From Terebella lapidaria (Eukaryota > Annelida > Polychaeta > Terebellida > Terebellidae): a DNA stretch of 64,000 nucleotides. This document shows, in pieces, positions 1-64,000 of this stretch. Position numbers and translations under genes: made by a program. The number at the start of each line of letters is the position of its first letter. Positions within the stretch are counted from its first letter, which is position 1. Under the pieces are notes generated by a model. It searched no databases. It was given only the letters and a program-made list of their open reading frames with translations, and was not told the origin of the DNA. The DNA lies in contig OX424566.1 of NCBI GenBank assembly GCA_949152475.1, forward strand, positions 11,493,177 through 11,557,176. Reading direction: 5' to 3'.

Positions 1-3000
1 TCTGAGCAGAACTTAAGTTCTCAACTGTGAAAGGTCCAACTAGTTGTGATAGGAGGGGGGCACAGGTGGCGAGCATCTTGAGCCGGGCAGCTCGATAGGT
101 TGGGCAATGTAGAATGTAATGAATGGTATCCTCGTTGCAGAAGCCACAGCTTCCACAAACTGAACTATTAATGAAGTTATATTTCTTCCTATGACTGTTT
201 AGTCCACTTAGCCCCATTCGCATACGAGCCTGATGTACAGGACCACGGCCTGTACCGTAACAATATAAGGGGTTACTCTCTGGGGAAAATGAATCGTTAA
301 TCCTTCGCTTGAATACAGGAAAAGAAGGGGCCAATTTTATAGAAGAACTTAAATTATTCCATGCAGCTGCAGCGGAAATGAAAAATGATTTCTTATAGGC
401 AAGTGTCCGAGCTCGGGGAACTCTTAGGTCTCTAGCATTCCGTACTTCATAATGATGTGTTGCGGAAACCACGCCCGGGCAGAGTTCAGAGAGATACGGC
501 GGAGTAAGGCCATTCATTACTTTATACATCATGCATAACCGATAATAATTTCGTCGCACCTTTAGTGTGGGCCATCCCAAGTCATTGAGCAGGGCAGTAT
601 TACTGACTGAATTATAAGCACCAGTGCATGTCAACGCTGATGATCTCTGGACCCGCTCCAAGGCACCCGACAGATAATCTGGACAGTTGTTATGTATCAA
701 ATTTCCATATTCCAAAATAGGTCTAATAAAAGTGGTATAAATAGTCTCCTTACATTTCCTTGGCAATACATAAGCCAATCTTTTCAGCATATTCAACATG
801 GGCCCAGCTTTAGAAATCCGATCATGGATATGCATGTCCCAAGTCATGTCTTCTGTGAAAATAATTCCCAGATGTCTATGTTGAGCCACTCTAGAAATTT
901 CTTGCTTATTAAAAATAATAGGATCATAATTTAATCTGTCTTTTTTTCTCGAGAACACGATCATATTAGATTTTATGGCGCTGAATGAGACAGCCCATTG
1001 ACCGGCCCATTGATTCAATGTTTCGAGATCTAGGTTCAATTCCATGATGTTTTTTCTTGGGTCAGTAATTACTTTCATGAGGCATGTATCATCTGCATAT
1101 AGGAAAATATCACTCTCAATACCAACAGTTATGTCATTAATGAAAACTAGAAATAACAGTGGTCCCAGAATAGACCCCTGGGGAACACCTGCGCCTATGC
1201 CGAGAAAAGGAGACTGCTGACCTTGAATGACCACGCGTTGTGATCTGTTCATCAAGTAATCAACTATCCATGATAACATTGGTCCTGAAACACCTATTGA
1301 TTGAAGTTTATGAATCAAGCCGGCATGCCATACTCTGTCGAATGCCTTGGAGATGTCCAGAAATACCATACAAACATCCATATGCATGTCAAGATTCTGA
1401 TATATATTATGTGTTAACATGACCAACTGATTCATTGCTGAATCCAACGGTTTAAATCCCGAATTTCTCCATGTTAAGAGACCGTTCGTCAGACAGTAGT
1501 TATACAACTGATTGAATACAAGACGTTCTAGTACTTTCCCCAGAACAGAAATTAAGGACACAGGTCTATAATTTGATTTGATATTGCTGTCACCTTTTTT
1601 ATAAAGAGGTGTAATATTGGCCCGTTTCCACAAGTCAGGATATTTTCCAGTACGTAGTGAAAAATTAAATAGATCGGTTATATGACCACATACAGAAGGA
1701 GATACATTTCTTAGAAGTCTATTGCTTATGCCATCTGGGCCATTCGCTTTGTTCGTATCGAGATGAGAGAGCACGTTCAACACATCATTGTACTGAACAC
1801 GTACATCTGTGAAACGGGAACATGTTGTATAAAACAAGGGTGGCATTGCACTGGGGGGTTCAAGGATCGAACACTGTTCAGCAAAATATTCATTTAGTAA
1901 CGTAGTTTTGCCTATATTTGTCGAATAGCTTGACCCATTATCAATGAGAGTTGGAATACCAGAATTTACCTTTGCGCCCAATAAGCTTTTGGCCACCTTC
2001 CAATATTCCTATGGTGTTACGGGATTATTTAATTTATTAACCATCTTTTCATTATATGCCTTTTTTGCAAGAATACGAACAATTTTTGATCTCCTGCGCT
2101 CCTCTTTATAAATTTCATAATGATATGGATTGCCGGTACGGCGGTAACGCTTATGCCATCTATCCCGAACAGAGTCAGCGTGCCGACATGCACTGGTAAC
2201 GTACGGTTTATCTCCTGGTCTAATTACAACGGATTTAAAAGGTATGAATGTCTTTGACGTGTCCAAAATAAAATCCGTGAATTTAGCGGTCCGAGTGTCA
2301 ATATCATCAGCAATATCGAATGAAAAATTATTCAGGGCTTCGCTCAAATCAGGATAATTCGCATTTGAGTAGTCCCAGATATCCCTACGATATGGCTTAT
2401 CTTTGATGTAAGAAAATGCACAGCTGCATGAAACAATACAATGGTCCATGTTTGATAAAGGTGAGTGAACCTGTATATCTGATAAATATCCTGGTGAATC
2501 AGTGATTATTAGATCCAACAACGTGGCTGAAGTTTCAGTGTATCTTGTTGGCTCTGAGACCAGCTGGTGCAAATTGTACGAGTTAAGAACATCTACAAAA
2601 GCTAATCTCAGCTCACTAGAACGATGGTCATCATCCCATTCTAAACATCTATCGTTGAAGTCACCAGTGATTATGATGCAGTCTACGTCCAGTAGCAGGA
2701 CATTGTCCATACTAAACTGGAACGATTCTATAAACCTCTGCACATTAACAGACAAATTATTAGTAATGGGTGGACGATAATAGACCGACACCAGGAGTTT
2801 ATCGGATCCAATGTTTACTTGAATCCAAATGCATTCAACTGAGTTAGACTCCAAATCGTCGCGTCTAATCGATATTAAATTTCTTGAGACATAGATTAAC
2901 ACTCCACCACCATGTCTGTTTCTGTCCCGTCTATAAGTGTAATACCCATCAACTGATACATCATTATCCACTATTGATGGATCTAGCCATGTTTCACTAA

Positions 3001-3321
3001 TACAAATGATGTCCATCTTATTTTGCAGTGCAAAGTGTGCTATTTCATCCAGTTTGAAATTAGCATTTGTCGAACGATCATGTGTTCCTAGACTGCGAGC
3101 ATTCATATGACAGATCTTGATGACAGATCATGGTTCGGTCCCGGATTCATATGCACATCACCAGCAAGTAACAGGAGTAAAGTAATCATAACAATGACCC
3201 TCATGCTGTGGATCGCAGTCCGACCACTATTGAGAGGAATGCATTTGACTTTGATGGGTCGTCCATAACAGAACACATGCCACAGTCCTATAGCTGCCCT
3301 ATACTGCCCGATACCTATCAT
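1..3321 (-). pseudogene. LINE ORF2, copy 1: APE endonuclease and reverse transcriptase, partial
   Basis: ORF2 performs target-primed reverse transcription: an AP-like endonuclease nicks DNA and the RT copies the element RNA. Visible here are a leader with a 2A-like GDVHMNPGP (3136-3162), endonuclease motifs ISETWL, YYRPP, ITGDFN and LLDLIITDSP, RT motifs NYRPVSL, LDISKAFDRVWH, GVPQGSILGPLLF and FLYADD (YADD codons 1088-1099), and a C-terminal CGSCG...HYILHC cluster that reaches the window edge. The start is taken as the ATG at 3321 in the context accATGa, matching copy 2; an in-frame ATG at 3339 also exists. The gene is broken by a one-base frameshift near 3106-3125, where the leader frame shifts relative to NARSLG, and by a TAG at 2009-2011 where copy 2 has Lys. 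The frame from 2008 to position 1 reads open in every stretch I translated. Confidence 0.92.
3136..3162 (-). other. 2A-like motif in ORF2 leader, copy 1
   Basis: These codons read GDVHMNPGP, directly after a hydrophobic run of Leu residues. The known ribosome-skipping 2A consensus is D(V/I)ExNPGP. All key residues are present except the Glu, which is His. Copy 2 has GDVHTNPGP at the same place. Whether the His form still skips cannot be judged from sequence. Confidence 0.7.
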
Positions 3322-3482
3322 GGTGGGTAATAATAGCATATGATATTGATGAGCAGGCCACGTTCGCCCCCCTCAGAGCGAAATAATTTTGGAAGATATA
3401 TACATGCATGTGGAACGAGATCAAGGTTCATCAGAGCCGTTCTGGCGAACAAACTTTCTTGTTTACAGACATATCTTGGCAT
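3318..3482 (-). CDS. Small ORF overlapping the ORF2 start, LINE copy 1
   Basis: A 54-codon frame from the ATG at 3482 ends with Pro-Pro-stop, and its TGA shares bases with the ORF2 ATG (ATGA, 3321-3318). Without requiring ATG the frame is open to 3557. Copy 2 has a frame in the same place (53935-54132) that also ends in Pro-Pro-stop with the same ATGA overlap, and both contain RSEGG followed by LIN. The N-terminal halves are unlike each other, so the conservation could reflect a nucleotide motif (CTCTGAGGGGGGCG) and not a protein. I do not recognise a family. Confidence 0.3.
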   Translation of the reverse strand: MPRYVCKQESLFARTALMNLDLVPHACIYLPKLFRSEGGERGLLINIICYYYPP

Positions 3483-3557
3483 TGTTGTAAGTAGCAGCGG
3501 ACCTGTAATGAGATTGGACAACGCATTAAGAAAAAGTAACCAATAGCTCGAATGCAA

Positions 3558-3935
3558 TGTAAAGGTGGAACATACACATTACAAAAACGATAGCAGTTCG
3601 TGATCATACAGAACCGTGTTATATGGTTGCAGTTATATACAAGATCATAGAAAATATAGTCCATGAATCTCACAATTTGGTTGTTCGATTTGCAAATCGA
3701 ACATTTTTTACAGTAACAAAACAACATAGCACTTGGTTGAATTACACATCGTAATACTTATATTACTCACACGCAGCAAGCCACCAGAACGATTTGCGAA
3801 TGATATACAAGGCATACAATCATACAGTGAACGCATTTGAATCAAATTTATAAACATGGATCAAATACGCGTGCGGTACCAAGTACTATCCACAATATAC
3901 AACCGCCGCAGTTGCTTCGTTTAGTTAGTATCAAA
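3558..3935. other. LINE copy 1 spacer, ORF2-proximal part
   Basis: No gene is seen. It holds a perfect 20-base palindrome centred on tttgcaaa at 3683-3702. It also has a short motif (tagtcc, then atgaatctcacaa) near 3657 that recurs near 5720 on the other side of the satellite array, as if the array grew between two copies of a short repeat. Confidence 0.6.
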
Positions 3936-5535
3936 CACCATAGACTGCAGTTTCATATGTCATGAAATGTACAACGCACACCAACAAACACAGTAATCAC
4001 CATAGAATGCAGTTTCATATGTCAAGAAATGTACAACGCACACCAACCAACATAGCAATCACCATAGAATGCAGTTTCATATGTCACAAAATGTACAACG
4101 CTCACCAACAAACATAGAAATCACCCTAGAATGCAGTTCCATGTCACACAGTGTACCACTCACATCAGCAAACATAGCAAATCACCATAGAATGCAGTTT
4201 CATATGTCAATAAATGTACAAAGCACACCAGCATACATAGCAATCACCCTAGAATGCAGTTTCATGTCACAAAATGTACAACGCTCACCAGCAAACACAG
4301 AAATCACCCTAGAATGCAGTTTCATGTCAAAGAATGTACAACACACATCACCAAACAAAGCGAACACCATAGAATGCAGTCTCATGTGTCAAGAAATGTA
4401 CAACGCACACCAAAAAACATAGGAATCATCATAGAATGCAGTTTCATATGTCACAAAATGTACAACGCTCACCAGCAAACATAGAAATCACCCTCGAATG
4501 CAGTTTCATATCACACAATGTACAACTCACATCAGCAAACATAGCAAATCACCCTAGAATGTAGTTTCATGTCACAGAATGTATAACACACATCAGCAAA
4601 CAAAGCAATCACCATAGAATGCAGTTTCATGTCACAAAATGTACAACGCACACCAGTAAACATAGCAATCACCATAGAATGCAGTTTCATGTCAAGAAAT
4701 GTACAACGCACACCAACAAACATAGGAATCACCATAGAATGCAGTTTCATATGTCACAAAATGTACAACGCTCACCAGCAAACATAGAAATCACCCTCGA
4801 ATGCAGTTTCATATCACACAATGTACAACTCACATCAGCAAACATAGCAAATCACCCTAGAATGCAGTTTCATATGTCAAGAAATGTATAACGCACACCA
4901 ACAAACATAGCAATCACCCTAGAATGCAGTTTCATGTCACAGAATGTATAACACACATCAGCAAACAAAGCAATCACCATAGAATGCAGTTTCATGTCAC
5001 AAAATGTACAACGCACACCAGTAAACATAGCAATCACCATAGAATGCAGTTTCATGTCACAAAATATACAACGCACACCAGCAAACAAAGAAATCACCCT
5101 AGAATGCAGTTTCATGTCACAGAATGTACAACACACATCAGCAAACATAGCAATCACCATAGAATGCTGTTTCATGTCACAAAATGTACAACACACATCA
5201 GCAAACATAGCAATCACCATAGAATGCAGTTTCATGTCACAAAATGTACAACGCAAAGTCACACACCAGCAAACAAAGAAATCACCCTAGAATGCAGTTT
5301 CATGTCACAAAATGTACAACGCACACCAGCAAACATAGCGATCACCATAGATTGCAGTTTCATGTCAAGAGATGTACAATGCACACCAACAAACGTAACA
5401 ATCACCATGGAATCCAATTTTCTATTTCACAACATGTATAACGTACACCAGCAAACATAGCAATCACCATAAATGCACTTTCATGTCAAGAAATATACAG
5501 TGCGCACCAGCAAGCATAGCAATTCCCATCGAATG
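3936..5535. repeat. 60-62 bp tandem array inside the LINE copy 1 spacer
   Basis: About 26 units, each starting caccatagaatgcagtttca and continuing with gtcacaaaatgtacaacgc and a caccagcaaacatag-like block. Units with an extra 'at' before gtca are 62 bp and the others 60 bp; one unit near 5244-5290 is expanded and the last ones decay. Because 60 is divisible by three and the unit lacks stops in several frames, the array yields long repetitive frames on both strands (for example 4924-5460 plus and 4870-5262 minus) encoding 20-residue repeats such as MQFHVTKCTTHT. I regard these frames as by-products. Removing the array leaves a spacer of about 0.96 kb, close to the 995 bp of copy 2. Confidence 0.95.
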
Positions 5536-5880
5536 TACAGAATGCAATGAGTGGAGCATCAACCAAACTATATCAAATGCACATCACATTGTATATAAGA
5601 TTTTATACAGAATTGAAACATTATTGCAAAACAGAATATGAGTAGAGGGATTTAGTTAGATTTGCTTTGGTAGTAGTGTCACTTTTGAGCAGTGCACCAC
5701 CACATCCCAGAAATAAAATGTAGTCCAATGAATCTCACAAACAAATGTCCACGTCACCAAACCATCTGTTCAACTCACATATTATTTGATGAATCATGAA
5801 AGACGAAACCGAGTGTGAAACTGAACAATGCATACCATGCTTGACAACACTACTGAGCATCATCATTCTGCACAAAAAAA
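5536..5880. other. LINE copy 1 spacer, ORF1-proximal part
   Basis: AT-rich sequence between the satellite array and the end of ORF1. I see no gene. It contains the second copy of the short motif shared with 3657. Confidence 0.6.
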
Positions 5881-6975
5881 CTATGATAGTTCACCTCGTA
5901 CAGTCATCAGAATTTGCCCCAGCATGTTTTTACCAGGCCACCTTGACTCGTCGAAAGCAGATTTGTCAGCACGGTCAACACCAGTACCCCAGATCTCGTC
6001 GTGAGGATTGGATTCCGCTAGGCTACGAATTCCAGTGTTGAGAAGAACGGAACGAAGATACGGGGACTGTGTGAACTTTGCCCTAACCGCAGACTCCATC
6101 ACTTCCCTACTTTTGACGGAACTGTTCCAGCTTTTATCACCTCCACCTACGGATTTGCAGAGAGCTTTCTGTTTTGCCGGATACGAAGTGGCCATAACCT
6201 CAGAAGCTAAGAAAGATTCATTGTAATGGATACACTTGTGGTAATAGAAACATTGTTCCACACAATTGAAATGGAGACCGTCTAATTGGAAATTGGCAGG
6301 GTGGAAGTTTGACAGCTGGCTTTGCATACCATAGAACAAAGTCATAACATCATTTGACGTAGACCCGTTACGACTTGAAGGTCAGTAGGGAGAGTGTGTA
6401 GTGTGTCAATGAAATATGGCAAACCATTGATGATGAGTTTGTCATTGGATAGATAGGCGTTTCCCTTATATTTATCCAAGGTTTGGGCATACTCAGCTAT
6501 ACCCTGGAGAACACGTCTACGCCTGCCAATTTCCTCTGGGTTACAGCACTTTATGTACTTCCCACTGGACAGTGTTGAACGTTTTGCAAACACTGCTTCC
6601 TTATCTAGATAGTGGTGGAACTTTGCTATAATAGGACGGGTTTTGTTCTTGTGGAATCTTCCAGATCGATGTACACGTAAGAACATGCGTTTTTCGTATG
6701 GAATACCAAGTTCGCTGAGGGTTTCCGCAATGGGATCCCAACAGTTTTCTCGGGGATTCCACAGAACAAAAGACAATCACGTCGTTGGTACGATTCGACT
6801 TTCAGGAGGCGATCATTCAGTGATATATTGATACGTTTTTGAATGTCATATCCAAATTTCAGATTTTTATTTTCTCCTGAAAGTGTTTCCACTTGATTTG
6901 TCAGTGATTCAACCTTTTTGTCCAAGGTGGATTTTACATCAGCAATTTCGGTGTTTGTTTTATGGTGGGTATTCT
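5881..6975 (-). pseudogene. LINE ORF1 with NADAR domain, copy 1 (5'-truncated, two frameshifts)
   Basis: Three overlapping frames (about 6975-6745, 6750-6342 and 6345-5881) together match copy 2 ORF1 from its coiled coil to its stop. In order they carry a heptad-like coiled coil, the L1-ORF1-like RNA-binding segment (VESYQRRDCLLFCGIPE), its C-terminal domain (RVHRSGR, RPIIAKF, YLSNDKLII) and a NADAR domain (LSNFHPANF, VEQCFYYHK, RAKFTQ, YLRSVLLNT, WG.G.D, WPG, LGQILM). Frameshifts lie near 6740-6755 and 6342-6350. NADAR residues are about 58 percent identical to copy 2 by hand count and the domain itself is uninterrupted over 154 codons (5881-6345). NADAR proteins of the YbiA/DUF1768 family act on ADP-ribose-like N-glycosidic bonds; the role in a retrotransposon is unknown. 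Confidence 0.9.
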
Positions 6976-9841
6976 GATTTTTTTTATCATATTATTTACA
7001 TGCATGTCTATATTGTCGTTGAGTGTGTCTCCATTGACAATATGTCACCAGTCCATTACCTCAGCAAACACATCATGTATCGGATATTACACTGATGACA
7101 CCAAATTATGCACTACCATATAGCTTTTATCACTCGTATGACATGTCACATACCAGGTACAATGGATAATATTTATAACCTCACACGAAGGAATATATCA
7201 ATTGTACTCACTATAAATTTTTGATGCTTTCAGTATTGATGTTGAATTTGGATATACACACGTTTTCTGTTGTTCATTATAACACGGTCAGGGCCGGACC
7301 TGTTCACTATCAGACCGTTATCTTTGGGTTACCAGAACTCATCGTGTGTATGTCTGCATATATCCTAATATCCAATTTGAACCATGAGAATATTTTTTAG
7401 TAAAGTGAAACACAGAGAGCTGGATATTTCCCAAGATATGTTAACAATTATTTATCCCACTATATGAAACACTGATATCGTTCACCTGATATCTCTGTGT
7501 TGATAAGAATAATAGATTATAGAAAATGAGTGAATTGTTAGATCATATTGACCTGAACTTAATTGATTGCTGCTCTTTTAGTCAGTATACAGAGATATAT
7601 ACAGAATCAATTTTTACACTCTGTTTATCGTGATGTATTCTCCATTCAATGTGACACCAAATGATAAGTTATCGGGACGAAGCTGGAGAAAAATTACCTT
7701 CAAAGTTTTGATGATTGATAACTCACTAACTGATCTTTTACTTCAATTTGATCCAGTGAACTACGACGTATGTGGGTGTACTGTCACAGAAATGTGCATA
7801 TGATACATATACCAAGTCATTCAGAAACATACTTGTTCTCTTTTGTAATAGTTTGGTTCACGGAAGACCGTACATAATGAAGCTTGAACAAATTATCAAA
7901 GATCCCATCACCTATTAGTACATTACAATGCAGTTCATTTATATGCTCCCAATAATAGGTTGCCATATAATACCAATTTTATTCACCGAACCAGATAATA
8001 CCGCTTTTTGTGAGGTAACCCATCGTCACACAAAAATGGAACACCTCTTTCTCTTCCGGGAACTTGTTTATCTCTCCAGTGCAAGCCAATCTCACTTTGT
8101 ATAAGCACATTTTTCTCCAATCCATACTCATTTACTGAACGTTTTTATTATACGTTCTTCTGCTGCATTAGAGTGAATCTAAATTACAGCAGGAAGGATG
8201 CAACAAAAGTTTTTTTTTTAAATCAACCAAGATAATAGTGGGAACGGTTGTCACATTTTAAACCACAAAATAGTGTTTTCAAAGTAGAAACATTCAAGCG
8301 CAGATAGCTGATACATGTATATATATTATTTAGTATCAAATTCATTTTCTACTTGATGGTGATTACAGCTTGATAAAACTTTTTGAAAAATTGCAATTGA
8401 AGATAATATTGTTTATATCGTGATCTCCATGTTTGGAATGAGCCATATTTTGTATATTCAAAGCGTAGTCTAGATATGTTAAAAGTAAACTAGTTGCCTT
8501 GGGCTGATAACATGATAGTCAAGTCAAGTGATATACATCCATGTATAGCTGATACACATACTTTTGAAAAGATGGAATTGAAAACTATGAGTTTGCTCCC
8601 GTATTGTCAGAATCCGAAAAACCCATCAAAGCATGGACAGTGTTTTCACTGACACTAGAACATTCCCCAAAAACAATCTGCACCGAATGATACCAGCTAC
8701 GAATGCTTTTCAATCGTGAAAAATCGTGCAATGTGTGTAAAATACCCAGACTGAACTCATGTGATATTGTATACCACCATTGAATACATGCCCACTGTGA
8801 GCTAAAACTTCTAGTGATAAGTTTCCATTGAGTCATGTGCAATAGTAATACACCTTCGGAAATCTCATTGGGAAGATATCAAAACTCACAACACGCGGCA
8901 CGCTTGTACTGTTCATTTGTATGCGGAATATGAGGCATGTTAATTTCTTTAACTGTCAAATTTATCTTCATTTCTCATTAGCTAATAAGAACGACAGTTA
9001 ATCATATTACAACTTTGACAACGTCCTTGAATAAGGACAAATTAAAATTAAAGTTCCTAATCAGTTATATTAACTATATCTCATTTGCATGCACAACTTT
9101 AATTACTTGGTGAACAAATCACATTATAAATTTAAAAAAATATCGAGCAAGCCTCACTTTGTCCTCTGTGTTGCTTCTTGGTACTTCTTATTAAAAATGT
9201 GTAGATCTACCTTTAAATATATGTAATATTATCATACGCTATACAAGCTATTGTAAATAAGGATTCTCTCAAAAGAACTTGCAGGCGCATAAAACAATAT
9301 AAAATATACATATTTTATTGTTAACATCCAAAACCATCACTGATGATTTAGCATAGTTATTTTTATACAAATGTTGCGCCCCAGTTTTTCCAGTATACAT
9401 AAGAATATGAGACTACATGCACAATACAATGATTACACAAGGTCCATTTACCAGTTTGCTATATCTTTTATGTGCATATCCATTTACATTGTATTCAATG
9501 AACATGTCTCTATTGACAATTTGTCACCAGTCCATGACTTCAGCAGACACACCAGGTATCATAAGACACGCTGATGACACACAATAACTAACGTACATAT
9601 TTCCTATATGTTCCCGACTATCTCGAGATAAACAAGCAAGCTTTCATCCTACCTGTAACATGTCATGTTGCATGTACAATGGATATTCATGGATATATTC
9701 ATGGATATTGTTTATACCCGTACAAGTCAGGGATATATAGTCAGTAGTCAATGTGGTTCAGGAACGGGCCTGTTTGGTGTCGGATGATATATTGCTGGAT
9801 TGTCATGTATATTCCTTTGGAGTTGCTGGATCGATGGTTAT
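6976..9841. other. Non-genic AT-rich DNA with diverged duplications
   Basis: No coding region or RNA gene recognised. The block 6998-7200 is repeated at 9465-9740 (shared words: attgacaat, tgtcaccagtccatgac, then gctgatgacac and tgtacaatggata). Parts of 7640-8500 resemble 13370-13560 and 14655-14760, and 8600-8760 resembles 15660-15760 and 17290-17420. Confidence 0.6.
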
Positions 9842-9969
9842 TTTTTTTCAATTTTTTGTTTCGGAGCCTTTATTTTCACATTGAACCATAAGATAATTTG
9901 CCAACTAATGAAAAGTACAGGAAAAAAATAGCCTAAGGGCTAAGATAGGTTACCGGATAATATATAATA

Positions 9970-10230
9970 GTTATTGAAAATAAGGTCACTGGTCAAACTC
10001 GAAATCATGAGAGTATTCCGCATATATGATTTCCTATGAATTCACAATTGATTACTAAGCTGTAAATTCAATAATAAGAGAGATATTAGTCACTATGTCC
10101 TGTGACCTTGAAATCAAAAGTCAAATCAAAGGTCATCAGAATATTCGGCATATATCATTTGCTGCATGTCCAAAATTGAATCCTAAGTTGCAGAGCTAAT
10201 AATGAACATAATTAGCCACTTTGTCCTGTG
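9970..10230. repeat. 128 bp tandem repeat next to the Penelope-like element
   Basis: Two diverged units share cacaattgattactaagctg (10043) and caaaattgaatcctaagttg (10171), a spacing of 128 bases, plus tgaccttgaa and aaggtca words. A further partial unit with the same words lies at 11755-11850, on the other side of the Penelope-like remnant, so that element appears to sit inside this repeat. Confidence 0.6.
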
Positions 10231-10426
10231 AGACCTTGGAAATGACGTCAAAGGATAAATTTTGATAAATTGATCAAAATCGTCGGTGTCACTGCTGGCG
10301 GACGTTAAATCTGTCCCCGAGGATACCATCAACTCAGTAGCCTTCAGGCTTGTGATTAGGTACTTATGTACTTGTCATATATCTATTCCATGGGGTTTGT
10401 TTCAGATTTCTAAATTATTTTCATAG

Positions 10427-11479
10427 GTTGTTGGGCAGTTGTATACTAATTCCATCATGTGTACAGTAGAAACAACTACATTTAACACATTGTCTGCCCC
10501 TGATGACGCCAGTGTGTCTTTGGATAAACTATTTGGTCGGGCTTTGTTTCTATTGCAAAATGTTGTATATTAGGTTGACACACTTTCAAAAGTAACGTCT
10601 ATCAAAACATTTGATTTCTCCACTTTGTACACAACTATACCTCATTCTGAACTGAAATCTCAGCTTAAAAAACTAATCAATAATTCATTTTTCTCTAAAA
10701 AGTGACAACGTCGGTACCACTATATTGTAGTTAAATATAATACCGCTTATTTTGTTAAAGGCGACTCTGATGCCCCATACAAATATACTGAAATAGATGT
10801 GGTAAATATGGTTAATTTTCTGATTGATAATATTTTTGTGGAATTTGGTGGTCGAATATTTCAACAAACTATTGGTATTCCCATGGGTACAAACTGTGCA
10901 CCATTATTGGCAGACCTGTTTTTATACTCATATGAATCAGATTTTATCCAACATTTACAAAGAGGAGGTTCTAAGAAACTAACATGTAATTTTAATTTCA
11001 CTTTCCGATACATAGATGATGTATTGTCGCTAAATAATCCCAAGTTTGGTGATTATTTGGATATCATATATCCTAAGGAACTTGAAATTAAGGATACTAC
11101 AGAATCCGCTAATTTTTCCAACTATCTAGACCTGAGGTTGGAGATTGATAATGATTCTAACCTGTCAACTAGATTATATGACAAACGTGATGATTTCAAT
11201 TTTTCCATAGTCAATTTCCCTTTTCTAAGCAGCAACATTCCTATGTCACCGGCATATGGTGTGTTTGTTTCTCAACTTATACGCTATTCCAGAGCTAGTT
11301 GCAAATATGAGGACTTTGTCTATCGAAGTGCCCAGCTAGTCTCTAAACTGCTACGACAAGGATATGTTTTACCAAGACTTATCGCTGCGTTTAAGAAATT
11401 CTATGGACGTCATCATGATCTGGTTGATAAATACAGCAAATCCATGTCTGCCATGCAACTAGATCTATTTTCATGTTAA
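10427..11479 (+). pseudogene. Penelope-like reverse transcriptase, degenerate
   Basis: The frame reads from before SAPDDASVS through FDFSTLYTTIP, GIPMGTNCAPLLADLF, RYIDDVLS (YIDD codons 11009-11020), DKRDDFNFSIVNFPF, SPAYGVFVSQLIRY and KFYGRHHDLVDKY to a stop at 11479. These are the RT palm motifs and the conserved C-terminal block of this RT group. Two in-frame stops break it: TAG at 10571-10573 and TGA at 10703-10705. Relative to the fragment at 51327-51429 there is also a two-base deletion near 10438. The region from 10706 to the end is continuously open (about 257 codons), so decay is modest. The frame ends soon after the RT with no endonuclease domain. Confidence 0.85.
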
Positions 11480-11725
11480 TTTTGGGGAATTCATGACGGG
11501 TGCCACTAGTGGGGCAGGAAATGCTCACTCTTTCCGGAACACCTGATTTCACCTCCTGATGGCCATTTACGGGGGTTCATGAGTTTCCCTGTCATTTTTG
11601 TTTTCTCTCACTTCGTATGCCTGATATGACTTTCTGTCCCCGGACTATGAGATTGGATAACGGACCCTGTTTTGTTTGCTCGGAATACTTGATACTGGGT
11701 ATTGATTCCACGTCTATTGGCATCA
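11480..11725 (+). other. 3' noncoding end of the Penelope-like element
   Basis: Follows the RT stop directly and contains ggtgccactagtggggcag and tttccggaacacctgatttc. A clear inverted copy lies at 26085-26284, sharing ccggactatgagattggata, ggaccctgttttg and gggtattgattccacgtc, which fixes the 3' end near 11725. Confidence 0.8.
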
Positions 11726-11865
11726 TCAAAATCTGACTATTGGTGGTAATAGATTGATACCTACATTCCTATATGTCCACAATTGATTCCTAAGCTGTAA
11801 AGTTGATAATAAGCGAGATATTAGCCATTTTGCCATTTCTGGCACTCCTAATGCAATGTCCCATG

Positions 11866-11912
11866 ATGAGAACAGTGCCAGGAAAAACCCATCTGGCACT
11901 CTGTGGTTGTCA
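11866..11912. repeat. Fragment related to the 12091-12236 hairpin
   Basis: Shares gtgccag, aaacccatctggcactc with one arm of the nearby hairpin, about 200 bases away. It is probably a partial copy of the same foldback family. Confidence 0.6.
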
Positions 11913-12090
11913 AGCAAAACGTCATGAAAAAAAACGAAAACATTATCATTGCAAAAGCTACGTAACTAAGGCCATGTAAACACCGGCAAAATGGACAGTG
12001 TTTTGGTTTGAAAATTTCGTGGATATTTCCAGTGTTTTGGACAATTCCTACGCCTGCAACTTGCTGTAAGTACCGAAATCGTGCCAGAAA

Positions 12091-12236
12091 ATGCATACGG
12101 CATTGTATTCTCGTGCCAGATGGGTTTATCTTGGCACACGTCTCTTTATCTAGGCCTCGCCTGAAGGCTCGGCCTAGATCGCAGAGACTTGTGCCAAGAT
12201 AAACCCATCTGGCACTCGAAACAATGCCATATGCAT
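12091..12236. repeat. Near-perfect 146-base hairpin (foldback)
   Basis: The left arm (from atgcatacggcattgt through cgtgccagatgggtttatct to tctaggcc) is the reverse complement of the right arm, with only a few mismatches and small gaps over about 70 bases. The loop around cctgaagg is only a few bases. If transcribed it would fold into one long stem. It is probably a small nonautonomous foldback element; TSDs are not obvious. Confidence 0.9.
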
Positions 12237-12735
12237 ATAGTGTGACCTTGAAAATGTGGTCAAAGGTCAAATTCAAGGTCACGAGAATATTCAGTATATA
12301 TCTATGCCCACAATTAATTTCTAATGTCTAATCTCAATATTAAGTGAGATATTAGGCATAATGTGTCCCATTATAAAGCATAGGAGAGTTTAACATTTTG
12401 AGCCATTCAAGCGCAACGAAATTTATACACATCAAAGGAGTTTATATTAGGAGTGTTAAGAACATTTACTGAACAGATTTTGAGAAAATGGCTGCCAAAG
12501 TCCAGAATCAGGCACATTTTGTCAAAAACGGCCGCCATTTTGAAAAAAATGTGAAAATCGGGAAACTCAAAAATTCCTTTACTGGAAATATTTTTAGGTA
12601 TTTTTGTGCAAAATTTCAGGAAGATTCGACCGTATACTTCAAAGATAAAAATGTGAACGAACGACGGACAGATGGACGGACAACAGACGCAACACGACGG
12701 CAATAGGTTATCGGACCATAGGTCCAGTAACCTAA
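12237..12735 (+). repeat. Interspersed repeat family R1, copy 1
   Basis: About 500 bases closely matching 31446-32048, with shared words caaattcaaggtcacgagaa, ttaggcataatgtgtc, attataaagcataggag and tttttgtgcaaaatttcag. It ends in an imperfect palindrome (ggttatcggacc / ggtccagtaacc, 12706-12732). Diverged copies lie at 25215-25560 (minus) and 62396-62605. It carries repeated aaggtca half-sites and the common aaaatggc(t/c)gcc word. No coding capacity is seen, so it is probably a nonautonomous element. Confidence 0.8.
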
Positions 12736-15700
12736 AAAAAGACGTTTTAGTGATTAGATATCACTTTCCATCAAATATTAATATCTTATTCTTGACTTCT
12801 CAGTGTTCATATGAATGATATACTGACGTCCGTTGGGATAAACGGAATTGAGCCACATAAAGTAATTCTGAGATAGACCTGTCCATCAAAATATATCATC
12901 AAAAGTGGCAAATGAGTCCCAACAGAACAAATTATTCACTTAATCGTAATCAACTTAATCCAAATGAGCATTACTGGCATGATGTAGAAAGGGCATGAGA
13001 TATTGTGAAATAAGATCTACTTTTGAATGGATGTTGCTCAAAATGCTGACAAAAAAACCGAGTCAATTATTGATAAGTTGTATGCAGAATGTGAATGAAA
13101 TATTGGACAATCATGATCTAAACTCGATTGATTGGTGTTCCACTATTTATGATGCGGATATGCGACATTATCCATAGATCCAGTTGGAGGCGATTTATTG
13201 TTATACATGTGTATATTATACACCGATCAATGTGCCCAGCAATTTATCACTCACGTCCTCGTTACCGTGATGAAAAAGGAGAAAATTTGCTCATGCTCCT
13301 CAAATTCTGATGATTAATAATACGCCAACTGAATTATTTTCGTTACTTTTATTTCACTGAGCGATAACTTATATATGTATGTGTAGTCACTGTCGTCGAA
13401 ATTGTGCATGTAAAAGTTAGCAATATTGCTTGATGGTGGCGAAAGTGATAACTTAACGAAGCTTGATCAAGACCCCATCAGGTGTTAATACATTACCAAT
13501 CAAGGCAATTATTCATCTTTCTAATAGTTAGTCATATAAATTTCAAAGCAAACTATCGAACAAGGCAGTACCATGTATGCAAGGAAGATAAAAGTTAAAT
13601 ATGAGGTGGTTGATATTTCAGTTAATTGAAGTGAAAAATGTATTTTACTGTATTCATTTTCATGAGCACAACAGAAGGATGTGATAACGTGTTTGGTTTT
13701 CATATGGAAATTAAGGAGTTCAGAAAGGCTGTAAACATCATTTTCATGCACCGTGTGTTTGCATTTAGAAATTCAAAAGCTTCAGTGTTGGACACACCAT
13801 TTTCATCCATCGTGAAAAACACACATGCTTACTGACAGCCCTTTAGTGTTTGTTCCGTCTGATGTCAATCTTCATTGGATCAAATTGATAGTTCATGACG
13901 TCTATTTTGGTGTAAAAATCAAATTTCACTTTTATGTCGGAAACTATAGAAGTTGACTACTTTTCGTAATTGTTCTGCCAACATCAGAAATCTAGCTCAA
14001 AATTTTGCTACTGTATGCGTATGTATTACGGTGAACCATCCAAAAATATCGCAAAGCTCAGAGTACTTGCGTTTATTCACAAGATAAACGCAAACTGCAT
14101 TGAAACAATCAGATATGTTATTTTTAAAGTGTTGTGATCCTTTTGTTGAGATTACTATACTTAAAACAAATGATAGCAGGACCGGGGCCGCCCATGCATA
14201 CCCTCCGTGGGTCTGTTTTTACCCAAACTTAGAAGACCAGCGAGACGCACTGACCAATAATATTCTGAGTGATCTGAACCGAGTCCGTAATCCAATTTCC
14301 ATGCCCAGGGTGAGCCTTAATTTGGAATCTTTGAGGGACTTGCCATGAACCGCCATATATGGCCACAGAACAGAAATCAGTATTTCCTGCCAACTTGTGA
14401 CGCCCGTATATATCCATCTCAACACCACATATCCATCATCAACAATTTATGATGAAATTTAATATCCTTATATTTGCATAACAATGCAATTGCAAGGCAA
14501 AAAATACAATCACAAGAAACCTATAATGAATACTGGATGAAACTATTATGCTTCCCAAAGACCAAACGATCATAGTATGAATGACAGTTTGAATTTGATA
14601 ATTCGAATTAATATATCTTAAATCATATATCAATGTTACTATGCATTCATTCATTACTTTCTGTGAGTTAACTCATCGCCACTTGAAAATGTGACACTTT
14701 GTCCTCTTTATGAGACATGTTTATTCAATAAATGCAAGTCCGTCTTACTTCTTAATTTGTTTAAATACACCCTGTTCTGCTTTAATGCATCCTGATTTAT
14801 TACAGAAATTTTTTACCTGTCACTAGGAGTGTTTACCATGTATGTGTGCAATATAGTAAATTATAGTAAATATAGCATGGATGATGCAGCTAGACTTGGT
14901 ATTAATACCCACCGAGACGAACAATTCCCAAGATTCTTGTAGTCACGCGATGGTAATGAAACTTGTGTGGTAAGTAGAATGCGTGTCATATTATAAGTTT
15001 TTGTAAATTATTGTTTCCCAAGAAGCAACATACAAGCGGAGATACTGTAGCTCGTGCAGGCATATTTTATTTATACAATGTTGTTGATACATAACAGGCT
15101 AGCTACATTTCATAACATTGTTTGATTTTGTTTTGTATTGTCCAATGTATTCATCATTTGAAATGAGATGCAGAACGATAAAACTTGTTATCGCTCTGGA
15201 TGATTTGCAATCTTGTAAACGCTGATCCATACACACTTTATTCTCACGAGAGACGGTGGAACATCTCTTGGGAAGTTGAAACACGTTTGTTGCAATATAT
15301 CTGATAGAGATCTATTTCCAAACCAAATTAATTCAGGAAGACGTGTAATAAAAACGTATATAACATTGTTTGCAATAAGTGAGAAACAGATGTAAAGGAA
15401 ATAGGAAGCAATTACTTGTAATTGTCAGAATTATTCTAAGCAGATGCCTGCAGTCGAATGCTGAGTAAGAATATATTTACTCTAATGAAAGAGTTTTTCC
15501 CTATCCTGAATATATAATTCAATAGGATATAAAACAAAAACAAAATATAACTTTGACTTGGCCTGACAATTAGATAATAATAGTATGTGTGATATTACAT
15601 GTTTTCTTCCACTCGTGTATTTCCTATACAATTGACAATATGAAGTTTCAAATATGATTTGTTATTCCAGTGTCACTACCGACTGCGTTTCACTGGCACT

Positions 15701-18419
15701 AAAACATTCACATAAGGTAATTAATAAGCACTGAATGCAATAGCAAACCAATCCTCGTGTATTTCCCGCTGTCCCTTTCTTCAAATGTCAGTTTTTTCTT
15801 ATTACTAATTAGTAGAACCAGGATTAGTTGTGTATGGTTCGGTTTCAACTGGAAAACTGAAAATGTGTCACTTGTGACACTGAAAGTTAACTAGGTTTAA
15901 GTCTATGTAAGACTGACAAACAAGGAGTGTAACAATGGTAAGTTTGAGAGCATGCATGTCATTACGGGTGAATTGTATGCAAGATGAGACATTTAAAGCC
16001 ATCCGGCCGTCCTTCGTGGCACCCTCTTGAATTGTGACACTTGGCACCATTCAAGTTTACCCTCTGAGTGATGAATTTGAATTCATTGACTTGAAAAAAT
16101 ACATTGCATGAACCTTCGTCTTCAAAATCTTCAAAATTTTCCCATTCTGTCAAAAGAACGTATTCTGATGTGGAACGAGGAGATGAGTACATATTGCCTT
16201 GCATGGGCTGACTTTTAAATATAATCCATGAGATACACGTTCTGTCCATTGTTATCTGATATGTCCAATAAAACGCAATTGAAAACCGTTGGTTTATCAG
16301 AAACAGAAAGGAAGAATACTCGTCAAGCAGTAACACTGTATTCTGAGAAACTATACACATTCACACAAACTGCACCAAACGGTTTCACCTAGAGATGCTT
16401 CATAATTATAAAGAATCATATATCGCGTGTAAAATAGGAGTAGTCACGTGATACTCTAAGGGAATGCATGCAAGCTATGGCCTAGAGCGACTAGTGATAA
16501 CTATTAAGTTTTTATGAAGTCGTGAGCAGTGGTAATACAAAACCATCAGAAACTTCGGTGGCAAGATGACGTGAACCACACGACTCGGTAAAGAGCAAAC
16601 CTTTTTTTAAATTGGGAAGACATGGGGCATGTAGATTATTTCTGTGAACATTTTATGTTATGTTATTTAGTTGTCTAATCAAACGTGTCGTGTGCTGTTC
16701 ACGTCTTCTCTGGATACACCATTCTAGAGTCTTATGTAAATACTTGGTCATGCTTTGGTTTAGTTTCAAGTACTTCATTTCAAGTTTTTTATTTGATTCA
16801 TAGAAGTCTGATACTTGAAATAGGCCAGGTTATGAGAGTACATGGCAATAACTGGATAATCGATACAACCACACCAAATTACATTGACTTGTAATGTTTA
16901 ATGCAGGCATGCATTATTGCAGATATGTTAGAACTCCTCCCATGAAAGGATTTTCGTAAGCACTTCAAAGTCTGATCTTGCTTTCCCTCTATGGTTGAAA
17001 GTGACCTTCCGTATCTTCGTTGCTTTTACTGTGAAATCATGTTTTAGCACTGTTCGGTAGAGTCAGAATGCCTTTTTTGCAAACTGCCTTTTCACCGAAC
17101 TGAGATATCAACATCCTGTAAAAGCTTCCCTTATCCATGTGTCGCACTCTCACATATCGGAATTGAGACACCATGACTGGACGTCCACTTTATCACGATA
17201 TGTAATTATGATATCATGATACATTATGATACATATTCTGTTTTATTTATCTATCTGATGCAGTTGACAAAAGGATATTGAAAGCCGTCAGTTTGCTATT
17301 TGGAAATCTGAATGACCCAAGAAAACACTGAAAGTGTCTTCATGAACACTGAACGCTTCACGCAGATAACCTGCATCGAATGATATCATCACTTTTTACA
17401 TGAGAAATCATACATGTATATCACATGTAAATTGCCCGACAGTAACGTGATATCATTAGTTGATGCCTGCACTCTGCGACCCAGAGCGTCTAGTGATAAT
17501 TACTCAAGTTTCATGGAGTCATGACCGTTGCTGGTAGTATGAATACATCGAGAACCTCGTTGATTCTGATTCTTGATTAGAAAGTTGATTCTGCACGCAA
17601 CACCTTTCACACAAAAATAGTTTTCATAAGAAAAATGTGATGTATGTTTTGACTGTAGTATCAACTCATTAGTTATTAGAGATATAATATAACGAATGGT
17701 TTCGTCAACAACAGGGGGGTTCAAGTTCTACATTTGTTAGTTTGTTAAGCGTGAGTTGGAGAGGTACTGACAAACAAGGGGTGTGCCCGAGAGCACCTCT
17801 CAAACTGACACTTACCAGTTGCCAGTTTGAGAGCATGCATGGTATTCATGTGCGAGTTCGATGCAAGATGAAATACTCAAAACAGTGCATCGTGCATGAT
17901 TACATATTGAATTGTGACACTTGCACATCAACACCGTGATAGGGCAGTAGATGCACATGCTTGGTGTTTGGCTTTCTTTGTGGTTTCAGGTCGTGAGAAG
18001 TGGACCATATCCGTTTTTGACAAACTCATTCCCTGGACCACAAAACAATTTCATATGCATTGTGAATATTGTGATATTATATGATTTTTTATGCACAAGT
18101 TGGTTTCCTTGCTGAAGCAAGACCTCATGAACATGTCTATTTATTATTGCTCCTCTTTTAAGACAAGATGAAGGTTATGTTCTATCACATGAGTTTTTAT
18201 TCCAGAATCTTGTGAATTATAAAGTGACTTAACAATATAGCAGGCATGGTATGACCATCATGACTGAGAAATCCCCAGTCCTTTTTTGTTGCGCGATTTT
18301 GATAACAATTATGTTTTGGTGAGAAAAGTATCATATTTTTAACCATGAATACATTACACTCTATGCAGACACTATATTACACATAACCTGTTGAAGTGAA
18401 TTTAAAAACGAAAACGAAA
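12736..18419. other. Non-genic DNA with an internal duplication
   Basis: No gene recognised. The segment 15650-16550 is a diverged copy of 17280-18000: both hold ctgacaaacaagg, gtttgagagcatgcatg, gatgcaagatga, gaattgtgacactt and agcg(a/t)ctagtgataa. The order of the shared words differs slightly, so rearrangement has occurred. Other parts resemble 7640-8760. Confidence 0.55.
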
Positions 18420-21400
18420 CGTAACGAAAATAAGTTTAGCAGAATGCATCATATTCCGAACTCCACAGCATTACAATCTGCTATAACTTGACGAGTGTGA
18501 TTCGAAAAGGGGGAAAACGTACCATGCCAATTCTGGTTGACTCAATGGAGGATTAAGCACAAACAAATACTAAGTAGACACCATTTCTGATATCTCATCG
18601 TGTGATAACTAGACGGCTGCTTGCCATGGCATCTGCTATTGGTAAAAATAGGAGTAGGGTATGATTTCTTGGCAATGCTACTATCTATGATATGAATGCT
18701 TTCCAGGGATGATGTGTTTTGAAACTATTGGGACACAAATGCCAAAAAAACATTATTTGCATTCGGTTGAAGAATGTGATAAATATTGCAATAGAGTGTA
18801 GATGGTAACTGCGACATTACTGTAATGATGTTGATGAGTCGCATATTAAAATAACCCTTTCACAATGTGTTCTGCTCGATGGACATTTGCAGTGTGAAGT
18901 AAGATGTGTGATGATGAGAAGTTTTTCCTTGAATGTACCGAGATTCAAACATACCAATATAGCGCTATTACGAAAGCTATTACATGCAGTTTAATATGCG
19001 ATAGCTATTACAACAGCGAAGTCAAATTTCGCTGCTAATGACGTGGCCCTAATTGAAGGTAAATATAATTACAAATTTGTATGTGAATGAAGTGTTGCTC
19101 AGTAACTTTCTTTCTCGATTGCAATATTCCTGTTGAACTTGAGATAATACTTCCTGGGTACTAATTTAGTACAATATATCCATTCATCCCCACACGTCAC
19201 CAGTTAGTCACCAATTAGCATGCCATCCTCTTCCACCAAGGAAAAATATCCAAAACAGAGGGATAGAAGTTGTTCAAATTCGAGACGCGAAGAATATTAT
19301 ATCAGATTTTCAGAAAAGGTTTCTGTCATCAAATACTACGCCACACTGAGTATATCAGGAAATGTTTGGTATAATTGTGTGACTATAAATTCCAAACACT
19401 TATTTGGAATAATACAGTAATTTTATATTGCATGGTATTTTAGGCAAAAAGATTTAGTTAATGCCTTCAGAACCCAGACAATGGGCTCACACCTTCGTGT
19501 GTGAGTAAAACATGTTTCTAGTAACTATGTACGTCTTCATCTTGGTCAGTGTAAGCTATTCTTTTTGTTTTTTATTGGAAAAAACATGTTTGTTCGTGAC
19601 GATTTCTTGTCCATGTAGTTTGAATTACTTTGCGTGGGTAGAAAACATGCATTATTGCATAGAACGTTTCGTCCTGACAGTACGATTGTTGAGGGTTCTA
19701 ACTGTTGCCATATGGAACTGAACAGTTTTCAACTATTATAATTAATGTTAGGATCATATAAACATGTATCATGATAAACTAAGAGAAATCATTTGATCAT
19801 GAAGTTGATTGAATAGCATATATCGACCCACTACTATAACAATTATGATAATTATGATAATTCCATGGTAAAAACTGAAATAAATCAGTTTGTTTGATTG
19901 ATAATGCTCATTGCATAATGAAACGTACTTGACATTTTCTTCTTATCCTTAATAATGATTGAGAATGAATAAATTATCGTTGCCATCTATATTGAAGTTT
20001 TCCAAACGTTGCATGCTTCACCATACTGAATGGCGCATTTCATCACTATTAAATTTTTTTTATTTAAATAAATTTAAATTACTCAAATTTGATTCATGAT
20101 AATGTTTTTTTATTTTTTTTATATCGACTTTGTTTGTGACATTTGTTTATGATCTAGCTCTGTATTACCACATGTTGTATGATAAAGGGTGATTTTGAAT
20201 TAATTCCACACCTCCATGCATTGTGTTCAAGTTACCACTACCTGCTTGTGACCCATAAAAACTTTTTTGTCTAGATCTAGTTATATTTGTACACCTTTTA
20301 GGTAATTGACATGTCTTCATTCCGTACTCGGAATCACCTTTATGATCCTTATTGAATAAATGAGAAAGTAAGTGCAGGATATGATACGTGGGATGTAATT
20401 CCTTGTCAACGAAGCTGTGTAACCTGCCGCATCCTTATATGTGACCAGACGATGAAACAGGAGAGTTCTTGATATCGCGTTTGTGATGAGCATTCTGTTT
20501 TGGCATGAATCTGACTTGATTAGTGCAGAAAAGCTGAATCTAAATTCGTATTTCCAATCCTTCCAGTCATGCTTTAACGTTGCCACCCTGTGACAGCTAA
20601 GTGATTATCAAACGCAACATGCCATATTTCAATCTGTACACCATCCATATCCTGTACAATACACCTAGGATACTGCTGATGATGTATTGTATAATTATAT
20701 CCGGCATGTACCTAGTATAACCATCGGTAGAACACATTGCCCAGTGTTTAACTAAAAACAAATTTGATATCGTATTCTCCCCAGGTAATATTTGCCTCCT
20801 CTTCAACAACTGACTCTAAGCCAAACGATCTGTGATAGCACATAAATATATATTTGGTCCATTAGTTTACTAGTCCTCAAAGCGTGATCAGTTTACGAAA
20901 AAAGTAGCATTTTTATGTTATTTTGTTATTCATCCAATGCATGTGACACCCCCTTATCATGTTTCTAGCTTCCTGGTTATACTGATTTCATGGCACGATA
21001 ATTGTTTCTTTGTGCATTATTATTATTTCGATATCGTCTTTCTTATGAAATTGTTCTCATATTCCATGCACTTTACATTGTGATCAGGCAGCAATTCTAT
21101 CATGCACAATCATTGTGTAAATTATTCTGCTATTTTTCCTATATTCACCTCGTATTATGGAACTGAACATTCACCTAGCTTTTAAGAGTTCGGGCATGGT
21201 TGTTTTAGACAGGACAATCTCTATTGATATCTAAAAAATAGTAGAGGATATTAATTTTACTTATCAAATCAGTAATCAGTTAAACAATGCATGGTGCATT
21301 TTTCCTTTCCATTCGGATGTTGGTCGTTGATTGTGTCGCTTCGTTTTCCTTTTGATTTAGGAACAAACAATGGCGCACATAATACTTGAAGACTGATTGC

Positions 21401-23490
21401 ACATGAAAGCATATAGTCGATAAAAGAATGCTCCCCTTTGGATGTTCTGCTGACAGTTTCTTTTCCAAGATATATAACAGATTGGAGCATATATATGAAT
21501 ATATTTTGAAATAGACACACCTTAGCTCCTTTTTGTTGGTCGGCAAATCGGTTTACACGGATGATTACATAAGAAATGGAGCGATTCAATCTGTCATTTT
21601 GGGTGCAGTTGACAAATTGCACAGACTAATTTGCAGAAAAGTTGTCTATCAAACCCACAGTTTTCTATCAACAATTCTGTTATTCCTGATTTATTCCCAC
21701 GATTTCTTTAACGCCATCACTGGGAAATGATATATATTTTGTTTTCAACACCACAAAGTGACACTTCCTCAATATACCTGAAAATAGTGCAAACCTGAAC
21801 AATTTCACAAGTTGAAGTACAGTTCCCTGATCTAAAGTGTCACAAGGACTTGATACTTCGAGATTTCATGACAGGTAATGTGTTTATCACATTGTAATAC
21901 ACCAGGAAGTCTGTGAAAACTGGACAACAGTGCAAAATACAATATTAGTACGAACATATACACCGTCAGTAGTCAGCGACACGCTACACGACACGCAAAC
22001 AAATAACAAACGGGACACTGGTGGAGACAGAGCATGCAAGTCTCGTATTTGTCTCTGTCTCAGTCCAACGTCAGTTTATTATTTTCTAGGGTCTGAGACA
22101 TGTGCCGTCGTCACGAAATGCTGTTGATTCATTATCCGTTGTGGTGTTACAGAGTAACATTTGCACGACTACCAGACAAACAATGGAGCTTTAGATTATT
22201 GGTGGGTATTCTGAACTTTTTTGTGCTGGAAATATCCATTGGTTGATATTGTATGTCATTCTTCTCTGGTATTTTGAGTAAGTCTAATAATGTATCTTCA
22301 AAATGTATATTATTGTTCACGGCTTTTTTGGCGACCGTGATTAATTAATGGACACTTGAAAATGGCAAAACGAGAACGTGACATGTCTCTCATCAAATCC
22401 GTTCCGAATATCGTGCGAGACTTTTTGTCCACTTCATCTACATATGTATTTTGAAACTATCATGTTGAAATCTGTGAATCACCAAATGCTTTTTGTGGCA
22501 TTGTGGATAATTAGAAAAAGTCACAACAGTGCTCAGTGACCCTCCGTCTTTTCTTTATGTAGCATTTTCATTTCATGTATGTCATTGATGTTGATCAGCA
22601 CTTGAATCACGCTGTTCAATACGTGAATTTACATACACATTCTGTACACCAGCTATTGTCCTGCAGGGAGTTGGTTCGTTTGAAGTGAAAAAGACGATTC
22701 CGTTCCTGACAAGATGTTTTGCCATGGGACTATCCACAACTAAATTGACTTTATGCTCTAACATTGTCTTAAAGTGATAGGGAAAAAAGATGTTGAGATG
22801 AGAAGCGACCATATTGTAAACACAACAAAATTATGTATTATGGTCAGGAAGGCTTTGTTTGGGAGTCATCGAGTACAGATAGCTCTCCACCATTCCAGGT
22901 TTATTTGCATAATCATATAGTAACATGGTGGGAACATGTCGGGTTTGATGCGTGCGTTTTACGTTTCTCTCTTCTGGGCAATTTGGTTGAGAACAGAAAC
23001 CATGTCATCACGTATTCATGCCAGCTTTCTGTGTGATATACACATAGAAAGCAGCATGGTAAATGTGTATATAGCTTTCCGGAATGCCTCTAGCCGAAAC
23101 GTGATGAGAATCGCTCATGGTGCAACTCGACACTGCTGAAATATACTCATATTGTTACTTTTGCAAACATGATTTGTGGTCAGCCAATAACAATGTAATG
23201 TATATTCACAAAAGATGGATGAATATACACCTCTAGTTAATGTAACTAGACTGTCTCTTAATCATTCTAGTTACCTGATATCTCGGTCTACATCGGCACG
23301 CGATCTGATAACGCGCTATCTGATACACATATTACTCCGTTTTCCAATGGTCACACATAGTTTTCTATGTGATATTTACCGTCAAGAAAATTGCTGTACT
23401 CTCAACGTAAATCGTGGATCACCGTAACACGTGCCACATGATCACCACGCATAACGTGGTGTAACGTGGCACGCACTTATTAAATAGGCA
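18420..23490. repeat. Segmental duplication unit, copy A
   Basis: Blocks at 18420-18990, 19040-19800 and 21530-23490 align in the same order with copy B (23575-27910), for example tttgaa then ttactttg(c/t)gtgggtagaa, ttcgtcctgaca, catataaacatgtat, and acatgtgccgtcgtca followed by gaaatgctgttgattcatta. The block 20930-23490 also aligns with 39480-42370. No intact reading frame is conserved between the copies, so this is noncoding or decayed. The interior 19800-20930 holds AT-rich unique-looking DNA. Confidence 0.7.
23430..23473. repeat. Two-step hairpin at the end of the duplication unit
   Basis: An outer stem CGTGCCAC / GTGGCACG encloses an inner stem CACCACG / CGTGGTG with a five-base loop. 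Related but less perfect versions close the same unit at 27866-27900 and 42298-42350, where the GTGGCA(C/T)GC side is kept. Confidence 0.6.
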
Positions 23491-24106
23491 TTTTTTTCTG
23501 TGGGTGGGAAGATTAGCATGCAAATTTTAGGCATCAACTCCCTACTCGGAATAGGCCCATTGTTTACAATAGCAAGAAAATAACAAAGAACAAACAGAAT
23601 ACAGCATTATCCGAATTCCACAGCAATACTTTCTGCCATGACTTGACAAGTGAAAAACAAAATGGCGGAAAACGTGCCGCGTCATTCCTGGTAGAAAATG
23701 CCTTCAAGGTATGTAATAAATATCGCAATATAGATGTTGACTGCGACATTACTATATCGATGTCAAGGGGTTTGTGGCATATTAAAATGAACCTTTCACA
23801 GTGTGTTTTGCAAGATGGAGATTTGCAGTGTGAAGTGAAAATGTGCGATAATAATTATTTGAATGTACCGAGATTGAAATGTACCATGATACCACTATTA
23901 CGTTAGCCATTACATGCACCAAGTATTTGAATCAAATTATCGTTGTCGATGACGTGGTTCCATTGAAGTTGAATAGGTTTACAAATTTGTATGTTAACAG
24001 CTTTTTGTTCACTAACTTCCTGTCGTGATTGTAAAATACCCGTTGAACCGGAGACGGTACCTGTTAGGTAATGAATTTAGTATATTACCTCTCTTCTATC
24101 ACGTGC

Positions 24107-24417
24107 ATAACAGCAGAGAGTGTAGAATAGAGAGGTTTCACTATGCAAATATCCATTGTCTAACCATTTTGTCTCATGGAGCCCTGTAATCCTGGCGGCT
24201 GGAGGGGGTGTTGTACTTTGTTGTCTAAAGAGACGATTGATAGTTACGTCATTTCGTTTTACTGGCATATTCTTTCATTCGTAAATTCATGTCGTAGTAA
24301 TAGTAGTAAACACATTCATTCATAAACCCCCTCCACACGCCAGGAGTGCCACCAGTTCAAAATACAAAATGGTGCCAGTGGAGTGACACCTCTCTATTCT
24401 ACACTCTCTGATAACAA
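24107..24417. mobile_element. MITE with 23-base TIRs starting CAGAGAGTGTAG
   Basis: The element proper is 24114-24410 (297 bp). Its ends are perfect inverted repeats (CAGAGAGTGTAG inward to AGAGAGGT). A second, inner inverted pair (cctggcg and ggaggggg words near 24195 and 24325-24345) lies within. Flanks ATAACAG (24107-24113) and ATAACAA (24411-24417) look like a 7-base TSD with one mismatch. The CAGAG end resembles hAT-type termini, which is only suggestive. Copy A of the host duplication lacks it, consistent with insertion. Confidence 0.85.
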
Positions 24418-25214
24418 TCATCAATTATAATGGTATATTTCCACAGGAAATATATCCAAACAGCCAAACAAATTGTCTACTACAAAGAGATCAAGAATAC
24501 ATATTGGATTACTTTCTTTCATGGAATACTGCGGAACAGCGAGTTCAATAGCGTTTTTTGGTACAATTGTATGACCATGTATTTTAAGTTGATACCTTAG
24601 CAAAACTGGACAGACTAATACACATTATTTTGCAATAATACAGTCATTCTATATTGGATGGCAAGAAGATTTAGTAATTGCTTTCAGAAAACAGACAATG
24701 GGCTCTACCTCCGTTTGTGAGGGAAGCATGTTCAAGTCACCAAGTGTGTCTTCATCTTGGTCAGTGTAGGCTATTTTTGGTGTCTTTTATAATATCTTGA
24801 AAAAACATCTTCTGACGATTTTATGGCCATGTAGTTTGAATAGAATTTACTTTGTGTGGGTAGAAGACATACATAATTGCATGAAAGGTTTCGTCCTGAC
24901 ACTAGGATTGTTGAGGGAACTAGCTTTTGCTATTCGGAACATAACAGTTTTGAAATATATTATAATGGATGTTAGCATCATATAAACATGTATGATGGTA
25001 AACTATGTGAATAATTATTCGTTAATTATTACGCTTAATTATTACGCTAATTGAATAGTAATACATCCACCTACTACTGCTGTGACAAGATCATGGTGAT
25101 CTCAAGGTAAAAATCTATGCTGGTTAGTATTTCTGGGTAATAATGTTCATCAACAAATGAAATGTACATGACATTGGTTTTAACACCGATATTTCTAATT
25201 TCAGCGGAGCTTTA

Positions 25215-25560
25215 TGGATGATGTGTTGTAAGGCGTCAGTCTGTCCGTCGTCGTCAACTTTTGTTATCTTTAAAGTTTATGGTCGAATCTTTCTGAAATT
25301 TTGCAAAAGAATGCCTAATATATTTTATGCCTGAAATATAAACTATTTTTTGGTTTCTTTATTTTGAAACGGCACATATTTTTCATGAAAAAACAGCCAT
25401 TTTCGGACTTTGGCGGCCATTTTCTCGAAAACTCTGTGTGGTGGCGAATTTGATTTATCGACGAGTTGGCGAAAAAAAATATTTTGTCCCAAATTAAGTT
25501 ACTATTCGTTTTGAGCCATTTCCAGCAAAAAAAGAGAGAAAATTTTCTCCTTTCAATGAA
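25215..25560 (-). repeat. Interspersed repeat family R1, inverted diverged copy
   Basis: Read on the minus strand it matches 12490-12660: shared words include tggtcgaatctt, ctgaaattttgca and gtccgtcgt in the plus orientation, and the ggcggccatttt word. It lies in copy B of the duplication and not in copy A. Confidence 0.65.
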
Positions 25561-26084
25561 AAATGGAATGAAATGGAATAAAATATATGGGAATGTATAT
25601 ATGGATATATTTCTGAAATAAACACATTTTAGCTCCTTTGTTTTGGTCGGCCAATTGGATCACACTGTGATTCAAAGTGCAATTTGGGTGTTGTCTCTAA
25701 AACCCAGTTTTGTAGCCTCAATTCTGTTATTCCTGTTTTATTCCCACAACTTCTTTAGTACCATCATTGGGCAAAGATATATATTTCCTTCGAAACACTT
25801 CAATTCAATTTTTATAACATGTATTAGAAACTGAATCTTTATTCACTGTCTAAAGAAATAATAATATCCAGTCGATGATAAAATGATAACTCATTACTAG
25901 CTTTGACACTTTCAATGGTACAAATATACCCATTTCAACACAACAAAGTAACACTGCTCAACATACTTGACGGAAAAACTACGAATTAGGCAAACCTAAA
26001 AATGTTCACAATTCAAGATAATGTTCTCTGATTGAAAAGTGTCATAAGGACTGGATACTTCAAGAATTCATGACTAAAAATGAC

Positions 26085-26284
26085 AGGATAGACGTGGAAT
26101 CAATACCCAGTATTAAGTATTTTGAGCAAACAAAACAGGGTCCGTTATCCAATCTCATAGTCCGGGGACAGAAAGTCATATCAGGCATACGAAGTGAGAG
26201 AAAACAAAAATGACAGGGAAACTCATGAACCCCCAAAAGTGGCCATTAGGAGGTGAAATCAGGTGTTCCGGAAAGAGTGAGGAT
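26085..26284 (-). mobile_element. Penelope-like 3' fragment
   Basis: The reverse complement matches 11520-11725 nearly base for base over about 190 bases (gacgtggaatcaatacccag, gtccgttatccaatctcata, ccggggacagaaagtcatat). Only the 3' noncoding end is present, as expected for a severely 5'-truncated insertion. Confidence 0.85.
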
Positions 26285-27910
26285 GTATGTTCATCACATT
26301 GTAACAACTGACACTGGGACATGAAAACTGGTCAACTGTATAGAGAATACAATATTGGTACACCTACAGGCTACAAGTATAAGAGTCTATGTATACATGT
26401 ACTTCTTTACGTATGGACTGTCAACTGGAACACGCTTATGAATACCAAACGGGCACTGGTGGAGACAGAGCATGCAAGTCTCGTATTTCTTTCTGTCTCA
26501 TTCCAATGTCAGTTAATTTTTTAGGCTCTCAGACATGTGCCGTCGTCATGAAATGCTGTTGATTCATTATCCCTTGTGGTGTCTCAGTGTCAATATACAG
26601 TAACAGTTTGCTCTATTACCGAACAATTCAGCGTTAGATTATTGCTGGGTATTATGATTTTTGTTGTTGTTGGAAGTATCCATTGGTTGGTACGTCCATT
26701 CTTCCCTGGTATTTTGAGTAAGTATAATAGTGTATCTTCAAAATGTATATTATCGTTCATAATCATCTTGACTTTATAAGTACAAAGACGGCAATTTTTG
26801 CAACCGGGATTAATTAATGGACACCTGAAAATGACTTCATCAACGTATGTATTTTGTTCGGAACGATCATGCAAAAATATTTGAGTCACAATATGTTTTA
26901 AGGTTGCATTGTGCGATAATTAGAAAAGTCACAACATTTCTCGGTGATTCACCTTTTCGTTTCTTCCAGCGTTTTCATATCACGCATATCATGAATGTAC
27001 ATGTGCATTCCATACACCGGCTTTATTCTAGCAAGGAGGTAGTTCGTTTAAAGTGACGTGTGGAAGGACGATTTAATCCCTCCCAATATGTGAGGCCAAG
27101 GGACACAATTGAATTGTTCACAATTGAAGTGACTTACGCTTTATTATTGTCAAGAAGAGATGGGGTAAAAGATGAGAACATTTTGTAGACACAACAAATT
27201 TATGTAAAATGGTCAGGAAGGATGTCTTTGGGAGTCATCGAATATAGATAGCTTTTCATCATTTTAGGCTTATTTGCATAATGATATAAGAACATTGTGG
27301 ACATGTGACTGGGTTGATGTAGCATTATAAGCTTCTGTGTTGTGGGTGTTTGATTGTGAACAAAAACAATGTCATCACGTTTACATGCCAGCAGCCTGTG
27401 TGATATACACTTAAAATGTAACGTGGTTTATGTGTAAATAGCCTTCAGAAATGCTTCTAGCAGACAACTTGATGAGAATCGCCCAGGGTTCGCTCAGACG
27501 TGCAGTATAACATTCTTGAGATATACTCATATTGTTACTCTTGCAAGTATGATTTGTAGTCACATGGCCAATAACAATGGAATGTTTATTCACAAAAGTT
27601 GGACGATATCAGATCTCCATATCACAGTTAACGTCACAAAATCATGCTATTTACCTGATACCGCGGCCTACATCGGCACGTTTCTGTAGAACTATAATGA
27701 AAATAAGTTTGAAACGCTGTGCGCGTGTATCTAGTTCATCCATTATATCATCATAACTGCTATCTGATACACACACTGTTCCTGTTTTGCAATGGTCATC
27801 CACACTTTTCTATGTGATATTTACCGTCACGATAATTGCTGTACTCTGAATGTGAAACGTGGAACACCGTAACATGAACGTGATGCAACGTGGCATGCAC
27901 TTATTAAATA

Positions 27911-30900
27911 TGTGGCGTTCACATATTGAGCCAGCTCAATACTTTGACACTACACAAACTGCTCACCGATCCCCTGTCATGCCTTCTTCCATTTTTTGTT
28001 TCAGATAGATGACTAATCACTTGCGAATACCAGAGTGATAGAGTGAACGTGAGTATAATATATCAGTGTTCTATTTTGGATGTAATGTGTAACTGATCTT
28101 CAGAGGCAATGCGTCCACATTGAATTTTACTGTTGTTTTAGTTATGAGGATTCGAGGACAATAAGCAAAATACCCACATCGATTAATTTTTGTCCTTCCT
28201 GAAATCATTTGAAACGTGTTCATCTAAGGTTTCATAACTAGGTCCATGCGATATATCAACATATATATTTAGGTCACACGTTTTATTGTCAGAGATCTTT
28301 CATACAGTTACCAAGTGCCATTATGGTTGACAAACCGAGACCCCAAGTATTCATACCAAATTGCCAGAATCAAGTCACCCCCTTTCCTCTAAATCACACC
28401 TCAGTACTGCCCACTCCATGTCATCCACATGAACCTATATATTTCCTTAACGGTACACTTAGAAAAGCGCCCAGACATGGTGAATCACTCGACGATTCTG
28501 GTTAATGAAACCGGGTTCTCTGGTTTATTGGGCCCCACAAGGGGCTCGTGATGGACTTGCGTGTGGGTGTTCTTGATTTATGGAGGTGTTGGAAGATGGT
28601 GTTCATCTTCTAATTCAAGTAAGCATTAGTATCAAATATGGAGGACATTTATAGCAATCACTAGGTCTATTGGGGATACCTTAACAATTGAGACAATCCC
28701 ACCATTATGAAACAGTGCAGTAAAATACAGTAATGTCATATTACTGTGGATACAATGTGATTAAATCTAGTACATGTATATATGTTGCCATCGGTATAGC
28801 AATGATTTTTTATATGTCTGAAATGAAGTCACGTAGCCGTTGTATTCATGGCATGAATCTCATGTTGCGGAATACAACGACGGTTGGGGCATGGTGATAT
28901 ATAAATCTACACTCTGGAATCATTTTATTATGGGAAGTCGTTGATTGGCTGAGTAGAGTTCAGTATATCTTTGGCATTTATTTACACGAATGAAACCTTG
29001 TCTGGCTGACCGATAGATATATTGATATACAAAAGTACATATTCACCCAATGCCATGGAGTAAGTGAGAAAAGTTAGAACTCATTTTGTGACTGTCCGTG
29101 TTGCTGTTACATCTATGCCTTCAGGATGTGCAATATGAGTTGATTACATATCCATTATACAATTTCAATTAGTCACTTCAAAGTTAGATCGTGAAGCAAG
29201 AGCTATGTGATATGTCTGTACGGATATTAATTGACCTGATTTTTCATCAACTGTACCGAGTACAGCAAAGAAATGTGAAAAAAAATATTACAGAGTAAAC
29301 TGGGAAGTATTAATTTTTCTCATGTTTCTGCCGAGATGAAATTATTGGATATATCCAATCAAATTTTGTTGTCACGTGCTGTGTTATACTTTGCCTTAAC
29401 ACAAGAAAATATTTTTTATGTATTCATTAACTGCAATGACAGTACAGTCTGTTATCGAGTTGGGAACATTGTCAAGAAACGTTTGAACTATAGAAGATTA
29501 TCGTTCTACAACTTCCATTTTCTTGCAAATCTGTTGTAAAATTCAATGTCAGTTTGACAGGTAAATTCATCTTTTCACAGATGACGGTGGAGGGTTGAAG
29601 ATGTATTCTCACTCTGAAAATGAGACTATCAAACTGATTGTGCAAAACTGATTTTGACCAACACAATTCCGCCTATGTAGATAGTTGATATTTCAACCCT
29701 TGGGTATTATTTTGAACCACAATGTGTCATTGTCGTCAACATTGGGGTAACATTATACATAATGGTTGTACAGTATTGCTTTACTTAGAACCATCAAAAA
29801 TGACAAATAATGGTGTAAAATAAAACGTGCTTGATTTCGAACATGTTTCCCTATTCTGTGTACTTATGCGTGTATAAGTATTCTACCTGGATCTTTGTAG
29901 GATTGAAACCTGCTATTGACTCTTGTAGTTGCCATTTAGTTATGAATGTTCTTAGTTATGCATATTCTTAGAAAATGAGTTGTTTAGATATACATATTTT
30001 GATTGGAATACAGTGACAATTTGCATAGGGTATAACTGGGACGTAAAGTATGCTATCAATATATGTGGCTGATATTAAAATTGACATATAAATGTATACG
30101 ATTTTCTTTATTTGTTAAAACAACATTATGGACCAATGCATGATGATGAAAACGACCAGATATCATTCGTCTCACAAGCTATCTATTCTATTCAGTGTAT
30201 TTATCATTGAGTCTATTGCAATAGATGACAATTGCTAGAATCCTGATGGCCGTGAGACCTCAGAGGTATCATTCTTACTCAGGTTCGCCGACAAATGAGG
30301 CGAAAATTATCGGTTTCTCCTAATTCAACTTTGGGACGTCTAAGCAGATATATTGTCCTGATTGGGGGCTTTGGGATTTATTTCTTCGAGACGATAATGT
30401 ATGATTCATGGTAGCATAGGTCATGAACTACAACAATCAGAGATGAGAAATATCAATATAAATTATTTCCGATACATTTTTGTTGATTTCTTGAAATGTC
30501 TGGGTGGAAACATTTGAAGAAAAGAAATCAAAATGTATTTTCAACAACTGAAAACTTGTTGGAACTTGCACTGGAGAAAGTGAAAATAATATTTTACATA
30601 TGTGCCATGTGAACCCATTTATTGTGAAGGAGGTATATCGAAGCTAGAATAACTACTCCATTGTGCATGAATGAACGTACCTATAAAATACATAAAGACT
30701 GATATTAATAGAACTATATTTACATCTATATTACAAGTAGTGATAACAGTGTTAGCCTCATTTAATTAACGTCATCAATTCTATGACCTGCAGAGGAATG
30801 AATCATTTATGTTCCACCAATGTGACCGATGGGCATAATGCACATCCAAAGAATACTTTGCATGATCCGAGATCAATAGTTGTGACAAATATCCGAGTGT

Positions 30901-31214
30901 ATTTTGAAATAGACATATGGAATGCGATAAACCAACAGAATAAACTACATTATGATTTTCCTGTGCTGAAGCTGATCATGCTTTTTAGTGGCCCCAGCAT
31001 TGAAGAGCGGGTGGTGTATTTCGCACTCATGTAAAATGAGTGTCACATATCAGGATAAAAAGACTACGTCAAATCGAAGAAATTCAAACAATAATGAATA
31101 CCGGTACGTAGCGGATACATGTATATGTTTTAATAACAAAGAGGATTCTCATGCCTATCGGAGGCACGAGGTATTCACATATACTCATATTTCACATAAC
31201 AGTATATTTCATAT
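27911..31214. repeat. Long duplicated unit P, copy 1
   Basis: Blocks recur in the same order at 42370-46330, partly at 48900-51326, and at 60440-63980. Examples are the splice-flanked segment at 28005, the block at 28440-28610 (matching 42988, 49230 and 61077), the block at 29100-29260 (gatgtgcaatatgag; matching 45270, 50040 and 61660) and 30222-30450 (cctcagaggtatcattctt; matching 46048, 59100 and 63070). No reading frame is kept across copies. Confidence 0.7.
28005..28048 (+). other. Exon-like segment with splice-like borders
   Basis: A 44-base segment is preceded by a pyrimidine-rich tttttgtttcag and followed by GTGAGT. The copy at 60518-60555 is bordered by gtttcag and GTAAGT, and the copies at 42462-42572 keep the core (gatgac, aataccagag) but have lost the AG. 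This may be a remnant exon of a duplicated transcript; no adjoining exons were identified. Confidence 0.35.
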
Positions 31215-31426
31215 TAGGCCAGCGGCACAGTCCCCAAATTTTTGAATTTAATCAACCAGCTGTACACAAAGCTGAAACAGGTCTTAAATGAAAGATATGA
31301 ATCTCTAGAACATATTTAGCCCTGTTGTAGTAACTTTTTCTTGTGCGGTCTGTGAAATTTTCGCATTTGATGACCCTACCATTAAATTTTCAAAGAATTT
31401 TTTTTCTCAGTCCAGTAATGCAGCAG
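31215..31426 (+). repeat. Left inverted arm of the 3.66 kb structure
   Basis: About 212 bases matching the reverse complement of 34656-34876 over nearly the whole length, with small gaps near the outer end. Confidence 0.85.
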
Positions 31427-31445
31427 ACTGTAGAGTCGATAGTAA

Positions 31446-32048
31446 GCGAGATATAAGCCATTTTGTGCTCTGACCTTGAAACTGAGGTCAGAGGTCAAAT
31501 TCAAGGTCACGAGAATATTCAGCATATATCATTTCCTATGTGTCCACAATTGATTCCTAGTCTCTAATCTCAATATTAAGTGAGGTATTAGGCATAATGT
31601 GTCTCATTATAAAGCATAGGAGAATTTAACATGGGAAAGTCCCATTTGGGCCGAGTTTGGGCCAAAATGGCCCACTTCGAGCGATTCAAGTGCAACGAAA
31701 TTTATAGACATCATAGGAGTACATATGAGGAGTGTTATGTATCAAAAAGAAAAAAAGTTACTGAACAGATTTTGAGAAAATGGCCACCAAAGTCCAAAAT
31801 CAGACATTTTTCGTCGAAAATGGCCGCCTTTTCGAAAAAAATGTGAAAATCAAAAAACTAAAAAATACCTCCTTATTGAATTATTTTTAAGTATTTTTGT
31901 GCAAAATTTCAGAAAAATTCGCCCGTAAACAAAAAAGATAAAAATGTGGACGACGACGACGACGACGATGGACGACGACGATGGACGACAGACGACGGAC
32001 GCAACGCCATGCCAATAGGTTATCGGACCATAGGTCCGGTAACCTAAA
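31446..32048 (+). repeat. Interspersed repeat family R1, copy 2
   Basis: Fuller version of the family at 12237-12735, including the tgaccttgaa and aaggtca words, the ggccgcc word, a (gac)n tract at 31950-31987 and the terminal palindrome ggttatcggacc / ggtccggtaacc (32018-32044). Confidence 0.8.
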
Positions 32049-32083
32049 AACCGAGAAAATGAAGTGGAGGGAGGGTGGGGAAA

Positions 32084-33149
32084 TACGGAAGCTCTGAAAG
32101 GACATCGTGAAAAAAAAAAGATATCTCGTATATACGACATATTATCTCGTATATAAGACTTATGTATATCTCGTATATACGACATATTACCTAGTATATA
32201 CGAATTGTCTGTCTCTCGTGTATATGTTATTATAATCTCATACATACGACTTGTATATCTCGTATATACGACATAATTATCTTGTATATACGACTTATGA
32301 CTTTTTGGCGTACCTTGCAACTTGAATTTACATCGCTGGCATCTACCGTATTGGCGCGCATATAAGGACATGTCCTTATATGTGAGCATGTCCTTATATC
32401 AGGACATAAAAACATGTTTTAATATGTGAATTTTTTTTTGAAATTAAGGCCTAAACATCTGACCCACATTTTGCATGTCGCTGATCACACGTTGTGAAAA
32501 ATGATGAAACCCATATATTCAGTGAAACACGTGTAGCACGTACCTATATCATGTGCGACGTATCAATCTTGAACATATAGTCTTGTGTTCTTGAAATTAA
32601 ATCGTATACATGTCAAAGTGTATGTGTTATAAACCTACAGGGAATTGTGTGTCACCCAAACGGACATAAATAATTGCGCCAGCATTTATTTATGCCCTCA
32701 TTTTTCAGTTCATAGAAGTGTATATAGTGTCCTTATATGTGAATGAACGGGGTGTTCTTATGTCTGGATATAAGGAAGTGTCCTTATAAGACAACACGTT
32801 TTGAATTTTTGATATATTGTGAAAACAATCCACATATAAGGAGATGTCCTTATATGCGCTTCATTACGGTATGGAAAACCACTGATGAAATGCGAATTGA
32901 CAATTCATTGATAATTATGTCGTATATACGAGATATGTAAGTCGTATATACGAGATATTCAAGTCGTATATACGAGATAATATGTCGTACATACGACATA
33001 TACACAAGTCATATATACGAAATAATATGTCGTACATACGACATATACACAAGTCGTAGATACGACATATACACAAGTCGTATACGAGATAATATGTCGT
33101 ATATACGAGATATTATTTTTTTTCACCATGTCCTCTCAGAGCTTCCGTA
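32084..33149. mobile_element. Foldback element of nested palindromes
   Basis: The ends are inverted: TACGGAAGCTCTGA at 32084 and its complement ending at 33149, flanked by GGAAA on both sides (32079-32083 and 33150-33154), a likely 5-base TSD. Just inside each end is a run of short palindromic units (tcgtatatacga) separated by acatatta-like spacers, about 200 bases long on each side. Next comes an inner inverted pair built on ataaggacatgtccttat (32355-32405 and 32750-32870). The core 32430-32730 is unique. Total length is 1,066 bp and it has no protein-coding capacity that I trust. Confidence 0.85.
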
Positions 33150-33370
33150 GGAAAAGATGTGTGAACGCCACAACAGCAAAACGCGCAATGCGAAGGGCGG
33201 CAAAGGAGAAAAATTTAAAAACCAAAAAGGCCATTAACGGGAGGGCCGTTGGACGCCCCGGGGAAGCTGGCAGGTCCTTGGAGTCCCTGAGGACATACAA
33301 CAGGCTCCAGAGATCTGGTGCCAGGTACGCGCTGGTCCGGAGTTCTTTAAATAAAATTAATTCTGAATAA
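33128..33370 (+). CDS. Small very basic ORF, unknown
   Basis: An 80-codon frame rich in Arg and Lys (RRKR, KRAMRRAAK, KTKKAINGR) followed by a Gly/Pro/Arg stretch (RAVGRPGEAGRS) and LRTYNRLQ. The ATG lies within the foldback TIR, so this start can only be as old as that insertion; codons from 33155 on are outside it. The segment 33155-33345 is clearly more GC-rich than its surroundings, which suggests different origin, perhaps a fragment of a transposon-encoded or histone-like basic protein. I do not recognise a family, and it may not be translated. Confidence 0.25.
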   Translation: MSSQSFRRKRCVNATTAKRAMRRAAKEKNLKTKKAINGRAVGRPGEAGRSLESLRTYNRLQRSGARYALVRSSLNKINSE

Positions 33371-33623
33371 AATGCTGATAAAGTAGTTGAATAGAATTAT
33401 TATTGATGTTGGAACGATGACCATTACCTCTCTTGTTGAGCTGTCCTTTGGTTTCTCCAATATATACGAGACGACATATAGTGCACTCAATTCCATATAT
33501 GTTATTGCTAGTCTTGTAATTGATGTTTTCAAGAATGACGTAGCAAGAATGACGTAGTTGTCGACGTATTCGATATGACGACGTTAACTCAGTGAAAATG
33601 GATGAGAGAATGAGACGTATCAC
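33357..33623 (-). pseudogene. GIY-YIG endonuclease fragment (Penelope-like)
   Basis: The minus-strand frame includes NNIYGIECTICRLVYIGETK, then GQLNKR and a GHRSNI tail. This matches the GIY-YIG pattern (IY..C..C...YIGET...L..R...H) with the paired Cys typical of Penelope-like elements. In those elements the domain follows the RT and cuts DNA to prime copying. No RT adjoins it here, so it is an isolated fragment. Confidence 0.7.
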
Positions 33624-33651
33624 TGCAGCTTGTAGATCAAAAACATATTAA

Positions 33652-33807
33652 GTGATTCATGGACATCTCGTACCGCAGTGGACAAAGTTTATGGCATTGT
33701 CGTCTAACAAGACCGGCTTGACCGAATTCCTCTGCAAATACATCAGCCAGCATGTCCCAACATTCAAGGAGCGAAATCAAATCGAATCAAATTTATTTGG
33801 CTTATAA
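33652..33807 (+). pseudogene. Fragment of a transposon-type protein
   Basis: An open stretch of 51 codons bounded by stops reads VPQWTKFMALSSNKTGLTEF, then LCKYISQHVP. The pattern of Trp-x-x-Phe, then NKT and FL, is one I associate with large unnamed proteins of invertebrate transposable elements. The assignment is from memory and weak. A Cys-rich fragment follows in the same frame 90 bases on. Confidence 0.35.
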
Positions 33808-33897
33808 CTATGATACAACACACTTACAAACACCGAAATAGCCGGGTCACCACATAGCTTGGTAAAGCTGTCTTCCTGTGGTGTCCTTTATTCCTAA

Positions 33898-34155
33898 TTC
33901 TTCGAAGGCCCTACATCAGCTGAAATCTTGCTGGAACTTGTGTGTTCATGTCGTGGCAGTGAACCTAGCTGTACCAACAACTGCGCATGTACATGTGCCA
34001 GCAGCAATCTGCCTTGGACTGGGGAGTGCCTTCGCGCAAAACTGAAACACGAATGCGGCAATACCAGATGCACGTATTTCATGCCTTCATGGTCATATTT
34101 ATTGGCAGAGAACGGGTTATTATTTACCAAAAACGTTAACAATGTACATATTTGA
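33898..34155 (+). pseudogene. Cys-rich fragment, possibly the C-terminus of the same protein
   Basis: Begins after a stop at 33895-33897 and reads FEGPTSAEILLELVCSCRG, then a run of Cys residues (SCTNNCACTCASS, GEC, ECGN). Such CxC...C..C tails close several transposon-related proteins of invertebrates. It has no ATG near the start and shares a frame with the fragment at 33652-33807, so I read both as remains of one gene. Confidence 0.35.
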
Positions 34156-34169
34156 CTGGAAATATGCAT

Positions 34170-34655
34170 CTTATCCATTCAATTTTGTGATTTCCGGATT
34201 CTTTGACCCGGAGAACATAGGGTTACATACCATTTCCACCTTCACAGACCAAATATTCACAAAAATATAGCACAAAATAGGATTTTCGATAATGGCGGAT
34301 TTGCTGTTCCTATTTGACGTATATAACACAATTTCTCCTGCAATAACACACTTATTATGTATATATATATGTCCAGACTGGTACAGTACCGTTATAAAAA
34401 TGTTAAATTCAATATGGTTACTAGGTGACTTACTATGCGGATTACCTAAGCTAATAGCTTTACAATATATCACGAAAAGGAGCCTTGAATGGCGGCCATC
34501 TTGGATTTGTTCAAAATGGCCGCCATGTTGGGTTCCCACCTTCGCTTTCGCCAGATATTGAAAGTATATGTTCTGTTTTGTGTCTGTTCCAAACATAATG
34601 CATATTGACTGATATTAACATTTGTTTGGATAAGTTTACTGACTATATTGCATAT
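34170..34655. other. Non-genic interior of the 3.66 kb structure
   Basis: No gene seen. It includes a small inverted pair around atggcggccatcttgg and aaatggccgccatgttgg near 34488-34530, a word common in interspersed repeats of this window. Confidence 0.5.
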
Positions 34656-34876
34656 CTGCTGCATTACTGTACTGGGAAAAAAAATCTTAAAAAATTTATT
34701 GGTAGGGTCATCAAATGCGAAAATTTTATAGACCGCACAACAAAAAGTTACTACAACAGGGCTAAATATGTTCTAGAGATTCATATCTTTCATTTAAGAC
34801 CTGTTTCAGCTTTGTGTACAGCTGGTTGATTAAACTCCTTAAATAGAGCCCATTTACAGGTTCCACCGCTGGCCTA
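34656..34876 (-). repeat. Right inverted arm of the 3.66 kb structure
   Basis: Inverted counterpart of 31215-31426, ending ...CCGCTGGCCTA at 34876. Confidence 0.85.
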
Positions 34877-36031
34877 TATAGGATACATCATGCCTTGGAA
34901 AGAAAGCAAAAATGCCATCAGGTGATGATCGGTGATGCTATATAAATGACACCTGGCACTCAATACTTGAGTTAGGAATACCGTGATGGGCTTTGTACTG
35001 GAAGGTTTGATCCAGGGGATTGTTAACTGCATTTATTGTGGTTTGAAATACAAGTGGAAAGATGTTTGATTAGTGTGGAACAATATACCACGATTGTTCC
35101 CGAACACATGTTCAGTGGTATACGTGCAAACTGCCTAGAATTGAATGCACTAAATAACACAACATGTGAAAAATTCATATCCGGATCCTACATTCACCTG
35201 ACACTCACTAGAGTTTCAGAGAATTTTAAATCAACCTAGTCTTCTAAGGGTAGCCTCGTGTCCTCAATATTAGTCTATGTGTTTCTCAAACTGCATGGAA
35301 TACTCAAGAAATGAGTTCCAACCCTTGAACAACTGGTTTCTAGACTGTCGCGGTTTCGCCGTGTTTACATGCTTCTCTAGTGCCATTTAAAGTATGGTTT
35401 TGGCGTATGCTGATAGTAATAGGATATTATGGTCTGGAAATGTAGTCTATGCCAGTTCTAGTTACCTGCTTTTGTCCATTTCTGAAATTGTATGTTCTCC
35501 TTCACTTACTGTGGTAGTTATATGACCTCGTTAGAGGCCGTGGTGTATGTCCATCCATGAATAACTGATGACTGCCAACACATTTTGTTGCAAACATATG
35601 GCAATCGGAAATTATGATCATGTTGTTTAATATAAATTGCACTGTGAAACTGATATTTGCGCAACTTTTTGTTCATTTCCCATGTTCGACATTCAGAATT
35701 TGGAAGGAAATAATTTGTCAACGATAGAAATTGTCTGTATTTTGGGCCTACTAAACGGCGAATTTCCCGATATGAAAGTTAGACACCCACAAGGAAGGGA
35801 AAAGAGACTTTGGACACATGTAATAACCAATTGGGCACTAGTGGAGACAAGACATGCACATCTCGTATTCGTCGTCTTCTGCCTCCATTGTCGAGAGGTG
35901 GCCGTTAATTTTTCCAGGCCCCAGACATGTGCTGTCGTCACGGAATGCTGTTGATGTATAATTGTATCCCCCGAACAAAGTTCGGCGGATACTATGGATT
36001 TGGCTTCGTCGTCCGCGTCCGCAGAGATTTT
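34877..36031. repeat. Duplicated unit Q and start of a further copy of the A/B unit
   Basis: The block 35240-35580 resembles 46370-46760 and 60010-60150 (ctggtttctagact, tccatttctgaaattgta, gtggtagttatatga). The block 35820-35950 resembles copies A (22014-22135) and B (26450-26570), with acatgtgctgtcgtcacgga. A short palindrome gaacaaagttc lies at about 35975. No gene recognised. Confidence 0.6.
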
Positions 36032-36400
36032 CTTGTGAACACGCTACAGGACGCAATTCTCACCCGATCACCATTATTTTTTGCAGGCACATATATAATG
36101 GTAAGATCCCGACACCAATCGATTTTGGTTGCCGTGGCAACTGAATTGGTCGTTTGGGGACACATTTTGCATTAAAAACAGCCTGTTTGAGACACATGGC
36201 TTGTGAACGCGCTACAGGCCGCAATTCTCACCCGATCACCATTATTTTTTACAGGCACATATATTATGGTAAGATCCCGACACCAATCGATTTTGGTTGC
36301 CGTGGCAACTGAATTGGTCGTTTGGGGACACATTTTGCGTTGAAAACAGCCTGTTTGAGACACATGGCTTGTGAACGCTCTACGGATGGCAATTTTTGAC
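36032..36400. repeat. 168 bp tandem repeat
   Basis: The word cttgtgaac recurs at 36032, 36200 and 36368, an exact 168-base period. The first two units are almost identical (accattattttttgcaggca, ttggttgccgtggcaactga, cctgtttgagacacatgg) and the third is cut short. High similarity means the duplication is recent. Confidence 0.95.
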
Positions 36401-36638
36401 GAATCTCGATAATATTTGGAAGTTCTGTTGGGAAGGTCTGTCACACGAAACCAATCGTTTTTTAGAATGATCATATAAATATTATTATGTTAACAGCCTA
36501 ACTTATTACAGAATTTTGAAATATCCATTTTGACATGTGAGATCATTCCAATAGCCTGTATAATGGAATGTAATGACACTGGTTTCTTGTTCAGAATGGA
36601 GAACTGATGTTTTCAGTGAAAACAGGACAATATTACTG
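36401..36638. other. Non-genic spacer between arrays
   Basis: AT-rich; nothing recognised. Confidence 0.5.
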
Positions 36639-37480
36639 AATAAGTTAACATTAGTTTTACTAGTTAAGTCTATTATTGTCCACAATAAAAGTAGTTAAGA
36701 CGAGAAACATTTATTATTAAGCTCAACAAGGTAAAGGTTTTGTCCAGTACAGATTTCATGGGTGTAACTGAATAAGTTAATATTATTTTTAATAGTTAAG
36801 TCTATTATTGACCACAATAAAAATAGTTAAGACATGAAATATTTATTATTAACCTCAACAAGGTAAATATTTTGTCCAGTACAAATTTCATTGGTGAAAC
36901 CGAATAAGTTAACATTATTTTCACTAGTTAAGTCTATTATTGACCACAATAAAAATAGTTAAGAGGAGAAATATTTATTATTAAGCTCAACAAGGTTAAA
37001 GTATGTCCAGTACAGATTTCATGGGTGTACTGAATAAGTTAACATTATTTTTACTAGTTAAGTCTATTATTGACCACAATAAAAATAGTTAAGACAAGAA
37101 ATATTTATTATTGGGCTCAACAAGGTAAAGATTCTGTCCAGTAGACATTTTATGTCTGTAACCAAATAAGTTAACATTTTTTTTGCTAGTTAAGTCTATT
37201 ATTGACCTCAATAAAAATAGTTAAGATGAGAAACAATTATTATTTAGCTCAACAAGGTTAAGGTTTTGTCCGGTAGTAATTTCTGGGTGTAACCGAATAT
37301 GTTAACATTATTTTTACATGTTAAGTTTATTATTGACCACAATGAAAATAGTTAAGACAAGAAATATTTATTATTGGGCTCAACAAGGTGAAGGCTTTGT
37401 CCAGTAGAGATTTTATGGCTGTGACCAAATAAGTTAACATTATTTCTTGCTAGTTAAGTCTATTATTGATCACAATAGCT
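36639..37480. repeat. About 132 bp tandem array
   Basis: The word aataagttaaca or a variant recurs at 36639, 36771, 36903, 37033, 37165, 37296 and 37428, spacing 130-132 bases. Each unit carries agttaagtctattattg, cacaataaaaatagttaaga, tttattatt and caacaaggt. There are about 6.5 units with visible divergence. Confidence 0.95.
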
Positions 37481-37498
37481 TTTCATGAAAACATTGAT

Positions 37499-37925
37499 CA
37501 ACTTTTACTTTGAATTTCAACTTGAGACCATGTTTGGCACAAATTATGAGTTAAAATATAACTTATGGTGAAAAATTCGATCTGGCTCCAATTTCTTCAT
37601 CTTGAAATGCAGTTTTGGTCAACTTTTACTTTGAATTTCAACTTGAAAGCATGTTTGGCACATATTAAAGGTCGAAATGTAACTTATGGTGAAAAGTTCG
37701 ATCTGGCTCCATTTTCGTCATCTTGAAATGCAGTTTTGGTCAATTTTTAGTTTGAATTTCAACTTGAAACCATGTTTGGCACATATTATGAGTTAAAATA
37801 TAACTTATGATGAAAAGTTTGATCTGGCTCCAATTTCGTCATCTTGAAATGCATTTTTGGTCAAATTTTACTTTGAATTTCAACTTGGAACCAAGTTTGT
37901 AAGAACTCTGAGTTGAAATATAAAT
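37499..37925. repeat. 121 bp tandem array
   Basis: The words ttttactttgaatttcaact, catgtttggcaca, gatctggctccaattt and catcttgaaatgca recur with starts at 37499, 37620, 37741 and 37862, an exact 121-base period, about 3.5 units. It abuts the 132 bp array but shares no obvious sequence with it. Confidence 0.95.
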
Positions 37926-38229
37926 AGGTGAAAAGATTGATCAATCTGTATTTTCAGTTATTTTATCAAACATGTCGAAACGGAAATTCATATCAAGAGA
38001 TTTCAGTGGTGATTTTGAATTCGACCTTCAATAACCTCGGAAAATCAGTGCAGCAATTTTGGTGGGGAAAAGAAAACAGTTGTGACTTGAGATTTAACAT
38101 TTCTCTGGTAATCTTTTTTAGCCCATGCTCTAGTTTTTCACACTTGACAGTGATATATTTGGGGCAACAGAGATGATAGGGCTACGGGGGATACACCCAA
38201 GCGGTCGTAGGCGACCGGAAGCGTCTAGT
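37926..38229. other. Non-genic DNA after the arrays
   Basis: No gene. The end includes a GC-richer stretch with an aagcggtcgtaggcgaccgg hairpin-like word at about 38190. Confidence 0.45.
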
Positions 38230-40623
38230 TCTCTATGGTGTCACAGTTTCAATATGTAAGGACAGTTAGCACGCTAACCTGTTCAGCAGTGTGGATGCAG
38301 ACTTGTGTTCGGTGTTCTGAGAAGTTTTCTGTCGTAACTATCCATTCTGCCCTGGTAGTTTGAGAAACGGCAATATTTCCAACTGGTATATCACCGTTCT
38401 TGTGGTGAATTGAATACCATGAAGATCAAATTGCAATCGCGTTCAGCTGAAGAAGGCTGGTGAAGGAAAAGTCTGTTAAAAGGCAAAATCAAATGTTTCT
38501 TGAAGATCATGTGACACTTTATGTCCACCTCATCTAGATCATGTTTTTTTTTATCAACGACAACCAGGTGACAATCTGTGACTCGACACATGTTTTTGGT
38601 CATTTTGTGCAATAATCCAAATATTCACAATATTGTTCAATGATCCCAATTCCCATTTCTATTCTAGCTATTGCGGTAGAATCGTGCCTATTTATCAGCA
38701 CTTGTATGATGCTGGTAATAATAAAGCTACCTGGCATATTCAAATGGGAATTGGTACATTTGACGTGAGAAGGAGGATGTTTTATTTCCTCAAAAAGTGG
38801 CTAACGAAGGAGTAACGAGCATTCGTAATCAAAGTGACTACCACCCTCTTGTTGTCTAAGCACTTCGACAGACGGAAAAGATGTGAACAGAACAAATTTG
38901 TGTATATTGTCAGGAAGAGTTTGTTTGGGAGTCATCGAGTACAGACACTCTGTTCCTCGTTTTCGTATGTTATTGTGATTACCACAAATCACAATGCGGT
39001 GGTGAAACGCTCGGGTTGATAATTTTACGCATTTCTTCATTATGATGTTAACATATTTGTTTGCCAAGGTTTGTAATAATGACATGGGATTGCACACGAT
39101 ATATACTTGTTCAAGTCCGCTGCTTGTGTGATCTAAACATAACAGAATAGCATGGTATATGTGTAAACAGCCTTTAGAAATGCTTCTAGCTGAAGACGTG
39201 ATGAGACTCACTCATGATGCAGTACATGTATGATACTGGTGGGAGTAGTGCAAAGAGGATCAATTTGTGCTTTCTGCAAACAAAATTTGTCACACAATAG
39301 TCACGCATAATATCGAACAGCAACAAGTTAAAACGGAAGGCATATATTTTTCATGCAAGATAGAGAATACTACATATTTTACATGCAAATATTCATGCAT
39401 TCGCGGCCTTTTTGTATAATTCATCTAGGCGTGAAGTATGAACTCACTATTGTCTATATGTGTTCCCAACACTGATTAATCCATTATTACACGTTAGTGG
39501 GCTATGTTTGCAATGCCTGTGGCTTCCCAGGTCACGTTTCTAAGTATGCTGACTTCACGGTAACTGTTTCCTTGAGTATTTTTGTTGTTTCGATCTGGAC
39601 ATTGTGTTCCTAATGAAATCGTGTAATATTACTCTAATATGTTATGTGATTACGTAGAAAATTGCATACTAGGCTCATTCAGTGTGTGCTTCGTATAGAG
39701 GAAGCCATTGCGAAACTGTCCCTATTTCTAGAGAACTGGACCAGCACACGCAGTGTCATTTGATTTTCATGGTTTGAAATTTACTAGAGAGTGTTTACTA
39801 ATCAAATTATTAATTGATTAAACAATGTCAGTGGTGGCTAATAGCCATTTATTACAAACAATGACTAGCAAACACTATTTCCTTCATTTCCATGTCCACA
39901 TATAATATACATGTTGATATACATTAAAAATAATGTAAGAAAAACTGTACAACACAGCACAACAACATATTTTGTTGAAGAAATATGACATATATTCCAA
40001 AGATAAAATACGTGCTCTTGGATATTATATGCGGATATAAATATTTCATTCACAAAATTGGTGTGAATTTGGATCTACTTGCTATTGCAGTTATCAGCCA
40101 TAATCCATATGTCTGTTACTGGTTGAGCAAAGAATCTAAATCATAATGTGGAGTTTGTGATCACAGAAAATGTTTCTCACAAAAATATAGGTATATGTAG
40201 ACCTTCTACGTCTACAATGGAATAAAGTAGAAGGCGTATATATAAATATGAATTCGTGGGAAACACTTTCTGGAAGCTCAAAGTCCACATTTTGATTTAC
40301 CTTTTTTGTGGTGGTCGGCGAATCGGTTTACGAGGACGATTACATAAGACACGGGATGATTCAAAGTGTCATATTATTTTGTGTGGTTGACAAATTGCCC
40401 AGACTAATTTCCAGCCCAGGTTGTCTTTCAAAACTACATTTTTTCAACCAACGTTTTGTTATTCCTGTTTTATTCCCACAATTCCTGGTAAAAACTATAA
40501 AAATCATCTTTTGCCATTACTGTATATTTTTTTTCTACGAAACACTTAAACTAACTTTAAACGATATGTAGTGAAAAACATTGAATCATTGTTTATTGTG
40601 GGTAGAAATAATAGCATCCAGTC

Positions 40624-40629
40624 AAAAAA

Positions 40630-40672
<43 letters not shown>
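40624..40672. repeat. Poly(A) followed by (TA)n microsatellite
   Basis: A run of 24 A is followed by about 12 TA units. No LINE or SINE body was recognised upstream, so it is best called a simple repeat. Confidence 0.95.
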
Positions 40673-40677
<5 letters not shown>

Positions 40678-41648
40678 CTATGTTCAACTACCACAGTTCA
40701 ACTACCACAAAAGAATTTGTGAACGTACAGACTCCTGTTCAACATACATGACAAAGTGGCAAATGATGCAACCGTGCACATTCTTGAGAACGGATTTTTC
40801 CATACGTTACTGACCAAACGAAGGAAATAAATTAGTTATATATAGGCACTTCTTTTGCTAAAACAGATGATTCATTCTTATTTATTTCTTTGTGAGATTC
40901 TGGCGGAGATCGTTTGAGTTTGTTGACATAACCGCCATTCTCAGTGCGGTCACCTGACACCTGTAAAGGGAAAAACAGTGAGACTGTAAAAAATCACTCA
41001 TAATTAGACTAAACATCAAATTATTCAGTTAAGATCAGCTGACCCTCTATATCCACATGTTCAGAATAGTTTTCCTTCGTAGGAATCTGCGACTCACCCC
41101 ATGTTATCTGCCACAATGTGCAAGAATTCAGTAGTTTTACGATAGTAAATAGTGAACCACGCTCGCCCTTGTCCTATCATGCATATTTATAACTACTTGA
41201 ACAGGCTATGAAGACACACATTTCACACACCTGCTGTATTCCAGTGGAGATTTGTGGCGTTTGATGTGACGTGTAGAAGGACGTTCCAGTTCCTCAAGAG
41301 TGTGTGAACAAGGGAGTAACGAGCATTCTACATCAAAATGACTATAGCTGCATTATTGTCTAAGAGTTACCAGAGGATGAAAAATGAAATGAAAACATAT
41401 TGTGATACCAGCATTTTGTAGACACCAAAATTTATGTATAATAGTTTGGGAGGATCTTATTTGCTGTTTATAATTAGGGAGGTTTTCGAGAACTATGACT
41501 CTCTGTTGTAGGCAATTTGATTGCGAACAGAAACCATGCCATCACACATTCACATCAGGGCCTTGTGTGATATACACCTAAATTGTAGTATACAATATCA
41601 GTAAATAGCCTTCAGAAATTCTCAGCGCTGAAGAAGTGATGAGACTAC

Positions 41649-41812
41649 CGTAACACTTCTAATGGACGCCGGGTTTCTAATAGACGCCAGGTTCTAATAG
41701 ACGCCGGGGGTTCAGGTATACTGAAATTAAAAGACGCCGGGTTGTAATAGACGCCGGGTCTAGTGTGTAACTGGAATCAATAGACGCCCGGGCGTCTATT
41801 AGAAGTTTTACG
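41649..41812. mobile_element. 164 bp MITE with gacgccggg motif
   Basis: Left end CGTAACACTTCTAATGGACG and right end (complement) CGTAAAACTTCTAATAGACG are inverted. The interior repeats taatagacgccggg several times. CTAC flanks both sides (41645-41648 and 41813-41816), a likely 4-base TSD. No coding capacity. Confidence 0.85.
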
Positions 41813-42422
41813 CTACTACAATGTAAAATGGCACTGCTGAAACAATGCTCAATTATACTCATTTTGTGACTTATACCAACATTATTTGTATTCACATAGC
41901 CAGTAGCATTGTGATTTTTATTCACTATAGATGGATGCCATTGTCTATTATACGTATAGCGAACTTTGCTGCATAGCAATATCCTTGTCGAATTACAGAT
42001 TCCATATCGTATTAACAAATTATTTTTTTATATACATGTAATATAATATAACGCGTGACAATCAATGTTATGAGACGAACTGAATCATTTCCGTTGTAGT
42101 TTGATATTCCAGCACATTTCTATAGAAATATAGGCTTAGTTTAAACCGGAGTATATGAAGGTGTTGGCCCAGATCTAATTCCTCCATTTCCTGATTATGA
42201 TCGCTAACTGATACATTGTACCGGTTTTACACTGGTTCATTCATAGTTTTCTATGTGATACCGTCACGAGAGTTGGTGAACTTCCAACGTGGATGGATCA
42301 ACGTAACACGCGCCCCACTTTCATCACGTTCAGCGTAACGTGGCACGCGCGTAATAATTACGTGACAACCATAAATATTATGTTGAGACCAGGCCAGGGA
42401 TTCGCCACTGTTTCAACTGTTC

Positions 42423-42572
42423 TGTAATATATTTCCTGTTTAACTCTTTGTTTTATGTTTCAAATCGATGACGAAATACTCTGGAATACCAGAGCGGCCT
42501 GTAATATTTTTCCTGTATAATTCTTTCTTTTATGTTTCAAATCGATGAAATACTTTAGAATACCAGAGCAGT
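42423..42572. repeat. Tandem duplication carrying the exon-like segment
   Basis: Two units of about 75 bases share ctgtaatat, ttttatgtttcaaatcgatg and gaataccagagc. Each holds the core seen at 28005 and 60518, but the cag before the core has become caa. Confidence 0.8.
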
Positions 42573-43659
42573 AAAGTCAAAGTGAGAATCAAATATCAGT
42601 GTTGTCCTGGAAGTTGATAGTAACATTTTGGTCACATACATGTGTTTAATCTAGACTCTGATGCATCTCATGTTTTCGAGCAAAACAAGCTGAAGATCCA
42701 CAAGAATTCAACTGTTTTCCATCTAAAATCACCATGGATGTGATGTTCTGGTGGTGAATCATAACCGCGCAAACGCGATATATCTACAATATATTAAGGC
42801 TCTGTTTTTTATTAATAGATGTATTTATCCTGTAGGTATGAAGTATCATAATATGTTCACCAATAGAAAACCACCTACGTATTAAAAAAGATCAACAGGT
42901 AATCAAATCAAACCCTTCCTTCAAGGCACACACCTTTAGCACTTCCCATCCCATGAGGGCCATCTAATCTATGATGCACATAAATATTTCCGTAATGGTG
43001 CACTTTGGAAATCTCCCGGACATACTGAATCACTGGACGACTTTCGTGATGATACCCGACTGTCTGATTTATTACGATCCCACAAGGGCCACAAAGAAGG
43101 AATGATGGACTGGGTGACTTGACTGAATGTGTTCTTGATTTGAGGAAGCGTCGAAAGATGATATTGAAGTTAGTATTGCACCCTAGATGTATGAGAACAT
43201 TTATATCAAATGTCAGGTCTACTGGGATAATCTCTGGAATAAACTGGAAGTATTTTGGACAATCTGGTCACTGTCATTAGGGGACTTTTTAAATATAATA
43301 TGAAGATCTGCCATTTATATTTGAACATATTGAACATATGTATATATGTTGCGACACCGTACATATTCGTCTGGGGGTTCGTCTGAATTAAGAAAGAATC
43401 TACTATCTGTGAGGTGCTCTCTGGTGTATGTCTGGGAGAGTAACTGCTGATTTCTAGACACTTTCACAGCTGGTATCTTTTTTGTATTTTCGAAAGAAAG
43501 TCACCTTGAAAATTAATAGTATTTATGCATGAAAAAACTGCATGGCACATAATACAAGTAATCACCCAGCATGCGATTAGTAAAAGATTGTAGAATAGAT
43601 AGCCCTGCATTGCTACAAAATAGCCCTGCATTGGACATTCAAGCTTGTACTACACAGGG

Positions 43660-43800
43660 ACGGATACAGAATTACCGAAAGGACGGGACATCTGGGTTGG
43701 GTAGACTGATGAATGCAACAGGCGTGGGGTCTGGGGTCCGCGTAGGGCCCCAGAAACCAAAGACCTCTAGATGTTCTGTGGTGAAATATGAGGCTCTCAG
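43660..43800 (+). repeat. Short interspersed repeat with gtggggtctggggyccg motif
   Basis: Shares ggcgtggggtctgggg, agggccccagaa and a ctctgt word with the inverse of 50810-50960. Both read GVGSG(V/A)R.GPQK in one frame, but the frames lack any larger context. Confidence 0.55.
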
Positions 43801-46330
43801 AACTCGAAAATAAATTGCTATCAAGCGGATACTTTTTTAAAATTAAAACCATACTTTCAAGTCAACAATATTTCATATTCATTAAAGTGAAAAATATCTA
43901 TCAAAATAACATTCACTGCTAGATACTTATACTCTGACTTTTCTGACTCGTTTACACCGCATTTTGCTGTTATTTTGTGATGCTAAATTATATGGCATTT
44001 TTCACCTGGGAGGTAAATGACTTTTTTTTAAAAACCAAACTTCAAACTTATATCGCGAAAATTGAAACAGTTGGCAATCTACCTCAATGTTAAATTTCAA
44101 CCTAGAAAAGGGGATCTCGAGAATCTGATCATATTATGGGATTTGGTCCTGTACTTACATCAGGATTCCAAGTATTATTGCAATTTCAGACCAGAAGACA
44201 TGCACATTGGGGTGTATTCTACACATATATGTTGATTTCGAAAGATCGCACTGCTACAAAAAGAGCAAATGTACATAATCGTGTGTGGACCCAGAAACTA
44301 ACTGACTGGGCTGAAATTAACATTGGGATAGTTTCGCAACTTCTTCAGTTTTCGCGATAGAAGTGTGAAATTCGGTCGAAAATAGCCATATGACTCCCAG
44401 GTGAAGTACGCTAAGTTATGGAACGATACCATTCGGCATCTTGCCATATACATTACACTCGTATACAACGACCCCACGATGCTCGGTATCGAATTTTGAG
44501 GCTCTCAAAACTGGATATGTGAAGAAATGTGAAGCAATTCCACGAGGGTGCTAAATAGGATCCGGCAAAATACAGCTTGTATGAGGTAAAAGAGGGGCGA
44601 AATCAATATAAGCATAGGGATATATGTCTTACAAATAGAAGATTTTTTCACATGCACATGTACATAGGAAATAGATTTTACATAGCCTATATAATATAGT
44701 CCGTATGCAAATGTGCATGTGACGAAAGAATACGTTTCAGCCGAAACCAGGAAGAAAATTTCACAATACACACACACACATACAAAATTCGACCCAGACG
44801 CTATCATCAGGGTATTTCCTGAAATTAAAGGGGTGCGCACCTCTCCCCTCCCCCTCAGAACCCACATCGCAACACTTAGGTTATTCCCAGAAGAAATAAG
44901 TAATGATTTTTAATATTGACAATATCAAATATGACTACGCCACTGATTGAGAGTTAACTAATGAAATGAGTTTTAATCAACTTGATCAGGTTCCAGTCAA
45001 AGATCAATTGAATTGATGACATGGACTAAATTTTGCAGCTGAGTGTTACATGGACGGTCGTGGCGTGGTAATACAGAACACTATACGCTGGCGATATGTG
45101 ATCGAGGCGATGAGATGGTTGGAATTCAATGTAAACTTTTGCTTTTCCTAATTAATCAAACTGATGGACCCTTAGATGATTACAATGTAGATCTAGATAT
45201 TTGATAACCAAAGTATATTTAATCAACCAACAAAAGTATGCATTTAATTTTTAACTGTCCGTGTTCCAGTGACATCTTGGATCAGCCATATGAGTTGCAA
45301 TATGAGTAACAACTCGGATTAACATATCCATTGTATAATTGATATTAGCGACTACAAGGCAAGATCGTGATCCAAGAGCGACGTGATAAATAGGCCTGTG
45401 TCTGAGAGGGAACTAATTGACACGTGTTGTGTCACGTGTCGTCATGGCGAAGACATGTAATCACCTTTATTAATGTATCAAGCACTAGGAGTAATTCACT
45501 TGGCTCAGAGCAAAGCTTTTAATAGAATTGCAAACAGATATGTAAACGATCCACAAAAATCATTTTCTAGAATGCAAAAAAAAAAAATTCTAACAGATGA
45601 CGAGAGATGAACATCACTGATTTCTAATTTCCATATTCATTAGCTATTATGCTGTATCTTCAAATCCGATCAATCAGATTTGACAGGTGAATCCGTCATG
45701 TCAAATGTTAATTTGGAGAGAGGTTGAAAACCCATATCTGGCCAGACTAATTCCGCCAGTCACATAACACTTCCTCTTTTATAGATGGCGGATAATACAG
45801 GTATACTATATCACAATATGTACCAGCAAAAGGTATAGTGATATAAATCATTATATTGCTGCAAAAATGGGTAATCAGGACATCATGATAACCTCATAGA
45901 TTGATAATTTGTTGGACTATTCTGATTCTATTAGTGTCTAGATGATTGTGGTACGATTTTGTTACAAAACCCAATTTATATGAGCGACGGATATAGCATC
46001 TTTTCAGATATCCATCCTATTCAGTGAATACGTCCATTTGGTTTATTGTGATAGATGACAAGTGATGGATCCATGGCCGTCATGAAACCTGAGATGCATT
46101 ATTCTTCTTAAGGTTTGTTGTCAACTAAGACAAAAATGTGGTTTCTCCTAATCCAAATCTAGGACATCTAGGCAGATATATTGTCTTGATTGGGGGCACT
46201 GGGTTCATTCGTCGTGTCTGAATGACATTACCAATATAGCATGGATTATTATTATGGTGATTGGCTCGACAATGTTTCGTTCAATAACTGCAGCATTAAA
46301 ACATCGAAGGTATGGGCCAACTGGTTTTTT

Positions 46331-46850
46331 TTTTGTTATTTTCTGATAGTCCTATAGATCACTTTGAGTAAAACAATTCTGAATATCTTGCGAGGGTAAC
46401 CTGGTAACATCACAATTTTAAAATAAGTTTTTGGACTGTATGACAACACCAACTGATCAAGGGGCGAATTTCAATGAACTGGTTTTCATATTGTGGCTGT
46501 CTTGTCGGTTTTATATGCTACACGTGTGTCATTTAATGTATCATAATTTTCGTCATAGTTGTGTGCTGCAGATACACTTATACTGTGTTTTGGAAAAGTT
46601 TTCTATGCCAATACGATAATGTGACGCGCTCTTTATCCATTTCTGAAATTGTAAATACTAGGCTATTTCTTCGCTTTTTATGGTGTGGTAGTTATATGAT
46701 ATATTATTTAACATATATAGGTAACTATCGCTTGCGGAATAACTTATTGGTGATTGTTGTGTGTGGTAATTAGTCATATAATATTTCATTGAAAGCCAAC
46801 ATTTTTTCACTATATTATCACAATAGGACCTGGATTTCCTATAGCAGGGA
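46331..46850. repeat. Duplicated unit Q, copy 2
   Basis: Resembles 35240-35580 and 60010-60150. No gene recognised. Confidence 0.55.
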
Positions 46851-47373
46851 AGAGACGTGTAATATGGACCACTTAAGACTTTTAGTCACTTTCCAGCAAG
46901 TCTTCTCGATAATCCGATATATCTTACACATGTGTGAATTGTATAAATAATACTTTGTATGTGGCGCTGTATAAAAATGATGTCACACAGGAACAGACAC
47001 CGTAACGAAAGATGTAAAATAAGCATACAAGTGGTCCATATTACACGCTCTGTGTGTAATATGGACCACCCTGTAATATAAAATGGGCCATGGCCATTTG
47101 TTAAAGAAGGAATCCCAACTTAGTCCTCGATATAGATAAAGGGATAAATATGAGATAATACTTACAATTGAAAAAATAACATAAATTTTAGCGATTTTCA
47201 TTCAAATTTCATTCCATATACCCTGCTTTCTGTGATGTTGCTCTCCTCAATGACAAAAGGTTACAAATGATGAGCGTCATAATTACGTCAATCACCATGG
47301 AGATCCTGCTGTCATCCTGCTGCTACAACTCGGGGTGTACCATATAACACACTGGTCCATATTACACGTCTCT
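46851..47373. mobile_element. 523 bp MITE with gtaatatggacca termini
   Basis: Perfect 21-base inverted ends start AGAGACGTGTAA on the left and are mirrored at 47353-47373. An additional back-to-back pair (gtggtccatattacac / gtgtaatatggaccac) lies at 47031-47072, so the element can fold in more than one way. TSD is not clear. It lies between unit Q copy 2 and the TRIM. Confidence 0.8.
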
Positions 47374-47931
47374 CTCTTACATGTGGTAAAGCTCAACCAG
47401 ATTTTGATATTCAGCCTTCTTTCTCTTCCCGATTTAGCATATACTATGCACAAAAGTGGCCCAAACATCATTCATTCTTATTCAACTTTCATTGAGTAGA
47501 TATGATATTGAAACGGGGTAATCGATAACTTACGGTCTTGAGTTACCTACTATCCCTAAACCAACCCACGGGTTCTCAAATGCTGTCAAGTGGCAACTCA
47601 CATAAATTGCAGGCCGTAGATAATGAAATTCAGACCGTCTGGTCAGGGTGACTATTCTGATTCCGTGGGGGGAATAGTTCATTTCCACCTCTGATGATCG
47701 TATGACATTCAAATTTGTGTATATCTGATGTCAGTGGCAATGATAGTCTGTGGTTCGAATATGGAAACCTGGATTCAACGATATTGTGTAGGTTGACCCT
47801 GTTCTTGGAACAGTTACTATTACCATCGCAATGATATGAGAGAAAGAACGGATGTAAACGAGTAAAGAAAACTCACAATATGGCATGAACGTATTGACTT
47901 CATCTTCACATATGAAGGGTAGTGATATGTG
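47374..47931. other. Non-genic DNA
   Basis: No gene, repeat or RNA recognised. Confidence 0.45.
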
Positions 47932-48071
47932 TGTAGGGTTCGGCGACCCCACGATAAAGAAGTATACCCCATTACTGGAGTGTCGCCGAATGTCTTATAA
48001 ACCTGTCCGCACGTTCACGCTATAACCGTGGTGTCACTACTAGGTAGCCACCACGTCATAACGCTACAGTG

Positions 48072-48083
48072 CTTTCCCCTTTC
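48072..48083 (-). promoter_or_regulatory. Polypurine tract of the TRIM
   Basis: On the minus strand GAAAGGGGAAAG lies three bases before the 3' LTR, the expected place for plus-strand DNA priming. Confidence 0.75.
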
Positions 48084-48258
48084 GGAGAGACCTCGTCCCC
48101 GAGGTCAGCTATATCCCACTGCCCAGTCACATCACAGCACTGAAGATCAAGGGCGCCGCAGCTACCCGATTATGTACACATACTTGGCTGCGATGTGAAT
48201 CTCAGTGAGGGGCTGACCCCAGGAACGACGCCGAGAGAACCCAGTGGTTCAAAAGGTA

Positions 48259-48266
48259 CGGCACCA
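48259..48266 (-). promoter_or_regulatory. tRNA primer-binding site of the TRIM
   Basis: TGGTGCCG, one base after the minus-strand 5' LTR; complementary to the 3' end of a tRNA ending CGGCACCA. The match continues into GTACC but which tRNA is used cannot be said. Confidence 0.75.
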
Positions 48267-48329
48267 ATGTAGGGTTCGGCGACCCCACGATAAAGAGGTA
48301 CACCCCGTTACTGGAGTGTCGCCGAATGT

Positions 48330-48337
48330 CTTATAAA
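48330..48337 (-). promoter_or_regulatory. TATA-like box in the 5' LTR of the TRIM
   Basis: The minus strand reads TTTATAAG in the middle of the LTR, a plausible RNA polymerase II core promoter for the element. The other LTR has the same word. Confidence 0.5.
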
Positions 48338-48404
48338 CCTGTCCGCACGTTCACGCTATAACCGTGGTGTCACTACTAGGTAGCCACCACGTCATAACGC
48401 TACA

Positions 48405-51326
48405 TGTGTCTTCCATCTTCTTCAACGGGATTTACGCAGATAAATACTTGAATATTAAACAACAGGATGGATTTGTAGCTTAGTACTTGAAATGAGTAAC
48501 CGAGTTGATCCTGCCAAAATTATCCGGATAAATATAATATTTATAGTGATTATTTTTCAACTATTGAGATGTAAAGTCGGAGATTCTGTTCAACTCCATT
48601 CAGTTGCTGGTCTTTATGCAATATATTCTTGTCGCAGCAGTTAAGAGACTATATGGGAACTTCGCTGAACGAAGTTCCCAGACCTGCCACTAGCTATGGA
48701 GTGCGCTAGAGTTGTGAGACAAACATGCTGGCGACCTAGGAATGTTAATGCTTAGAAAATGGAAGTAGACGGTGGAAATCATCACTGTTGCCAAATCATC
48801 TGCTGGATATGTTAGAATTGTCAACTGAATAGAATTGAACAGAATCCCCGACCTCACGTCTGAATACTTGGAAAATTTAGATGCGTCTTTATGCCTTTTA
48901 AATATACATCTTCTGTGTATCAGTGAGTGAAATTAGTTATTTGTTTCTTTCCTGTATCCTCCTTGCTGCAGATGTTGAATGAAATCTTAATAATATGAGT
49001 ATTGGAAACAGGTCTGTCAAAAAATATATGAAAACATAAAGATCGACTTTAAATGTATTCATTCCAGAACATTAACATGGGATGTTCTCCAGTTGGGATG
49101 CCTCATAACTAGCACCAAACTACATTATATTCAGCCCACACCTGTCTTTTGTTGGTGGCATGATTTGTAGGTGTCAAGTATGAATATATGGACACCGATT
49201 ACAAAAACACACACGATTCACATATACCGTATAATTTACGTCATGGTGTACTTGTAAGGCGTACGAACACAATGGATCGTTCGATGACTTTGGGTGAGAA
49301 TGCCCGACTGTCTGGTTCATGCCAACCCACATGTTGGAGTGGCTTGGGAATGGATTGGCTGACTTGGATAGAGCGCAATTTTTAGATGCATTGGAAGAGG
49401 GTTTTGGAGTTAGTAGTCTTGAGAAGATATGGAATAACATGCAATAGCAAAGGGTAGGTCAGTTGGGGGTAATTCTGATATTTTGGGAAAATGTGAGATA
49501 CGTAGATGATAAAATTTGATAAAATTCGACATGATATATGGATCCTCTAGTGAAACAATGCTGCATAATTTTTCTGAAAACGGTTATATCACATTGATTA
49601 GAAATAGTGACGGTTCTTATACATCTATGACTATGACTTGGAGACTTCTTGTACCTTAACATTACTTAGGTGGTTGGGTGCATCGTAGTATGTATCAACC
49701 TATTATCACGAACACAAGGAGATTATGATGATACAAGTAAGGAAACATGAATTACAATACTTTTGAGAAAACAACAAGCCCAACTAAATATTTTACACAA
49801 AGTATATAATTATAGACGCTGGTATTGGCTCATCCTGTAAACTAGGCTGTCACTCGCGCCGGATTCAATGTAACTTCTTCGGCACTCTGCCAGTTAACCA
49901 CACTAAGGGACACCTGTCTGGTGGACGTTTATATATATTTGACATTCAACAATATATTGGTTCACCCAAATTCATGGAGAAGGTAGTGAGCAAGGTATTG
50001 TGTGAGTCGTCAACCTCGAATGCTCCTGTGGTGTCTATGTCTTCAAGATGTGTAATACGAGTTTATTATATTAATTATGGCAATAATTGCAATCATATAA
50101 GTCAATTCTCTCAAAAAGGTCAGACCGTAATAGATGATCAACGTGATATGTCTTGAGGAGACTAACTGACCTGGTACTCCATCAACTAAACCATATGCAA
50201 GACAGTCATGTGGAACATTCCAAAAGTAGAGAACAGGCGCGCCCACAGATAGAAGCACTGGAAGCACGTGCTTCCAGTAAATTTTTGAGAAAAAAATTAT
50301 GGTAAATATATTTATCATAGAAAGCTCTCCTGATTGGAATAATGAAATGGTGAAAATTGCTGAGCTTTCTGGAAATAACCGTGGTGCTTCATCGAATAAT
50401 GAAATAAGTGGATAATAGCTCGAGAAATTGTTTATTGTGACTGCACACCGGCAAAGCTCTAGTTTATGAACCCTGAAGATGAAAACTCAATAAACACTTT
50501 ATCAAATCATTTAAAATCAGTTGAATTGATCAGTGAACCGATAAAGCATGTAAAGTAAAGGGTCTGATATAATTTCCTGTTTAGGTTCTCCTCAGATATG
50601 GAAATTATTTCCCAGGTTCTGGTGTATTTCATTTTGCTAAATTTTATCATGGTAAACATTGTGGTAAACAGGGCTTTACAACAATCTGTCTACAATGATA
50701 ATCTACAACGGTGATATCTTTACAAATCTCTATAACAAATATCTATGTTGTGGACAAAACCTATGGTTCAGAAGACATAATCAGTGTCCCAATATACATG
50801 TATGAACAGAGCCCATCACCATCATGATAACAGAGCACCTAGTAACCGCCAGCTTCTGGGGCCCTCGACGGGCCCCAGACCCCACGCCAACATAGCCTGC
50901 CCCAATCACAGTGGTCCTTTGTTCTTCCAGTTTTTCAAATCCTGGGGGCGCGCCTGGTAGAGAACTAGGAAGTGATATTTTGTTCATGATTCTGCCTAAA
51001 ACATAACAATATAAAGACATTTATTCACACTTATTCATGTATCACATTTATTAATGTATCAAATAATAATAGTAATTCACTTGGCTCAAATGCTGTTATG
51101 GAATTACAAATAGATATTTATTTGAATTATGAGAACGTTTTGACGATAGACATATACTATCGTTGTCAATATTCCTATTTATTTGTAACCCGATAGGTAT
51201 AATCTGCCACATGTTACCTTGAAGAGTTCGATCTAGTTCCAGAACCCTAAAAGCCAGACTAATCATGTCAATGTATCAACCTATTAACATTAATTTAGCT
51301 AGATTTTGATGATACCGACAGCAAAC
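48405..51326. repeat. Duplicated unit P, copy 3, partial
   Basis: The blocks 49230-49420 and 49960-50200 align with 42988-43160/28440-28610 and with 29050-29260/45140-45440. The rest is AT-rich and not assigned. A 25-base inverted repeat (gggaacttcg / cgaagttccc) sits at 48655-48679. No gene recognised. Confidence 0.55.
50810..50960 (-). repeat. Short interspersed repeat, inverted copy of 43660-43800
   Basis: The minus strand carries ggcgtggggtctggggcccg and gggccccagaa as in the other copy. Confidence 0.55.
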
Positions 51327-51429
51327 CTACGACACACTAGCGTCATCAGAGGCAGATAGGTTGTAATATGTGGTTGTTTTTACTGTATACCTGGTGTAAT
51401 TAGTGTACAACACTGCCCAACAACAATAT
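51327..51429 (-). mobile_element. Penelope-like fragment, distal to the LINE insertion
   Basis: On the minus strand this matches 10427-10530 for about 95 bases: gttgttgggcagt, cactaatt, gtatacagtaaaaacaac, then ctgcctctgatgacgctagt. In protein terms it ends SASDDASVS, versus SAPDDASVS in the other copy. Its continuation upstream is found on the far side of the LINE at 57729-57830. Confidence 0.85.
51422..51429. repeat. Target-site duplication, 5' side of LINE copy 2
   Basis: AACAATAT here recurs directly after the poly(A) tail (57727-57734; the first two A cannot be separated from the tail), giving a TSD of 6-8 bases. Confidence 0.75.
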
Positions 51430-51831
51430 TTTGCGTTAATATGGCCGCTTGAAGGAGGTGGTGTGAATTCTGTGTGGGCATAAAATCGAAAATTTGGAAT
51501 AGAAACATGTAACACCGGGAGTCGAACATTTGCTGGGATATGTGTGATGGACCCCAGATTTGGATGGGACATGCTACTGCCTGGTTTGGACCACAACTTT
51601 CGTGATATCAACATTTGTGATAAGTATCCAATTATCATATACAACACACATATATACTGACTTTTGTCATGGCTGAGTGAACACTGACCACTGCCTTTTG
51701 GTGTGCGTTCCTTGTGTGCTTTGAAGTTCGCCCGTGTGTGAGTTCTTTGTGTGCTTCGACATTCGTCACGGTTGTTGACAAGGAACCCAGTTACACATAC
51801 ACTGTGGTTGGGAACAATTACCATTGCTTGT
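51430..51831 (+). promoter_or_regulatory. 5' UTR and presumed internal promoter of LINE copy 2
   Basis: About 400 bases before the first ATG of ORF1. Full-length LINEs usually carry an internal promoter here; I see no TATA box. An imperfect direct duplication (gtgtgcgttccttgtgtgct and gtgtgagttctttgtgtgct, 51700-51765) lies within. Confidence 0.5.
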
Positions 51832-53133
51832 ATGCACTGTGCTTCGTCGGACAGTAGTATTGATGGTATTGACAGATCTCCTGTTATCCAGCTGTCGCCC
51901 AAAAGATCCAAAATGAATACGATTAATAGTGATAATACCGACCTGTCTATGAGCACATCCGCATCACGTAGTGTATCTGATAAACTGGACGCTCTGATGA
52001 CACAAATGACCGCCCTCCGTGCCTCTGTTAACAAAAACACAGATGAACTACGTGTCGTCGCCTCAGGATTAAATAATAAAGTTGACGATCTGAAACAAAC
52101 AATCGATGTTTTGACTGATGAGAATAGCAAACTTAAAATTGATTGCGACGCTCAAAAGATCATAAATCGCAATTTAAATGACCGTCTTATCAAAGTTGAG
52201 AGCTACCAGCGACGAGATTGCTTACTCTTTTGTGGCATTCCTGAGAACAAGAAGGAAGATTGTTGGGAACGCATCGCTGATGTACTCAAAACCCTGGACA
52301 TCCCCTACAACAGCCGTATGTTTCTCCGTGTCCACCGCTCCGGGAGATACCGCAAAAATCGTATCAGGCCAATCATAGCCAAATTTCATCATTTTCTTGA
52401 CAAAGAACTGGTGTATTCCAAACGCAAAAATCTCCCTCCTGACATGTATATCAAATGTTGTTATCCTGAGGAGATCGGTAGGCATCGGCGTGTCCTCCAG
52501 GCTATTGCTGAGCATGCGCAATCTATCCAGCAATACAAGGGCAATGCATATCTGTCGAACGACAAGCTGATAGTTGATGGTCAGCAGTACAGAGTAGGCT
52601 CCCTGGAAACTCTTCCGGATGACCTGAAAGTGCCAACGGGTTCGGTCACTGATGGCAAAACCACTCTATTCTACGGCCTCCAATGTCCGTTATCCAATTT
52701 TTACCCAACATCTTTCACTCACGATGGTTTGTCGTTCAACAGTGTGGAGCAGTGCTTCTACTACAACAAATGTGTTCATTATAAATCACCGTCTGTCGCT
52801 CGCGAAATCTTGGCGACATCAGACCCTGTAAAGCAAAAAGAACTTGGTAAGAAAGTGAACTCCGACGATGATAGCTGGAATAAAGCAGACTTTAGTTCTG
52901 AAATCATGATGACGGCGCTACGAGCAAAATTCACACAGTCTGGATATCTCCGCTCTGTTTTGTTGAACACATGCCATCAAACCTTAGCAGAGGCGAACCC
53001 CTATGACTCTGTCTGGGGCATTGGTATGGATACGAAGGAGAAGACGGTCTTCAATTCCCTCTCTTGGCCCGGTAGTAATCGGCTCGGTCAGTTCCTCATG
53101 AAGTTGCGCGATGAACTGAGAGATAATATGTGA
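51832..53133 (+). CDS. LINE ORF1 protein: coiled coil, RNA-binding domain, NADAR domain
   Basis: 433 residues from the ATG at 51832; the open frame extends upstream to 51751 without an ATG, and an ATG at 51913 has the better context (aaaATGa). In order: a polar Ser/Thr-rich N-terminus, a coiled coil (about residues 49-123: DKLDALMTQMTALR, LNNKVDDLKQTIDVL), an L1-ORF1-like RRM (about 121-195: VESYQRRDCLLFCGIPE) and its C-terminal domain (RVHRSGR, RPIIAKF, AYLSNDKLIV, about 166-255), which package element RNA in relatives, and a NADAR domain (about 278-430: PLSNFYP, SVEQCFYYNK, RAKFTQ, YLRSVLLNT, WGIGMD, WPG, LGQFLMKLRDEL). NADAR enzymes (YbiA/DUF1768) cleave N-glycosidic bonds of ADP-ribose-like substrates, including ADP-ribosylated guanine in some systems. 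The Glu of VEQ, the conserved WG.G.D and LGQ.LM blocks are present, so activity is possible. No stop or frameshift. Confidence 0.93.
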   Translation: MHCASSDSSIDGIDRSPVIQLSPKRSKMNTINSDNTDLSMSTSASRSVSDKLDALMTQMTALRASVNKNTDELRVVASGLNNKVDDLKQTIDVLTDENSKLKIDCDAQKIINRNLNDRLIKVESYQRRDCLLFCGIPENKKEDCWERIADVLKTLDIPYNSRMFLRVHRSGRYRKNRIRPIIAKFHHFLDKELVYSKRKNLPPDMYIKCCYPEEIGRHRRVLQAIAEHAQSIQQYKGNAYLSNDKLIVDGQQYRVGSLETLPDDLKVPTGSVTDGKTTLFYGLQCPLSNFYPTSFTHDGLSFNSVEQCFYYNKCVHYKSPSVAREILATSDPVKQKELGKKVNSDDDSWNKADFSSEIMMTALRAKFTQSGYLRSVLLNTCHQTLAEANPYDSVWGIGMDTKEKTVFNSLSWPGSNRLGQFLMKLRDELRDNM

Positions 53134-53934
53134 CTGTAAGGTGCATCTTGAATCCAATCACAATATGTACTTGTGACATTATTGACCATGATACCGTGTT
53201 TCGTCTGTTAATTGCGATGTTTGTCTGGCACTGTTGATCGTGTTTGTACCACCGATTCACAATCGATTTCGTTGCAAACCGAATTCGTCTTGATGTATAT
53301 ACCCGGTAAGGTGCATATTGTTGGTGATTTTGTTTTTTGGAATATTGGTCAGATACTGTGTAACATAGGTGTTACCACTGATTTGCAATCGATTGCGTGA
53401 CGAACCACTTTGTTTTGCGGTATATAAGGTGCATATTGTATATTTCGATTTCGTTGCAAACCGAATTCGTCTTGATGTATATACCCGGTAAGGTGCATAT
53501 TGTTGGTGATTTTGTTTTTTTGGAATATTGGTCAGATACTTTGTAACATATGTGTTACCACTGATTTGCAATCGATTGCGTTACGAACCACTTTGTTTTG
53601 CGGTATATAAGGTGCATATTGTACATATATGGTGCATAATGTTCACAGTTCAAGTACATGACTTGTCATTCATGAGATATCTATCGGTGATATTTCTGGA
53701 AAAACTTATATGCAACATTGTAAAATCGAGTTAAGCTTTGGATGTTGATTTATCTGGTTTTACTCATGATGGATATTGTGTCAGTATTTTGGTTTCGTCC
53801 ATCCCACATAAGCCCACAAAAATTATTCATATTACTCTTAAATCTGGAGTGTGTTTTCAAACTCTCGCGTGTGAAACATTGAAATGTACTAGTCCGATAT
53901 CAGAGTTCCGCTGAATCGCTTCTCATTATTGGTC
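53134..53934 (+). other. ORF1-ORF2 spacer of LINE copy 2
   Basis: AT-rich region of unusual length for a LINE. It holds a 182 bp direct duplication and several ggtgcatattgt words. The function is unknown; internal ribosome entry or reinitiation are possible roles. Confidence 0.6.
53263..53627. repeat. 182 bp tandem duplication in the LINE spacer
   Basis: tcgatttcgttgcaaaccga occurs at 53263 and 53445, and the rest of both units is almost identical (cttgatgtatatacccggta, aatattggtcagatact, gatttgcaatcgattgcgt). Confidence 0.95.
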
Positions 53935-54132
53935 ATGATGTATATTGCTTCGTTCATACTATTTGTGATCGCCGGAACGGGTGAATTCACCACACATAAC
54001 TGCTTTGGTATTTTGATAAATAATGAACATGAACATACTTCACTTGTTAATTTATATCGCTCTGAGGGGGGCGTGTGTGTTTGGCAATTGATTAACTATT
54101 TTGTGCACTTGTTGCACCACGACCCGCCATGA
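53935..54132 (+). CDS. Small ORF overlapping the ORF2 start, LINE copy 2
   Basis: 65 codons starting MMYIASFILFVIAG, a hydrophobic segment that could be a signal peptide or membrane anchor, and ending HHDPP-stop. Its TGA overlaps the ORF2 ATG as ATGA (54129-54132). The counterpart in copy 1 also ends in PP-stop with the same overlap and shares RSEGG...LIN. The arrangement would suit termination-reinitiation, by which ribosomes leaving this frame could start ORF2; such coupling is known for some non-LTR elements. The N-terminal halves of the two copies do not align, so real coding is uncertain. Confidence 0.35.
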   Translation: MMYIASFILFVIAGTGEFTTHNCFGILINNEHEHTSLVNLYRSEGGVCVWQLINYFVHLLHHDPP

Positions 54133-57100
54133 TATGCATTGGGCAGTACCGGGCAGCTATAGGCTTGTGGCATTTGTTCTGTTGCAGAAAGAATATGCGC
54201 ATGACGATATGTGGTTCTAATTCGTCAAGATGTACAGTGACGATTAAAATATATAAACTGGCTTGTATGCTATGTATTCTTCTACTTTTATCGGGTGACG
54301 TGCACACGAACCCGGGACCTGCAGAAAACAGAAAACATCTTGAGCTTTGTCACATTAATGCCCGCAGCCTCGGGTGCAGAGATTATGTATCTAAGGCTAA
54401 TTTCAAATTGGATGAAATTGAATCTTTTGCCATTGATGGTAATTTCGATGTTATATGTATCAGCGAAACATGGCTCGATGACTCGATTCGGACTGAGGAT
54501 ATATCAATCAGTGGTTATTCTGTAATCCGGAAGGATCGTAACCGACACGGTGGAGGGGTTCTCGTATACTTCACTGATACTTTATGTGTCTCGAGGAAAC
54601 CTGAAATAGAAGACGATCAAACTGAATGTATATGGGTTCAGATAAATATCGGGCGCCAGAATGTACTGGTATCGGTTTATTATCGCCCACCAGTTTCACA
54701 AGGGAGCGTGAATCAACGAACGGAATATTTTATCAGTCATTTGCAAAATAGCATTGACACAGCACTGTCGCTTAATGTGGATGCCATTATTATAACAGGC
54801 GACTTTAACGACAGATGTTCTAGTTGGGATGACTCGCACTCTACAAGCGAACTCAAGTTAGGCTTGTTTGATTTAGTAAATACTAATAACATGTTCCAAT
54901 TGGTTTCTGACCCCACCAGGTATAGAGAAACAACTGCAAGTTTGCTTGATTTGATTATTACGGACTCTCCCGGGTATGTAACTAACGTACAAATTCATTC
55001 ACCACTTGCGAATATGGATCATTGTATAGTATCTTGCACACTCAGTCTCTCATACACTGAAGATCGAGCCTTTATTCGCGATATTTGGGATTACTCCAAT
55101 GCCAACTATACCCAGTTGAATCAGTCCATTGAAAACTATGAATTTGAAGACTCTGGAGATGTCGACTCTCTCACAGACCACTTCACCAACTTTCTTTTAG
55201 ATGAAGCCAGTCGATTTATTCCTCACAAATTTGTAACAATCCGACCAAGAGATAAGCCATATATAACTAGTGCTTGTCGCCATGCTGATCGGGTGCGAGA
55301 TCGGTGGCATAAACGATACCGCCGATCTGGGAATCCACTTCATTATCAGATATACAGAGAGAAACGTAGCAAGGCGAAAATTACCAGGTCTTTGGCCAAA
55401 TCAGCGTATAATCAAAAAATGGTTGAACGTCTTAACAATGTTTCAACTCCAAAAGATTATTGGAAAATTGTTAAGAGTTTGCTCGGGGCAAAAGTAAAAT
55501 CAGGGGTGCCTACATTATGTGACAACGGTCAGGTTTACTCTACAAATACCGAGAAGGCCACTTTGTTAAATGAATACTTTGCAGAGCAGTCTTCTATCTT
55601 TGATTTACCTAGTGCTTTACCACCTTTGCGATATTTGACTACTGAACGTTTACGAAACATGACCGTCGACACTGCAAGTGTCCAGAATATCGTTGATACT
55701 TTAGATGTCAACAAGGCTAATGGACCAGACGGAATAAGTAATCGCTTATTAAAACATACATCATCATCCGTCTGTAGGCATCTAACGCATTTATTCAACC
55801 TGTCATTGGAAAGTGGAAAGTTTCCACATTGTTGGAAGCACGCTAATGTTACCCCTTTGTACAAAAAAGGTGACCATCAATCTAAATCGAATTATAGGCC
55901 AGTCTCTCTTCTGTCAGTGGTTGGCAAAATACTCGAGCGCTTGGTTTTCAAACATCTATATTCTTATTGTGTTGCAAATGATCTGCTCACTTGGCGTAAT
56001 TCGGGATTCAAGCCTCTGGATTCGGCGATGAATCAATTAATTCTGATAACGCATAATATCCATCGCGCAATAGATATGAAACAAGACGTTTGCATGGTTT
56101 ATTTAGACATATCAAAAGCCTTTGACAGAGTATGGCATATTGGGCTACTACATAAGTTAAAAACATTTGGTGTTGAGGGCAAAATACTAAGCTGGCTTGA
56201 CGACTATCTTTCGAATAGAAAACAGAAAGTTGTCATAAATGGACAGCAATCCCCAGGTATCAAAATTAGATCCGGGGTACCGCAAGGTTCTATATTAGGA
56301 CCATTGCTATTTTTGATATTCTTAAATGACATTACTTAAGATATAAATAGTGAAATTTTCTTGTATGCGGATGACACAGCACTCATGAAAGTAATTACGG
56401 ATCCCCGTCAAAGCATCCGAGAAATAAACTTGGATCTAGAGACAATAAGTCAATGGGCTAATCAGTGGGCTGTTACATTTAGTCCATCAAAATCCAAGAT
56501 GATGATTTTTTCTAAAAAACAATCTCACGATAATTACGACAATGTTGTTTTCGACAACGAAACTGTGAATCTGGTTAAGGAACATTGTCACCTAGGTGTT
56601 ATCTTGAGTGAGGATTTATCGTGGTCGAGTCATATCCGCAATCGTATTGCAAAAGCGGGTCCTATGATAAATATGCTTAAGCGCATGTCCAATATAATAC
56701 CCCGTAAATGCAAAGAAAATATATACAAAACATTTATCAGGTCTGTTCTGGAATATGGTTGCTTGTTGTATCACAACTGTACAGGGAATATGACCAATAT
56801 CCTAGAAAAGTGTCAACGGTCAGTTGCCATTACTTGCACTGGGGCTTATTCATCTGTAAGCAATAGTGCCTTACTCTCTGAGTTGGGCTGGCCTACACTG
56901 AAAACGCTTCGAGACTATTTCCAGATTTCGACTATGTACAAAATCTTGAACGGGCTCACACCGCGTTATTTGAGAAATATTTGTCCGGATTTTAGATCTG
57001 ATTCCCACGATCATAGTCTCCGTAATTCGCATGATCTCAGGATCCCAAACGCTAGAACCGTCTCTTATAAGAAATCATTCATTCCATCCGCTTCAAGAGC

Positions 57101-57578
57101 CTGGAATGGTATTGATGTAAACCTCAGGAATATACCGACACTTCCATTATTCAAGAAACGCTTGAAAGACTCTTTTTTTCCTGATAGTAATCCACTGTAC
57201 TCGTATGGCACTGGTCGGGCGCCTGTATTTCAAGCACGGTTAAGAATGGGACTTAGTGGTCTCAACTCCCACAGGAAAAAGTATAATTTCATTGCTGGTT
57301 CTGTTTGTGCATCCTGTGGGTTTCGAAATGAAGATTCGGTACATTATATGATTGATTGTCCTGCCTATGTAGCTGCCCGCACAAAGTTGTTTGCCACCAC
57401 CGCCCCCCTCCTCTCAAGCATATGGCCTGAATTAAATATGAACTCAATGTCAAACGCTGAAAAGAAACGCATCACTGACATTTTTCTGTTTGGACACAAT
57501 TTATGTGATGCCAATTGGAATAGAGAGTTATTTGACCAAGTTCATGAATTCATATTAAAGACGAATCGATTTTTGTAA
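54129..57578 (+). pseudogene. LINE ORF2: leader with 2A-like motif, APE endonuclease, reverse transcriptase; one stop codon
   Basis: 1,149 codons plus stop. Start ATG at 54129 (gccATGa), conserved in copy 1, followed by ICIGQYRAAIGLWH, also conserved. A hydrophobic stretch (residues 42-54) runs into GDVHTNPGP (56-64). The APE endonuclease follows (about 70-330: NARSLG, ISETWLD, GGGV, YYRPP, IITGDFN, LLDLIITDSP, NMDHCIVS), with catalytic-type Glu, Asp, Asn and His in place. The RT has KSNYRPVSLLS, LDISKAFDRVWH, GVPQGSILGPLLFLIF and FLYADD (YADD codons 56364-56375). Near the C-terminus is CASCG...HYMIDC, a CCHC-type cluster. A single TAA at 56337-56339, just before FLYADD, lies where copy 1 has Val; no frameshift is present. 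The stop would remove the RT active site, so this copy should be inactive alone. Confidence 0.95.
54294..54320 (+). other. 2A-like motif in ORF2 leader, copy 2
   Basis: The codons read GDVHTNPGP, against the ribosome-skipping consensus D(V/I)ExNPGP. Here Glu is His. Skipping between Gly 63 and Pro 64 would release a 63-residue hydrophobic leader from the endonuclease-RT. Confidence 0.7.
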
Positions 57579-57685
57579 ATATTTGAAAATACGGTAGCAG
57601 ATTATGTTTGGTTTCTCGCTCGTTCTGGACGAGGAGAATTACCTTGTGCTAAATTGCGTGTAGTAATCCTCGTAAAATAAATTAC

Positions 57686-57728
<43 letters not shown>
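57579..57728 (+). terminator. 3' UTR, AATAAA and poly(A) tail of LINE copy 2
   Basis: Short 3' UTR of 111 bases with AATAAA at 57676-57681, followed eight bases later by 39 A (57690-57728). This is the copied end of a polyadenylated RNA. Confidence 0.95.
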
Positions 57729-57729
<1 letters not shown>

Positions 57730-57830
57730 AATATAGGCCTCGGAAACAAACAAGCCCATGACATGGGTGTATGACAAGTACATAGGTACCTAATCACAAG
57801 CCGATTATGTATATACTAGATGGTTAAGGA
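57729..57830 (-). mobile_element. Penelope-like fragment, proximal to the LINE insertion
   Basis: On the minus strand it reads ggcttgtgattaggtac(c), atgtacttgtcata, then catgggcttgttt, matching 10347-10400. It continues across the LINE into 51327-51429. Homology fades leftward beyond about 57800. Confidence 0.75.
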
Positions 57831-58995
57831 TGCTTATCAGTCAGGATCCATTCCTTAATCTGGTCTGTTTTGTTTGGGCTATATCTCTTGAGTTTGGTGA
57901 TGGATTGCGCTGAAAATTTTTGGCTAGGTCCTAACCATGACTACAAGGCTTGTCCCGTGGCCAGATTGAAGACCCAGTCGATATTCATACAGATCCTGAA
58001 CGTTATACACCGCCAATCAAGTGTAACTTACATAGAAAGCTGACAGCGTTTTATGGTACAGTTTATTGACTGTGGTTAAATTACATATCATAGAACAAAA
58101 ACCTACTGCCTGTTTTGGGATTAACCTCAACATTTGATGGGAATTTGATGATCACAATAGCATGCTACATATAATCCACATTGGAAATACACTGGGCAAA
58201 AGAAATTGATTGTCAGTCGCATTAATAACGTGTATATCCGTTGGCATTGTAAACTCAACCTCAAACTTTATCAAGAATTCAGCGACTCAAATAATTTCTA
58301 AGAGTAGTATAGAACCAAAATCACAACAACATCTCACACCTGAGTACAACGTTCTCAACAGCTGAGCATTGACGGTATTTGCCATATGAATAATCCGCTG
58401 ATCTGTACTTAGCGCTTCACTGACCAGCGGCCCAAGTACCGTACGCTGCTCCTTAATACTACTCGTCCACTGAAAACATACCATTTAATCCGTCTCGCAC
58501 CTTTTTAATCCTTATTGAATATAGAGGAAGGCGCAGGATATGATACTTGGGCCGACATGTTCAGGGGATCGGGATAGATATACACATTTGCACATCAATT
58601 TAACATGACTATCGATGGGATACTCAAAAATTAAGGGTAGGTTATTGATCACGGATATGTGCACTCGCTGCAGTTAAGAAACTACACCATGTAATGCTTC
58701 GTGTACGCAACGTAAGTTACATTTGTTCAAGCAACATTCAACTCCATTTATATACTAAGTTATCAATGAAATCTTCAGTCTTTTATTCCCGTCAGCTTCA
58801 TAGATATATACAGAATATATATTCCAAATTTCATGCGGGTTTGTTATGAAACGGCCGAGATATGAACCAAAATTGCATGTGGTATGAAACCATTGAAATT
58901 ACGTGGATCGTACCTGATACGCAATCTTAATATTTCATTTCCTACGTATAGTACGGCACAACGTTTTGTCACATACTAGCACCAGGTACCATCAT
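57831..58995. other. Non-genic DNA
   Basis: No gene or RNA recognised and no clear match to the other blocks. Confidence 0.45.
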
Positions 58996-58996
58996 A

Positions 58997-59033
<37 letters not shown>

Positions 59034-60440
59034 TCAGCAAACATAACTTATTGTCTAGATGACTGGGATATGATTTTGTCAAACGACAAGCGCTGGATTC
59101 AGGATACCCCTGAAACCTCAGAGGTATCATTCTTTCTCCGGGTTGTCTTCCACTGAGGCAAAAAATGTTGGTTTCTCCTAATTTGAATTTAAGACGTCTG
59201 GGCAGAATGCTATTATGTCCTAACTGGAGTCACTGGGGTTTACTTTTCTGAGCCGAAAGTGTCTGAATTGTATAGCATGGATTAATTTATGGTGTTAGAC
59301 TTCATAATTCATTGTTCATCAACTACAATAATTAAAAAAAATTACATTATAGATCGACTGTTCGTGATATAGGTTTTGTGAAAAATCCTAAACTTGGATA
59401 TATTGTGAATATTTCCATATTCCTAAACGGAATCATGCACAAGAACAATACTAAAATCATCTTCTTAACATTATTAATAACAATGCCTCTATGAAAATAT
59501 TCGACGAATGAATCGTTCATGTTTCAAACATAGCTAGAGTGATTCTTCACAACAAACATATGGCTATTTGTTGCATCGTTTTACAACTTTTTCTAACCAT
59601 GCAGATAGAATGAATATTCCACATGTTACGAGATCAATCAACTTGAGGAATATGGACATCAATTGTATTTTGGGTAAACTATTTAAAATGAAATACATTG
59701 GGTTGTGAAATAGAGACGAAATGAATCATAGTCAAACAATCGTTTGCTGATGCTGAACAAGGTCTATTGACGCTAGTAATTTAGAGCAGAATTCAAATTT
59801 CACATCATCTCGCAAAAGTGAAATTTTACCACTATTCCTGATCGCAGTATGAAATGGAATGGCATTGTATTCATATGGGATAATAAAAGAATGTCGCTAG
59901 AGACTTGTGGAAGTATATAACCATGTTCGGGACATTCCAAAATCCTCATTTACCTTAGACATTCATTTCAACACTATACCCAAAAACGTTCAATTAATGT
60001 TATTCTTTCGAGGGTAGTATCTCGTTCTCAAGATTAGTCAATTTGTTTCAATTGAATTGAACTATCAAGGGATGAGTTTCCATGAACTAGTTTCTGGACT
60101 TTCATGGTCTTGTCGGGTGTACATGTTATTGTATTATGCTATGTTGTATATTCCAACACAAGAAAGTAAATTTTGCAGGCTTCATTTATAGTCACACAGC
60201 CAGTAATAATGGAATGTTTAATAACTAAAATGGATGGTATACGTATAACTAGTTTTCGCTGCTGCATAGTGATGTCGCTGATGCAGTAAAGGCTTTATAT
60301 TCTATTAAAAAATGATATTATTTAACATAACTATTGTGTGTTGAAACTTAATGTCACGCGACCAACAGCCTGAATACTATTAGTGTCAAGATACTCCAGT
60401 ACTTTTCTGTAGAAATATATGCTCAGTGTGGACTCGCCAC
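58996..60440. repeat. Ends of duplicated units P, Q and A/B
   Basis: The block 59070-59330 matches the P block (cctcagaggtatcattctt, tggtttctcctaatttgaat). The block 59450-59700 matches 63610-63850. The block 60010-60150 matches Q. The block 60170-60290 matches 41880-41990 (cacacagccagta, ctgctgcatag). No gene recognised. (ATT)n lies at 58998-59033. Confidence 0.6.
58998..59033. repeat. (ATT)n microsatellite
   Basis: Twelve perfect ATT units. Confidence 0.95.
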
Positions 60441-60517
60441 TATGAGACTACACTTGCTATCTCACGCAACGGTCGCCTGTCATGCTGGTCTGACTATTGC
60501 CTCGTTCGGTGTTTCAG

Positions 60518-60555
60518 GTCGATGACAAAACACTCTACCAGAGCGATAAAGTGAA
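60518..60555 (+). other. Exon-like segment, further copy
   Basis: 38 bases bordered by gtttcag and GTAAGT, sharing gatgac, accagag and gataaagtga with 28005-28048. Confidence 0.35.
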
Positions 60556-62395
60556 GTAAGTACCACATACATATGTCAATATTGTCCTCAAAACTGATTG
60601 TAATCGTCTTGTTGACCATAATGTATCGTTTTATTCACGTGTTATAGGCCAAATCATGAATCCAAACATGAATTGGCTTATAAACATGATTCCGACCTGA
60701 AGATCCATGTGAATTTTTCTGTTGTTATTCTAAAATCATTATACATGCGATCGTTTGGGGGTGTTTGTAACAAAGTACACACAATATATTCACATTAAAG
60801 ATCAAGTGTTTTTTATGAGAGGTCTGTCCTTTAGGTGTTGAGTATTATTCTATGGTCACCAGTACACACGATATAACCAATATATATTCAGATCACGTGT
60901 ATGGATATGAGAGGTCTATCGTGTGGATTTCGAGTATTATTCTATGGTTACCAGTACGAAGCACCCACGTAATCAACCCAACTTAGCAGATAATGAAGTC
61001 ACACTCTTTCTCCGAAGCACTCTCTTGTTTCACAACATATATTTGTCATCTCATCTGATTCACGTTGCACCTATATATTTCCATTATAGTACACTTGGGA
61101 AAGCGCTTGGACTCAGTCAATGACTCTAGGTGAGATTGCAAGGCTATCGGGATTTCTCAACCTCTCAAGGGTTTCGTGAATTCGGTGATTGTGGTGAGGG
61201 TGCGTTTGATTTGGTGGAGTGTTATGAAGATAATATTGACGTCAGCACTGCTATATACTGTGTATAAACATGTATAGCAAATGCCATGTCTATTAACGAT
61301 AAACAATCTCAACAATCTTATTAATATTGAGTTCTGTGAAAACACTACATGTATCATATGTAGGTCTAATTCAACATGATAGATATGTATCATACAGCAG
61401 AACAATAATTGATATTACTGGGTCATATTTCTCAAATGGATTGCCTCACTTTGATCAGGTTCCAGTCAGAGAGCCGTGCATAAAACATGTACGTGAGCGG
61501 TTATAGCATGGCAATATTGCTATACTTTTGTACTTTCACTAATTAATCAAACGAATGGAGCCCTGTCTGTTTTTTTACAAGAGACGTATATATTCGTCTA
61601 ATGCCATGGAGGTTGTAACAAGTATGTACTCATACTGTTCTTGTGACGTTCACACCCCCAGGATGTGCAATATGAGATTATTACATACCATTATACAATT
61701 ACTGCAAGGTCAGATCGTGAGGGAAGAAAGGAAACTAATTGACCGGGTTTCTCATTCACAGGACAGATATGTAGGAAATAAAATTAAAAAGTAATGGATG
61801 TCAAAGGGAATTATTCATTTGTTCATGTTTTTGCCAAGAAAAAATTAATATATATCCAATCACATGACGTTGTCACGTGCTGTGTCACGTGTCGTGATAG
61901 CAGAGACATGTTTTCACTATGTATCAAAATCTAAGTTTTCACTACTTATCAAAATCAGACCAAAGAATGATATAGAATCGCAAATTGTAATCGTGATCAT
62001 GAAAGTCCGAGGAATATTACCACAGAAATGTTCACTAGCCACAGTGTCCAAAAAAAATAATATAATTTCCTGACTGAAATGATCTGTTTGGTCTTCCAAT
62101 GTCCTTGGAAGTCAAACTCGACATCACCACTCAGATCGCAATATGTCACTATCCGTTTGAATGTGGTTATAGCTAAGCTCTATTTTGACGCATTCAATGA
62201 TTAGTGATACATGTATAGACAGCTCTATCACAACAAAGGGAACTGAATTACACCAAATTTCAAGTCCAACAGAATTTTCCTCCACGTATCGTGGACCAGA
62301 AATCGAAGGGCAATGAAACCTAAAGACATATACGTGTACACAAGGGAGCCCTATGCATCAACTGGGATAAATATTTTGATATTCAAAGACCATCC

Positions 62396-62605
62396 GAGAT
62401 ATTCAAAGACCACCATCTCGTTTCGATTCTCGTCGAAAATGGCTGCCATTTGAAGGAAAGTTTGCTGATAAAAACGTCCATCTTAAATATTTTTTGGTGT
62501 TCTTGTTGGAAAGTTCGACAAAAATTCGACTCTGATCTCCAAAGATACTGATGCGGAAGGACGGCGACGACAATGGAATACGGACACAACGCCACGCTAA
62601 AAGGT
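62396..62605 (+). repeat. Interspersed repeat family R1, diverged copy
   Basis: Has tcgtcgaaaatggctgccat, ttggaaagttcgacaaaaat, tctccaaagat, a gacg-rich stretch and acacaacgccacgct in the order seen in R1. The terminal palindrome is absent. Confidence 0.6.
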
Positions 62606-62820
62606 TTCCACATCATGGAAAATTATCAAATCATCTGCCAGGTGACAAGCGTCGATTATCATTGTTTTCCAATTTCCATATTTATTGCCAAATATGTTGT
62701 GTCAGAAATTCAGTCTTGTCAGATTCTACCATGGAGAGTTTGGTCCAGGTCCAGGTCCAGAACTCATATCTAGCCAGACCAATTCCGTCAATCACCTGAC
62801 ACTTTATCATTATATTCCTC

Positions 62821-62845
62821 ATCAAGCATTTGATAAATGCTTGAT
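62821..62845. repeat. 25-base hairpin
   Basis: Arms atcaagcattt / aaatgcttgat are perfect, with a three-base loop. It may be chance or the end of a small element. Confidence 0.6.
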
Positions 62846-64000
62846 ATTTTATTTCTTAGGTCCCTATCGAATAACAGTGTGTCATATACCATAATATACC
62901 ATGTCGTTTACTACTGTTAATGAGTTCTTGGACTGGTTTGCTTGGAGTGTTCTATTAGTGTATAGACGATTGGGACATAATTAAACCATTTTTTAAGAGT
63001 GCATATTCAGTGTTGTTCCTATTCAGTGTAAATAACTGTTACGACGACAAACGTTGGATTAAATTGTGACTATGAAACCTGAGAGGTATCACTCTATCTC
63101 TGGCTTGTCTTCCACTAAGGCAAAAAATATGGCTCTCTCCTAATTCGAATTTAGAACGTCTGGGCAGATATTACATATAGTCTTGACTGGGTCACTGGGG
63201 TTTACTTGTCTGAGCTGATCGTCTGGTGTTATATGACATAGGTTACGTAAAGGTATCAGACTTCACAAATCATTTTTCATCAACGGCAATAGTTTTGGAA
63301 AATTTTAATTATGGATCGACTGTTTGTGATATATTTCTGAGCATAATCATTCTGCACGAGAACAATCAAGAAAATATTTCCAACGTCTTAAAATCTCTGA
63401 AGACAGAAATATCCCATTGTTAACTACTGATAAAAATAAATATAATATGTCCATGTGTATCATGTGAACCAACTGAAATTCAAGTTACACATTTCAAAAC
63501 CAGAATAATTCCTAATATTACTTGTGAAAGGTGTATGAACCACTGTACCTACGAAATGCGTCAAGGCTGACATTTGGTAAATCAACATTTATCTATATTA
63601 ATGGTATTGATAACAACACCTCTCTTAAGAAAAAAGTTGAAAAATGAATAATTCATGTTTCAATCATAACTAGAGTGACTCATCAAAACATACGGATATT
63701 TCTCGCGACGTTATTTATCTCAACTTTGTTGACCAAAGGGCATTGTAGATGCTAGAATTTCATATGTTGCATGATCAATCAATGTGACGAGTATAAACAT
63801 CGATTCTAATTTGGGTAAACTAATTGATATCAAAATACATTGGATTGTGATATACAATTTTTATTAAAAAAAATTGCCATAGTCCAATAATTGTATGCTG
63901 ATGCTGATCAAGCTGTTTAGTGGCGCTATCGGCTAGCGCAGATTTCAAATTTCACTTGACACGATTATAATATACGAATTATTGTTGAGCACTCTCTGAT

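Follow-up and report, generated by a model that had tools for sequence, protein, structure and literature searches.

The ORF1 protein of a LINE from the annelid Terebella lapidaria was found to end in a NADAR domain, which is under strong purifying selection between families of such elements. In addition, the history of this ORF1-NADAR module differs from the history of the ORF2s that accompany it. It is a plausible reading, given slightly less than even odds, that the domain serves LINE ORF1p as a working part, acting at the ribonucleoprotein (RNP) as an ADP-ribose hydrolase that strips nucleic-acid bases and counters a host enzyme.

The window, meaning the whole stretch of 64,000 nucleotides that was analysed, contains on its plus strand an open frame of 460 codons (51751-53133) which spans the region 52663-53121. 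Counted from a candidate ATG at 51832, ORF1 comprises 433 aa (51832-53130, +; the listed ORF begins at 51751), and the ORF1 open frames of its relatives measure 492 aa (L052-L055) and 474 aa (L051). The structure model of ORF1 (pLDDT 89) displayed a coiled coil at 51970-52212 (+, model residues 47-127), and an L1-type RRM (residues 130-210 approximately) and CTD (211-262 approximately) were assigned to 52219-52617 (+) by the model and the structure match. In a structure comparison this model was matched to the trimer of human L1 ORF1p, and the combination of coiled coil, single RRM and CTD is that of a Type II (L1-type) ORF1. The L1-like RNA-binding domains proposed by the sequence-only reading were in this way confirmed by the structure model, without Pfam support: hmmscan gave no report of Transposase_22 for the window ORF1 at E values up to 0.1, and the ORF1 of L039 reached 17.5 bits, below the cut-off of 22.4.

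A spacer with a 183-bp tandem duplication (53263-53626, +) lies between ORF1 and ORF2. The latter (54129-57575, +) encodes an endonuclease and a reverse transcriptase (RT), as recognized by Pfam Exo_endo_phos and RVT_1, and is interrupted by a single in-frame stop (56337-56339) that separates the same-frame ORFs 54129-56336 and 56361-57575. Sequence inspection located a 3' poly-A tail at 57690-57728 (+). The search for a target-site duplication of this LINE returned only the 8-base word ACAATATA at 57728 and 51006, which is at chance level. Elsewhere in the window, a 226-aa frame (10799-11479, +) displayed RT-like motifs (RYIDDV) with no Pfam match at 0.001; it presumably resembles a Penelope-like RT. 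Close to the start of ORF2 a 2A-like motif was observed in the sequence (DVHTNPGP, 54297-54320, +), with the variants GDVHMNPGP in a second element of the window, named copy 1, and GDIETNPGP in the relative L031. Non-LTR retrotransposons were already known to carry 2A-like sequences, with the published pattern D[V/I]ExNPGP (PMC4981915). In the window motif, His replaces the Glu of that pattern. No paper was found in a literature search for 2A combined with CR1.

The NADAR domain of ORF1 occupies 52663-53121 (+), an assignment made by profile, PDB match, model and pocket residues. Residues 310-456 of ORF1 (52681-53121) matched PF08719 in hmmscan with E=7.6e-36 and 124.3 bits, the curated cut-off being 35.1 bits. 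A phmmer search of the PDB (E up to 0.01) gave two hits: 8BAU, itself a NADAR (6.5e-15), and 2B3W, the YbiA of E. coli (6.4e-8). The modelled domain has the YbiA/NADAR fold and could be superposed on 8BAU, which was solved with ADP-ribose, with an rmsd of 2.1 over 163 residues. Profile search, PDB matches and structure comparison all agree, which bears out the initial claim that ORF1 contains a NADAR domain.

To trace where the LINE NADAR came from, 116 NADAR domains were collected, of which four without a long enough match and 15 that were more than 80% alike were removed. In the FastTree analysis of the remaining 97, the 29 LINE-type domains (18 from the same genome and 11 metagenomic, including P0017) were placed on one side (support 0.972); this side also holds 10 environmental viral domains, P0013 and P0014, and is no clean clade. 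The viral NADARs found there were the IMG/VR domains L056, L057, L059-L062, L064, L066, L070 and L128. A search of the genome contigs found no relative of P0014.

The same fusion had been noticed on the minus strand in copy 1, about 58% identical and with 154 open codons in an otherwise frameshifted element, and PF08719, tblastn and the ORFs confirmed each of these points. The NADAR domain of copy 1 (5884-6345, -, in the 154-codon frame 5881-6345), which belongs to a second family, was recognized by hmmscan with E=1.6e-35 and 123.2 bits, and its identity to the window domain was 58% by tblastn and 59% in the multiple alignment. Its frame is free of stops although the N-terminal part of this ORF1 (6345-6925, -) is split over two frames (ORFs 6342-6776 and 6626-6925), where a 65% ORF1 match was detected at 6363-6758. 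The ORF2 of copy 1 (2-3183, -), identified from ORFs, Pfam and sequence, is truncated by the window edge and consists of a 2A-like part (approximately 3136-3183), endonuclease (2408-3121) and RT (2-2404). A minisatellite at 3932-5535, with 26 copies of a 60-bp unit, separates it from the NADAR domain of copy 1.

As to abundance, the Pfam search of the same genome (761.6 Mb, 438 contigs) provided 973 first-look candidates. The best 150 of these were scored and all exceeded the PF08719 cut-off; the domain lay within an open frame of at least 400 aa in 88 of the 150 and contained a stop within the NADAR match in six, although decayed copies are under-represented because only the best candidates were scored. 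Of 50 loci that were fetched, 42 also had a match to the N-terminal part of the window ORF1 next to the NADAR domain. Endonuclease/RT sequence was detected downstream on the same strand in 18 of the 20 long loci (L031-L050); it was looked for in L037 and L041 and none was seen. L034 (in reverse-complement coordinates) contains two NADAR stretches, 790-1152 and 1689-2150, one of them partial, as a tandem or nested copy. In L135 (1127-3553, -) an aspartic protease and an RT share one open frame of 808 aa with a C-terminal NADAR; we take the protease-RT frame to be Gypsy-like. Perhaps a piece of LINE ORF1 was inserted there without a shift of frame, or else NADAR occurs in another type of retroelement as well.

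Outside this genome, 5.8 billion proteins were searched and the best 7,995 candidates scored, which yielded 10 metagenomic proteins of 303-467 aa carrying ORF1 and NADAR (P0004 being a fragment); in one other ORF1-like protein no NADAR match was seen. Four further NADAR proteins, of 174-489 aa, were listed by a profile search.

Selection was evaluated on 57 domains, which were reduced to 43 distinct DNA sequences and then to 20 families at 95% identity; the partial extra domains L029_1 and L034_1 were left out, and the sample is biased to best-scoring copies. Pairwise dN/dS gave few usable pairs (8 of 903 with 0.1<dS<1.2, median 0.086; 0.32 in both pairs that include L037, a decayed copy), and a GY codon model was therefore applied. 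The NADAR omega was 0.068 (lnL -8150.3; 151 codons, 20 families), and fixing omega at 1 on the same tree lowered lnL to -8755.0, a cost of about 605 units. For the N-terminal part of ORF1 omega was 0.053 (212 codons, 16 families with long frames), so that the NADAR domain is constrained about as strongly as the other part of ORF1. Chance read-through was rejected on the PF08719 match and on this cost relative to omega 1.

Within the window family, six copies showed pairwise 4 to 22 base differences over 433 codons, and the window NADAR is identical in DNA to that of L053. This near-identity points to recent activity. Because the copies are too young for an informative dN/dS, the evidence for selection is that between families; the earlier case for selection is borne out across the 20 families, and the nearly identical copies of the window family are uninformative in this respect. 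The few substitutions in the latter, many of them non-synonymous, are as expected after insertion and would also suit a passive hitch-hiker derived from read-through and free of selection. Such a hitch-hiker is nevertheless extremely improbable, as it is refuted at the between-family level by the omega estimate, and the domain is retained beside at least three ORF2 types and in the 10 metagenomic proteins.

The ORF2s found beside ORF1-NADAR were assigned to groups A1 (window element and copy 1), A2 (L031, L032, L034 and L009), B (L042-L050) and C (L039 and L040), and those of L033, L035, L036 and L038 were about as similar to A1 as to A2. The whole ORF2 of L045 (group B) matched human L1 ORF2p over residues 2-879 with 316 bits (E=3.9e-93), compared with 75 bits for the window ORF2, of which only the part before the stop was used. 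The ORF2s of L042-L050 match that of L045 far better than the other ORF2 types and are of L1 type. The window ORF2 contains both endonuclease and RT and may, judging from its motifs, belong to the CR1/L2 group.

Among 11 elements, RT identity to the window element was 40-45% for the A2 type, 28% for C and 18-19% for B, whereas the corresponding NADAR identities were 34-39%, 39% and 38-41%. The RRM/CTD of the window family was 28-34% identical to those of the A2-grouping families, most of which are known from short loci where no ORF2 is in view, and its identity to those of B and L041 was 33-36%. With nine elements, the branch to B measured 2.68 for RT, 2.54 for the endonuclease, which comes from the same ORF2 and served as control, and 0.17 for NADAR. 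Forcing the RT topology cost 17.5 lnL units for NADAR versus 1.2 for the endonuclease, and forcing the RT branch proportions a further 71.5 versus 21.2; the latter cost means that the control is imperfectly proportional to RT, though far closer than NADAR. In a set of seven elements, RT topology and proportions were rejected by RRM/CTD (29.4 + 43.7) as well as by NADAR (13.2 + 52.6). Between the groups the module differs much less than the endonuclease and the RT do, and its transfer from one LINE lineage to another therefore seems likely. The natural reading is an exchange of whole ORF1s, for which CR1/L2/Jockey elements offer a precedent (PMC4120745).

Immediately behind ORF1-NADAR, two L1-type families have an additional ORF of about 225 aa (L045:2159-2833, +; also in L042, L043, L044, L046 and L049). 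That of L045, the only one scanned, is GDSL/SGNH hydrolase-like (PF13472, E=2.1e-15). This frame stands on its own between ORF1 and ORF2, in contrast to the esterases described inside CR1/L2 ORF1s (PMC4120745).

The pocket was compared using the numbering of the Phytophthora NADAR (PMC11543638). E29, K36, W72, E110, D115 and W118 of the window domain correspond to E43, K50, W89, E125, D130 and W133, and the equivalents of E43, K50 and E125 are all present in both the window copy and copy 1. Among the 43 distinct copies, W89, E125 and D130 are conserved in 43, E43 and W133 in 42 and K50 in 37; the sole copy lacking the E43 equivalent is the decayed L037, which has no detectable ORF2. The Glu at the E125 position in 43 of 43 copies assigns them to the YbiA subfamily, which is defined by Glu instead of Asp/His at this site (PMC11125620, PMC11543638). 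In a set of 29 sequences (19 families of the genome, L037 being omitted, and 10 metagenomic ORF1s), identity reached 93% or more at five of the six core pocket positions, compared with 20 of the 144 remaining columns (Fisher p 4.8e-4). In the same set the R93 equivalent is replaced in all 29 (12 Ser, 12 Ala, 3 Cys, 1 Val and 1 Met). At the position of Y84, which stacks on adenine, 16 sequences have Phe and the other 13 a non-aromatic residue or a gap, and only five keep the Asp of D86. To judge from these residues, the pocket core is kept in the manner of an enzyme, and the contacts to adenine and phosphate are altered. The majority of the catalytic and ligand residues proved to be retained, and none of the three outcomes named beforehand as refuting the sequence-only reading (no NADAR match, active-site loss or dN/dS near 1) occurred.

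K50 (K95) was reported to be essential for guanine-ADP-ribose hydrolysis (PMC11543638), and its equivalent is Gln in 6 of the 43 copies, which form two L1-type families (L042, L047, L049 and L043-L045). These families may be inactive or changed. Together with the variation at R93, Y84 and D86, this replacement would partly count against catalysis, and it would suit a NADAR that serves ORF1p as a non-catalytic module for binding (ADP-ribose, NAD or RNA) or assembly. That role is rather unlikely given the near-universal E43, W89, E125, D130 and W133 equivalents, of which the Gln families keep E43 and E125; moreover, mutations at the N-glycosidase-homologous residues of nematode SNA-3 are reported to impair its function (PMC9303266). 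The same deviations at the adenine and phosphate contacts would fit an active NADAR with a different ligand, for example a small conjugate of ADP-ribose or an RNA end (NAD-capped RNA or a product of RNA repair). N-glycosidase action of NADARs on riboflavin-pathway intermediates and proposed roles in RNA repair and on soluble ADP-ribose derivatives have been described (PMC9503650), and processing of RNA intermediates has been suggested (PMC12477816). A non-base substrate of this kind is unlikely, though worth considering; that the domain is tied to an RNA-binding protein is at least as much in keeping with a substrate bound to nucleic acid.

ORF1p coats LINE RNA, as is established for L1. For the favoured base-directed hydrolase, the coiled-coil ORF1p, trimeric by analogy, would coat the element RNA through its L1-type RNA-binding domains, and the C-terminal NADAR would most likely be a working N-glycosidase/ADP-ribose hydrolase tethered to the RNP. 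It could remove ADP-ribose from the bases of element RNA, cDNA or target DNA, and reverse transcription would then be unblocked despite a putative host ADP-ribosyltransferase. In the cited studies guanine is the base shown for NADARs, and bacterial, phage and oomycete members hydrolyse guanine-ADP-ribose in vitro (PMC11543638, PMC11125620). Shellfish are reported to possess the guanine ADP-ribosyltransferase CARP-1, with a proposed role in defence (PMC8053099), and guanine ADP-ribosyltransferases were reported in butterflies, too (PMC8053099, PMC11543638, PMC11125620). The role of NADARs in animals and other eukaryotes has been called unclear (PMC11125620).

A wider proposal, offered tentatively as possible and still doubtful, is that ORF1-NADAR is a retrotransposon eraser of host ADP-ribose marks on LINE RNA, cDNA or nicked target, which spread between L1-type and non-L1 elements by defeating the mark. 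Alternatively, the ADP-ribose that the domain strips could sit on proteins, in the RNP or at the target site, and PARP-type host enzymes would be countered in this way. ZAP belongs to the PARP family. Human retrotransposition is restricted by ZAP (PMC4441479), and in RNA viruses of animals NADAR domains and Macro domains largely exclude each other and have been proposed to act on similar ADP-ribosyl marks (PMC9503650). Action on proteins is quite improbable, however, as the NADAR activities measured in the cited sources concern DNA guanine bases and riboflavin intermediates, and action on protein is put forward there as a proposal.

Few natural contexts of nucleic-acid ADP-ribosylation are known. 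With omega at about 0.07 over 20 LINE families from a single genome, the domain points to the retrotransposition cycle as one of them. The presence of a well-preserved NADAR in many LINEs of this genome suggests that such LINEs may reverse a chemical marking of their own nucleic acid. One module beside deeply diverged ORF2s indicates that an ORF1 with its accessory enzyme can move as a unit beyond the Jockey superfamily.

Among known proteins, human L1 ORF1p (PDB 2yko, 2ykp) shares the Type II organization of coiled coil, RRM and CTD, and is not known to have a NADAR domain. Phytophthora NADAR 8BAU and E. coli YbiA 2B3W are not fused to a LINE ORF1, and window-type NADARs differ from 8BAU at the R93 equivalent, often at those of Y84 and D86 too. 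The NADAR-LINE ORF1 fusion itself is already known, since NADAR-like domains were noted in 2025 in ORF1 of Crassostrea gigas Tx1 LINEs (PMC12477816); among the matches listed from the open-access literature, only this paper states it. The likeness is that of a YbiA-family NADAR in a LINE ORF1 protein, and the oyster cases were presented as divergent Repbase hits of Tx1 elements with a suggestion of RNA processing. Here the window element, like several of its relatives, is paired with an ORF2 of non-L1 kind, and selection, pocket residues, structure and the separate module history were measured. In the relevant passages of PMC12477816, non-L1 ORF2 partners, selection, structure and module exchange do not figure. 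An Ectocarpus lineage of Gypsy LTR elements also has a NADAR in a retrotransposon protein, in this case Pol (PMC12477816). The reticulate ORF1 evolution of CR1/L2/Jockey elements involves whole-ORF1 transfer and domain shuffling (PHD, esterase) within the Jockey superfamily, and NADAR is nowhere mentioned in that paper (PMC4120745), whereas the separate history seen for ORF1-NADAR extends over ORF2s of both L1 and non-L1 type. What is new is the same ORF1-NADAR module beside deeply diverged ORF2s, both L1-type and non-L1.
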